Source: Catenovulum agarivorans DS-2 (GTDB lineage: Bacteria; Pseudomonadota; Gammaproteobacteria; Enterobacterales; Alteromonadaceae). Taken from it: a DNA stretch of 47,933 nucleotides. Within the stretch, counting starts at the first letter, position 1. Every line of letters starts with the position of its first letter. A program made the translations under genes and the position numbers. The DNA is taken from positions 1 through 47,933 of the forward strand of contig NZ_ARZY01000034.1 of NCBI RefSeq assembly GCF_000568405.1, written 5' to 3'. The notes beneath the pieces were generated by a model. It had not been told where the DNA came from, did not search any database, and was given only the letters and a program-made list of their open reading frames with translations. Of the stretch, positions 1 through 47,933 are shown piece after piece.

Positions 1-84
1 CTAGGCTGACACAGATTTTCGAACGCCCTCGCTAAAAAGACTTACTTCTATACCGCATACCCTCAAAGTTTCGAATAACAGGCC

Positions 85-432
85 CTAGTCTTCTTGTAAT
101 TCATCAACTTTTTCTTTGGTTTTTTCCCAGAGGTTACTGCCAGTTTTTTTACTCTTTTCCCAAAGCTCAGCACCAGCTTCTTTGCCATCTTCGTAGACTT
201 TTTTGCTTGCATCTACAGTTTTATCAGCAACGTCTTCACCGATCTCAGCGGCTTTGTCGGCGATATCTGCAGACTTGTCAGCAACTTTTTCACGTTCGTC
301 TTCAGTATCATTCCACCAATCACTTACATAAGATGTTACATCATCCCACCAACTATGACCTTCTTCGTGAGCGTGCGCGGGGGCAATGCCTATACTTAAT
401 AATACTAAAGCAGCTAAAGGTGTTTTTTTCAT
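85..432 (-). CDS. Small exported amphipathic-helix protein, function unknown
   Basis: I do not recognise a named family. The start chosen is the internal ATG at 432, because it is preceded by a good ribosome site (GGAGAA) and opens with a clear signal peptide: two lysines, a hydrophobic run, and a probable Ala-His-Ala cleavage site near residue 20. The 115-residue product then has a Trp-rich patch (SWWDD, DWWND) followed by about 70 residues of charged, Ala/Lys/Glu/Asp-rich sequence with no Pro. Near-repeats of the type ADKxADIADK and LWEKSKK/LWEKTKE occur at roughly 11-residue spacing, as in LEA-like or apolipophorin-like helical proteins. A periplasmic or envelope-stress role is only a guess. 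It stands alone, divergent from dsbC. Confidence 0.7.
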   Translation of the reverse strand: MKKTPLAALVLLSIGIAPAHAHEEGHSWWDDVTSYVSDWWNDTEDEREKVADKSADIADKAAEIGEDVADKTVDASKKVYEDGKEAGAELWEKSKKTGSNLWEKTKEKVDELQED

Positions 433-644
433 AACTGTTCTCCAATTTAAACTGCTTTTAGTATAAGGGCTAAGCATGCAATGTCATTAACAAAAAGCGA
501 GAAATTGGTGAGTAAAGCGATATGTTTAGCGCTAGCGGTTAATTAACCATTGCAAAAAGTTGCGAAGATATGTAACTTTTTACCTTAAACTTCGGTCTTA
601 TCGACAAATGCTTTAGATCGAACTCGTGGTAAAAAGAGAGCTTT

Positions 645-1367
645 ATGTTTAATACAAAAATATCGAAATTCCTTACAGCAATAGCTGTGGTTGCATGCAC
701 TTCAAATATCGCTCATGCGGTCGAAAAAACTTATCCAGAAATAGATACCGCTGTTGCAAAACTTGGTCTGCAGGTTCAAGACATTGTTGATGTGCCTTTA
801 GAAGGTATGAAAGGGGTGTTAACTGACAAAGGCTTATTTTATGTTAGTGAAGACGGTACTATGTTATTGCACGGTACCTTATTCAATTTAAAAGAAGGTA
901 TGCGCAACGAAAGTGAAGCTATTTTATCGAAAGTTCGCATTAGCCAGCTAGGTAAATTTAAAGGCGATTTGATTGAATATAAAGCGAAAAATGAAAAATA
1001 CGCGATTAATGTATTTACGGATATCACCTGTGGTTACTGCCGCAAGTTACATCAACAAATCGAAGAGTACAACGACTTAGGGATTACGGTTCGCTACTTA
1101 GCTTTCCCTCGCGGTGGTGTTGCTAGTCAATCGTATCGTGATATGGTCAGTGTTTGGTGTGCCAAAGATCCAGCACAAGCAATGAACGATGCAAAACTTA
1201 AAGGCCAAGTAGCAGCAAAATCCTGTTCAAATCCAGTAGTTGACCATTACAATTTTGGTGCACAAATTGGCGTATCAGGTACACCAGCCATCATTCTAGA
1301 AGATGGCACGCTTGTACCTGGTTATCGTCCGCCTCAAGACATGTTACAGGTACTTCAAGGCTCATAA
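645..1367 (+). CDS. dsbC: Periplasmic thiol:disulfide interchange protein DsbC
   Basis: Disulfide isomerase that reshuffles wrong disulfides in periplasmic proteins, kept reduced by DsbD. The 240-residue protein has a signal peptide ending near Ala25, an N-terminal dimerisation domain (about 26-90), and a thioredoxin-fold domain with the active site C129-G-Y-C132. The cis-proline loop is SGTPA (Thr213-Pro214), and C172/C194 match the second, structural cysteine pair of DsbC. The CGYC motif separates it from DsbA (CPHC) and favours DsbC over DsbG. The stop codon abuts the recJ start with no gap, reproducing the conserved dsbC-recJ pair, so the two are almost surely co-transcribed. Confidence 0.95.
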   Translation: MFNTKISKFLTAIAVVACTSNIAHAVEKTYPEIDTAVAKLGLQVQDIVDVPLEGMKGVLTDKGLFYVSEDGTMLLHGTLFNLKEGMRNESEAILSKVRISQLGKFKGDLIEYKAKNEKYAINVFTDITCGYCRKLHQQIEEYNDLGITVRYLAFPRGGVASQSYRDMVSVWCAKDPAQAMNDAKLKGQVAAKSCSNPVVDHYNFGAQIGVSGTPAIILEDGTLVPGYRPPQDMLQVLQGS

Positions 1368-3077
1368 ATGAAAATTGTCAGACGCCCAGCGCCTGACACC
1401 TCAAGTTTACCCGCTAGTTTAAACCCAGTTTTACAGCGCATTTTAGCCAATAGAGATATTTCAGCCAGTGAGTTGGAACTCTCTTTGTCGCGCTTGCATA
1501 AACCCGAGTTAAAAGGTGTAGAACAAGCTGTAGAGGTGTTGTATCAGGCCATTGTAAATGATCTTTCTATTTTTATTATCGGTGACTTTGACGCTGATGG
1601 CGCGACCAGTACAGCTCTAAGCGTGAGTGCATTAAAACAACTAGGTGCAAACAAAGTAGACTTTTTAGTCCCAAACCGTTTTGATTTCGGCTATGGCTTG
1701 TCCGAACCAATTGTTGAAATTGCCCACCAAATGGGTGCCCAGGTTTTAATGACTGTTGATAATGGCATCTCGTGCATTGCAGGTGTAAGCAAAGCAAAAA
1801 CTTTGGGCATGCAAGTTGTTGTTACCGATCACCATTTGCCTGGCCATCAATTGCCAAACGCTGATGCGATAGTAAACCCAAACCAACCAGACTGCCCATT
1901 TCCGTCTAAAAACATTGCGGGTGTTGGTGTTGCGTTTTATTTGATGTTGGCGCTGCGAGCCCATTTACGCAAACAGAACTATTTTACTGCAAACCAACTA
2001 AAGGAACCCAATTTAGCAACACTATTAGACCTCGTCGCGCTCGGCACAGTTGCCGATGTTGTACCGTTGGACGATGTGAATAGAATTTTGGTTCAACAGG
2101 GGATTAATCGAATTAAAAAAGGTCATGCTCGACCAGGAATCAAAGCGTTACTTGATATCGCCAAGCGAGATTATAGACAATTGGTTTCTAGCGATTTTGG
2201 ATTTGCTGTCGGCCCAAGGTTGAATGCTGCAGGGCGTTTGGATGATATGACTTTGGGTATAAGCTGCTTATTAGCACCTGACTATACACAAGCAATGCAT
2301 ATTGCAAGTCGACTCGACGAATTAAATCAAGAGCGCCGAGCAATTGAGTCGAGCATGCAAATAGAGGCCATCAATACCTTAAGTAAAATTCAACTAGATG
2401 ATTTACCGTACGGCATTTGTTTATATCAAAATGATTGGCACCAAGGTGTTATTGGTATTCTAGCGGGTCGAATTAAAGAACGTTATCACAGGCCGGTCAT
2501 CATCTTTGCAGAAGACAATGATGAGGTATTAAAAGGCTCGTGCCGTTCAATCCCAGGATTGCACATTCGCGACGTTTTAGAGCGCATACATACATTGCAC
2601 CCAAATTTAATAATTAAGTTTGGTGGCCATGCTATGGCGGCAGGGTTGAGTATAAATAAAGCAAATTTTGACCAATTTAAACAGGTATTTAATCAAACCG
2701 TACAAGAATTGGTTAACCCAGATATCTTAACGAATATCTGTTTAACTGACGGTGCGTTAGCTGATCATGAGTTAACCATAGAGGTTGCTCAATTATTAAG
2801 AGAAGCTTTGCCTTGGGGGCAATGTTTTGAGCCACCTGTATTTGATGATGAATTTACCATAGTGCAAGAGCGACTATTGCAAGATAAGCACATTAAGTTT
2901 GTTTTACAACATCAAAGCGGCATAGCGCTTGATGCAATTTGGTTTAATTACAACCCAGCACTCTGGTCCGTTAACACTCAACAAAAAGTGCGCTTGGCTT
3001 TTAGTTTAGATATCAATGAATTTAGGGGGCAAAAAAACATTCAATTGATGGTTAAAACGGCCTGTTTAGTCGGGTAA
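1368..3077 (+). CDS. recJ: Single-stranded-DNA-specific 5'-3' exonuclease RecJ
   Basis: RecJ degrades single-stranded DNA 5' to 3' in RecF-pathway recombination, base excision and mismatch repair. The 569-residue length matches the family (about 577 in E. coli). The DHH-family catalytic motifs are present: D73-F-D75-A-D77-G (motif I) and the namesake D154-H-H (motif III), with the DHHA1 domain further on containing the GGHAMAAGLS motif. The last third is the OB-fold region typical of RecJ. The ATG directly follows the dsbC stop codon, so translational coupling is likely. Downstream is an unrelated lacI-type gene rather than the prfB-lysS pair seen in enterics. Confidence 0.97.
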   Translation: MKIVRRPAPDTSSLPASLNPVLQRILANRDISASELELSLSRLHKPELKGVEQAVEVLYQAIVNDLSIFIIGDFDADGATSTALSVSALKQLGANKVDFLVPNRFDFGYGLSEPIVEIAHQMGAQVLMTVDNGISCIAGVSKAKTLGMQVVVTDHHLPGHQLPNADAIVNPNQPDCPFPSKNIAGVGVAFYLMLALRAHLRKQNYFTANQLKEPNLATLLDLVALGTVADVVPLDDVNRILVQQGINRIKKGHARPGIKALLDIAKRDYRQLVSSDFGFAVGPRLNAAGRLDDMTLGISCLLAPDYTQAMHIASRLDELNQERRAIESSMQIEAINTLSKIQLDDLPYGICLYQNDWHQGVIGILAGRIKERYHRPVIIFAEDNDEVLKGSCRSIPGLHIRDVLERIHTLHPNLIIKFGGHAMAAGLSINKANFDQFKQVFNQTVQELVNPDILTNICLTDGALADHELTIEVAQLLREALPWGQCFEPPVFDDEFTIVQERLLQDKHIKFVLQHQSGIALDAIWFNYNPALWSVNTQQKVRLAFSLDINEFRGQKNIQLMVKTACLVG

Positions 3078-3194
3078 TTCGACGTTATTGCATAAAATTT
3101 AGAAATTATGCAAAGAAAATAACGCATTTTTTCAATCTTAGGATAAACTCTTGAATATATGCAAAATGTTGCTTGCCCATAACAAAGAGGTTGT

Positions 3195-4220
3195 ATGAAG
3201 CACAAAGCTACATCTTTTGATATTGCTTACAAAGCCGGAGTGTCACAATCAACTGTGTCGAGGGCTTTGCGCAATAGTCCGTTAGTCAATGAAGAAACTC
3301 GCAAAAAAGTTCAAGCTATTGCTAAAGAGTTAAATTATAAAGTTGATAAAAACGCCAGTAACCTGCGCTCTCAGCATACAGGGACACTAGCACTGTTATT
3401 GTTTGAAGATCCAACGATGGATGATTCACTGATAAACCCGTTCTTCTTGTCTATGCTTGGTAGTATTACCCGAGCAGCTGCGAGAAAGGGCTATGATTTG
3501 TTGGTTTCCTTTCAGCAGTTAAGTGAAGATTGGCATGCAGACTATGAAGATGCGTCTAAAGCCGATGGGATTATTTTGTTAGGTTATGGTGATTACACCG
3601 ACTATGAAGAAAAACTTATAAAACTGCATGAGCAAGGTACGCACTTTGTTCGTTATGGTGCCGTTGCTGAAGGTCAACCAGGCGTATCATTCGGCTGCGA
3701 TAACTTTCATGGTGGTTATTTAGCGACTAAACATTTAATTGAACTTGGGCGGACAAAATTTGCATTCTTGGGAGGCGCAGATGATTCATGTCCTGAGTTT
3801 TGGTCCCGTTATCAAGGTCATTGCAAAGCACTTGAAGAAGCAGGGCTCGAAATTAGAAAAGATTGCCAGGTCAACGCAATTTCAACCGAAGAGTCTGGTT
3901 TTAATGCTGCTAAACAACTGATGGAGTTAGATTGTGAATTTGATGCTGTCATGGGCGCATCAGATATGATTGCGATAGGTGGCATGCGTGCCTTTCAAGA
4001 ACACGGCTTAAAAATACCTGAGCAAGTTGCTGTGGTTGGTTTTGATGATATTCCGATTTCTCATTTTACCAATCCGCCACTGACTACCATTCAACAAAAT
4101 ACCAAACTTGCTGGTGAAATGTTAGTTGAAGCACTAGTCAACTTAATTCACGACATTGAAGTTAAAGCAAGTTTAACACCCGCTAAACTCGTTGTAAGAA
4201 AGTCTTGTGGTTGTGCCTGA
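3195..4220 (+). CDS. LacI-family transcriptional regulator
   Basis: A 341-residue repressor-type protein. Residues 7-55 form the LacI helix-turn-helix, with the recognition segment AGVSQSTVSRALRNSP and the hinge helix NASNLRSQ. Residues 60-335 form the periplasmic-binding-protein-like effector domain, ending in the usual conserved Cys-containing tail (RKSCGC). It has its own ribosome site (AAAGAGG) and a 117-base upstream gap. Its 3' end overlaps tadA. In LacI proteins of marine polysaccharide degraders the effector is usually a sugar, but no sugar gene is adjacent, so the ligand and targets cannot be named. Autoregulation is possible; I did not find an obvious palindromic operator next to the start. 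Confidence 0.9.
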   Translation: MKHKATSFDIAYKAGVSQSTVSRALRNSPLVNEETRKKVQAIAKELNYKVDKNASNLRSQHTGTLALLLFEDPTMDDSLINPFFLSMLGSITRAAARKGYDLLVSFQQLSEDWHADYEDASKADGIILLGYGDYTDYEEKLIKLHEQGTHFVRYGAVAEGQPGVSFGCDNFHGGYLATKHLIELGRTKFAFLGGADDSCPEFWSRYQGHCKALEEAGLEIRKDCQVNAISTEESGFNAAKQLMELDCEFDAVMGASDMIAIGGMRAFQEHGLKIPEQVAVVGFDDIPISHFTNPPLTTIQQNTKLAGEMLVEALVNLIHDIEVKASLTPAKLVVRKSCGCA

Positions 4221-4728
4221 TTACGATGAATATTGGATGATGCGAGCTTTAGAGCTCGCTGACCAAGCCAAAAGTATTAATGAAATTCCTGTAGGTGCAG
4301 TGATCGTAAAAGATAACCAACTGATAGCCTCTGGGTTCAATCAGTCTATCCTGACCAATGACCCATCTGCACATGCTGAGATGTTAGCTGTACGCGAAGC
4401 TGGCAAGGTACTCAACAATTATCGCTTAGTTGGATGTAAGCTGTATGTAACGCTTGAACCCTGTCCTATGTGTGCAGGTTTGTTGGTGCATAGTCGCTTA
4501 GATGAAGTTATATTCGGAGCGGCAGACCTAAAAACTGGAGCCTGTGGTTCAGTAATGAATTTAGTTCAACATGAGCAACTAAACCACAAATTAAATGTCC
4601 GAGGTGGTGTTCTGGCAGATTTATGTGGTAAAAAACTGTCAGATTTCTTTAAAAAGCGCAGAGCAGAAATAAAAAAGCAAAAACAACAAAAGCGTCTTCA
4701 GTTAGACTTGGCTGGTAAAGCTAACTAA
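4207..4728 (+). CDS. tadA: tRNA-specific adenosine deaminase TadA
   Basis: Deaminates A34 of tRNA-Arg(ACG) to inosine, an essential wobble modification. The zinc and catalytic residues are visible: H56-A-E58 (ligand and proton shuttle) and P85-C86-P-M-C89 (ligands), in the usual cytidine/deoxycytidylate-deaminase-like fold. The family-typical YWM near the N-terminus lies upstream of the first ATG, so a GTG start is needed; GTG at 4207 or 4213 both fit. This overlaps the end of the lacI-type gene by 8-14 bases and implies translational coupling, an unusual pairing. The C-terminal 25 residues are Lys/Arg/Gln-rich, as expected for tRNA binding. Length 173 is normal. Confidence 0.95.
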   Translation: MVVPDYDEYWMMRALELADQAKSINEIPVGAVIVKDNQLIASGFNQSILTNDPSAHAEMLAVREAGKVLNNYRLVGCKLYVTLEPCPMCAGLLVHSRLDEVIFGAADLKTGACGSVMNLVQHEQLNHKLNVRGGVLADLCGKKLSDFFKKRRAEIKKQKQQKRLQLDLAGKAN

Positions 4729-4794
4729 GCAATTAAATTAAAGGATGAGAAGCGAATAAACAGTCAGGTTGGCTGGGCGGGGGAAGAGACTAAA

Positions 4795-4920
4795 CTAAAA
4801 GTTAGTTTCTTCCATATGCATCGATGCGAAACTCTTACGGCGAGATACGACTTTTGTATGTATTTTCTTTAACATGGTTTTACGTCTTGTTGACGGTGAT
4901 AATTTTCTTTTCTTCATCAT
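4795..4920 (-). CDS. Probable small basic protein (41 residues), unrecognised
   Basis: A short reading frame in the otherwise empty gap after tadA. It begins with tandem ATG codons (4920 and 4917) placed 5-8 bases after AGGAAAA, a good ribosome site. A plausible sigma-70 promoter lies upstream on the same strand (TTGCTT, 18-base spacer, TATAAA, about 4937-4966). The product starts MMKKRKLSPSTRRK and has 14 Lys or Arg residues, so it should be strongly cationic, suggesting nucleic-acid or ribosome contact. The stop codon lies in a small hairpin (AAACTAA/TTAGTTT, 4792-4808). It could be a chance frame, but the combined start signals are better than expected by chance. Function unknown. Confidence 0.5.
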   Translation of the reverse strand: MMKKRKLSPSTRRKTMLKKIHTKVVSRRKSFASMHMEETNF

Positions 4921-5000
4921 TTTTCCTATTTGTTTATAATTAAATTCATTCCATTGAAGCAAAACAAGATGACAGAAATATTAAAGGTAAAAAGCTTTGA

Positions 5001-5438
5001 TTAAATAGGCTCCATTAATAATAAATCGTCAAACTTGCCAGGTCCTTTATAAGCTACATCTGCAAGCGTTTTTGCTTCTAACTCAGCCATAAACGCATTC
5101 ATTGCTGAACCAAAAACACCGCGTAGGTTGCAAGATGTTCTAATTGGACACTCAGTGCCTTCACAATCAACCGCAAATAACTCAGGTTCAATATTTCGCA
5201 CTACCTCAGCTATGGTTATTTGGTGGCTATCAATAGCTAAAGAAATGCCACCTTGTTTACCACGTGATGATTCTATATAACCTAGTTGAACCAATTTTTG
5301 ACTCACTTTTTGTAAGTGATTTAAATTCATATCGAAAAAGTTGGCCAATTGTCCTAATGACATTTTGAAGCCTGCTGGCTTTTCCGCTAAAAAAATCAAT
5401 GTACGCAGTGCGTAATCAGTAAAACGAGTTAATTGCAT
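5001..5438 (-). CDS. nsrR: Rrf2-family iron-sulfur regulator, NsrR-type
   Basis: A 145-residue Rrf2-family winged-helix regulator. The N-terminus (MQLTRFTDYALRTLIFLA) and the wing motif RGKQGGISLA are typical. Three cysteines at 92, 97 and 103 are spaced C-x4-C-x5-C, which is the NsrR spacing and differs from IscR, and the preceding NIEPEL segment also fits NsrR. NsrR binds an Fe-S cluster that reacts with nitric oxide, relieving repression of NO-detoxification genes such as hmp. No NO-response gene is adjacent, so targets must lie elsewhere. It is transcribed away from cysZ, in the same direction, with a 51-base gap from cysZ's stop. Confidence 0.8.
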   Translation of the reverse strand: MQLTRFTDYALRTLIFLAEKPAGFKMSLGQLANFFDMNLNHLQKVSQKLVQLGYIESSRGKQGGISLAIDSHQITIAEVVRNIEPELFAVDCEGTECPIRTSCNLRGVFGSAMNAFMAELEAKTLADVAYKGPGKFDDLLLMEPI

Positions 5439-5489
5439 TTTTTTATGTACAACTATTAATTTTTAATGACAGACTACCACAGGTCGGAC

Positions 5490-6212
5490 CTAATCTAAAT
5501 CATTAAAATATCTTTCTACCCAAAGCTTTGTTGCACCACAAACAGCTGCTGGCATGATAATTAAGTTAACAAGTGGCAACATTGACAATAAGCTAACAAA
5601 TCCACCAAAACTAAAGGTTACAAATTTACTTTTACTTAAGGTTGTGCGCATTCGGTGAAAGTCAATTTGATGATTATCAAAACAAAAATCACAGTATTGA
5701 ATGGCCATCATCCAGGCAATAAACAGAAACCAAACTAATTGTCCAACTATGGGAATAAGCATAAACAAGATAAAAAAGCCGATTGCTCGTGGAATAAAAT
5801 ATAATTGCTTGGTCCACTCACGTTTTAGTGTTCGTGAAATTTCACTTGAAAGTTTAAACTCACTAGGCGCTTGGTTGGCAATTTGGGGGTTCAACTTATG
5901 TTCTACTTTTGCAGCTAATAACCCATGAAAGGGAGCGGCAATGAAATTAGATATTGCAGTAAATAAAAAGATAAACAGTGCAAAAAAACAAACCAGCATA
6001 AATGGAATAACTAAAAAGTTAAGCCAGGCTAACCAATCTGGAACCCAGCCGACAATAAACTGACTTATTTTGTCGATTTGTTGCCACATCCAATAAAATG
6101 CACCACCAAACAAAAATAAGTTTAAAAGAATAGGTAAATAGACGAAGCGTCGAATGCCTTTTTGATTAATTAATCTAAACCCATCTATCAGTGCATTAAA
6201 TCCTAAATTCAT
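5490..6212 (-). CDS. cysZ: Sulfate transporter CysZ
   Basis: Inner-membrane protein that brings sulfate into the cell for cysteine synthesis. The start at 6212 is chosen because the longer upstream extension is not membrane-like and lacks a ribosome site, whereas this ATG follows AAGG by 8 bases and gives 240 residues, close to the usual length. The sequence opens GFNALIDGFRLI, typical of CysZ/EI24, then shows four hydrophobic helical blocks at about 25-45, 60-90, 140-170 and 205-230. It is divergent from smc-zipA, the arrangement known from many gammaproteobacteria, where cysZ sits head-to-head with the zipA unit. Confidence 0.9.
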   Translation of the reverse strand: MNLGFNALIDGFRLINQKGIRRFVYLPILLNLFLFGGAFYWMWQQIDKISQFIVGWVPDWLAWLNFLVIPFMLVCFFALFIFLFTAISNFIAAPFHGLLAAKVEHKLNPQIANQAPSEFKLSSEISRTLKREWTKQLYFIPRAIGFFILFMLIPIVGQLVWFLFIAWMMAIQYCDFCFDNHQIDFHRMRTTLSKSKFVTFSFGGFVSLLSMLPLVNLIIMPAAVCGATKLWVERYFNDLD

Positions 6213-6308
6213 ATGTAACCTTAAAGATAAAAATTTGTTTCTGCTTGCAGCTTTTGATATGTTGCTGCCCTTATTATTTTCAACCTGTTTTGTCTGAAAT
6301 AGCCGTAA

Positions 6309-9300
6309 ATGAGACTGAAACAAATAAAACTTGCGGGTTTTAAGTCATTTGTTGACCCCACAACTGTGCCATTTCCAGCGCAGATGTCGGCTATTGTAGG
6401 TCCAAACGGTTGTGGTAAGTCAAATATTATCGATGCCGTCCGTTGGGTTTTAGGTGAAAGCTCAGCAAAAAACTTACGCGGCGACAATATGACAGATGTT
6501 ATATTCAATGGTTCCAGTGCACGTAAGCCAGTTTCTCAGGCGAGCATTGAGCTTGTATTCGACAATAGTGAAGGTCGATTGCAAGGCGAGTATGCCAAAT
6601 ATAATGAAATATCGGTTAAGCGTTCAGTTAATCGAGATCCAACCTCAAGTTACTTCCTAAATGGCACCAAGTGTCGAAAAAAAGATATTACCGATTTATT
6701 TTTAGGAACAGGATTAGGCCCAAGATCGTATGCCATTATTGAGCAGGGCATGATTTCACGACTGATTGAGTCGAAGCCGCAAGATCTCAGACTATTTATT
6801 GAAGAGGCTGCTGGTATTTCTAAATATAAAGAACGCCGGCGTGAAACAGAAACGCGTATTCGTCATACTCGCGATAATTTGGAACGTTTAGAAGATGTGC
6901 TGTCAGAACTGCAAGCACAATTAGAAAAACTACAAAGACAAGCAAGCGCCGCCAAGCGCTATAAAGAATTGAAAGCCAAAGAGCGAAAGCTTAAAGCTGA
7001 ACTTGCTGTATTGAAATGGATGCGATTAAATGGCCAAGCAGATGTATTGCAGCAAGACATTCAACAAAAGCAATTAGAGCTCGATTCGTTAACTACAGAG
7101 CAGCGTGGTGATGAAGCGCAACTGGTTGAGTTAAAGCAAGCGCAGTTTTTAATGAGGCAAAAACTAGAGCATATTACCAATGATATGTTTAAGATCGCGC
7201 AAAACATTAGCAAGAATGAACAGAGCATTGTTCATTTAAAAGAAAAGAAACAGCACTTCGAATTAGAAAAGCGCCAATTGCAAGATGATGTTATTCGTAT
7301 TGAAGAACGGATAGAGTCAGAGCAAGAACATGTCGCCAACAGTTCATTTACCATTAGTGAACTAGAACCCGAGCTAGAAATACTGAGTGAGCAAGTATAC
7401 GAAGCGGAAATCGAACTAGAAGAAAAAAGTACCGAATATGAAAGATTTTCGAACGAATGGGCAGAAAAATCTAAAGCTTATTTTAAATTAGAAAGCGAAA
7501 TTGCTGCGAAAAAATCGCAGTGCGACACAATAAGACATATAATTAACACGTCATCGCAGCGCTTGCAGCAATTGTCGCAAGCTCTGTCCGAACTAACTCA
7601 ACCGCAAGATATTAACCTTGAACAAATTACCGAAGAAGCGCATATCACGGAAGCTCGCCTCGAAACGTTACAGGAACAGAATTCACAGACGCAAGATCAA
7701 CTTCAGGCTGATCGTCAGCAATGTAAAGACACCCAGCGAAGAATCACTCAATACCACACAGATATCAACCAAATTAGAGGAAGAATTGCCTCTTTAGAAA
7801 CGTTAATTAATCATCAAAAGAAGATTAATAACAAAACGGTTGAACATTGGTTAAAACAGCATGGCCTAGATGGACAAGCCACAGAACTAAGCTCGCACAT
7901 TAAAGTAGCCTCTGGATGGGAAAAGGCGGTTGAGTTAGTGTTAAGCCAATGGCAAAAAGCTTTACTGATTGAACAAGCTTTGCCAGAAATGTCAGCAGAC
8001 TATCCCGCTGGGTTTATGCTTGCCACAACCGACACACCACATACAATTGATAAAAATTCACTTACCAATTCATTAGCAAGCCAAGTGACAGCACCTGACT
8101 TTGTGTTGAATATTCTAGCGAACGTTAAAATTGACCTAAGTGAACCAACGACCAATTATTCTGTGATAAATCAGCAAGGCGATTGGCGTGGTTTGTGCTG
8201 GCAATTTCGGTTTGACGACAGCAAACAAAGTGTTTTTGAGTTAGATAATCAACTAGAGCAAAGCAATCAACAATTGGCATCCAAGCAACTTGAAATTGAA
8301 CAAGCACAAGCTAGGCTCGAACAGCAAGAAACTGAGGTTTATCAGTTACAAGAAAAGTCTCAAAACCAATTAAATACCATAGCTGAAACAAAGCAGCAAT
8401 TACATCAATATTCAGTAGATATCAAGCAAGCTCAGTCGCAATTAGCTTTTTACAAACAGCAGCAAAGTAAACTGGAAAACGAACAAAGTGCACTGACCGA
8501 GCAAATTGAACTTGAGCAAATGCGCCTTGAAGAAGTATTGATGGGTATAGAAGAACTTTCAGAAAATTTACAAGACAATGAAAGTGCCAATGAAGGTGCA
8601 GAGCAACAAAAGCACCAATTACAGCAAAGTGTGGTTGATGCACGCAGTAAAAAAGATAATTTAAATAATCAAAAACACCAGTTACAGTTGAAGTTAGAAC
8701 AAGCAAAAAGTGCGGAGAAAAATGGCCAACAAATGTTGGCCAGTAGCCAAACGGCACTAGAGCAGGTCAAACAAAAATTGGCACTGATTCAAGAGCAAGC
8801 AATAGAAAGTGCTGAGCCAATTGAAGAAATGGCAGCAGAGCTGCAAATGCTGCTGGAAGAAAAAGCTCAACAAACTGAACTAAAACAGCAAACACAACTA
8901 GAGCTGGATGAAGTGGATAGTAAACTTGCTGAGTTAGAAAAAGGCCAGCACGGCATAATGGACAAAGCCAATAAGCTCAAAGAAGATATTAGCCAATTAA
9001 AAATTGAACAAGAAGGTTATCGAGTCCGAGCAAGATCAGTTATTGAGGTACTGGCAGAATTAGAGGTCTCTTTTAAACAAATTTCGCAAGAAATGCCAAC
9101 AGATGCTGAAGAAAACGAGTGGGAACGAGAACTAGAAAAAACCACTGGTTCAATCAACCGCTTGGGGGCGATTAACCTAGCGGCAATTGAAGAATATGAA
9201 CACCAAGCTGAGCGCAAAACTTATTTAGATGCACAACATCATGATTTAATATCTGCGTTAGAAACTTTAGAAGATGCCATTCGCAAAATTGATCGCGAAA

Positions 9301-9779
9301 CAAAATCTCGTTTTAGAGACACGTTTGAAAACGTCAACGCTGATTTAAGAATGTTATTTCCTAAAGTTTTTGGTGGTGGTGCGGCATGGCTTGAACTTAC
9401 AGATGATGATTTACTAGAAACGGGCGTTACCATAATGGCAAGACCTCCGGGTAAACGAAATAGTACAATTCATCTATTATCCGGTGGCGAAAAAGCTTTA
9501 ACCGCTTTATCATTGGTATTTGCAATATTTAGGCTTAATCCAGCACCGTTTTGTATGCTGGATGAGGTAGATGCACCATTAGATGATGCAAACGTTGGCC
9601 GTTTTTGTCGTTTAGTTGAAGAAATGTCTTCGACAGTACAGTTTATCTATATTTCGCATAATAAAATCGCAATGGAGATGGCGTCTCACTTGGTTGGTGT
9701 TACCATGCAAGAACCTGGTGTATCCAGAATGGTCGCAGTCGACATTGAAAAAGCGATAGAATTGGCAGAATTACAATAA
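6309..9779 (+). CDS. smc: Chromosome partition protein SMC
   Basis: SMC ATPase that compacts and segregates chromosomes with ScpA/ScpB. The 1156-residue protein has the N-terminal Walker A GPNGCGKSN (31-39) and the Q-loop region. Long coiled coil rich in Gln and Glu follows (about 170-500), then the hinge (about 505-630) and the returning coiled coil. The C-terminal ABC signature LSGGEK is at 1057-1062 and Walker B ends in D1085-E1086. Length and order match bacterial SMC, not MukB (about 1480 residues). No clear Shine-Dalgarno is seen before the ATG. It is followed 15 bases later by zipA, suggesting one transcript joining segregation and division genes. scpA/scpB are not in the window. Confidence 0.97.
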   Translation: MRLKQIKLAGFKSFVDPTTVPFPAQMSAIVGPNGCGKSNIIDAVRWVLGESSAKNLRGDNMTDVIFNGSSARKPVSQASIELVFDNSEGRLQGEYAKYNEISVKRSVNRDPTSSYFLNGTKCRKKDITDLFLGTGLGPRSYAIIEQGMISRLIESKPQDLRLFIEEAAGISKYKERRRETETRIRHTRDNLERLEDVLSELQAQLEKLQRQASAAKRYKELKAKERKLKAELAVLKWMRLNGQADVLQQDIQQKQLELDSLTTEQRGDEAQLVELKQAQFLMRQKLEHITNDMFKIAQNISKNEQSIVHLKEKKQHFELEKRQLQDDVIRIEERIESEQEHVANSSFTISELEPELEILSEQVYEAEIELEEKSTEYERFSNEWAEKSKAYFKLESEIAAKKSQCDTIRHIINTSSQRLQQLSQALSELTQPQDINLEQITEEAHITEARLETLQEQNSQTQDQLQADRQQCKDTQRRITQYHTDINQIRGRIASLETLINHQKKINNKTVEHWLKQHGLDGQATELSSHIKVASGWEKAVELVLSQWQKALLIEQALPEMSADYPAGFMLATTDTPHTIDKNSLTNSLASQVTAPDFVLNILANVKIDLSEPTTNYSVINQQGDWRGLCWQFRFDDSKQSVFELDNQLEQSNQQLASKQLEIEQAQARLEQQETEVYQLQEKSQNQLNTIAETKQQLHQYSVDIKQAQSQLAFYKQQQSKLENEQSALTEQIELEQMRLEEVLMGIEELSENLQDNESANEGAEQQKHQLQQSVVDARSKKDNLNNQKHQLQLKLEQAKSAEKNGQQMLASSQTALEQVKQKLALIQEQAIESAEPIEEMAAELQMLLEEKAQQTELKQQTQLELDEVDSKLAELEKGQHGIMDKANKLKEDISQLKIEQEGYRVRARSVIEVLAELEVSFKQISQEMPTDAEENEWERELEKTTGSINRLGAINLAAIEEYEHQAERKTYLDAQHHDLISALETLEDAIRKIDRETKSRFRDTFENVNADLRMLFPKVFGGGAAWLELTDDDLLETGVTIMARPPGKRNSTIHLLSGGEKALTALSLVFAIFRLNPAPFCMLDEVDAPLDDANVGRFCRLVEEMSSTVQFIYISHNKIAMEMASHLVGVTMQEPGVSRMVAVDIEKAIELAELQ

Positions 9780-9794
9780 TATTACGGGTTTATA

Positions 9795-10772
9795 ATGGAA
9801 TCAGAATTAAGAATCGTACTGATAGTTTTAGGTGTTTTAGCAATACTAGCTTTGGTTGTACATGGCTTATACACGACTCGAAAAAACAAACAAATCCGCA
9901 ACGAGCAATATGCACCAGACCAACATGGCGGTGATGAGAATGACGATAATACGTTAGATGACGGTGTTGTATCGCCAGCTCGTGTTGTTTCGTCGAATAA
10001 TCCAACACAAAATACACAGTCAAGCGCAAGCGTTAAACCACAACCTAAACAGCCTGCAGAAAAACCTGCTCCTAAGACTTTCAGTGAAAAGTTGCAAAGC
10101 ATTCGTACTGTTGAAAAACCAAAAGAAAAAGCAGAGCGAATTGAACCAGATTTAGGTGGTGAACAGTTGCAGATGTCGCTTACACAAGATGTTGAAGATG
10201 ATAACCACGACTTTGGCGACGATTTGTTTGACCAAATTAGTGCAAGAGAATCCGCTGATAGCAATGAAACGCTTCAGCCAGAGGAAAATGGTCAGCCAAA
10301 CGCTTCAAAAGAACAAGCGGCTCAAGCTCAAAAACAAGCCGAACCAGAAGAAGTTCTAATTTTAAACGTGGTTGCACCAGAAGGACAAAGCATGTCTGGT
10401 GCAGTGCTTTTACCAAGTTTATTAACGCTAGGATTCAAATTTGGTGAATTTAATATCTTTCATCGCCATGAAGAAGCATCCGGTACTGGTGAGGTATTGT
10501 TTAGTTTGGCCAATATGTTTAACCCAGGCACATTCGATATCGACAATATCGAACAGTTTACCACTCAAGGTGTGAGCTTGTTTTTGAGCTTGCCAGTAAA
10601 AGGTGATGCCCAACAAGCCTTTAATATGATGCACAATGCGGCGAAAAAAATAGCCGCTGAATTCTCAGGCCAGGTGTTAGACGGGCAACGCAGTGTACTG
10701 ACCCGTCAAACAGTGCAACATTATGTTGAACGTATTCGCGAGTTTGAAAGAAGGCAGTTGTTGAAGTCTTAA
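9795..10772 (+). CDS. zipA: Cell division protein ZipA
   Basis: Inner-membrane anchor of FtsZ at the Z ring. The 325-residue protein has the type-Ib topology of ZipA: a membrane segment at residues 5-24 with almost no leader, a basic stop (TTRKNKQIR), and a long Pro/Gln/Lys/Glu-rich linker (about 35-190). A globular FtsZ-binding domain (about 190-325) starts near EEVLILNVVAPEGQ and contains the GFKFGEFNIFHRH and ANMFNPGTFD segments typical of the family. It sits directly behind smc. The gene commonly found next, ligA (NAD-dependent DNA ligase), is not here; a Uma2-family gene follows instead. Confidence 0.95.
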   Translation: MESELRIVLIVLGVLAILALVVHGLYTTRKNKQIRNEQYAPDQHGGDENDDNTLDDGVVSPARVVSSNNPTQNTQSSASVKPQPKQPAEKPAPKTFSEKLQSIRTVEKPKEKAERIEPDLGGEQLQMSLTQDVEDDNHDFGDDLFDQISARESADSNETLQPEENGQPNASKEQAAQAQKQAEPEEVLILNVVAPEGQSMSGAVLLPSLLTLGFKFGEFNIFHRHEEASGTGEVLFSLANMFNPGTFDIDNIEQFTTQGVSLFLSLPVKGDAQQAFNMMHNAAKKIAAEFSGQVLDGQRSVLTRQTVQHYVERIREFERRQLLKS

Positions 10773-10793
10773 TATTTCACTAGGGTATTGCAA

Positions 10794-10822
10794 TTCGCTT
10801 GGGTGGCTGATCATGTTACACT
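10794..10822 (+). promoter_or_regulatory. Putative extended -10 promoter of the Uma2-family gene
   Basis: An extended -10 element (TG at 10814-10815, one base, TACACT at 10817-10822) lies about 32 bases before the ATG. A weak -35 (TTCGCT, about 10794-10799) is 17 bases upstream. This suggests the gene has its own promoter and is not simply an extension of the smc-zipA unit. Reading by eye only. Confidence 0.4.
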
Positions 10823-10854
10823 CAGTACAAGAACCAAGTAGGGTGAGGTTATAA

Positions 10855-11451
10855 ATGTCACTAGCAAAAAATGGTGAATTGTTAACTGCTGCTGAATACC
10901 TAGAAGGTGAATCAGCAGCAGATGTAAAACATGAACTGATTGAAGGGCATGTGTATGCAATGGCCGGAGCTAGTGCCAACCATGAAAGGATTAGTGGGAA
11001 TTTTTACAGCGAATTGCGACAACATTTGAAGTCATCACCTTGTGAGCCTTTTGGCTCTGATATGAAAGTTCGCGTTCGGGATAATTTTTATTACCCTGAC
11101 GTAATGGTTGATTGCAATTTTGATGAGTCTCAACCTTACTTTACACAAACACCAGTTATTATTGTCGAAGTAATTTCACGCTCTACGCGTAAAATGGATG
11201 AAAAAATAAAACTGGTGGATTATTTGAATATAGACACATTGCAAGAATATGTAGTGGTAGAGCAAGATGTTGCTGATGTGTGTGTATATCGTAAAAGTGA
11301 TGATTGGCGTTCAACCCATTACTTTTTAGGTGAAAGCATCTATTTTGAGTCTATCGATTTTACCATTGAAGTTGCTGAGATTTATCGTCGTGTACAAAAC
11401 GAAGATGTCACTGAATACCTAGAATCTTTAGCAGATAATGCTACCGAGTAG
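10855..11451 (+). CDS. Uma2-family (DUF820) PD-(D/E)xK endonuclease-fold protein
   Basis: A 198-residue protein of the Uma2 family, predicted nucleases of the restriction-endonuclease fold whose biological role is poorly known. Visible family marks are the N-terminal KHELIEGHVYAMAGAS segment (25-40), PDVMVDC with the catalytic-type Asp82, and the VIIVEVISRST strand with Glu105 followed by KxxxY-type residues. A strong ribosome site (AGGGTGAGG) precedes the ATG. Uma2 genes are abundant in cyanobacteria and patchy in gammaproteobacteria, so horizontal arrival is plausible. It occupies the slot where ligA usually follows zipA. It is convergent with yfcL and shares a bidirectional terminator with it. 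Confidence 0.85.
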   Translation: MSLAKNGELLTAAEYLEGESAADVKHELIEGHVYAMAGASANHERISGNFYSELRQHLKSSPCEPFGSDMKVRVRDNFYYPDVMVDCNFDESQPYFTQTPVIIVEVISRSTRKMDEKIKLVDYLNIDTLQEYVVVEQDVADVCVYRKSDDWRSTHYFLGESIYFESIDFTIEVAEIYRRVQNEDVTEYLESLADNATE

Positions 11452-11467
11452 TAATTCTAGTTAAATC

Positions 11468-11491
11468 TAACGCAGCTTTATAGCTGCGTTA
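11468..11491. terminator. Bidirectional hairpin between the Uma2-family gene and yfcL
   Basis: A perfect 10-bp stem (TAACGCAGCT / AGCTGCGTTA) with a 4-base loop lies 17 bases after the Uma2-family stop. It overlaps the last codons of yfcL, whose stop codon sits in the loop. Convergent genes and the GC-containing stem fit a shared terminator, though T-runs on either side are short. Confidence 0.6.
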
Positions 11492-11750
11492 ATTCTGCCC
11501 ACAAATCCCAGACGTATTTCTGGTCTTGTTCTTCCAATTCACCCGCTTCAATTGCTTTGTTGAGAGATGCTTCTGTTGCTTGGTTAATCGCCTCAATTTC
11601 AAATTGACCATCCATTTCTAAATAACCAGCTGAGAGCATAATGTGGCCGCGCAAATAACCAATTACAAATAACATATCATCACTACATGTTTCATTTAGT
11701 TGGTCTAGTTTGCTTTCAATTTTGTCTAAATAAGCTTGAGCGTCAGCCAT
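11478..11750 (-). CDS. yfcL: YfcL family protein
   Basis: A 90-residue acidic, helical cytoplasmic protein. It matches what I recall of E. coli YfcL: the central GYLRGHIML segment preceded by SDDMLF, and a C-terminal AIEAGELEEQDQ followed by a Trp-containing end. Biochemical function is not established. In E. coli yfcL also lies beside epmC (yfcM); here a NAD-kinase-like gene is inserted between them, with 2 bases separating it from yfcL, so the three are likely one operon transcribed epmC to yfcL. Confidence 0.85.
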   Translation of the reverse strand: MADAQAYLDKIESKLDQLNETCSDDMLFVIGYLRGHIMLSAGYLEMDGQFEIEAINQATEASLNKAIEAGELEEQDQKYVWDLWAELTQL

Positions 11751-11752
11751 AA

Positions 11753-12904
11753 TTATTCCATAAAGTTAGTTATTGGATACAACACAGTGTCTTTGTAACC
11801 TGTGGTAATTTTAATTAAACCAGACAACTGTTTGCCAAGTTCAATAGATAAATTGTCGATGATCAGTGGTCGGTGGTTAAGTGTATTGATCTTATTTTTA
11901 GTCGCAACCACTAAGATATTGTTTTTGCCTATCTTAGCTATAACTTCAGTGGTTAGTTGTTGATTGCCTCGGCCAAATAAATGCCCTTGGCCACCAATAG
12001 GGGTGATAACCAATTTGCACGCTTGGTATTCTTGTAACAGCTCTAGTATTTGTTTGGCGTTTAAATCAGCCGCAATTAGCTGATGGTTAACCACCGCGTC
12101 AACACCCAGTAGTGTGCCGTCTAAACCGAGTTCAGCCAATATCCCTTGAGTTGTGCTACCTGAACCAAATAAATACAGCACATCATCTTCCATATTGGCT
12201 TCAATGTCTGCAGCTATGTCAGTTATTACCAACTCATCTACCTCTTTACCACCTTGTTTAACCGCTTGAATATAACGTAAATCATGTGGGATTTTTAGCT
12301 CACCATAGCGTTTAGCTTTTACTTGGCCTTGTCTAAATAAACTTTCGTCTATGTCCATTACATCAGCTTCAACAAAGGTCATCATATTGCCGTTTACTAG
12401 GTCGGCAACCAATTTACCCGCAGCTGTAGGGGTAACAGAGTAAACGCCTGAATGAATTTTACAGCCCGCAGGTATACCGATAACAGGCACTCTGTTTTCA
12501 TCGTCACCAATATTATCAATTAAAGCTTGGCAGATATTTCTAGCTGTACCGTCACCGCCTGCGAATAAAATTAAGTCAACGCCCGATTGGGCAATTTTTA
12601 TTGCAGCATTTATTGTGTCATCTGCGGTTGATTCACCTTGATATTGATATTCAACCTGGTAGTTAAAATCGAGCAGGTTGCAAACTAACTCACCCATTAA
12701 ATTGTTACAGGTAACAAGTTTAATCTGGTTTTTATATGGTTTAAGTGCTAGTAGTGCTTGTGTGGTTTTGTCTTGCGCAAATGATTGAAAGCCCATTTCA
12801 GCAGCTTTTTGCTGTATATCTTTGCCATCACTTCCTTTAAACCCAGCTGCGCCGCCAATTCCGGCAACAGGATTAATAATGAGTCCAATGGTTAGTTTAT
12901 TCAT
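11753..12904 (-). CDS. ATP-NAD kinase family protein (AcoX/PpnK-like)
   Basis: A 383-residue protein with the NAD-kinase/diacylglycerol-kinase fold signature. GGDGT lies at residues 116-120 inside LILFAGGDGTARN, and there is an N-terminal INPVAGIGG loop. It belongs to the COG3199-like group, longer than canonical NAD kinase (about 290), and its substrate is not settled. The typical NadK gene is not otherwise in the window, so whether this makes NADP in the cell cannot be judged. Its ATG lies inside the end of epmC (8-base overlap, ATGAATAA), so translation is probably coupled. The link with EF-P hydroxylation is unexplained. Confidence 0.85.
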   Translation of the reverse strand: MNKLTIGLIINPVAGIGGAAGFKGSDGKDIQQKAAEMGFQSFAQDKTTQALLALKPYKNQIKLVTCNNLMGELVCNLLDFNYQVEYQYQGESTADDTINAAIKIAQSGVDLILFAGGDGTARNICQALIDNIGDDENRVPVIGIPAGCKIHSGVYSVTPTAAGKLVADLVNGNMMTFVEADVMDIDESLFRQGQVKAKRYGELKIPHDLRYIQAVKQGGKEVDELVITDIAADIEANMEDDVLYLFGSGSTTQGILAELGLDGTLLGVDAVVNHQLIAADLNAKQILELLQEYQACKLVITPIGGQGHLFGRGNQQLTTEVIAKIGKNNILVVATKNKINTLNHRPLIIDNLSIELGKQLSGLIKITTGYKDTVLYPITNFME

Positions 12905-13427
12905 GGGGATTAAATCTCTTTAAACTAAATGGCTGGTCAATTTGGTAAAATTTACTTAGCTGCTCGGCAAAATGCTTTGCTCGCTCTGGTATACCTTGAT
13001 GCAGATAGATAGTCACTTGCTGATGAATCTTGTGTCTAAATTCATGTCTATTTGGTTCATAACTACCGTTTAAGTTATCGCAGCTCACTTTAAAGTTGAA
13101 ACCTGCAGCAACCGACAAAATCCACTCAATAGCTTGTGGTTTTATTTCAACTTGTTCGAAAGCTTTCTGTTGTTGTTCATTGCGGCCATCTGGATTATAC
13201 CAATAACCATAATCTACTTGTTTACGACGCTCAATTCCGGCTAAACACCAATGGGCGATTTCGTGCAGCGCACTGGCATAATAACCATGCGCAAATACCA
13301 CTTGTGCAGGTTGCTTGTTGTTAGCTGGATAATATATGGGTTCATCTTCACCTTTTACCAAAACCGTATTGTGGGAGTGAACAAAGGTTGTATTAAATAG
13401 CTGTATTAAATCTTGAATGTCGTGCAT
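12897..13427 (-). CDS. epmC: Elongation factor P hydroxylase EpmC (YfcM)
   Basis: Hydroxylates the beta-lysyl-lysine residue of elongation factor P, the last step of its modification, in the cytoplasm. The 176-residue length is close to E. coli EpmC (182). The family's metal-binding motif is clear: H55-E-x-x-H59-W, followed by GIERRKQVDYGYWYNPDGRN, a strongly conserved block. It is the first gene of an operon with the NAD-kinase-like gene and yfcL, and is divergent from trhO. efp, epmA and epmB are not in the window. Confidence 0.92.
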   Translation of the reverse strand: MHDIQDLIQLFNTTFVHSHNTVLVKGEDEPIYYPANNKQPAQVVFAHGYYASALHEIAHWCLAGIERRKQVDYGYWYNPDGRNEQQQKAFEQVEIKPQAIEWILSVAAGFNFKVSCDNLNGSYEPNRHEFRHKIHQQVTIYLHQGIPERAKHFAEQLSKFYQIDQPFSLKRFNPHE

Positions 13428-13518
13428 TAAACAGTAAGCAAATGTGCTTTAAAAACCATGCATTTTACCAGCTAGCGTGTTATTTGTCTTGATTTGAACC
13501 AACACAAGGTTTGGAAAT

Positions 13519-13548
13519 TTGGATCTTGCGCTAGGTTAGGTATATAAT
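13519..13548 (+). promoter_or_regulatory. Putative sigma-70 promoter of trhO
   Basis: A consensus -10 (TATAAT, 13543-13548) with a partial -35 (TTGGAT, 13519-13524) at an 18-base spacer, giving a leader of about 50 bases before the trhO ATG. Confidence 0.6.
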
Positions 13549-13607
13549 TCGCGCCCATTTTATTTTTGTACTCAATTTACGTTTGAGACCAAACAAAAGG
13601 TAACAAT

Positions 13608-14531
13608 ATGCAATACGTAGTAGCCGCTTTATATAAATTTGTTCGTTTAGAAAATTTTGAAGAATTACGTGAACCATTACATCAAGTGATGGTAGATAAT
13701 CAAGTCAAAGGGACTTTGTTATTAGCTAATGAAGGTATTAATGGTACGGTTAGCGGCCCACGCGAAGGGATAGACGCAGTATTAGCTTGGTTAAAATCAG
13801 ATCCTCGTTTAAAAGATATTGAACATAAAGAGTCTTTAGCTGACGAACAAGCTTTTTATCGCACCAAGGTTAAATTGAAAAAGGAAATTGTAACTATGGG
13901 CGTTGAAGGGATAGATCCGAATAAAGTCGTAGGCACCTACGTTGAGCCAAAAGATTGGAATGAGTTAATTTCAGATCCTGAAGTTGTATTGGTCGATACT
14001 CGCAACGATTATGAAGTAGCGATTGGCACTTTTGAAAATGCGCTTGACCCAAACACCAAAACTTTCCGCGAGTTTCCTGAGTATGTTGCGAAAAACCTAG
14101 ATAAAAACAAACATAAAAAAGTCGCGATGTTCTGCACTGGTGGTATTCGCTGCGAAAAATCAACCGCATATTTAAAAGAGCAAGGGTTTGAAGAGGTTTA
14201 TCACTTAAAAGGCGGTATTTTAAAATATTTGGAAGAAGTACCTAAAGAGCAAACCAAATGGAAAGGGGATTGTTTTGTATTTGACCAACGCGTAACCGTT
14301 AATCATGACTTAGAGCAGGGCGAGTACGACCAATGTTACGCCTGCCGTATGCCGATTACAGAAGAAGAAAAGCAATCAGAGCATTATCAAAAAGGTGTTA
14401 GTTGCCCGCATTGTTTTGATAAGACGTCAGACGAAGACAAAGCACGTTTTGCCGAGCGTGAAAAACAGTTACAGTTAGCTGAGCAACGTGGCACAGCGCA
14501 CATTGGTGACAAAGAAACGGTTGGTTTATAA
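13608..14531 (+). CDS. trhO: tRNA uridine(34) hydroxylase TrhO (YceA, rhodanese family)
   Basis: Oxygen-dependent hydroxylation of U34 in a set of tRNAs, the first step toward (c)mo5U-type wobble uridines. The 307-residue protein has the N-terminal acylphosphatase-like domain (about 1-95), with [14 protein letters not shown], and a rhodanese domain (about 125-220) with the active-site Cys176 in [13 protein letters not shown]-terminal cysteine-rich tail contains CYACRMPI and SCPHCFD. All match the YceA/TrhO family. Good ribosome site (AAAGG) and own promoter. It is a single-gene unit ended by a hairpin at 14568-14610. Confidence 0.93.
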
Positions 14532-14839
14532 CAACACGCTTAGCGATTCATATACTACTTTTCAAAATTGACCTGAACTTTAGCTCAATAGAGTTTAGGT
14601 TCAATTTTATCCTGCAAATGAAAATTTCATCTAATTATCTTTCGCGATAACCTTTATACGCGATATACTCTCAAACACTCACGGATTTAGCTCTATGTTT
14701 TGTTGTGATGGATCATAAATAGGATAAAAAATATCCAGTTAGCTGATTTTATTGTTAATTTACCTTGCCAAATTCTCAGAGCAGACTAAATTTGAAAGTA
14801 GATAGCCACCAAAAACTCGAAACGGATGTAAGGAAGATT
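14532..14839. other. 308-base gap between trhO and the HDOD gene
   Basis: It contains the trhO terminator hairpin (14568-14610) and an AT-rich stretch likely to hold the HDOD promoter. For example, GATATACT at 14660-14667 resembles a -10 element, though the leader to the ATG would then be long. I see no additional gene or RNA I can support. Confidence 0.5.
14568..14610 (+). terminator. Terminator-like hairpin after trhO
   Basis: Imperfect stem TTGACCTGAACT / AGTTTAGGTTCAA (one bulge, one G-U pair) followed by TTTTAT, 37 bases after the trhO stop. Confidence 0.55.
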
Positions 14840-15685
14840 ATGTCTACAGAAAATGCATTACTCACCATACTTGCCGAAAAAATTAGAAACGACTCATTGG
14901 TTTTACCAACTTTGCCAGAAATAGCGATTAGAGTACGTGAAGCCGCCGATGATCCTGATGTGAACCTACATCAGATGGCCGATGTTATTTCTAACGATCC
15001 CGCTTTATCAGCGCGTATGCTTAAAATTGCCAATAGTGCTTATATGGGACGTTCGGTTAAGGTAACAACAATTAACCAAGCGGTTACTCGTATTGGCTTA
15101 CGTCAAATTAAAAATATTGCGACCGCTTTAGCAATGGAGCAGTTGTTTGTTTCTAAAAATGATGTGGTAAAAGCCGCATTAGATAAAATTTGGTCATTAA
15201 CAGTATCGGTATCTGCGGTCGCTATGGCGCTTTTAAAGCACTACATCAGTCGCAATAAACACACTTCGTTAAACTTAGATACCATTACGCTAGCAGCTAT
15301 GGTGCACAATATCGGGGTATTACCGATATTAACTGAAGCTGAACGCCATCCAGATGTTTTTGCAAATCCAGAGTTTTTGGAAGGTGCAATTTCTCGCTTA
15401 GCCGGTCGAGTAGGTGGTTCGATTATGCGCGCTTGGGAATTCGGTCCTGAATTTGTCAATGTAGCAGAGCGTTGGAACGATAAACGCTACGAGCCTGAAG
15501 AAATTAGTTATATTGATTTTGTTCGTCTTGCTGCGGTTTATGCAGATGTATTGCCTGCTGATGGTGATAAAACTGCATGTTATCAAAAGTATGTTGAAAA
15601 GGGGCTTATGATAGATCTTCAGTATATTGAATCTGATGAGTTCAAAGAACAAGTTGCTATCGCCAAAGCAATTTTTGCTGATTAA
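14840..15685 (+). CDS. HDOD domain protein (signalling, single domain)
   Basis: A 281-residue protein consisting mainly of one HDOD domain (about 20-220), a catalytically inactive relative of HD phosphohydrolases found in bacterial signalling proteins. Typical marks are LPTLPEIAIRV, NDPALSARMLKIANSA and AAMVHNIGVLP. The canonical HD dyad is replaced (HN), as usual for HDOD. The start chosen (14840) follows TAAGGAAG; the longer upstream frame lacks an ATG and a ribosome site. No REC, GGDEF or EAL domain is attached, so the input and target are unknown. A hairpin at 15712-15733 separates it from the convergent rdgC. Confidence 0.9.
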   Translation: MSTENALLTILAEKIRNDSLVLPTLPEIAIRVREAADDPDVNLHQMADVISNDPALSARMLKIANSAYMGRSVKVTTINQAVTRIGLRQIKNIATALAMEQLFVSKNDVVKAALDKIWSLTVSVSAVAMALLKHYISRNKHTSLNLDTITLAAMVHNIGVLPILTEAERHPDVFANPEFLEGAISRLAGRVGGSIMRAWEFGPEFVNVAERWNDKRYEPEEISYIDFVRLAAVYADVLPADGDKTACYQKYVEKGLMIDLQYIESDEFKEQVAIAKAIFAD

Positions 15686-15711
15686 TCCTAATCTGCAGCC
15701 AATAAAAGTGA

Positions 15712-15733
15712 TGCGACGTTAACAAACGTCGCA
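15712..15733. terminator. Bidirectional hairpin between HDOD gene and rdgC
   Basis: Perfect 9-bp stem TGCGACGTT / AACGTCGCA with a 4-base loop, between two convergent genes (26 bases after one stop, 12 after the other). No long T-run on either side. Confidence 0.6.
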
Positions 15734-15745
15734 TACTTAATGGAG

Positions 15746-16651
15746 TTATTCCTCTGAAGTAAATTCCAATACCTCTGCTAAACGAGCAACAAATTTATCC
15801 AGCTCTCCACACATTAGTGCAAAATCGGCATCTAGACGCGCCAACTTGTCTTCATCGGTCACATCTTCGTTTTGTTCCTTGACCACATCACTAAATTTAA
15901 TGCGTTTAATCGCCATGTCATCACATAGAATGCAAGACAAGGTTTCTTGCCAATCCACTGCAATTTTAGTTACATGTTTGCCATTGTTTAAGTGATTGAG
16001 TAAGTCTTCTGAATCTAGTGCAAGGTTTTTACAGCGCAATACACCTTCATCTTCGGCAAAATCTTTTAGTTCAACTTCTGTGCCTAGGGTAAAATCGCTC
16101 GGGTGATTGCCTTTCATCCACTCATCAAACGTTAGCATAGTTGCGCCATCTGTCTCAGGTGGCACAACAGGTAATGTACCTAAGCACTTACGTAAATACG
16201 CTAAAAATTCTTCCGCTTTTCCTGCACTGCCAGCTTCAACTAAAATCCAGCCGGATTCTGCAAAAATTGCGGCTCTTACGCAACTAGACTTAGAAAACGC
16301 TTGAGGTAACAGTGTATGAATTAGCTCTTCTTTTAGGTTTTGTTTTTCTTTTCCTTTAACTTTACGTCCTTCTGCTTGTTCAATCTGTTCAAGCTTTTCT
16401 TCAAGCAACTCTTTTACCACAGAAGCTGGCAATACTTTTTCTTGCTTTTTTAAGCTCAACAAATGATAAGCACCCGCGCTGTGAACTAAAGTATGCGCTT
16501 TGGGGTGAAGAGCTTTAGTCCAACCAATTGAGCTCATCTCACTTTTTAAACAAGGCGTAAATTCAAATTCTTTTAGTTTCTCTTCTAATTGTTCTGCAGA
16601 AAATTCGAAAGGTGAGGTGAAACGATATAGTAGGGCATTTTTAAACCACAT
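15746..16651 (-). CDS. rdgC: Recombination-associated protein RdgC
   Basis: Nucleoid-associated protein that forms a ring around double-stranded DNA and restrains RecA. The start at 16651 gives 301 residues, the family length, and the typical opening MWFKNALLYRF, after a GGA ribosome site. An upstream 30-residue extension is possible but unlike the family. Further marks are FTPCLKSEMSSIGW and the conserved LTFDEWMKGN. It follows yfaE by 13 bases on the same strand, so it may be the tail of the nrdAB-yfaE transcript, linking a recombination modulator with deoxynucleotide supply. Confidence 0.93.
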   Translation of the reverse strand: MWFKNALLYRFTSPFEFSAEQLEEKLKEFEFTPCLKSEMSSIGWTKALHPKAHTLVHSAGAYHLLSLKKQEKVLPASVVKELLEEKLEQIEQAEGRKVKGKEKQNLKEELIHTLLPQAFSKSSCVRAAIFAESGWILVEAGSAGKAEEFLAYLRKCLGTLPVVPPETDGATMLTFDEWMKGNHPSDFTLGTEVELKDFAEDEGVLRCKNLALDSEDLLNHLNNGKHVTKIAVDWQETLSCILCDDMAIKRIKFSDVVKEQNEDVTDEDKLARLDADFALMCGELDKFVARLAEVLEFTSEE

Positions 16652-16664
16652 AATTAGTTCCTGA

Positions 16665-16928
16665 TTAAATTTTTTCAGCTTCGATAAGCAAATCTGACTT
16701 AGGCTCACTACAGCAAGGTAAAAATTCACCTCGACGAACAAAGGCTAACGGTTCTTTTGGATAGTTTACTTGACCTTCAAGGAGCACTGTACGACATGCA
16801 CCACAGTATCCGTCTCGACAATGGTAGTGAACTTCGATATCTTGATTTTCAATATATTCAAGTAGTGATTGGCAGCCGGATGATTTGTACTGCGTATAAT
16901 CCACCCGGCATTGTATTTTTTCAGACAT
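16665..16928 (-). CDS. yfaE: Class I ribonucleotide reductase maintenance ferredoxin YfaE
   Basis: An 87-residue [2Fe-2S] ferredoxin with ligand cysteines C37-x4-C42-x2-C45 and a final cysteine at 72 or 73 (LPCCSEP). It matches YfaE, which supplies electrons to rebuild the diferric-tyrosyl cofactor of NrdB. Its position 21 bases after nrdB repeats the E. coli nrdA-nrdB-yfaE order and supports this rather than a general plant-type ferredoxin. Confidence 0.93.
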   Translation of the reverse strand: MSEKIQCRVDYTQYKSSGCQSLLEYIENQDIEVHYHCRDGYCGACRTVLLEGQVNYPKEPLAFVRRGEFLPCCSEPKSDLLIEAEKI

Positions 16929-16949
16929 AATGTGAGAGTAGGCTTAATA

Positions 16950-18080
16950 TTAAAGCTCAAACTCTCCAAAATCGTCAGTATTCAATTCGCTGTCAATTTG
17001 GCCGACTAAATAAGAGCTGATTTCAGCTTCCTGAGGGGCAACTTGAACATTATCACTGACTAACCAAGCATTAATCCATGGGATTGGATTTTGCGTTTGA
17101 GAGAAAATAGCTGGTAAACCAATCGCTGTCATACGAGTATTGGTAATGTACTCTACGTATTGGCACAAAATTTCTTTGTTTAGACCAATCATAGAGCCAT
17201 CTTTAAATAGGTATTCAGCCCATTCTTTTTCTTGCTCTGCAGCTGCTCTAAAGATGCCAATGACCTCTTCACGGCATTCTAACGCTATTTCTGCCATGTC
17301 GCTGTCATCTTGGCCATCGGCCATAATGTTTAACATGTGCTGAGTGCCGGTTAAGTGCAAGGCTTCATCACGCGCAATTAGTTTGATTATTTTAGCGTTG
17401 CCTTCCATTAACTCACGTTCAGCAAATGCAAAGCTACACGCAAAACTTACATAAAATCGAATTGCCTCAAGTACATTAACTGCAGCAATACACAGGTAAG
17501 TTAGTTTTTTTAGTTCGCGGATAGATACATTAACAATCTGATCTTCGACTTCGTACTGGCCTTCACCACGAGTGTGGTACAGCTGGCAGCATAAAATAAG
17601 TTGATCGTAATAAACCGAAATATCTTTAGCGCGTTTCAAAATATGTTCATTCACAACAATGTCATCAAACACTAAGCTAGGCTCATTAACAATATTGCGG
17701 ATGATATGTGTGTATGAACGGCTGTGAATAGTTTCACTAAACGCCCAAGTTTCAATCCAAGTTTCTAGCTCTGGCAATGAAACAATTGGCAACAAAGCTA
17801 CGTTAGGAGAGCGACCTTGAATACTATCTAATAAGGTTTGGTATTTTAGATTGCTTAGAAAAACGTGCCTTTCATGCTCGGACAATTTTTGAAAATCTGA
17901 ACGGTCACGGCTGACATCAACTTCTTCTGGACGCCAGAAAAAGCTAAGTTGTTTTTCAATTAAACGCTCGAAGATTGGGTGCTTCTGTTTGTCGTAGCGT
18001 GCAACATTCACTAAATTACCAAAAAACATTGGTTCATTTAGGTAATCAGTATTGTTTTTATTAAATGTTGTGTAACTCAT
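16950..18080 (-). CDS. nrdB: Ribonucleoside-diphosphate reductase 1 beta subunit NrdB
   Basis: Small subunit of aerobic class Ia ribonucleotide reductase, carrying the diiron centre and tyrosyl radical. From the ATG at 18080 it is 376 residues, exactly the E. coli length, and begins MSYTTF as in that family; the 10-residue upstream TTG extension was rejected. Iron ligands D85, E116 and H119 and the radical Y123 (SRSYTHII) are intact, as is the C-terminal tail that docks on NrdA. No strong ribosome site precedes this ATG. The leader carries a terminator-like hairpin shared with the nrdA 3' end, so expression relative to nrdA may be tuned there. Confidence 0.96.
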
Positions 18081-18103
18081 AGGCCGATACAAATTCTCTT
18101 TTA

Positions 18104-18139
18104 AAGACAAAAAGGCCGTCGCTCATACGCACGGCCTTT
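18104..18139 (-). terminator. Terminator-like hairpin between nrdA and nrdB
   Basis: On the minus strand a perfect 9-bp GC-rich stem (AAAGGCCGT / ACGGCCTTT, 11-base loop) is followed by a T-run (TTTTTGTCTTT). It lies 21 bases after the nrdA stop and about 30 bases before the nrdB ATG. By form it is an intrinsic terminator or a partial terminator/processing stem inside the operon. Confidence 0.7.
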
Positions 18140-18160
18140 GCGGTTAACTACAAAAGTGTT

Positions 18161-20440
18161 TTAAATCTTACAAGCGCCGCCTGCACAGTCATCATCTTGT
18201 GCTTTAGCTTCTTTTTGTGGATCTTCTGCACCATCACGGGTGTTGTGATAGTACAAAGTTTTCACACCTAATTTATATGCATATAGCAAGTCTTTCAACA
18301 ATTGCTGCATAGGCACTTTGCCACTCGGGAACTTAGTTGGGTCATAGTTAGTGTTTGCAGAAATGGTTTGGTCGATAAACTTCTGCATGATCGCCACTAG
18401 ACCCAAGTAACCTTGGTTGTTTGGTATAGACCATAACAACTCATATTGGTTTTTAAGTTTTTCATATTCAGGTACAACTTGGCGCAAAATACCGTCTTTA
18501 CTAGCTTTTATACTGACAAAACCACGTGGTGGTTCAATACCATTTGTTGCATTTGAAATTTGCGACGAAGTTTCAGAAGGCATTAACGCTGATAACGTAG
18601 AATTGCGCAGACCATGTTCTTGTATACTAGCACGCAATGTTTCCCAATCTAAATGTAGTGGCTCGTCACAAATGCTATCTACGTCTTTTTTGTAGGTATC
18701 AATAGGTAAAATACCTTGAGCATAGGTCGTTTCGTTAAACTTAGGACACTTGCCTTTTTCTTTTGCTAATTCATTTGATGCTTTTAACAAGTAGTATTGA
18801 ATCGCTTCAAAGGTTTTATGTGTTAAGCCGTTGGCACTGCCGTCTGAGTATTTAACCCCATTTTTTGCAAGATAATAGGCGTAGTTAATTACACCAATAC
18901 CTAAAGTTCGGCGGTTGATACTTGAGTTGTGCGCAGCCGGTACTGGATAATCTTGATAATCTAATAAACAATCTAGTGCTCTTACCGCTAATTCAGCTAA
19001 ACCATCAAGTTCATCTAAATTTTCAATTGCACCTAAATTGAACGCAGATAAAGTACACAGCGCAATTTCAGCTTCTTCGTCATTTATATCTTGTAATGGT
19101 TTAGTCGGTAACGCAATTTCTAAACACAAATTACTTTGTTTGATTGGCGCGACTTGCGGATCAAATGGGCTATGTGTATTGCAGTGGTCAACATTCTGTA
19201 AATAGATACGGCCTGTGCTCGCACGCTCTTGCGCAAACAAACCAAATAGCTCTGTTGCTTTAATTGATTTTTTACGGATAGAGGGGTCGTTTTCGTACTG
19301 AACATATAAAGCTTCAAATTTAGCTTGGTCAGCAAAAAATGCATCGTATAAACCAGGAACATCACTTGGACTAAATAAAGTAATGTTCTCGTTTTTAATT
19401 AAACGTTGATACATTAAACGGTTAAATTGAACACCATAATCCAAATGGCGAACACGGTTATCATCCACACCGCGGTTATTTTTTAATACCACGAGTGATT
19501 CAACTTCCAAGTGCCATAGTGGGAAGAATAGGGTTGCTGCGCCACCACGTACACCGCCTTGAGAACAGCTTTTTACCGCTGTTTGGAAGTGCTTGTAAAA
19601 AGGGATACAACCAGTATGGAACGCTTCACCACCACGTATTGGGCTACCTAATGCTCGGATATTACCCGCATTAACACCTATACCTGCACGTTGGCTAACA
19701 TATTTTACAATAGCGCTTGATGTAGCATTAATTGAATCTAAACTGTCTCCACACTCAATTAACACGCATGAGCTAAACTGACGAGTTGGCGTACGTACAC
19801 CTGACATAATAGGTGTTGGTAGTGAAATTTTAAATTGCGAGATTGCATCGTAGAAACGACGAACGTAATCCATACGTGTGTCTTTTGGATAGTTTGCAAA
19901 TAGACACGCAGAAACCAACACGTATAAATATTGAGGGCTTTCGTAGATATCACCTGTTACTCGGTTTTGAACTAAGTATTTGCCTTCCAACTGTTTAACC
20001 GCAGCATACGAGAAATTTAAATCACGCATGTGCTCAACAAAGTTGTTCATTTGGTCAAATTCTTCACGCGAGTAATCAGCTAATAAATGCTGATCGTATT
20101 TGCCTGCTTCGCACAATTTAACCACGTGGTCATATAAATGAGGCGGTTCAAACTGACCGTACGCTTTTTTACGTAAATGAAAAATTGATAAACGAGCTGC
20201 AAGATATTGGTAATCAGGCGTTTCTTCGCTGATTAAATCTGCTGCTGATTTAATAATAGTTTCATGAATGTCTTCGGTTTTTATACCATCGTAGAACTGA
20301 ATATGAGATTTCATTTCTACTTGAGACACTGAAACATTATTAAGTCCTTTAGAAGCCCAAGTTACAACTTTATGCAACTTTTCTAGGTCTAGAGGTTCTT
20401 TATTTCCGTCGCGCTTAGTTACGAAGAGCTGGTCAGTCAT
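18161..20440 (-). CDS. nrdA: Ribonucleoside-diphosphate reductase 1 alpha subunit NrdA
   Basis: Catalytic subunit of class Ia ribonucleotide reductase, converting ribonucleoside diphosphates to deoxy forms. The 759 residues match the E. coli length (761). In order: N-terminal ATP-cone (about 5-95); the barrel with FSSCVLIECGDS (first redox Cys); NQSNLCLEIALPT-type region with the thiyl-radical Cys and neighbouring Asn/Glu; the second redox Cys in ALCTLSAFNLGAI; and the C-terminal redox pair in DDCAGGACKI. Together with nrdB and yfaE it forms one transcription unit. NrdR control is likely from family knowledge, but I could not identify clean NrdR boxes; a DnaA-box-like site lies upstream. Confidence 0.97.
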   Translation of the reverse strand: MTDQLFVTKRDGNKEPLDLEKLHKVVTWASKGLNNVSVSQVEMKSHIQFYDGIKTEDIHETIIKSAADLISEETPDYQYLAARLSIFHLRKKAYGQFEPPHLYDHVVKLCEAGKYDQHLLADYSREEFDQMNNFVEHMRDLNFSYAAVKQLEGKYLVQNRVTGDIYESPQYLYVLVSACLFANYPKDTRMDYVRRFYDAISQFKISLPTPIMSGVRTPTRQFSSCVLIECGDSLDSINATSSAIVKYVSQRAGIGVNAGNIRALGSPIRGGEAFHTGCIPFYKHFQTAVKSCSQGGVRGGAATLFFPLWHLEVESLVVLKNNRGVDDNRVRHLDYGVQFNRLMYQRLIKNENITLFSPSDVPGLYDAFFADQAKFEALYVQYENDPSIRKKSIKATELFGLFAQERASTGRIYLQNVDHCNTHSPFDPQVAPIKQSNLCLEIALPTKPLQDINDEEAEIALCTLSAFNLGAIENLDELDGLAELAVRALDCLLDYQDYPVPAAHNSSINRRTLGIGVINYAYYLAKNGVKYSDGSANGLTHKTFEAIQYYLLKASNELAKEKGKCPKFNETTYAQGILPIDTYKKDVDSICDEPLHLDWETLRASIQEHGLRNSTLSALMPSETSSQISNATNGIEPPRGFVSIKASKDGILRQVVPEYEKLKNQYELLWSIPNNQGYLGLVAIMQKFIDQTISANTNYDPTKFPSGKVPMQQLLKDLLYAYKLGVKTLYYHNTRDGAEDPQKEAKAQDDDCAGGACKI

Positions 20441-20852
20441 TTGAGTCGTTAATCCTGATCTTATAATTTTTTGTATAGCCTTTTTTCACATTGCAGTCTG
20501 AGTCTGGTTAAAACTCATCCACAAGATGTGGGGCTAGTTAGCGGAATCAACACAAGATAATGAGGTTTTGCTCTGAAAGCAAGATTTGATTTTAGATAAA
20601 ATTCGCATTTTTTTTGGCGTGTATTTTGCGCGTTAGTAGTTGCTAACTTTTCATTAAAAGTAAACTAGCAGGTCAAGTATTTTCAAACAAAAAAAGCCGC
20701 TTTTTAATTGACCAATAAGTCGGTTATTTTACTTTGCGCTGGTTTATTAAGTTTTGTTATATGAAAGCTATTGCATTTAGCAGCTTGTTCAAAGCGTATA
20801 CAAACGCGAAAAATATACCCAATATAATTGGGTATATTATCAACAGTGACCA
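20441..20852. other. 412-base gap between nrdA and the HAD phosphatase gene
   Basis: This holds the nrdA upstream region and, at its right end, the terminator of the ubiG-HAD unit. I see a DnaA-box-like nonamer TCATCCACA at 20515-20523 (one mismatch to TTATCCACA) inside a short inverted repeat CCACA-AGA-TGTGG. On the minus strand TATACA (about 20472-20477) could be the nrdA -10. An A-rich hairpin-like run is near 20690-20706. No gene is apparent. Confidence 0.5.
20808..20837 (-). terminator. Intrinsic terminator of the ubiG-HAD phosphatase unit
   Basis: Perfect 11-bp stem ATATACCCAAT / ATTGGGTATAT with a 3-base loop, followed on the minus strand by a T-run (TTTTT). It begins 16 bases after the stop codon of the phosphatase gene. 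Confidence 0.8.
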
Positions 20853-21524
20853 TCAACTAAAGTAGGAGATGAGTTCACAGGGGTGCTCAATTATATGGTT
20901 AGCTTGCCATTGAGAAACAGGTCTCTCATCTTGAGTGTAGCCCCAATTGGCAACAAAAGTTTGCATGCCTGCTCGATTACCAGCTTCAATGTCACGGTGC
21001 GCATCGCCGACATACCAACATTGTTCAGCATTAATTTGCATATGCTGACATGCGTGGAGTAGTGGCGCCGGGTCAGGTTTCCTAACTTTTAATGTATCGC
21101 CTGAAACATTAATTTGAGAGTGGCGAAACTCTGGATATTGAGTTAGCAGCACATCGGTCAAAAAGGCTGGTTTATTGGTGACCACGCCCCATGCAATATT
21201 GTAGTAGTTTAGTTGTGAGAGCGTTTCAGCCATTCCGTCAAAAAATTCGGTATGAACGCTGATGTTATTCAGATAATAATCCAAAAAGATCCGGCGTAAC
21301 TTCTCAACATCGTAAGATTGCCAATTTTCGCCTAATCCGAGCTTTAATAAACCAGCCGCGCCGTGCGATGCAACAGGGCGATATTGTTGATAACTCACTG
21401 GTGGCTTGTTAAGCGTGGACAATACATAATTGAGCGTTTCACCCAAATCTTGTGCTGTATCTAATAAGGTGCCATCTAAATCGAACAAGATCCCTTGAGG
21501 TTTAGTTAAAGTTTTTTCGCGCAT
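20853..21524 (-). CDS. HAD-superfamily phosphatase, MupP/Gph-like
   Basis: A 223-residue HAD-IA phosphatase. Motif I is LFDLDGTLLDT (nucleophile and acid/base Asp), motif II lies in WGVVTNKP, the motif III Lys lies in VRKPDPAP, and motif IV is WYVGDAHRDIEAG. Sequence alone does not separate phosphoglycolate phosphatase from N-acetylmuramic acid 6-phosphate phosphatase (MupP). The location directly behind ubiG is the one described for mupP in Pseudomonas, so a role in cell-wall sugar recycling is my preferred inference. The start overlaps the end of ubiG by 19 bases, implying coupled translation. Confidence 0.85.
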   Translation of the reverse strand: MREKTLTKPQGILFDLDGTLLDTAQDLGETLNYVLSTLNKPPVSYQQYRPVASHGAAGLLKLGLGENWQSYDVEKLRRIFLDYYLNNISVHTEFFDGMAETLSQLNYYNIAWGVVTNKPAFLTDVLLTQYPEFRHSQINVSGDTLKVRKPDPAPLLHACQHMQINAEQCWYVGDAHRDIEAGNRAGMQTFVANWGYTQDERPVSQWQANHIIEHPCELISYFS

Positions 21525-22204
21525 AAAATATAGTTCACAGCCAAATCATTATTAATCGAGAAGTTTTGCGTGATTGGATTAAAGTGGATTCCATTTGCTT
21601 TTTGCACTTTACAATCATTTTGTTCAATCATGCCGATAACTTCAGAAGGTTTCAAAAATTTATTATGTTCATGGGTGCCTTTTGGAACTATGTTGAGTAA
21701 ATATTCGGCTGCTAAAATGCCCAATAAATACCCACGTAAACTCCGATTGAGCGTCGAAACAAATAAATAACCGCCTGGTTTGAGCGTACTGATTGCTGCG
21801 GTTAATATACTGGCGGGATCGGGTACATGTTCCAACATTTCTAAACAGGTGACAATATCAAAGGTTTCCGCTCTGTCTATTGCGAAGTCCTCAATTACAC
21901 CTTGGTGGTAATCTATATCCAATTGCGACTGTTGTGCATGTTCAATCGCAACTTCAACAGATTGAGGAGCGGGTTCTAAGCCTGTTACTGTGGCACCTCG
22001 TTGTGCTAATGCCTCGGCAAGTATACCGCCGCCACTGCCAACATCTAAAACAGTTTTATCGAACAAGCCACCCACGTTGTCTTCGATATATTTTATTCGG
22101 TAAGGGTTCATTTTGTGCAGTGGGGAAAATTCACCTGATAGGTCCCACCATCGTGCGGCAATCGCATTGAATTTTTCAATTTCTGTTGGGTCTATGTTGC
22201 TCAA
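21506..22204 (-). CDS. ubiG: Ubiquinone biosynthesis O-methyltransferase UbiG
   Basis: SAM-dependent methyltransferase performing both O-methylations of ubiquinone synthesis. The 232-residue protein has the UbiG opening (EKFNAIAARWWDLSGEFSPL), the SAM-binding glycine motif VLDVGSGGGILAE (about 54-66), CLEMLEHVPDP (post-II motif), and the late block PKGTHEHNKFLKPSE with HFNPITQNF. It is the first gene of a two-gene unit and is divergent from gyrA, an arrangement common in gammaproteobacteria. Confidence 0.96.
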   Translation of the reverse strand: MSNIDPTEIEKFNAIAARWWDLSGEFSPLHKMNPYRIKYIEDNVGGLFDKTVLDVGSGGGILAEALAQRGATVTGLEPAPQSVEVAIEHAQQSQLDIDYHQGVIEDFAIDRAETFDIVTCLEMLEHVPDPASILTAAISTLKPGGYLFVSTLNRSLRGYLLGILAAEYLLNIVPKGTHEHNKFLKPSEVIGMIEQNDCKVQKANGIHFNPITQNFSINNDLAVNYILCAKKL

Positions 22205-22303
22205 TTTATTCGCTCTAGCTTGGGTTTAATGAGTCCATTATAAAAATTTACGCTGTATCGACAAGCTAAAGCTTATTTTTTCAATGGTATGCGCTGAGGT
22301 TTG

Positions 22304-22312
22304 TGGTAGAAT
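22304..22312 (+). promoter_or_regulatory. Putative extended -10 promoter of gyrA
   Basis: TG at 22304-22305, one base, then TAGAAT at 22307-22312, about 77 bases before the gyrA ATG. No convincing -35 was found, consistent with an extended -10 promoter; gyrA promoters are often supercoiling-sensitive. Confidence 0.45.
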
Positions 22313-22388
22313 TGCCCGCTAAAAAACGGTTACTCACAAAATCGTGTGCAAAAAAAGCAAGTATAACAACTAGGGAAATATCCTATAT

Positions 22389-25019
22389 ATGAATGATTTG
22401 GCCAAAGAAATACTTCCAGTCAACATTGAAGATGAGCTGAAAAACTCATACTTGGACTATGCAATGAGTGTAATTGTTGGGCGTGCATTGCCCGACGTTA
22501 GGGACGGTTTAAAACCTGTTCATCGCCGCGTACTTTTCGCGATGAACGAGTTAAAAAACGATTTCAATAAACCTTACAAAAAGTCAGCTCGTATTGTCGG
22601 TGACGTAATCGGTAAATATCACCCTCATGGTGATAGTGCAGTTTACGATACAATAGTTCGTATGGCTCAACCTTTTTCGTTGAGATACATGCTGGTAGAT
22701 GGCCAAGGTAACTTCGGTTCAGTAGATGGCGATTCTCCTGCTGCAATGCGTTATACCGAAGTTAGAATGGCTAAAATTGCACACTCGCTTTTGGCCGACT
22801 TAGAAAAAGAAACTGTTGATTTTGTGCCTAACTACGATGGTACAGAACACATTCCAGATGTTTTACCAACGCGTATTCCAAACTTATTAGTGAATGGTTC
22901 GTCTGGTATTGCAGTTGGTATGGCAACCAACATTCCACCTCACAACTTAAATGAAGTTATTGGTGGTTGTTTAGCAATGATCGAAAATCCCGATATCACA
23001 ATCGATGAATTGATTGAGATCATTCCAGGACCTGATTTTCCAACAGCAGCCATTATTAGCGGACGCTCTGGTATAGAGCAAGCTTATCGCACAGGGCGCG
23101 GTAAAATTTATATTCGTGCACGAGCGGAAATCGAAGTTGCAGAAAATGGTCGCGAAACCATAATCGTTCACGAAATTCCTTACCAAGTAAACAAAGCTCG
23201 TTTAATTGAAAAAATGGCTGACTTGGTAAAAGAAAAACGCATAGATTCTATATCAGCACTTCGTGATGAATCGGATAAAGAAGGGATGCGAATCGTTATT
23301 GAAGTTAAACGCGGCGAATCAGGTGAAGTGTTATTAAACCACCTATATGCGTTAACTCAAATGCAGGTTGTATTTGGTATTAATATGGTTGCGTTAGAAA
23401 ACAACCAACCAAAAATCTTCAACCTAGTCGATATGATTAGAGCCTTCTTAAATCACAGAAGGGAAGTTGTTACTCGTCGCACGATTTTCGAATTACGTAA
23501 AGCACGCGAGCGTGCACACGTATTAGAAGGCTTAGCAATCGCACTTGCGAATATTGACCCAATCATCGAATTAATTAAGCGTTCACCATCACCGGCCGAA
23601 GCGAAAAAAGGCTTAGTGGAAACCCCATGGGCACTTGGTGATGTGGCCGAAATGTTAGAGCGTGCAGGTACACATGCAGCACGTCCAGAATGGTTAGAAG
23701 ATCATTTTGGTATTCGTGACGGTATGTACCATTTAACCGAACAACAAGCACAGGCAATTCTTGATTTAAGATTACACAAGCTAACTGGCCTAGAGCACGA
23801 AAAAATCTTAGACGAATATAAAGCATTATTAGATGAAATTGCGGAATTATTGTACATCTTATCTAGCTCTGTTCGTTTAATGGAAGTGATCCGTGACGAG
23901 CTATTAGCAGTAAAAGAAGAGTTTGGTGACGAGCGTCGCACAGAAATTACTGCAGCAGCCCACGACATCAACATGGAAGATTTAATTGCCGAAGAAAATG
24001 TGGTTGTGACCTTATCACATGAGGGCTATTGTAAATATCAACCGTTGACAGAGTACGAAGCACAGCGTCGTGGCGGTAAAGGTAAAGCGGCAACTAAAAT
24101 GAAAGATGAAGATTTCATCGAGAAGCTGTTAATTGCCAATACTCATGACACAATTTTATGTTTCTCTGACCGTGGCCGTCTATATTGGTTGAAAGTGTAT
24201 CAATTACCATTAGCGACCCGAACTGCTCGTGGTAAACCAATTGTAAACTTGTTGCCTTTAGAAGAAGGCGAACGTATTAGTGCGATTTTACCTGTAAGAG
24301 AATACGAAGAAGACAAATTTATCATCATGGCTACAGCTAATGGTACGGTTAAGAAAACTCGCTTAACAGAATACTCTCGACCTCGTGCTAACGGCATTAT
24401 TGCGCTTAACCTAAATGAAGGCGACCATGTGATTGGTGTTGATATTACTCATGGCGACAGCGACATATTATTGTTCTCAGATGCGGGTAAAGTGGTTCGA
24501 TTTAATGAGCAACAAGTTCGTCCAATGGGGCGTACTGCTACAGGTGTTCGTGGTATCAAGCTAGATGAGACGCAAAATGTTGTCTCTATGATAGTGCCAC
24601 ATGGAGACGGCGCAGTATTGACGGTAACTGAAAATGGTTATGGTAAACGTACACCGTTAGAAGAATATCCTGCTAAGAGCCGTGCAACATTAGGTGTTGT
24701 TTCGATTAAAGTTAGCGAGCGAAATGGCTCGGTAGTTGGTGCGGTTCAAGTCAACGACGGTGATGAAATTATGATGATCACCAACAAAGGTACGCTTGTT
24801 CGTACTCGTGTCGGTGAAGTTTCTGTTATCGGCCGAAATACCCAAGGTGTTCGTTTAATTAGAACTGCTGATGGCGAATTAGTTGTTGGTTTGCAGCGTA
24901 TTGAAGAAGTCGAAGAAGATGAGCAAGACTTGGCAGAAGATGCAACGGTTGTAGAAGGTGAAGCCACAAAACCTTCACCCGAAGGCGATGACCAACAAGA
25001 TTCAGACAGTCAAGAATAG
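22389..25019 (+). CDS. gyrA: DNA gyrase subunit A
   Basis: Breaks and rejoins DNA in the A2B2 gyrase that introduces negative supercoils. The 876-residue protein numbers like E. coli at the N-terminus: catalytic Tyr122 (AMRYTEVRM) and quinolone-region residues Ser83 and Asp87 (GDSAVYDTI), both wild-type, so no target-based quinolone resistance at these two sites. The C-terminal beta-pinwheel (about 530-840) begins with the GyrA box QRRGGKG. The tail is very acidic and Gln/Asp/Ser-rich. serC follows after 20 bases. Confidence 0.98.
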
Positions 25020-25039
25020 TTGTTAGAGATTTAATATAA

Positions 25040-26128
25040 ATGACCAAAGAAGTTTTTAACTTTTGTGCAGGCCCGGCTATGTTGCCAAAGCCTGTTATGC
25101 AGTTAGCCCAACAAGAGTTGGTAAATTGGAATGATATGGGGGTCTCTGTAATGGAGATCAGCCATAGAAGCAAAGACTATATTGCGGTAGCAGAGCAAGC
25201 AGAAAAAGATTTGCGTGACTTAATGGGGATTTCAGATGACTACTCTGTGCTGTTTATGCACGGCGGCGGTCGAGGCCAATTTGCTGCGGTCCCGATGAAT
25301 TTATTAACTGCTCAGCAGCAAGCTGACTATGTTTTAACTGGCTCTTGGTCTAAATCAGCATTCACTGAAGGGCAAAAATATGGCCAAATTAATCTAGCAG
25401 CTGATACCTACACAAATGAAAAAGGCGAAGGCTCTATATTACCTTTTGACCAGTGGAAACTCAGTGAAAGTGCAGAATATGTCCATTATTGCCCGAATGA
25501 AACGGTAGATGGTATCGAGTTTAACTATATTCCAGAGGTTGATAAACCTTTGGTTGCAGATATGTCATCTTGCATATTATCGCAAGAAATCGATGTTTCT
25601 AAATTTGGTGTTATATACGCAGGTGCTCAAAAAAACATTGGCCCATCGGGATTGGCAATTGCAATTGTGCGTAAAGATTTAATTGGCCGCGCAAACGGCT
25701 TTACGCCATCAATATACGATTATGCAGTGCAAAACAACAGCGACTCAATGTTTAATACGCCACCTACCTACGCATGGTATTTAGCTGGGTTAGTATTTAA
25801 GTGGCTGAAATCTCAAGGTGGAGTTGCGGCAGTACAAAAGGTTAATGAGCAAAAAGCGGCACTTTTGTATAATTTTATTGATGGCAACGAATTTTATTCA
25901 AATAAAGTGGAAAAGCAGTATCGTTCCAAAATGAACGTTCCATTTTTTCTCGAAAATGAAGCATTAAATGCTAAATTTTTGGCAGAGTCAGAGCAAGCTG
26001 GTTTGTTAGCTTTGAAAGGGCATAGATCAGTTGGTGGAATGAGAGCAAGCATCTATAATGCGATGCCTCTAGAAGGCGTAGAAGCGCTGGTTGCCTTTAT
26101 GCAGGACTTTGCTCAAAAGAACGGCTAA
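25040..26128 (+). CDS. serC: Phosphoserine aminotransferase SerC
   Basis: PLP enzyme converting 3-phosphohydroxypyruvate to phosphoserine in serine synthesis and serving also pyridoxine synthesis. The 362-residue protein starts [14 protein letters not shown], has the [14 protein letters not shown] phosphate-binding loop, and carries the PLP Lys198 in [10 protein letters not shown]. It lies directly after gyrA and directly before cmk. In many relatives aroA (and sometimes pheA/hisC) lies between serC and cmk; here only 19 bases separate them. Confidence 0.97.
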
Positions 26129-26147
26129 ACAATAGAAGAGGATAGGG

Positions 26148-26834
26148 ATGACGGATCAAATACCAGTCATTACCATAGATGGCCCAAGTGGTGCGGGTAA
26201 AGGTACCATAAGTAAGTATGTTGCTGACAAATTAGGTTGGCACTTTCTTGACAGCGGTGCAATTTATCGTGTTTTGGCTTTAGCAACAATTCATCACGAT
26301 ATTGACCCGACAGATGAAGGATCTGTTGCGCCATTAGCATCTGTGTTAGACGTGCACTTTAAATCGTCTTTAGAAGATAACCAAACTCGCGTTATTTTAG
26401 AAGGTGAAGACGTAACGGGTGCCATTCGTAATGAAAAAGTTGGCGCGGTAGCCTCTAAAGTTGCCTCTTTGCCACGCGTTCGTGAAGCACTTTTGCGTCG
26501 CCAACGAGCATTTAAAGAAGCACCAGGCTTAGTGGCCGATGGTCGAGATATGGGCACAGTGGTGTTTCCAAGTGCCGAAGTTAAGATATTTTTGACTGCG
26601 AGTGCCGAAGAAAGAGCAAAAAGACGCTATCTACAGTTGAAAGATAGCGATCCTACAGTTAAAATTGAACATCTTTTAGCCGACATTCAAGCTAGAGACG
26701 AACGAGATTCAAATCGAAGCGTTTCTCCCTTAGTGGCAGCTGAAGATGCATTAGAAATTGATTCAACTGCAATGACGATTGATGAAGTTGTTGACAAGGT
26801 TTTTCGCTTTATGCAAGAAAAACTAGGTCAATAA
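26148..26834 (+). CDS. cmk: Cytidylate kinase Cmk
   Basis: Phosphorylates CMP and dCMP. The 228-residue protein has the P-loop GPSGAGKG (12-19), the CMP-binding block [10 protein letters not shown], the SRDR-type RDERDSNR near 182-190, and [11 protein letters not shown]. Ribosome site GAAGAGG before the ATG. It forms the conserved cmk-rpsA pair, with a 106-base structured leader between. Confidence 0.97.
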
Positions 26835-26856
26835 CTTTTTTGTATTTGAGTCTGGA

Positions 26857-26940
26857 AACTGGCTAAGGATTGCCGGTTATTATTAACAACCCTGAGTTAT
26901 TTGGATTTAACTCGGATTACCATTCAAGAAAACTTTATAT
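26857..26940 (+). promoter_or_regulatory. Structured leader of rpsA without a clear Shine-Dalgarno
   Basis: Two hairpins can form upstream of the rpsA ATG: AACTGGC/GCCGGTT (26857-26878) and GAGTTA/TAACTC (26894-26913). The bases before the ATG (AAGAAAACTTTATAT) lack a good Shine-Dalgarno. In E. coli the rpsA leader is similarly hairpin-rich and SD-poor, and mediates S1 autorepression; the same logic is likely here. Confidence 0.5.
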
Positions 26941-28617
26941 ATGACTGAAAGTTTTGCACAGCTTTTTGAAGAAAGCTTAAACGAAATCGAAACCCGTCCT
27001 GGTGCCATTGTTAAAGGTACTATCGTAGCAATCCAAAAAGACGTTATCTTAGTTGATGCTGGTTTAAAATCAGAAGCAGCTATTCCTGTTGAGCAATTTT
27101 ACAATGCTCAAGGCGAAGTAGAAGTTAACGTTGGTGATGAAATCGACGTAGCGTTAGACGCTGTTGAAGACGGTTTCGGTGAGACTATTCTTTCTCGCGA
27201 AAAAGCTAAGCGTCACGAAGCTTGGATCCGTTTGGAGAAAGCTTGTGAAGACAACGAGACTGTTGTAGGTCTAATCAGCGGTAAAGTTAAAGGTGGCTTT
27301 ACAGTTGAAGTTGAAGGCATCCGTGCTTTCTTACCAGGTTCTTTAGTAGATGTACGTCCAGTACGCGACACTACTTACTTAGAGAATGCTGAATTAGAAT
27401 TCAAAGTTATCAAGTTAGATCAAAAACGTAATAACGTAGTTGTTTCTCGTCGTGCTGTTATCGAGCAAGAAACAAGTGCTGAGCGTAGCGAATTATTAGC
27501 TAACTTAGAAGAAGGCCAAGAAGTAACTGGTATCGTTAAGAACTTAACTGACTACGGTGCGTTCGTAGATTTAGGCGGTTTAGACGGTCTATTGCACATC
27601 ACTGATATGGCTTGGAAACGTGTTAAGCACCCAAGCGAAATCGTTAACGTTGGTGATGAAATCACAGTTAAAGTATTGAAATTCGACAAAGAGAAATCTC
27701 GCGTATCTCTAGGCTTGAAGCAATTAGGTAGCGATCCTTGGTCTGAATTGGCAGCACGTTTCCCTGAAGGTTCTAAACTTGAAGGCCGTGTAACTAACTT
27801 AACTGACTATGGTTGTTTCGTTGAAATCCAAGAAGGCGTTGAAGGTCTTGTTCACGTTTCTGAAATGGATTGGACTAACAAAAACATCCACCCATCTAAA
27901 GTTGTTAACTTGGGTGACAATGTTCAAGTTATGGTACTTGAAATCGATGAAGAACGTCGTCGTATTTCATTAGGTCTTAAGCAATGTAAAGCTAACCCTT
28001 GGGAAGAGTTCGCTAAGAACTTCGCTAAAGGCGACCAAGTGTCTGGTAAGATCAAGTCAATTACTGACTTCGGTATCTTCATTGGTTTAGACGGTGGCAT
28101 CGATGGTCTTGTTCACTTATCTGACATTTCTTGGAATGTTGCTGGTGAAGAAGCAGTTCGTAGCTACAAGAAAGGTGAAGAGTTAACGGCTGTAGTATTA
28201 CAAGTAGATGCAGAGCGTGAGCGTATCTCTCTTGGTATCAAGCAAATTGACGAAGACCCATTCACTAACTACTTAAACGCTAATAAGAAAGGTGCTGTTG
28301 TAACTGGTACTGTTACTGCAGTTGACGCTAAAGGCGCGACTATCGAATTAGCTGAAAGTGTTGAAGGTTATGTACGTGTAAGCGATATTTCTCGTGACCG
28401 CGTAGAAGACGCTTCTGCTGAATTGAACGTTGGTGATGCTGTTGAAGCTAAATTCATGGGCGTAGATCGCAAAAACCGTGTTGTAAGCTTATCAATCAAA
28501 GCTAAAGACGAAGCTGAAGAAAAAGCTGCTGTAGAATCTGTTAATAAGCAACAAGATTCAGGCAATTTCAGCAACGCTATGGCTGAAGCATTTAAAAACG
28601 CTCAAAAAGGCGAATAA
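26941..28617 (+). CDS. rpsA: 30S ribosomal protein S1
   Basis: Ribosomal protein that binds mRNA leaders and unwinds structure. The 558-residue length equals the E. coli protein. Six S1 OB-fold repeats can be followed, the four central to C-terminal ones marked by repeated phrases such as [31 protein letters not shown] and [13 protein letters not shown]. The codon choice is noticeably more biased (GTT, GCT, GAA, CGT) than in neighbouring genes, fitting high expression. It is followed by a strong terminator, then ihfB. Confidence 0.98.
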
Positions 28618-28626
28618 AATCAAATA

Positions 28627-28653
28627 AGAGAGTAGATTTTCTACTCTCTTTTT
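28627..28653 (+). terminator. Intrinsic terminator of rpsA
   Basis: Perfect 10-bp stem AGAGAGTAGA / TCTACTCTCT with a TTT loop and a trailing TTTT, 9 bases after the rpsA stop. Confidence 0.85.
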
Positions 28654-28662
28654 CCCTTCCTT

Positions 28663-28671
28663 TGTTATACT
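28663..28671 (+). promoter_or_regulatory. Extended -10 promoter of ihfB
   Basis: TG-T-TATACT (TG at 28663-28664, TATACT at 28666-28671) lies just after the rpsA terminator and about 38 bases before the ihfB ATG, giving ihfB and the lap genes a promoter independent of rpsA. Confidence 0.6.
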
Positions 28672-28709
28672 TTGGTAGTACCCCCTTTAAATTAGACCGG
28701 AGTAACAAC

Positions 28710-29000
28710 ATGACTAAGTCTGAACTAATTGAATTAATGGCTTCTAAACAACCTACTTTGCAATTAAAAGAGGTTGAATCAGGTGTTAAAGAATTACTCG
28801 AATATATGGCGCAATCACTAGCAGAAGGTGACCGTATCGAAATTCGTGGTTTCGGTAGTTTCTCATTACACTTTAGAGCGCCGCGCACGGGTCGTAACCC
28901 AAAGACTGGCGAATCAGTTGAATTAGAGGGCAAGTATGTTCCGTATTTCAAACCAGGTAAAGAATTACGCGAACGTGTAAATGCGAGTTTAAACGCTTAA
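28710..29000 (+). CDS. ihfB: Integration host factor subunit beta
   Basis: DNA-bending nucleoid protein forming a heterodimer with IhfA. The start at 28710 follows GGAG and gives the standard [10 protein letters not shown] opening and 96 residues; the longer frame runs through the promoter. The DNA-contacting arm shows [13 protein letters not shown] and [11 protein letters not shown], with the intercalating proline. lapA follows after 16 bases, and the rpsA-ihfB-lapA-lapB-pyrF order is the gammaproteobacterial one. Confidence 0.97.
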
Positions 29001-29016
29001 TTCCCAAGGATTCATT

Positions 29017-29304
29017 TTGAAAACAGCGCTTTATTTATTAGTTGCGATAATCCTAGCTGGTATTTTACTTCTGTTATCAAGTTATAATACCAGTCAGGTC
29101 GAGCTTAATTATTTGTTGGCTGTAAAGTCCATGCCGCTAGCTGTTGCACTGGCGCTCTTTTTGTTTTTTGGTGTTGCTGTTTCTTCAATAGCTTGGGCTA
29201 TTTATACGTTTAAACTGAAATATCAATTACAAAAGCGCAATTGGAAAATTAATAAGCTTAACCGAGAAATCGAAATGCTTAGATTGCAAATTAAAGATCA
29301 ATAA
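29017..29304 (+). CDS. lapA: Lipopolysaccharide assembly protein LapA
   Basis: Small inner-membrane protein working with LapB in control of LPS synthesis and LpxC turnover. The 95 residues contain two membrane helices (about 3-21 and 41-63, DUF1049 pattern) and a C-terminal charged coiled coil (KRNWKINKLNREIEML). The start is a TTG at 29017 with AAGGA 6 bases upstream; no ATG is available in a suitable place, so the weak start seems real and would keep LapA low. Its stop abuts the lapB ATG. Confidence 0.92.
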   Translation: MKTALYLLVAIILAGILLLLSSYNTSQVELNYLLAVKSMPLAVALALFLFFGVAVSSIAWAIYTFKLKYQLQKRNWKINKLNREIEMLRLQIKDQ

Positions 29305-30453
29305 ATGCCTGAAATTCTCTTTTTACTCCTACCGGTAGTCGCTTGGTATGGCTACATAATGGGCCGCAATAGTTACCGTAAAGAACAATTAAAACAACAC
29401 GAAAAAATTAACCAAGATTTTTTATCTGGCTTAAACCTCTTTCTGAACAACCAGCGTGATAAAGCAATCAATGTTTTAATTGAAAACCTCGAAGTTAATA
29501 ACGAAACCTTTACTACTCATATCGCCTTAGGCAAATTATTTAGAGCCAAAGGGGAAAATGATAGGGCAATAAAAATTCACCAATTTTTAGCTAAACAAGA
29601 CGTGTTAAGCCCAGAGCAAAGACGCACGTCGATCATGCAATTGGCTCGCGACTATATAGATTGTGCATTATACGACAGAGCTGAAGCTTTATTGCTGCCG
29701 TTATTAGATGACAAACAATGTTCACGCGAAGCAAGAGTGATGTTATCGCGTGTCTATCAAGTTTTTAAAGACTGGCAAAAAGCCTACGAAATGATTGAGC
29801 CAGTTGAAGTATTAGAAGGCGAAAATTTTTCTAATACTAAAGCCTATTTGTTGTGCGAATTAGCATCATCGCACACAGGTGAAACTAAAGCACAAATGTT
29901 AGTTAAAGCCATTGCTTTACAAACAAATTGTGCAAGAGCCTATCTTGAATTAATAGATCATTACGCTGCTAATAATGCCAAAAAACAAGCGCAACAATGT
30001 GCTATTGAGTTGGCAAAACAATGCCCCGAATTTGCTGTGTTATTGATGGAAAAAATTGACACCTTTATCACTGAGGAAGCACAAAAGCTCGAATTTTTAG
30101 AGCAGGTTGGGCAGATCACCAGCAGTACGGCGGTTGTTGCACAAATAGCAGATATTTATCAAAACCAAAGCAAAAACTCTGATGCGCGTAAAAAAGTACT
30201 TCAACTGTTGGAAAAACACGCAACTATCAATGGTTTTGCGCACTTATTGCACCTGAATGCGAAAAAAATTGACTCACCTGAAGCCCAACAAATGATGGTA
30301 AATTTAGAAGGCATGGTGAGAAACAAACTAAAACAACTTCCGAAATTTGAATGTGATCAATGTGGTTACCAAGGTAGTTTATTATTTTGGCAATGTCCGC
30401 GTTGTAAACATTGGGGAAGTGTGAAACCTATAATTGGACTGACTGGAGACTAG
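29305..30453 (+). CDS. lapB: Lipopolysaccharide assembly protein LapB (YciM)
   Basis: TPR protein anchored to the inner membrane that recruits FtsH to degrade LpxC and scaffolds LPS synthesis. The 382-residue protein has an N-terminal membrane helix (about 2-18), roughly nine TPR-like helical pairs (about 35-340), and a C-terminal rubredoxin-type zinc site C350-x2-C353...C364-x2-C367. It is in zero-gap contact with lapA and 5 bases before pyrF, matching the conserved cluster. Confidence 0.96.
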
Positions 30454-30458
30454 ACTTG

Positions 30459-31163
30459 ATGAGTATTACCGAATCACCTGTAGTAGTGGCGTTAGACTTT
30501 GATGATGCAAACAAAGCATTATCTTTTGTTGAACAGATTTCTCCAGAAGACTGTCGTTTAAAAGTGGGTAAAGAAATGTTTACCTATTTTGGTCCTGAAT
30601 TTGTTAAAGCACTTTGCAACAAGGGTTTTGATGTGTTTTTGGATCTAAAGTTTCACGATATTCCAGCGACAACTGCAAAGGCTTGTTTAGCCGCGGCCCA
30701 GTTAGGTGTTTGGATGGTTAACGTGCATTGTAGCGGTGGTACCACAATGATGCGCACCGCACGAGAAATGCTCAACGATAATTGTGCTGTGCCACCTTTA
30801 TTGATTGGTGTAACCGTATTAACCAGCATGGATGATACAGACATTCAACAAATTGGCATTCAGCGTCCAGCTGGCGAGCAAGTTATCGCATTGGCAGGGC
30901 TTGCGCAGCAAGCGGGCTTAGATGGTGTAGTTTGTTCAGCACAGGAAGCATCTTTATTAAAATCGACTTATGGCAAAGATTTTAAATTAATCACGCCTGG
31001 CATTCGTCCTATTGGCAGTGCGGTTGGCGATCAAAAACGAGTCATGACACCTGTTCAAGCAATGCAGGCAGGCTCTGATTACTTGGTCATTGGCCGACCC
31101 GTTACCCAAGCTAACAATCCCAAACAGGTATTAACTGAGATTAATCAATCTTTATTGGTATAA
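30459..31163 (+). CDS. pyrF: Orotidine 5'-phosphate decarboxylase PyrF
   Basis: Last step of UMP synthesis. The ATG at 30459 is chosen because it gives 234 residues and the conserved [10 protein letters not shown] opening; the longer in-frame start lies inside lapB. The catalytic DxKxxD motif is visible in [12 protein letters not shown], with GVTVLTS and the C-terminal VIGRPVTQA phosphate-binding block. GGAG lies inside the end of lapB, so translation is probably coupled. Convergent with ldhA. Confidence 0.97.
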
Positions 31164-31169
31164 ACCAAT

Positions 31170-31208
31170 ATTGCCTGAATCAACTCGGTTTAATTTGGTT
31201 CAGGCAAT
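31170..31208. terminator. Hairpin between convergent pyrF and ldhA
   Basis: Stem ATTGCCTGAA / TTCAGGCAAT (10 bp perfect) with a 19-base loop, 7 bases after the pyrF stop and overlapping the last codons of ldhA. There is no strong T-run, so its role as terminator is only likely from position. Confidence 0.45.
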
Positions 31209-32175
31209 CTTGCTGATTATTTAAAAGTTGAATATTACCCAATGTGGTTTGGGCGATAGCCGTTAAGGCTTCTTGTGTAAAGAAGCCTTGATGGCCAGTA
31301 ATTAATACATTTGGGAAAGTTAACAAACGTTGAAATACATCGTCATCGATAATTTCATTGCTTAAATCTTCAAAAAACAAGTTTGCTTCTTGTTCGTATA
31401 CATCCAACCCTAAGTAGCCGATTTTCCGAGCTTTTAATCCTTTAATCATTGCATCGGTATCAATTAACCCACCTCGGCTTGTATTAACTATCATTACACC
31501 TTCGCGCATTAACGCTAAACTATCTTGGTTAATTAGATGATGAGTTTGTGGAGTCAAAGGGCAGTGTAAACTAATAATATCAGCCTGCTTGTATAAAGTT
31601 TCCAAGCTGACATACGCCACATCATCAATTGGCGTTTCAGTGGGATCAAATGCCAAAATGTTACAACCAAACCCTTTTAGGATATTAATGGTTGCATGGC
31701 CAATTTTACCAGTACCAATAATACCAACGGTCTTTTTAAATAAATTAAAACCCAATAAGCCATTTAGTGAAAAGTTATCTTCTTTAACTCTATTGTAAGC
31801 TTTATGGAACTTGCGGCTTAAAGTAAGCATTAAACCAACTGTATGCTCAGCGACCGCTTCGGGACTATAGCTAGGGACCCGGCAAACCCGTATATTTAAA
31901 TTTTCAGCGGCTTGTAAATCGACATTGTTAAAACCCGCACACCTTAAAGCGACAATATTACAGCCGAATTCTGACAACTGGCTTAATACCGCTTGGTTGA
32001 CTGTATCGTTTACAAAAACACAAACTGCGTCGTATCCGCCTTGGCATAACTGAACATTTTGTTCGGTTAATGGCACTTCAAAATAGTCGACTTGGCAGTC
32101 AAACTCATGTCTAAATTGTTCAAAATAGGTTTTGTCGTAAGGTTTAGCACTAAACAGGGCAATTTTGTTGGGCAT
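31180..32175 (-). CDS. ldhA: D-lactate dehydrogenase (fermentative, LdhA-type)
   Basis: NADH-dependent D-2-hydroxyacid dehydrogenase producing D-lactate from pyruvate. The protein has the N-terminal SAKPYDKTYFEQ motif of LdhA, LRCAGFNNVDL, PEAVAEHTVGLML, the NAD-binding GTGKIG, ISLHCPLTP, NTSRGGLIDT (catalytic Arg) and the GHQGF block (catalytic His). The start at 32175 is preferred by similarity at the N-terminus; an ATG at 32190 adds five residues. Either way the start lies inside the end of the glutathione peroxidase gene (26 or 41 bases overlap), so the two form one unit. Confidence 0.94.
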   Translation of the reverse strand: MPNKIALFSAKPYDKTYFEQFRHEFDCQVDYFEVPLTEQNVQLCQGGYDAVCVFVNDTVNQAVLSQLSEFGCNIVALRCAGFNNVDLQAAENLNIRVCRVPSYSPEAVAEHTVGLMLTLSRKFHKAYNRVKEDNFSLNGLLGFNLFKKTVGIIGTGKIGHATINILKGFGCNILAFDPTETPIDDVAYVSLETLYKQADIISLHCPLTPQTHHLINQDSLALMREGVMIVNTSRGGLIDTDAMIKGLKARKIGYLGLDVYEQEANLFFEDLSNEIIDDDVFQRLLTFPNVLITGHQGFFTQEALTAIAQTTLGNIQLLNNQQDCLNQIKPS

Positions 32176-32644
32176 AATGGGCAAACTCATTCGTTATTTT
32201 CTCAGGCGTCGTGGTAGAGCCATAGCGCCTAACAACTTCACCTTCAGGGGAAATTAAAAACTTAGTGAAATTCCATTTAATTGACTCACTACCTAATAAG
32301 CCTTTTTTCTGTTTTTTGAGATATTTGAATAGAGGGTGTGCGCTCTCGCCATTTACATCAATTTTTGCCAGTACTGGAAAGCTCACTTTATACATTAGGC
32401 TGCAAAAGCTTTGAATTTCTTCATTGCGGCCTGGCTCTTGTTCGCCAAATTGATTACACGGAAATGCTAATACCTGCAAGCAATTAGCATATTCCTGTTG
32501 GAGTTTTTCTAACCCCTCGTATTGGGGAGTGAAACCACAATGGCTAGCAGTATTGACAACAAGAAGCCATTTACCACGAAACTGGTTTAATGAGATTTGA
32601 TGGCCGTTTGCTTTTTCTACGCAGAATTGATAGATATTTGACAC
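32150..32644 (-). CDS. Glutathione peroxidase family protein (BtuE/GPx-type)
   Basis: A 164-residue thiol peroxidase of the glutathione peroxidase family. The peroxidatic residue is Cys36 (NTASHCGFTPQY), not selenocysteine. The Gln and Trp/Asn of the catalytic tetrad lie in FPCNQFGEQEPG and IKWNFTKFL. Cys-type bacterial members often use thioredoxin. The start is GTG at 32644 with an excellent AAGGAG 7 bases upstream. It overlaps ldhA at its 3' end. Confidence 0.92.
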   Translation of the reverse strand: MSNIYQFCVEKANGHQISLNQFRGKWLLVVNTASHCGFTPQYEGLEKLQQEYANCLQVLAFPCNQFGEQEPGRNEEIQSFCSLMYKVSFPVLAKIDVNGESAHPLFKYLKKQKKGLLGSESIKWNFTKFLISPEGEVVRRYGSTTTPEKITNEFAHYAQQNCPV

Positions 32645-32720
32645 TGTTCACTCCTTGAAGTCTTAATCTATCGGTATGTTACGCCAATAAGGGGCTAGAG
32701 ATCAATTAAAGAAAACAGCA

Positions 32721-33305
32721 TTACGCTGATTTCTTTAATGTACGTTTTCGCCTTGGCTTGCTGTATTCAAATGCAGGATAGCCAAAAACATATAGCCTTT
32801 GTTTTTTCCAGTTTTTGTATTTGCTTTCGTTCATGTCGTGGCCAAGTTCATCCCACTCAGCACGAAACTGCACGGCCGTCCGGTAGGCATGCAACTGGAG
32901 CTCAGAGGGGAAATCAGTGTAGCCTAACGAAAAAGTCTTAACCGCTGGTTTGCCATTTTTTCGATAACTAACCCAATAAAACCTTTCTATTTCGCCTCGT
33001 CTTTTGTCTAATTTTTCTCTATACCCAACCCCGTTATAACCACAACTGGTATTAGGGTTGGGTTTATGTTTGCGCTTTATCATATGAGTTGGATAAAGCG
33101 CTTTTAGTTGTTTGTTACGATTGATTGCAGCTTTTAACGCTTTTTCAATTCCACCCCATTGTTTATACGAATAAAAACCACCTAGGTCTTTTTTATTACG
33201 TATAAACCGCATTTGGCATCCTGAGTTACATGGGAAACTGATTCCGTGCGCGTCTTCATTCAGTATCACTTTCAGGTGATCTGGAATATAGTCAGGTACA
33301 GGCAC
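32721..33305 (-). CDS. AP2-like domain DNA-binding protein
   Basis: A 194-residue basic protein. I see two modules that resemble the bacterial AP2/ERF DNA-binding fold: a degenerate one at about 18-65 (GISFPCN...GGIEKALKAAINRNKQL) and a better one at about 88-155 (GVGYREK, WVSYRKNGKPAVKTFSLG, then a helix ending RAEWDEL). The C-terminal 35 residues are Lys/Arg/Trp/Tyr-rich. Bacterial AP2 proteins often belong to mobile elements or homing endonucleases, but no HNH motif is present. The start is GTG at 33305 with an in-frame stop just upstream and no strong ribosome site. Function unknown; the assignment is by pattern. Confidence 0.6.
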   Translation of the reverse strand: MPVPDYIPDHLKVILNEDAHGISFPCNSGCQMRFIRNKKDLGGFYSYKQWGGIEKALKAAINRNKQLKALYPTHMIKRKHKPNPNTSCGYNGVGYREKLDKRRGEIERFYWVSYRKNGKPAVKTFSLGYTDFPSELQLHAYRTAVQFRAEWDELGHDMNESKYKNWKKQRLYVFGYPAFEYSKPRRKRTLKKSA

Positions 33306-33432
33306 AATGCATACTCATCTATTGTCAATTTTTGTTTACCGCTAAAAACATTAAAAAATGACAAGTCAATTTAAAAATGTTTCGTAAATAAAAAATGCAA
33401 ACAGCCACTTAGTATATAGACTGTTACATTTA

Positions 33433-33446
33433 TCTAAAATTTTAGA
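33433..33446. repeat. 14-bp perfect palindrome downstream of sbcB
   Basis: TCTAAAATTTTAGA in the 174-base gap between sbcB and the AP2-like gene. It could be an operator for the AP2-like gene or part of the sbcB terminator, since AGACA...TGTCT arms also flank it on the sbcB side (about 33444-33467). Confidence 0.35.
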
Positions 33447-33479
33447 CAACAGATCCCCATTGTGTCTAATATTTTATCC

Positions 33480-34916
33480 TTATAATTCGTTTAAATATTG
33501 AAAAAGTGACTTTAAAACCGACATTTTCGCCTGATCTTCAGAATATTGCTCAGCTAATTGTTGAATTTGGCTGGCAAAGCTATTCAGGCTCAACCCGTAA
33601 GTACCTGATTCATCAGTTAGCCTATGTTGGCAATGACTGCGCCATTTTGCTTGCTCCTCAACCGATAGTAGGTGAGGGTAGTTACGGCCTTTAAAACGAA
33701 ACCATAAAGTTGAAAAGCGTTCATCTTCAAAGTGTGGCTGAAATTCGGCTAAAGTTTCTACACGTTTTTGTTGAATTTGTTCCATAACAGCTTGGTCAGC
33801 ATCTGATGCAAAGCCATCATATAATGCAAAATCGGCATCGACAGCACCTTCAAACTCCATTGATTCATATACTTGGGTTAGCTTTTCACGAATGATTGGA
33901 TTTTGTTTAATAAAAGCTAAATTATTCAAACATTGCTGTCTGTCTATTTTCAAACGCTCAGCATTTTCTGGCAATAATGTTTTAGCTGTTGCTAGCACTG
34001 GGCACTTATTTAAGTGGATTAGCTTAATCGGTAATCGAGATTCACCTTCTGCGAATTCACTTGATGGTTTAAACATATTTTGTTTAATTTCTTCCACCGA
34101 TAAATTAACCAAAGGTTTTGGATCTAACGCGAGATTTAAAACAATAACCGCATTATTGTTAGTTGGGTGCCAAGCAATTGGACAAATCCAAGTGCAACAG
34201 CCATGTTCAGCCTTAATTTTGGAGGACACATGCATAAGTGGCGTTAAGTTATTGATGTCAATCAGCTCTGCCAACTTACGCTTATTGCGCATATCAAACA
34301 GGTATTGATACAACTTAGGCTGCTTTTGTTTAATTAAACGAGCCATCGCAATTGTTGCACGCACGTCAGAAACAGCATCATGCGCATTTTCGTGTGCTAA
34401 ACCATTCGCAACGGTTAAATTTTCTAATTTAAAACTCGGTGAACCATCTTCTTTTTTCGGCCAGTTAATACCTTCAGGCCTAAGTGCATAACAAGTTCTA
34501 ACTAAATCAATAATATCCCAACGGCTATTGCCATTTTTCCATTCGCGCTCATATGGGTTAAAAAAGTTTCGGTACGCACTATATCGAGTAACCTCGTCGT
34601 CAAATCGAATGGTATTGTAGCCAACACTACAAGTATTAGGTTTAGACATCTCTGCTAATACTTTTTGCATAAACTGATGTTCACAAATACCTTTGCGCTC
34701 GACGATCTTTGGCGTAAGCTTAGTAATTAAGCAAGCCTCTGGGTTGGGTAAATAATCCATTGGCAGTTTACAAAAAAACTCTTTTGGCTCATCAATTTCA
34801 TTTAAATCTAAATCCGTGCGAATTGCTGCAAATTGCGCAGGGTGATCTAGCTTAGGTGACGCCCCCCAAGTCTCATAATCATGCCAAAGTATGGATGGTT
34901 GGTTTTTGTTGTTCAT
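33480..34916 (-). CDS. sbcB: Exodeoxyribonuclease I (SbcB)
   Basis: 3'-5' single-stranded DNA exonuclease acting in repair and mismatch correction. The 478 residues match E. coli ExoI (475). DEDDh-type motifs are visible: HDYETWGASP (Exo I, Asp/Glu metal ligands), GYNTIRFDDEV (Exo II) and HDAVSDVRAT (Exo III, His and Asp). The SH3-like and C-terminal helical domains follow. Good GGAGA ribosome site. It lies directly left of the accessory integrase-remnant/DUF262 segment and is divergent from it. Confidence 0.96.
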   Translation of the reverse strand: MNNKNQPSILWHDYETWGASPKLDHPAQFAAIRTDLDLNEIDEPKEFFCKLPMDYLPNPEACLITKLTPKIVERKGICEHQFMQKVLAEMSKPNTCSVGYNTIRFDDEVTRYSAYRNFFNPYEREWKNGNSRWDIIDLVRTCYALRPEGINWPKKEDGSPSFKLENLTVANGLAHENAHDAVSDVRATIAMARLIKQKQPKLYQYLFDMRNKRKLAELIDINNLTPLMHVSSKIKAEHGCCTWICPIAWHPTNNNAVIVLNLALDPKPLVNLSVEEIKQNMFKPSSEFAEGESRLPIKLIHLNKCPVLATAKTLLPENAERLKIDRQQCLNNLAFIKQNPIIREKLTQVYESMEFEGAVDADFALYDGFASDADQAVMEQIQQKRVETLAEFQPHFEDERFSTLWFRFKGRNYPHLLSVEEQAKWRSHCQHRLTDESGTYGLSLNSFASQIQQLAEQYSEDQAKMSVLKSLFQYLNEL

Positions 34917-35040
34917 ATTTGTTCTCCATCCTAACTTATGTAGTTGAAATGCTTGTATAAGTTGAGTTTTTTGGTTTTCTCTTGTCTTTGTGCATCACTA
35001 GGTGCATCATAAATATACCTTTTGTGACCAGCTGGTTTTT

Positions 35041-35150
35041 ATGCCTTTAACTGATACTACATTAAGAAAAATAAATCGACATACTATACTAAACCAGAAC
35101 TCGCCGATCCAGATGGCTTATCTGTTAATGGCTCTATAAAATTCAAAGAA
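35041..35150 (+). pseudogene. Remnant of a tyrosine-recombinase integrase (N-terminal arm-binding domain)
   Basis: The bases from ATG 35041 encode MPLTDTTLRKINR, the hallmark opening of P4-type integrases (DUF4102 arm-DNA-binding domain). After a shift of reading frame near 35080-35085 the next frame reads YTKPELADPDGLSV then NGSIKF, matching the family's KLADxDGLxV...G.I.F continuation. That frame then drifts away from the family and stops at 35213. The core catalytic domain is absent. It is therefore a decayed 5' fragment, a scar of an integrated element between sbcB and the DUF262 pair. Another scar sign is the palindrome ACCAGCTGGT at 35027-35036 just before it. Confidence 0.7.
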
Positions 35151-35218
35151 TACAAAACTATAGTTATCAACAGCGTTGTGAAAGGCAAAATCAAAGTGTC
35201 TGGAGTGGGTTGACAGAG

Positions 35219-36751
35219 ATGATGTTAAAGGACTTAGTAAAGAATTCAAATGACATCGCCGTTAATAGTGTAACGGCTGCTCAGTTATTTTCTGGTGATG
35301 TAATTAATATTGCTCACGAGCCGCATAATGGCTTTAAGGCTCGATTAAACCTTCCAGTATATCAGCGCCCTTACAAATGGGCTCCTAGCGATGTAGAAGC
35401 TTTACTTGATGACCTAAAGGCTTATTTTACAGCGAATACTGAAAGCATTGATTCACAAACAAAACCGTTACTCTATTTAGGCAGCGTGGTGTTGCATCAG
35501 GTTACTAATGGTTCTGAAACTATTTTAAATATTATTGATGGTCAACAGCGTATTACGACTTTGCAGTTAATTTGCATGGCAATAGCAACTAAAAGTGGTA
35601 ACAGTTACTCTCTGCCAAATATGCTGTATGGTTCGCCAAGTAGCCATGAGCGTATTGCCAAAAACTATCAGTGGCTAATATCACAATCGCTCCCTGAAGA
35701 ATTGTTATCGCTAGAATTAGAGCGTATTAACTTCACCGTTGTGATCACACAATCTGAAGATGAAGCCTATCGTTTTTTTGAAACGCAAAATACGGGGGGC
35801 GTGAGACTATCTGGCCCACAAGTCATTAAAGCCCACCACTTACGGGCAATACCCAGTGAAATACAAAACAATTTTGCGCGTAAGTGGGAGTCATTTAACT
35901 ATTTAGATGGTGTGGTTAACAGGCTGCTTAAAGCAAGGCGCTGGCAGGCATTTGGTTTTAAACATGTGCCTTCTCACCGAGCACCTGAAGGTGTTAAAAA
36001 AGCCATTGTAAAAGAGTTTGCCGAGAATATGGGCTGCAAAAATGAAGACGTAGCCTTTAGCCGTGGCGCTCAAATAAAAAGCTTATCGGGAGCAATATCT
36101 CAGCAACTTGTTGATGGCTATTTAGCTAAGCAGCCACTGAATGCAGGTATAAATACGGTTAATTATTTAGCCTATTTTAATCAGCTATATCACACCTTGA
36201 TGGTTGAGCAGTCTCAACCTTACCTAGAGCCATTCTATTCGTTTTACAACGAGGTGGTGTTAACGGCGAATAACAGCGATTTTTTAACAGAGTTGTTTGA
36301 TATTGCTATTTTGCTATATGTCAGTGAATTTGGAACAGAGCATCTTAATGAAGCCAGCTTTTGGTTAGCTCGATGTGTCTTTTCTATTCGACTTTTCAAT
36401 GAAAAAACAGTCAGAGAAGACTCTATTTCCTCATTTGTGAAAAATTATCCATTACTTGACTGGATAACCACGGCTTATGAGCACAAGCAGTTAGTTGCAA
36501 TGTTGCAAAATTTTGAGCGAGATATAACGCCCGATAACATTGGAATATCAGATAGAGACGGCAAGCCTGCTAATGGAGTAAAGCAAAAATTCTTAAAAGG
36601 TTATGCTGAGTTTTTTAACATACTTATAGCAGAGCGCACTGGTAATCAAATAGCTCAGTCTTTTGATGCCGAATTGAAACAAGGCATAAAGAGCAAATTA
36701 GCAGAGATTAAAGAGAAAAATGTTCAAGCATTACGGGAGTGTTTTGCATGA
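35219..36751 (+). CDS. DUF262 family protein, first of a pair (GmrS-like, no HNH)
   Basis: About 510 residues. The N-terminal DUF262 (ParB/Srx-fold) domain shows YQRPYKW near 50, the nucleotide-handling DGQQR near 108-112 and the FFETQNTGGVRLSG motif near 185. The rest is helical with no DUF1524 HxxP or NLxLL motif, so a nuclease centre is not visible. In GmrSD-type type IV restriction, the DUF262 part uses NTP and the DUF1524 part cuts modified DNA. The start may be TTG 35210 or the ATGs at 35219/35222; GGAG at 35202 fits either. Its stop overlaps the start of the next gene (ATGA). Candidate defence subunit. Confidence 0.85.
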   Translation: MMLKDLVKNSNDIAVNSVTAAQLFSGDVINIAHEPHNGFKARLNLPVYQRPYKWAPSDVEALLDDLKAYFTANTESIDSQTKPLLYLGSVVLHQVTNGSETILNIIDGQQRITTLQLICMAIATKSGNSYSLPNMLYGSPSSHERIAKNYQWLISQSLPEELLSLELERINFTVVITQSEDEAYRFFETQNTGGVRLSGPQVIKAHHLRAIPSEIQNNFARKWESFNYLDGVVNRLLKARRWQAFGFKHVPSHRAPEGVKKAIVKEFAENMGCKNEDVAFSRGAQIKSLSGAISQQLVDGYLAKQPLNAGINTVNYLAYFNQLYHTLMVEQSQPYLEPFYSFYNEVVLTANNSDFLTELFDIAILLYVSEFGTEHLNEASFWLARCVFSIRLFNEKTVREDSISSFVKNYPLLDWITTAYEHKQLVAMLQNFERDITPDNIGISDRDGKPANGVKQKFLKGYAEFFNILIAERTGNQIAQSFDAELKQGIKSKLAEIKEKNVQALRECFA

Positions 36752-38778
36752 GTTTAGCTGTATCAAGCAATACTTCTAGTGTTAGTCAGGTCGAAACAAA
36801 AGTACAAACACCACAGGATTTATTAATAAACAAAATCGCGTTTGAAATCCCATCTTATCAGCGGCCCTATGTGTGGGGCGGTGAAAGCGTATTAAAGTTA
36901 TTACAGGACATAGAGCAAGCATTTATTGCCAAAGAGCACCAATATTATATTGGCACGGTACTTTCTTCTCAATTGTCGAAAAAAGCGAACAAAGATGCAT
37001 CGGTGAGCTTTGAATTGATTGATGGGCAACAGCGCATGACTACCTTAATGCTGATTGCCATTGCATTTAAAAAAGCCAATGTTGATTGTGAGCTTTCAAA
37101 CGTTGCGACATTGGCGCATTTTCCTCGTGTTACGTTTTCAATTAGAGAAATGGTACAAGGTTTATTGTGTTCATGGACGGATTTAGAGTTTACACATAAG
37201 CCTTCTGATGAAGATATTCATAAAAATGAATATACCAAGTATTTAGCCGAAGCGTTAAATACAGCAACGAGCTTTATTAAAGAAATACGCAAGGACAGGA
37301 AAAAAGGTGAAGCGCATTTAGTTAATTTTGCTAAGTACTTTTATCAGCAAGTACGCTGGGTTAATAACATTATTCCAGCTGGAACCGATTTGAATAAACT
37401 GTTCGCGACTATGAATACCAGTGGTGTGCAGCTAGAACAATCGGATATTTTAAAATCGAAGCTTTTAGGTAAGTTGAGCAAAAACCGTCATGAGTATGAT
37501 GGCTTGTGGCAAGTGTGTGAGAATCTAAAGAATTACTTTGAGCGCAATGTGAGGCGTGTTTTTGCTGCCTCTAACTGGAATGAGCTCCAAGATGTAGAGC
37601 TTGCAAGTTTTGATAAGACAAAGTTTAAGCTTGTTGAGACCAGCAAGCCTCTGGATGGTTTAGACAAAGGTTTCAATAATACTAGAGGACTAACGCTTGA
37701 AGAGATTGTTAAAGATGAATCTTTGTTAAGTAAGTCTGAGCCTAAAAATGCGACTGACAGCAATGCTAACGACTCTGATAATGAGGTGTACTGTCGCTCT
37801 ATTATTAGTTTTCCGTTGCTTTTAATTCACACGTTTAGAATTTATAACGCTCAATCTGGTAATGGAGACATTGCAAGTCGTGTTAATGGTGAGCGACTTA
37901 ATCAAGCATTTGAAAAGTTTGTGATAAATGCTTCTGAATTCGAGGTAATTAAGTTTTTAGATTGCTTATGGCAAGTACGCTACCAGTTTGATAAGTGGGT
38001 TGTGAAGTGGGTAGAAAAGGCCGAAGAATCCACGGCAGCTTTACGATTAAGTAATGTTAATTTCTCAAAGACACAAAGCAGATTAAACCGAGTCCCTACA
38101 GAAATTACAGAGCTAAGCCAACTTCAAAGCGTTCGATACTTCACTGGTGAACGAAGCGCCCAGTATTGGCTTACATCTTTTCTAGGCTGGTTAGTTAAAA
38201 ACAATACTGACGATAAAGACTTAGTATTAGCTAAGTTAGAAGATATTGATAACAAACTGTCATTAGCTTTGTTCTATGAACAGTTAAGTCAAAAGCAGGC
38301 AAGTTATAACTATCTCAAAAAGCCAGAGGTTAGTGTTGGTAATTCATATGAAATGAGTGCGTATCTAAAACAAATCAATGGTACTGGGTTTGAGCATTAT
38401 TGGTTCCAGAAATTGGAATATGTGCTTTGGAAAAATGAGCAAAATAGAGCTGATGACAAATTCAGAAAATACCGCATTAGTTCAAAGAACTCTGTTGAGC
38501 ATGTTCACCCACAACATGAAGAATACGATAAGCGGTTAGAAGATAGCTATTTGAATGCTTTTGGCAATCTTGTGTTACTGAGTCCGGGCGAAAATTCGTC
38601 CTACAGTAATCAAACGGTTGGTAAAAAACAGGAAGATTTCAAAGCCAAACCAGTATATGACTCACTCAAGTTAAAACAAATCTTTGAGCTGAAGCAAAAC
38701 GGTGAGTGGGACAAAGATATGATTAAACAGCATCAAAAAGAGATGATCTGTTTATTAGAAAAGCATTATTTTGGATGA
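36748..38778 (+). CDS. DUF262-DUF1524 protein, second of a pair (GmrSD-like)
   Basis: A 676-residue protein with an N-terminal DUF262 domain (YQRPYVW 37-43, DGQQR 92-96, FATMNTSGVQLEQ near 215). A long helical middle follows, then a C-terminal DUF1524 HNH-like nuclease domain: VEHVHPQHEEYD (HxxP), then NAFGNLVLLSPGENSSYSN. This layout matches fused GmrSD-type modification-dependent endonucleases. The start is the ATG at 36748 within the ATGA overlap, after GGGAG; an upstream ATG at 36739 is less likely. Tight coupling to a paralogue that lacks the nuclease domain suggests a hetero-complex. Role in phage defence is inference from family and context. Confidence 0.88.
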   Translation: MSLAVSSNTSSVSQVETKVQTPQDLLINKIAFEIPSYQRPYVWGGESVLKLLQDIEQAFIAKEHQYYIGTVLSSQLSKKANKDASVSFELIDGQQRMTTLMLIAIAFKKANVDCELSNVATLAHFPRVTFSIREMVQGLLCSWTDLEFTHKPSDEDIHKNEYTKYLAEALNTATSFIKEIRKDRKKGEAHLVNFAKYFYQQVRWVNNIIPAGTDLNKLFATMNTSGVQLEQSDILKSKLLGKLSKNRHEYDGLWQVCENLKNYFERNVRRVFAASNWNELQDVELASFDKTKFKLVETSKPLDGLDKGFNNTRGLTLEEIVKDESLLSKSEPKNATDSNANDSDNEVYCRSIISFPLLLIHTFRIYNAQSGNGDIASRVNGERLNQAFEKFVINASEFEVIKFLDCLWQVRYQFDKWVVKWVEKAEESTAALRLSNVNFSKTQSRLNRVPTEITELSQLQSVRYFTGERSAQYWLTSFLGWLVKNNTDDKDLVLAKLEDIDNKLSLALFYEQLSQKQASYNYLKKPEVSVGNSYEMSAYLKQINGTGFEHYWFQKLEYVLWKNEQNRADDKFRKYRISSKNSVEHVHPQHEEYDKRLEDSYLNAFGNLVLLSPGENSSYSNQTVGKKQEDFKAKPVYDSLKLKQIFELKQNGEWDKDMIKQHQKEMICLLEKHYFG

Positions 38779-38887
38779 GTGGCATTTAACCACAGCCATG
38801 AGACGCAAACGCTGCATGCTTCGACAATATTTATCCGCACATTACCATCCTGCAAACCAACTTGATTTTTGCCACTGCTAAATTATA

Positions 38888-38903
38888 CTGTATAAAAATA
38901 CAG
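38888..38903 (+). promoter_or_regulatory. LexA (SOS) box upstream of imuA
   Basis: CTGTATAAAAATACAG: perfect CTGT-N8-ACAG of the gammaproteobacterial LexA consensus, with an AT-rich centre. It is 7 bases before the imuA ATG and overlaps a TATACT -10 (38884-38889). It predicts DNA-damage induction of the imuA-imuB-dnaE2 cassette. Confidence 0.9.
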
Positions 38904-38910
38904 GTTATTT

Positions 38911-39618
38911 ATGACAAGCATTATTGAATCTTTAGAAAATAAACATTGGCTATGGCGTGGCCGAGGTCAATCTCGGCAGGCTATTGGTGAGCGATTGCCA
39001 ACTGGTTACTCTGAGCTTGATGAGAGCCTGCAAGGTGGTTTTGCCAAAACTGGCGTGCATGAAATGTTTGTTGCAACAGGCATTGGTGAGCTGCGCTTAT
39101 GTTTGGCGGCTTGCCATGATTCAGTTTCTGTTTTTATTCAACCGCCTGGCGTATTGAATGGTCAGTTGTTAGCTTACGCGGGTATTTCTCCTCAACAAGT
39201 TATTGTCGTTAAAGTACAAGATCATAAAGAAATGTTATGGGCTGCTGAGCAGTGTTGTAAAAGTGGCGCTTGCCAAAATGTATTTATATGGCCGCAAATG
39301 CTTAATCTTGCAGGCCGTTTTGAAGTGCACCATATCAAGCGTTTACAGCTTGCCTGCCAGCAGGGGCATTGCCGATTGTTTATTTTACGTCAAGATAAAC
39401 AACCGCATATCTCATTACCAGTCGAAGCCAGTTTAAGTTTAAAAGCTCATCCTAAAGGGTTGCAAGTCAAAATAAATAAACAAAAAGCAGGCTGGCCAAG
39501 CCCTTGGGTTGTGGTCAATATGTGCCAACAATGGCCAGAATTAACGACTGTTGCGGCTCAGCAGCAAGCGTTTGACAATAATATTATCCACTTTCCAGCC
39601 AAAGCTTCTGGCGGATAA
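38911..39618 (+). CDS. imuA: Translesion synthesis accessory protein ImuA
   Basis: A 235-residue RecA/SulA-like protein of the SOS mutagenesis cassette. It opens with a Trp-rich stretch and the LPTGYSELDESLQGGFAKTGVHEMF block typical of ImuA proteins, equivalent to the RecA-fold start but without an intact Walker A. It is thought to help organise the mutasome with ImuB. It is the first gene under the LexA box; imuB begins 16 bases after its stop. Confidence 0.9.
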   Translation: MTSIIESLENKHWLWRGRGQSRQAIGERLPTGYSELDESLQGGFAKTGVHEMFVATGIGELRLCLAACHDSVSVFIQPPGVLNGQLLAYAGISPQQVIVVKVQDHKEMLWAAEQCCKSGACQNVFIWPQMLNLAGRFEVHHIKRLQLACQQGHCRLFILRQDKQPHISLPVEASLSLKAHPKGLQVKINKQKAGWPSPWVVVNMCQQWPELTTVAAQQQAFDNNIIHFPAKASGG

Positions 39619-39634
39619 GCAAAAGGAAGGCAAG

Positions 39635-41068
39635 ATGTCAGCGGCTTTGTGGTTATATTTACATTTTCCAAACTTGCAGTTGGATAAGTTGCTGCTATCG
39701 GAACAAAGGCATGCAGATAACAATGCAATTGTTATTTCAAATAGTAAAGATGCCCGTATTGTGCAACTTAATACAATAGCGAAGCAGCATGGTATAAAAG
39801 CAGGCATGGGCATAGCCACTGCTTCGGCTTTATATCGACAATTACAAATATATCCTTACCAAGCGGATATAGAGCAACAAACCATTTTAGAAATCGCACA
39901 ATGGCTTTATTTAGTCACGGCTGATATCTCTTTACATTATCAACAGGGTATTTTGATTAAAGTCAGTGATATGCTCATGCTTTACCAAAGTTTAGACAAG
40001 TACTGGTTAACACTCAAAAATCATTTAGATGAGCTGGGTTACCAGTATCAATATTGTTTAGCGTATTCGCCGATTGCTGCGCGTTTGTTGGCACAAGCGG
40101 GCACTAATTTATTAACAAGCTCGGCGGATAAAATTAATTATTTGCTTGGGCAGCTTTCTCTTGAGCAAACAGATTTAACCAAAAAACAAATTGAGCAGTT
40201 AAATAGAGTTGGCATTCAGTATTTAGCTGAATTAATTAAATTGCCGCTGGCCGATTTACATAAAAGGTTTGAACACAGTTTAGTGACTTACTTAGGCCAG
40301 TTAACTGGACAGTTACAACAAGTGGTTGGATTTTATCACCCACCTGAACAATTTAAGCAATCACTCGATTTGTTGTTTGAAATATCCGATAGTCAAAAAC
40401 TATTACCTTCAATAAAAAAACTACTAGATAAGCTTGAACGCTTTTTATATTTGCGTGACAAACGCTGCCAGCAAATTCAGTTGCAATTGATTACTCGAGA
40501 AAAATCGCAGGTGCAATTAACCGTAGCTAGCAGTCAAGGTGAGTTTAAAGCAGATAAGTGGGCGAGCTTAGTTGCTTTAAAGCTTGAAAGTTGCCAACTG
40601 CCAGAGCCAGTTATTGAAATCAACTTGCAGGTTGAACGGTTATTGTCTAGCCAAGAAAATAAAGCCGATATGTTCAACCAAGCACCTGTCGGCAGTTTAT
40701 CTTTACCTGAGTTAATTTCACGTTTGCAGGCTAGGTTAGGGGACAACAACGTATTATGCGTACAGCTAAAGGACGATCATAGGCCAGAGCAAGCCAACCA
40801 ATTAACCGCCATTAAAGCAGATTTTTTTAGACACAAAACCAACGATAAACTCACAGGGTTATTAAGACCAAGTTTTTTGTTTGAGTTTCCGAAAAAGCTC
40901 ACTGAGCAAGTTACGATTCAACAAGGGCCAGAGCGAATTGTCTGCGGGTGGTGGGATAATCAAGCGGTTATTCGCGATTATTTTATAGCTCGGAGTCAGC
41001 AAGGTGTCTGGTTATGGATTTATCGTACACCCGCACAACAATGGTATTTGCATGGAATTTTTAGCTAA
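39635..41068 (+). CDS. imuB: Y-family polymerase homologue ImuB (catalytically inactive)
   Basis: A 477-residue DinB-like scaffold protein that links DnaE2 to the sliding clamp. The start at 39635 follows AAGGAAGG; the longer frame overlaps imuA. The N-terminus reads LWLYLHFPNLQLDKLL where active Y-family polymerases have the DxD-type catalytic motif, so the acidic residues are missing, as known for ImuB. Helix-hairpin-helix (LNRVGIQYLAEL near 195) and little-finger regions follow, and the C-terminus ends WYLHGIFS. Its stop and the dnaE2 start share one base (TAATG). Confidence 0.92.
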   Translation: MSAALWLYLHFPNLQLDKLLLSEQRHADNNAIVISNSKDARIVQLNTIAKQHGIKAGMGIATASALYRQLQIYPYQADIEQQTILEIAQWLYLVTADISLHYQQGILIKVSDMLMLYQSLDKYWLTLKNHLDELGYQYQYCLAYSPIAARLLAQAGTNLLTSSADKINYLLGQLSLEQTDLTKKQIEQLNRVGIQYLAELIKLPLADLHKRFEHSLVTYLGQLTGQLQQVVGFYHPPEQFKQSLDLLFEISDSQKLLPSIKKLLDKLERFLYLRDKRCQQIQLQLITREKSQVQLTVASSQGEFKADKWASLVALKLESCQLPEPVIEINLQVERLLSSQENKADMFNQAPVGSLSLPELISRLQARLGDNNVLCVQLKDDHRPEQANQLTAIKADFFRHKTNDKLTGLLRPSFLFEFPKKLTEQVTIQQGPERIVCGWWDNQAVIRDYFIARSQQGVWLWIYRTPAQQWYLHGIFS

Positions 41069-44000
41069 TGGAATATGCAGAGCTTTTTTGCCAAAGCAAC
41101 TTTTCTTTTTTACAAGGTGCATCTCACCCAGAGGAGCTGGTCAGTCGCGCCAATTTTTTAAACTACTCAGCCATCGCAATAACAGATGAGTGCTCTGTCG
41201 CTGGGGTTGTACGTGCGTACACAGCAATTAAAGCGCAAAAACTAGCTATAAAATTGATTATAGGCAGTTTATTTAAACTAGATGCAGGTTTGTCGATAGT
41301 TGCCTTGTGTCCAAATCATCAAGCCTATAGCGAACTTTGTCGTATTATCAGTAACGCGAGGAGGCGTAGCGACAAAGGCCAATACCAGTTAGAGCAGTGG
41401 GATTTAATGTCGCTCAAACATTGTTTAATTCTGTGGTTACCACAAGGAAGTCACCAAGATAATACCTGGGGGCGTTGGCTACAAAAATACCATAATGGTC
41501 GATTATATATTGGCATACAAAGGCATTTAACCCACCAAGAAAATAGCTATATTAGCCGTTGCCAGCAGTTAGCGGATGAACTTGAGTTAAGCATAGCAGC
41601 AGTAGGGGGCGTATTAATGCATTGCCCAACGCGTTTATCACTGCAACACACTGTGACGGCAATTCGTTTAGGTACAAGTATAGATAAGTTAGGTTATCAA
41701 GCATTGAGTAATGCTGAGTGTAGTTTGCGTTCGATTGATAAACTAAACAAATTGTTTAAACCCCAGTGGTTACAAACCAGCCATCATATTGCAGAACAAT
41801 GCCAATTTAATTTAGCTGAATTAAGTTACCAATACCCAGCCGAATTAGTTCCCGAAGGTAAAAGTGCTATGGGGTATTTACGCGAATTAGTTGAGCAGGG
41901 CAAAGCTCAACGTTTTCCAGATGGTGTGCCAGAGAATGTGCAACAAACGATAGATAAAGAACTTCAATTAATTGATGAGCTCAATTATCCATATTATTTT
42001 TTAACCATTCATGACATTGTTAGTTTTGCGCAGCAGCAGGGCATTTTGTATCAAGGGCGCGGTTCAGCGGCCAATTCTGTTGTGTGTTATTGCTTGCAAA
42101 TCACCTCGGTTGATCCAAGGCAAATAGCTGTATTATTTGAGCGTTTTATCAGAAAAGAACGCAACGAACCGCCAGATATTGATGTAGATTTTGAACACGA
42201 ACGCCGTGAAGAAATCATTCAATATATCTATCAAAAATATGGTCGACGCCGCACAGCTATTGCAGCAACAGTGATCACCTATAGGTTAAAAAGCGCCATT
42301 CGAGAAGTGGGCAAAGCTTTAGGTATTCATGTTACTCAATTAGAGTATTTTATCAAAAACATGAATCGACGAGACAAAGGATTGAACTGGCAAAGCCAAC
42401 TGGTTGAGTTAGGTTTAACGCCGGAGTCAGTTAAAGGTCAGCAGTTTATCAATTTGGTGAATGAAATTTTGCGTTTTCCGCGGCATTTATCCCAGCATGT
42501 TGGCGGCTTTGTTATATCCGCTGGGCCTTTATATGAACTTGTGCCAGTTGAAAATGCATCTATGCCTGACAGAACCGTTATTCAATGGGATAAAGATGAT
42601 TTAGAAAGTTTAGGTTTATTAAAAGTTGATGTATTAGCACTAGGAATGTTGAGTGCCATTCGCAAATGTTTTTCTATGATAGCAGCCTCAGAACAACGGC
42701 AATTAAGCATAGCCGATATCACCAGTATGCAAGATGATGCAAATGTTTATCGCATGATCCAACAAGCTGACACTGTTGGCGTATTTCAAATAGAATCACG
42801 AGCACAAATGAGCATGCTACCTAGGCTTAGACCTGCCAATTATTATGATCTAGTGATTCAAATTGCCATTGTTAGACCTGGGCCGATTCAAGGCGATATG
42901 GTGCACCCGTTTTTAAAACGGCGCAAAGGTGAAGAGAAAATTGAATACCCATCCAAAGAGGTTGAACAAGTTTTAGCGCGTACTTTAGGTGTGCCGATTT
43001 TCCAAGAGCAAGTGATTAAACTAGCTATGGTTGCGGCTGGTTTTTCTGGCGGCGAAGCCGACCAACTACGCCGCGCTATGGCCAGTTGGAAAAAGTCTGG
43101 CGAGCTGATGAAATTTAAAAGCAAACTGATAGATGGCATGCGCAGCCGTGGTTATCAAGCAGAATTTGCCAACAGGTTATTTGAGCAAATTTGTGGGTTT
43201 GGTGAATATGGTTTTCCGGAAAGCCATTCAGCATCTTTTGCTGTGCTTGCGTATGTATCTGCTTGGCTGAAATATTATTATCCAGCTGAATTTTATACCG
43301 CCATTTTAAACAGTTTACCTATGGGGTTTTATAGCGCCTCGCAGCTAGTGCAAGATGCTAAAAGACACAAAATTACAGTTTTGCCTGTCTGTATTAATCA
43401 ATCTGATGCACAGCACAAAGTGGTTATTCAAGGTGCGCAAAAAAGCATGCGTTTAGGTTTTAACTTAGTAAAAGGCTTAACCCAAATAACTGCTGAAAAG
43501 CTAGTATTAAATCGACCGGTGCACGGCTATCAATCTATTGAACAAGTCAAACAAGTAATTGGCAACAAGCGCGATATGGAATTACTCGCCAGTGCCAATG
43601 CATTTGCTCAAATTGCGGATAATCGATACCAAAGCCGTTGGCAAATTATGAATAACCAAAGTGATTTGCCGTTATTTAGCCAATTACACGAACCCGAGCA
43701 AGGCTATTTATTTAAACCAAATGCATTAGATACCTTAACTGAAGATTACGCAGCTTTAGGCCTAAGCTTAGATTTACACCCAATTCAGCTATTAGAGCAA
43801 CAAGATAAACTTGGTAAATTTACCCGTATGGCTGAGCTCACGGAAAAAACACATCAATCATTAGTGACAGTTGTTGGCGTCGTTACAGGAAAACAAGCAC
43901 CAGGCACAGCATCTGGCGTAACGTTTATGACGCTTGAAGATGACACTGGTAATATCAATGTTGTGGTTTGGTCAGGAACAGCACGAGCGCAAAAACAAGC

Positions 44001-44139
44001 TTATCTAACCGCCAAAATTCTTAAAGTAAAAGGCATAGTTGAAAAAGCCGATAATGTTGTCCATGTTATTGCCGGTAAACTTGAAGACCTCACGCCTTTG
44101 TTAGGAGAGATAAAAACTCAGTCGCGGGAATTTCATTAA
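41068..44139 (+). CDS. dnaE2: Error-prone DNA polymerase DnaE2 (ImuC)
   Basis: C-family polymerase alpha subunit for mutagenic lesion bypass. The 1023-residue length matches DnaE2 (replicative DnaE is about 1160). An N-terminal PHP domain opens YAELFCQSNFSFLQGASHPEEL. The palm has catalytic Asp372 and Asp374 in PPDIDVDFEHERRE. The finger segment GRGSAANSVVCYCL, the conserved RPGPIQGDMVHPF and a C-terminal OB fold (about 925-1000) follow. The C-terminal clamp- and tau-binding region is lacking, as expected. Translationally coupled to imuB. Confidence 0.96.
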   Translation: MEYAELFCQSNFSFLQGASHPEELVSRANFLNYSAIAITDECSVAGVVRAYTAIKAQKLAIKLIIGSLFKLDAGLSIVALCPNHQAYSELCRIISNARRRSDKGQYQLEQWDLMSLKHCLILWLPQGSHQDNTWGRWLQKYHNGRLYIGIQRHLTHQENSYISRCQQLADELELSIAAVGGVLMHCPTRLSLQHTVTAIRLGTSIDKLGYQALSNAECSLRSIDKLNKLFKPQWLQTSHHIAEQCQFNLAELSYQYPAELVPEGKSAMGYLRELVEQGKAQRFPDGVPENVQQTIDKELQLIDELNYPYYFLTIHDIVSFAQQQGILYQGRGSAANSVVCYCLQITSVDPRQIAVLFERFIRKERNEPPDIDVDFEHERREEIIQYIYQKYGRRRTAIAATVITYRLKSAIREVGKALGIHVTQLEYFIKNMNRRDKGLNWQSQLVELGLTPESVKGQQFINLVNEILRFPRHLSQHVGGFVISAGPLYELVPVENASMPDRTVIQWDKDDLESLGLLKVDVLALGMLSAIRKCFSMIAASEQRQLSIADITSMQDDANVYRMIQQADTVGVFQIESRAQMSMLPRLRPANYYDLVIQIAIVRPGPIQGDMVHPFLKRRKGEEKIEYPSKEVEQVLARTLGVPIFQEQVIKLAMVAAGFSGGEADQLRRAMASWKKSGELMKFKSKLIDGMRSRGYQAEFANRLFEQICGFGEYGFPESHSASFAVLAYVSAWLKYYYPAEFYTAILNSLPMGFYSASQLVQDAKRHKITVLPVCINQSDAQHKVVIQGAQKSMRLGFNLVKGLTQITAEKLVLNRPVHGYQSIEQVKQVIGNKRDMELLASANAFAQIADNRYQSRWQIMNNQSDLPLFSQLHEPEQGYLFKPNALDTLTEDYAALGLSLDLHPIQLLEQQDKLGKFTRMAELTEKTHQSLVTVVGVVTGKQAPGTASGVTFMTLEDDTGNINVVVWSGTARAQKQAYLTAKILKVKGIVEKADNVVHVIAGKLEDLTPLLGEIKTQSREFH

Positions 44140-44228
44140 TTTAGATTTTAAGCTATTGTTTATATATTCTAATATCAGTCACATTCGCTGATTGTAATGA
44201 CCGAAGCCACTAAGGAAATACTGGCAAT

Positions 44229-47200
44229 ATGCTAAGTTCTGACTTTAAAAAATTAACCTCTATATTCGGCATCTTTACTTTATTACTCGGCTTTATCGTC
44301 ATAATTGGTTGGTACACACATAACCAGCAACTGATACAAGTTTTACCGCACTTTGTGCCAATGCAGTACAACACTGCACTTGGTTTTTTACTGGCAGGCA
44401 TAGCATTAACTTGGTTAGCACATAAAAAAATTGTTCAGCCACTCGCTATTTTTCTATGCTTGATCGGTGGTGCAACATTGCTGGAATATCTGCTCGGAAG
44501 CGACTTTGGAATTGACCAGTTATTAATGGAACATTACGTAACAACAGAGACCTCTCATCCAGGCCGAATGGCACCAAACACCGCATTGTGCTTCTTTTTA
44601 ACAGGGCTTGCGATTAGCTTGCAGCGAACGGCTCATCGCTCGAAAATCATTACAATTTTGGCTAGCTTTATTATTAGCACCTTAATTGTCGCGTTAGGCC
44701 TAATTGCCTTGTCTGGCTACACAACAGGGTTAGAAACTACTTATGGTTGGGGTCATTACACCAGAATGGCAGTGCATACATCTATTGGTTTTATAGCTTT
44801 AGGTGTAGGTTTAATGTTGTCAATATTCAATCAATATAGGGCAGATGTTACAACTAAAGATTGGAGCTCTGCGGTTGCGACCGTTGGCTTGGTTGCGACT
44901 GTCATTATCTTATGGCAAACCTTGGTCGCGCTAGAGTCAAAAAATATTAAAGCTGCGATAGAAGACAATGCAATTAACGTTGCCAAAAGCATAGATACAC
45001 AGCTTGAACTATACAAACTGCCACTTCACCGTTTGGCACAACGAATCAGGCTATTAGATAACATAGACAACAATATATTAAGTAAGGATATCTCCAACTA
45101 TCTAAAAGATCATCCAAGCATAGTGGCAATTACTTTGCTTAAAGGCAATGACATCAAATACTTTGATTCTCTTGTTTACCAGAAGCCAAATCAAATTAGT
45201 GATATCACTAACCACATTGAAAACAAACAACACCATACAGATAAATACAATGGCTATTTTTCTCAAGTTACATTGAACAAACAACGCCAGCTCATCCATT
45301 ATATGATTGAGATAAAATCTAACTCTTTTCCAGCAAATTTAATCGCGGTCACATTAGATGTTCAAAATTTATTTGCTCAAACCAAACAGCAGCAAAATGA
45401 GTTAGGGTACAAACTATTAATCAATAGCAAAGAAATATCACAAGCCGTGAACTTAGAAACCGGAAGTGACAACAGACTTTTTGTTAAACAATGGCGACAA
45501 GTTAGGCCACTCAACCAACTTGACTGGCAAATAGAAGTGATACCCAAAAGCACTTTAGTTGAACAATTACGCACAGGGTTGACGGAAATCGTTCTAGCAT
45601 TTGGCATTGTTTTAAGTATTGCAATTGTTGTTGCTATTCGGTTATGGCAAATCGCAATTGAACGAGCTAAAGGACTAGAACAACAAAAAAGTAAGCTAGA
45701 GCTGGCCGCTGACATTGTCAATCTTGGCGTATGGCAATGGGATATACCGCAAAACACCCAAGAGTGGGATGAGCAGCTATGCAAAATTTACGCAGTACCT
45801 GAAGAAGTTAAGCAGAGTAACCAGTTTTATGAATTCTGGCAAAGTATGGTTCATCCAGATGATATTCAACAAGCTCAACAGCATTTAGATTCTGTTTTAG
45901 ATTCAGACGAAACGCGCTGGAACTCTGAATTTAGATTACTATTTCCAAACAATACCGTTAAACACATCTCGGCAAATGGTGTCATTATCAGAGATAATTC
46001 TGGGCGTGCAATTAGCATGCTTGGTACCAATTTAGATGTTACCGCCGAAAAAGAAATGCAAGCGAATCTAATTGCGTTACGAGAAAAAGCAGACGCAGCA
46101 AGTCAAGCCAAGAGCGACTTTTTGGCGAATATGAGTCATGAAATTAGAACACCGATGAACGGTATTATTGGATTAACTCAACTCGTATTATCAATGCCAT
46201 TAGACGAAAAAGTAAAACAGCATCTACAAAAAGTTGAAGACTCGTCTAAAGCATTACTGAATATCCTAAACGACATTTTGGATTACTCTAAAATCGAAGC
46301 TGGCAAGCTTAATGTTGTTGAAGAAGACTTTGATTTAGAAAGGCTGCTGACCACAACATCAGGCATATTAACGGTTAAAGCTGACGATAAACACAATGAA
46401 TTAAACTTTAAAATAGAGCCTGGAATTTCTCAGTTTTACCGTGGTGATTCGCTCAGACTAAGCCAAATTTTGAATAATTTAGTCGGCAATGCAATTAAAT
46501 TTACTGAAAACGGTTCGGTTACCATAACCGTTACCCAAAGCCATAAACAAGATTCAGTTTGGCTGACTTTTAGTGTTGAAGACACGGGTATTGGGATGTC
46601 TGAAGAACAAACAGCTAGGTTATTTCAGCCTTTTTCTCAAGCCGACCAATCAATCACACGGCGCTTTGGTGGCACGGGTTTAGGCTTAACAATAAGTAAA
46701 CGCTTAATTGATTTAATGGGCGGCGAAATAACGGTAGAAAGTGAACCGAATAAGGGCAGTATCTTTACCTTTAGTGTGCCAGTTAAAAAAGCGCGAAAGC
46801 CCAAAAAACTGGCACATAAACTTTCAGAGGGACTTAAAACCCTAGTTGTAGACGACAACCACGACACACTCGATATCATTAACGGAATACTTGAATCATG
46901 GAAGTTTCATGTTGATGTTACGGATGATCCACAGGTTGCGATGGATATGGTGATTAGCGCAGCCCAACAAAAGTCGCCGTACGATTTAATTATTGTTGAC
47001 TGGAAAATGCCCAAAATGGACGGCATTAAACTTACCAGCTATATCCAACAAAAACTCGGCCAACTGGAACTAGAACAAAGATGTACAATTGTGATGGTAA
47101 CAGCCTATGGTAAAGACCATGTACTAGAACAGACGCAACGCTTAAAAGTAGAGTTAGATGCTATTATTGAAAAACCAGTTTTTGCTTCGCATTTACATGA

Positions 47201-47666
47201 CGTTTTAGTTGATCTGCAAGCAGGTACTGGCTTTGGTGAGATTAAGCCGAATAACATCAGTGACAGTAATAATTGGAGCGGCATACCTCAACTAAATGGT
47301 AAACGGATCTTACTTGTCGAAGATAATGAGATTAACCAACTTGTCGCGATTGAGTTATTGAACAAGTTTGCTTTACAACCTGAGGTTGCAAACAATGGTA
47401 AGGAAGCGGTTGAACTGTTTGAACAATCAGAACAAAACTACGATTTAATTTTAATGGATTTACAAATGCCAGTCATGGACGGTTATGAAGCAACCAAAGC
47501 AATTAGAGAAAAAGAAAAAGGCAAACATGTGCCTATAATTGCGATGACAGCAGCAGCTATGGTTAAAGATGTAGAGGAAGTTATGGCCGCAGGCATGGAT
47601 GGACACATTTCAAAACCGATAGATGTTAAGTTGTTTATTCAAACTTTAAGTAAATTTTTATCTTAA
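44229..47666 (+). CDS. Hybrid sensor histidine kinase with two receiver domains
   Basis: An 1145-residue membrane kinase. The N-terminal block (about 10-235) holds around seven to eight hydrophobic helices of MASE-like type, with repeated QYNTALGFLLAG / APNTALCFFLTG / AVHTSIGFIALG phrases. A soluble extracytoplasmic sensor (about 250-435) and a further membrane helix (about 450-470) follow. Then come a PAS domain (about 490-615), HisKA with H637 (NMSHEIRTPMNG), HATPase with its N, G1 and G2 boxes (VGNAIKFTENG, DTGIGMS, GGTGLGL), and two receiver domains with phospho-acceptors D924 (VDWKMP) and D1077 (MDLQMP). No Hpt domain or separate regulator is adjacent, so the output is unknown. It is monocistronic. 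Confidence 0.95.
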   Translation: MLSSDFKKLTSIFGIFTLLLGFIVIIGWYTHNQQLIQVLPHFVPMQYNTALGFLLAGIALTWLAHKKIVQPLAIFLCLIGGATLLEYLLGSDFGIDQLLMEHYVTTETSHPGRMAPNTALCFFLTGLAISLQRTAHRSKIITILASFIISTLIVALGLIALSGYTTGLETTYGWGHYTRMAVHTSIGFIALGVGLMLSIFNQYRADVTTKDWSSAVATVGLVATVIILWQTLVALESKNIKAAIEDNAINVAKSIDTQLELYKLPLHRLAQRIRLLDNIDNNILSKDISNYLKDHPSIVAITLLKGNDIKYFDSLVYQKPNQISDITNHIENKQHHTDKYNGYFSQVTLNKQRQLIHYMIEIKSNSFPANLIAVTLDVQNLFAQTKQQQNELGYKLLINSKEISQAVNLETGSDNRLFVKQWRQVRPLNQLDWQIEVIPKSTLVEQLRTGLTEIVLAFGIVLSIAIVVAIRLWQIAIERAKGLEQQKSKLELAADIVNLGVWQWDIPQNTQEWDEQLCKIYAVPEEVKQSNQFYEFWQSMVHPDDIQQAQQHLDSVLDSDETRWNSEFRLLFPNNTVKHISANGVIIRDNSGRAISMLGTNLDVTAEKEMQANLIALREKADAASQAKSDFLANMSHEIRTPMNGIIGLTQLVLSMPLDEKVKQHLQKVEDSSKALLNILNDILDYSKIEAGKLNVVEEDFDLERLLTTTSGILTVKADDKHNELNFKIEPGISQFYRGDSLRLSQILNNLVGNAIKFTENGSVTITVTQSHKQDSVWLTFSVEDTGIGMSEEQTARLFQPFSQADQSITRRFGGTGLGLTISKRLIDLMGGEITVESEPNKGSIFTFSVPVKKARKPKKLAHKLSEGLKTLVVDDNHDTLDIINGILESWKFHVDVTDDPQVAMDMVISAAQQKSPYDLIIVDWKMPKMDGIKLTSYIQQKLGQLELEQRCTIVMVTAYGKDHVLEQTQRLKVELDAIIEKPVFASHLHDVLVDLQAGTGFGEIKPNNISDSNNWSGIPQLNGKRILLVEDNEINQLVAIELLNKFALQPEVANNGKEAVELFEQSEQNYDLILMDLQMPVMDGYEATKAIREKEKGKHVPIIAMTAAAMVKDVEEVMAAGMDGHISKPIDVKLFIQTLSKFLS

Positions 47667-47681
47667 CTTAAAGTTTGAATA
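47636..47681. repeat. 16-bp perfect inverted repeat across the kinase stop codon
   Basis: Arms TATTCAAACTTTAAGT (47636-47651) and ACTTAAAGTTTGAATA (47666-47681) with a 14-base AT-rich spacer that includes a run of five T. The left arm is coding; the stop codon touches the right arm. It may be a terminator stem or part of an element junction. Confidence 0.6.
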
Positions 47682-47686
47682 GACAC

Positions 47687-47711
47687 TGGTGAAACTTGCG
47701 CCGTTTCACCA
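47687..47711. terminator. Hairpin between the kinase and the phage-type replication gene
   Basis: Stem TGGTGAAAC / GTTTCACCA (9 bp) with a 7-base loop, between convergent genes. No T-run follows, so it may be a terminator or an element-borne stem-loop. Confidence 0.4.
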
Positions 47712-47721
47712 CTCACATCAA

Positions 47722-47749
47722 ATAGCCGATAATGTATATTTAGTGGTCT
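47722..47749. other. dif-like XerCD core (12-base match)
   Basis: ATAATGTATATT at 47729-47740 equals 12 consecutive bases of the E. coli dif site, covering the end of the XerC arm, the whole central TGTATA and the start of the XerD arm. The outer arms match poorly (about 6/11 and 5/11). Such half-good sites are typical of attP/att junctions of elements that use host XerC/XerD, and the site touches the stop codon of a phage-type replication gene. A chance match in AT-rich DNA is possible. Confidence 0.35.
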
Positions 47750-47933
47750 GATTCTGAAGGACTTTTCTTGTTTATATCTACACCTGTAATCTTCTCTATG
47801 ACTTTCACATGCCTATAATAAGTATCACGGCTACAAAGAAAATAAGGGTTCATTCCGCACCGCCATGTAATCCATGTACCACGGGCATTCACAGGTAATC
47901 TTGCTAGAGTTAGCTGATCTTTTTCGTTCAATA
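47740..47933 (-). CDS. C-terminal part of a phage replication protein (gene II/X type), partial
   Basis: The frame is open to the window edge, so the start is outside. About 64 C-terminal residues are visible. The pattern LARLPVNARGTWITWRCG followed by LCSRDTYYRHVKVIEKITGVDI matches the tail of filamentous-phage and related rolling-circle replication initiators, where a L..RTFYRHR....GIDI block near the C-terminus is characteristic. The catalytic HUH/Tyr region would lie upstream, beyond the window. Assignment is by remembered family pattern only. It suggests an inovirus-like prophage or plasmid-derived element begins here. Confidence 0.55.
   Translation of the reverse strand, partial: LNEKDQLTLARLPVNARGTWITWRCGMNPYFLCSRDTYYRHVKVIEKITGVDINKKSPSESDH

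What the first reader, a model, noticed from the sequence alone, without database searches (positions are those of the whole stretch)
35041..38778. Coupled pair of DUF262 genes next to an integrase scar: candidate two-component modification-dependent restriction system
Two DUF262 proteins overlap by ATGA. The first has YQRP and DGQQR motifs but no DUF1524/HNH end; the second has DUF262 plus an HxxP...NLVLL DUF1524 end. GmrSD-type enzymes (type IV restriction of glucosylated or otherwise modified phage DNA) usually come as a fused or S+D pair; a DUF262-only partner coupled to a complete DUF262-DUF1524 protein is a different architecture. The pair sits between housekeeping sbcB and an SOS cassette, right after a decayed integrase, as expected of a mobile defence locus. 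Defence function is inference.
Basis: partly seen in the sequence, partly recalled or inferred. Interest (0 to 1): 0.78.

Follow-up and report, generated by a model that had tools for sequence, protein, structure and literature searches.

The report
TgvAB-type restriction pair, decayed island remnant
Two neighbouring genes in a marine bacterium look like an intact copy of a recently described two-protein system that cuts phage DNA carrying chemical modifications, left behind after the mobile island and type I restriction genes around it decayed; the kind of system is already known.

Summary
Two DUF262 genes overlap by ATGA; gene 1 (35219-36751) has no DUF1524, gene 2 (36748-38778) has DUF262 plus a DUF1524 nuclease end. 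The 'different architecture' is published, though: it is that of TgvAB (VC1767/VC1766) of Vibrio cholerae VPI-2, a two-protein type IV system against T-even phages (PMC11411939, 2024), with GrwAB a second two-protein case (PMC12137116). Of the 80 best gene-1 relatives kept from a species-genome scan, 78 are directly followed by a gene-2 relative; the other two end at a contig end. In 26 of 80 the order is hsdM-hsdS-A-B-hsdR, as in VPI-2, 12 of them closely spaced. The scar before the pair is double: the 5' end of an integrase that is intact in a same-genus relative, then the last ~24 codons of an hsdS gene. So the pair probably came inside a type I cluster on an integrase island that then decayed; the genome has no N6_Mtase match. 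dN/dS against its nearest relative is 0.14-0.21. New member of a known kind. Phage activity and direct alignment to VC1767/VC1766 are untested.

The parts
35041..35136 (+). remnant of the 5' end of a tyrosine integrase gene (frame broken, truncated)
   Evidence: DNA 34966-35122 aligns to G138 (L135), score 155 against shuffle max 32; G138 carries an intact integrase there, Arm-DNA-bind_3 E 3.5e-19, Phage_integrase E 8e-19. The last bases, 35123-35136, are placed by eye.
35139..35213 (+). last ~24 codons and stop of a type I specificity gene (hsdS), following the integrase remnant
   Evidence: Protein local alignment scores 73-74 to three HsdS C-termini; 500 shuffles each, maxima 46, 49 and 39. 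DNA 35143-35249, which includes the start of gene 1, matches the hsdS end and gene start of Cognaticolwellia aestuarii, score 73 against shuffle max 30. Too short to be found by tblastn with pLAO4 HsdS at E 1e-4.
35219..36751 (+). gene 1, TgvA-like: DUF262 (GmrSD_N) plus DUF7834, no nuclease domain
   Evidence: Pfam; YQR, DGQQR and N191 in 79 of 79 aligned rows
36748..38778 (+). gene 2, TgvB-like: DUF262 (GmrSD_N) plus DUF1524 (GmrSD_C) His-Me nuclease
   Evidence: Pfam; R96, H585, N607, N616 in 79 of 79 aligned rows

Best explanation
The pair is a TgvAB-type two-protein type IV (modification-dependent) restriction system. Gene 2 is the effector: its DUF262 domain binds and hydrolyses NTP and its C-terminal DUF1524 His-Me finger cuts DNA. 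Gene 1 is an obligate, nuclease-less partner with its own DUF262 NTPase site and a DUF7834 domain. The two are co-translated and probably act as a complex that recognises hypermodified (for example glucosylated) phage DNA and then licenses cleavage by gene 2. Shown here: domains, motifs, coupling, co-inheritance, kinship with pairs inside hsdM-hsdS-A-B-hsdR clusters, the integrase-hsdS scar, purifying selection. Inferred from the published TgvAB work: need for both proteins, NTP use, target. Pure inference: complex formation. History, inferred from the scar: the pair arrived inside a type I cluster on an integrase island; a deletion joined the integrase start to the hsdS end and the flanking restriction genes were lost.
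For: Domains. Gene-1 relative directly followed by a gene-2 relative in 78 of 80 loci, the other 2 at contig ends. hsdM-hsdS-A-B-hsdR order in 26 of 80, with both gaps to the pair under 500 bases in 12 of these, also on E. coli plasmid pLAO4: the VC1769-1765 order given in PMC11411939. In 6 of 79 gene-2 rows the aligned catalytic residues stand at exactly H571 and N602, the numbers mutated in V. cholerae TgvB; all six are among the 12. Distances of gene 1 and gene 2 correlate at 0.96 (79 loci, 999 permutations, max 0.23), and at 0.98 against 0.83-0.86 with HsdM/HsdR in the 26 loci. Both fold models match SspE and DndI best. dN/dS 0.14-0.21. Scar. No N6_Mtase match in the genome.
Against: VC1767/VC1766 themselves were not held under a name, so no direct alignment was made, and the H571/N602 agreement depends on the chosen start codons. 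Apart from the nearest pair (87% and 85%), identity to the relatives in the first alignments is only 36-39% (gene 1) and 45-48% (gene 2). The type I cluster is gone here, so context rests on a ~24-codon hsdS remnant and on relatives; 48 of 80 relatives show no such cluster by the rule, and in 14 of the 26 that do, a gap to hsdS or hsdR is 500 bases or more. PADLOC (2023, older than TgvAB) names neither protein TgvA/B. Promoter-like sites were not above shuffles. No activity was tested.
Confidence: 0.82

Rival explanations
1. The pair senses DNA phosphorothioation, as SspE and DndI do, rather than modified phage bases.
For: Both fold models match SspE (6jiv, 7drs, 7drr) and DndI (9jfl) best. 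DndI is DUF262-DUF1524 with ATPase and nickase activity (PMC11662687, passages).
Against: SspE and DndI work with phosphorothioation genes of the host; the own genome has no dndC (TIGR03183) match at E 0.001, though no control genome passed that family's cut-off either, and ssp and other dnd genes were not searched. SspE and DndI are described as single proteins.
Confidence: 0.07
2. The pair is a decaying leftover without function, as its island and type I cluster are broken.
For: Integrase and hsdS are truncated remnants; no hsdR is found in the window (tblastn with pLAO4 HsdR, E 1e-4); 7 of 7 other genus members lack the pair.
Against: Both reading frames are full length with all motifs; dN/dS against the relative is 0.14-0.21, although that covers the whole time since their split and not only the time after the deletion.
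Confidence: 0.08
3. A GrwAB-type system.
For: Also two DUF262 proteins, both needed, one with DUF1524 (PMC12137116, passages).
Against: [quoted passage not shown] Here the order is reversed and gene 1 has DUF262 and DUF7834.
Confidence: 0.03

Closest known systems
TgvAB of V. cholerae VPI-2 (VC1767/VC1766; PMC11411939)
   Same: Order (DUF262-only first, DUF262-DUF1524 second), QR, DGQQR and FxxxN motifs, H...N...N nuclease end with the same H-to-N spacing (31), and relatives embedded between hsdS and hsdR
   Different: Here the type I cluster is lost apart from an hsdS tail; the sequence was not compared directly; activity untested
GrwAB of WASA V. cholerae (PMC12137116)
   Same: Two-protein GmrSD-like system, two DUF262 domains, one DUF1524
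   Different: Reversed gene order, partner with a longer multi-domain C-terminus
Single-chain GmrSD, BrxU, SspE, DndI
   Same: Gene 2 has their domain layout; fold matches to DndI, SspE and BrxU
   Different: They are described as acting without a DUF262-only partner (PMC12137116, PMC12409362, passages)

Membership tests
TgvAB-type two-protein type IV restriction | First protein has DUF262 and no DUF1524 | tested here: met
   all 79 gene-1 rows, the window's included, match GmrSD_N and DUF7834 and none matches GmrSD_C
TgvAB-type two-protein type IV restriction | Second protein has DUF262 plus DUF1524 | tested here: met
TgvAB-type two-protein type IV restriction | Genes adjacent, A before B | tested here: met
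   ATGA overlap; 78 of 80 related loci, 2 at contig ends
[quoted passage not shown] H...N...N/H nuclease motif in B | tested here: met
   H585 and N616 spaced 31 as TgvB H571 and N602
TgvAB-type two-protein type IV restriction | Embedded between hsdS and hsdR (feature of the VPI-2 locus, not of all homologues) | tested here: inconclusive
   hsdS 3' remnant upstream; no hsdR in the window; 26 of 80 relatives have the order, 12 closely spaced
TgvAB-type two-protein type IV restriction | Sequence homology to VC1767/VC1766 | not tested
   Those proteins were not held under a name; 227 unnamed Vibrio genomes were searched with the V. thalassae relative and no V. cholerae copy was identified
TgvAB-type two-protein type IV restriction | Both proteins needed; restricts phages with sugar-modified hydroxymethylcytosine | not testable with these tools
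   Needs phage assays
GrwAB | DUF262-DUF1524 gene first, partner second with extended C-terminus | tested here: not met
   Gene order reversed; gene 1 is 510 aa with DUF7834 after DUF262
Single-chain GmrSD / BrxU | Encoded without a DUF262-only partner | tested here: not met
   A coupled DUF262-only gene is present here and in 78 of 80 relatives; whether gene 2 acts alone was not tested
Dnd/Ssp phosphorothioate-dependent systems | Host phosphorothioation genes | tested here: inconclusive
   No TIGR03183 (dndC) match in the own genome; none of the 14 control genomes passed its cut-off; other dnd and ssp genes not searched

The most novel reading that the evidence does not exclude
DUF7834 is the part that lets gene 1 act as the recognition subunit: a hetero-oligomer in which two DUF262 NTPases, one without a nuclease, jointly read a DNA modification before the single nuclease is released, with the partner setting which modification is seen. 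The stripped locus would show that this works without the type I system that often surrounds it.
Probability: 0.25. Interest if true: 0.55.

Novelty: new member of a known kind. Interest (0 to 1): 0.3.

Why it matters
It adds a free-standing member of a young family whose open question is why the nuclease protein needs a DUF262-only partner (stated as unclear in PMC11411939). The family alignments give an invariant residue of the partner outside DUF262 (R391, 79 of 79 rows) that can be tested. The scar shows a pair that outlived the type I cluster it probably came in, so it can act, if it acts, without it; 1,341 tgvAB hits against 79 five-gene hits in PMC11411939 already implied this.

Tried and rejected
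'New architecture': rejected after TgvAB and GrwAB were found. 'Integrase-only scar': replaced by an integrase 5' end followed by an hsdS 3' end. 'Gene 1 hides a nuclease': no nuclease family in any of 79 rows, and the profile comparison of the two genes aligns only about the first 238 columns, the DUF262 part. Close relatives in viral contigs: none found. Phage records: one short DUF262 match. Direct or inverted repeats shared by the two flanks (34900-35240, 38740-38960) that could mark an island's ends: the longest are 8 and 9 bases, shuffled direct mean 8.2, max 11; one 13-base pair inside 38758-38925 taken as chance. Direct comparison with VC1767/VC1766: not possible by name. Complex prediction: not tried, the tool takes one protein. 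Paper searches.

Full report
What is there. Gene 1 (ATG 35219 or 35222 to TGA 36751) and gene 2 (ATG 36748 to TGA 38778) overlap by ATGA on the + strand. Gene 1 is GmrSD_N (DUF262) plus DUF7834, with no GmrSD_C. Gene 2 is GmrSD_N plus GmrSD_C (DUF1524). The best PADLOC hits are HEC-06, Orf5 and SspE models; for gene 1 (best 25 of 34 shown) their best stretches lie within residues 40-228. NCBIfam gives nothing. In the own genome (4.57 Mb, 143 contigs) these two are the only GmrSD_N matches at E <= 0.001.

Literature. TgvA (VC1767: DUF262) and TgvB (VC1766: DUF262-DUF1524) of V. cholerae VPI-2 have this architecture. They lie between hsdS and hsdR, need each other, lose activity when DGQQR of either protein or H571 or N602 of TgvB is changed, and restrict Tevenvirinae (PMC11411939: abstract, passages and sections 5, 9 and 10 read). 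Loss of glucosylation lets T2/T4 escape (Gomez and Waters, seen only as cited in PMC11411939 and PMC12409362). GrwAB is a second two-protein system with the other gene order (PMC12137116 and PMC12409362, passages). Machnicka et al. had noted that DUF262 proteins tend to neighbour GmrSD homologues and that these co-localise with type I loci (PMC4619093, passages). DUF7834 occurs in no paper of the library.

Relatives in the family. In 196 genomes, the own one included, 29 match gene 1 at E <= 0.001; five match over most of its length, the rest mainly over the DUF262 part. I fetched 10 of the 28 others, the ten with the best gene-2 matches. All 10 have a gene-1-like frame followed by a gene-2-like frame; in one of them (L042) the first ~60 residues of gene 2 lie in another frame. 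The other 18 were not examined for pairing.

Relatives elsewhere. In the collection of one genome for each of 84,980 species, 262 stretches encode a relative of the gene-1 alignment, and the best 80 were kept. Of these, 78 are directly followed by gene 2 and 2 end at the contig end. They were chosen by DUF262 patterns and score, so they are no random sample. Full-size frames in the order hsdM-hsdS-A-B-hsdR on one strand are found in 26 of 80, partial sets in 6, none in 48. Of the 26, 12 have both gaps to the pair under 500 bases; in the other 14 a gap is 500 bases to about 4 kb. The 48 include loci with fragments (L046, L076) or with hsd frames on the other strand (L101, L109), and some cut by contig ends; only type I proteins like those of pLAO4 were sought. 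E. coli plasmid pLAO4 has the five-gene order, with 590 bases between hsdS and gene A.

Fingerprint. Aligned catalytic residues fall at exactly H571 and N602 in 6 of 79 gene-2 proteins, from Vibrio thalassae, Shewanella marinintestina, Aliivibrio fischeri and three Pseudoalteromonas; all six are among the 12 closely spaced five-gene loci. These are the residue numbers mutated in V. cholerae TgvB. The numbering rests on the first possible start codon. The paper names Shewanella, Acinetobacter and Pseudoalteromonas as carriers of the five-gene cluster; all three genera are among the 26. This is indirect, because the V. cholerae proteins were not held under a name; 40 of 227 unnamed Vibrio genomes match the V. 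thalassae gene-1 relative, mostly over DUF262, and none could be told to be V. cholerae.

Conservation. YQR, DGQQR and N191 of gene 1, and R96, H585, N607 and N616 of gene 2, are unchanged in 79 of 79 rows (the two contig-end loci were left out and the window added). Distances of the two genes correlate at 0.96 (Spearman 0.95; 999 permutations, max 0.23). In the 26 five-gene loci the value is 0.98, against 0.83-0.86 with HsdM or HsdR and 0.33 with HsdS. The correlation also carries shared descent, and HsdM and HsdR are less diverged (mean distance 0.28 and 0.27 against 0.54 and 0.53).

Structure. Models reach mean pLDDT 88.9 (gene 1) and 87.9 (gene 2). Best solved matches for gene 1 are SspE and then DndI, for gene 2 DndI and then SspE; BrxU is weaker for both, and for gene 1 it misses E 0.001. 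TM-scores are low (0.40 or less), so domains match and not the whole arrangement. Profile comparison of the two families aligns the DUF262 part alone.

The scar. G138, a same-genus genome, has an intact integrase (383-393 aa by start codon) beginning at the same place beside sbcB; its contig ends soon after, so the far end is not seen. The other six genus members show no such match beyond the sbcB end. The window keeps the integrase's 5' end in a broken frame (34966-35122 aligned), then runs into the last ~24 codons of an hsdS gene (35139-35213). In Cognaticolwellia aestuarii, which carries the nearest pair (87% and 85%), a longer hsdS end stands before the pair and a 115-aa hsdR start after it. 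In the window, similarity to that relative ends near the end of gene 2, and tblastn with pLAO4 HsdM, HsdS and HsdR finds nothing at E 1e-4. The own genome has no N6_Mtase match, while 13 of 14 control genomes do. Of 7 other genus members, 7 lack the pair. A deletion that joined the integrase start to the hsdS end is the simplest reading; its steps and order are inferred.

State of the pair. dN/dS to the relative is 0.138 and 0.157 for gene 1 and 0.135 and 0.207 for gene 2 by two methods, so the proteins were held by selection for at least part of the time since their split.

Verdict. A free-standing TgvAB-type pair. It has the architecture, order and motifs of that family; the type I setting survives only as an hsdS tail, and direct alignment with VC1767/VC1766 and phage activity were not tested.

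Noticed in passing
window 38888-38903: CTGTATAAAAATACAG, a CTGT-N8-ACAG LexA-type box (motif recalled), just before imuA (38911); one match in the window, 0.55 expected, and 45 of 100 shuffles have at least one, so only its place speaks for it.
   Followed up: partly
window 38911-44139: imuA-imuB-dnaE2 cassette (imuA named by position). The imuA homologues found in 5 of 7 other genus members are only 31-45% identical and lie on other contigs or more than 270 kb from sbcB, while sbcB is 64-92% identical; the cassette may itself be acquired.
   Followed up: partly
window 32721-33305: 194-aa protein between the gpx-like gene and sbcB, 63-95% identical in all seven other genus members, with no Pfam or PHROGs match.
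   Followed up: no
L033 2442-18711: The relative's locus in Cognaticolwellia aestuarii also holds a Fic protein, a WYL-domain protein, AAA fragments, a single DUF262 protein and an integrase; it looks like a mobile defence island.
   Followed up: partly
L044 (Klebsiella pneumoniae plasmid CP052282.1): A distant DUF262 pair; 851 of the 907 plasmid records that match gene 1 are Klebsiella. Pairing was seen in the one Klebsiella record opened.
   Followed up: partly
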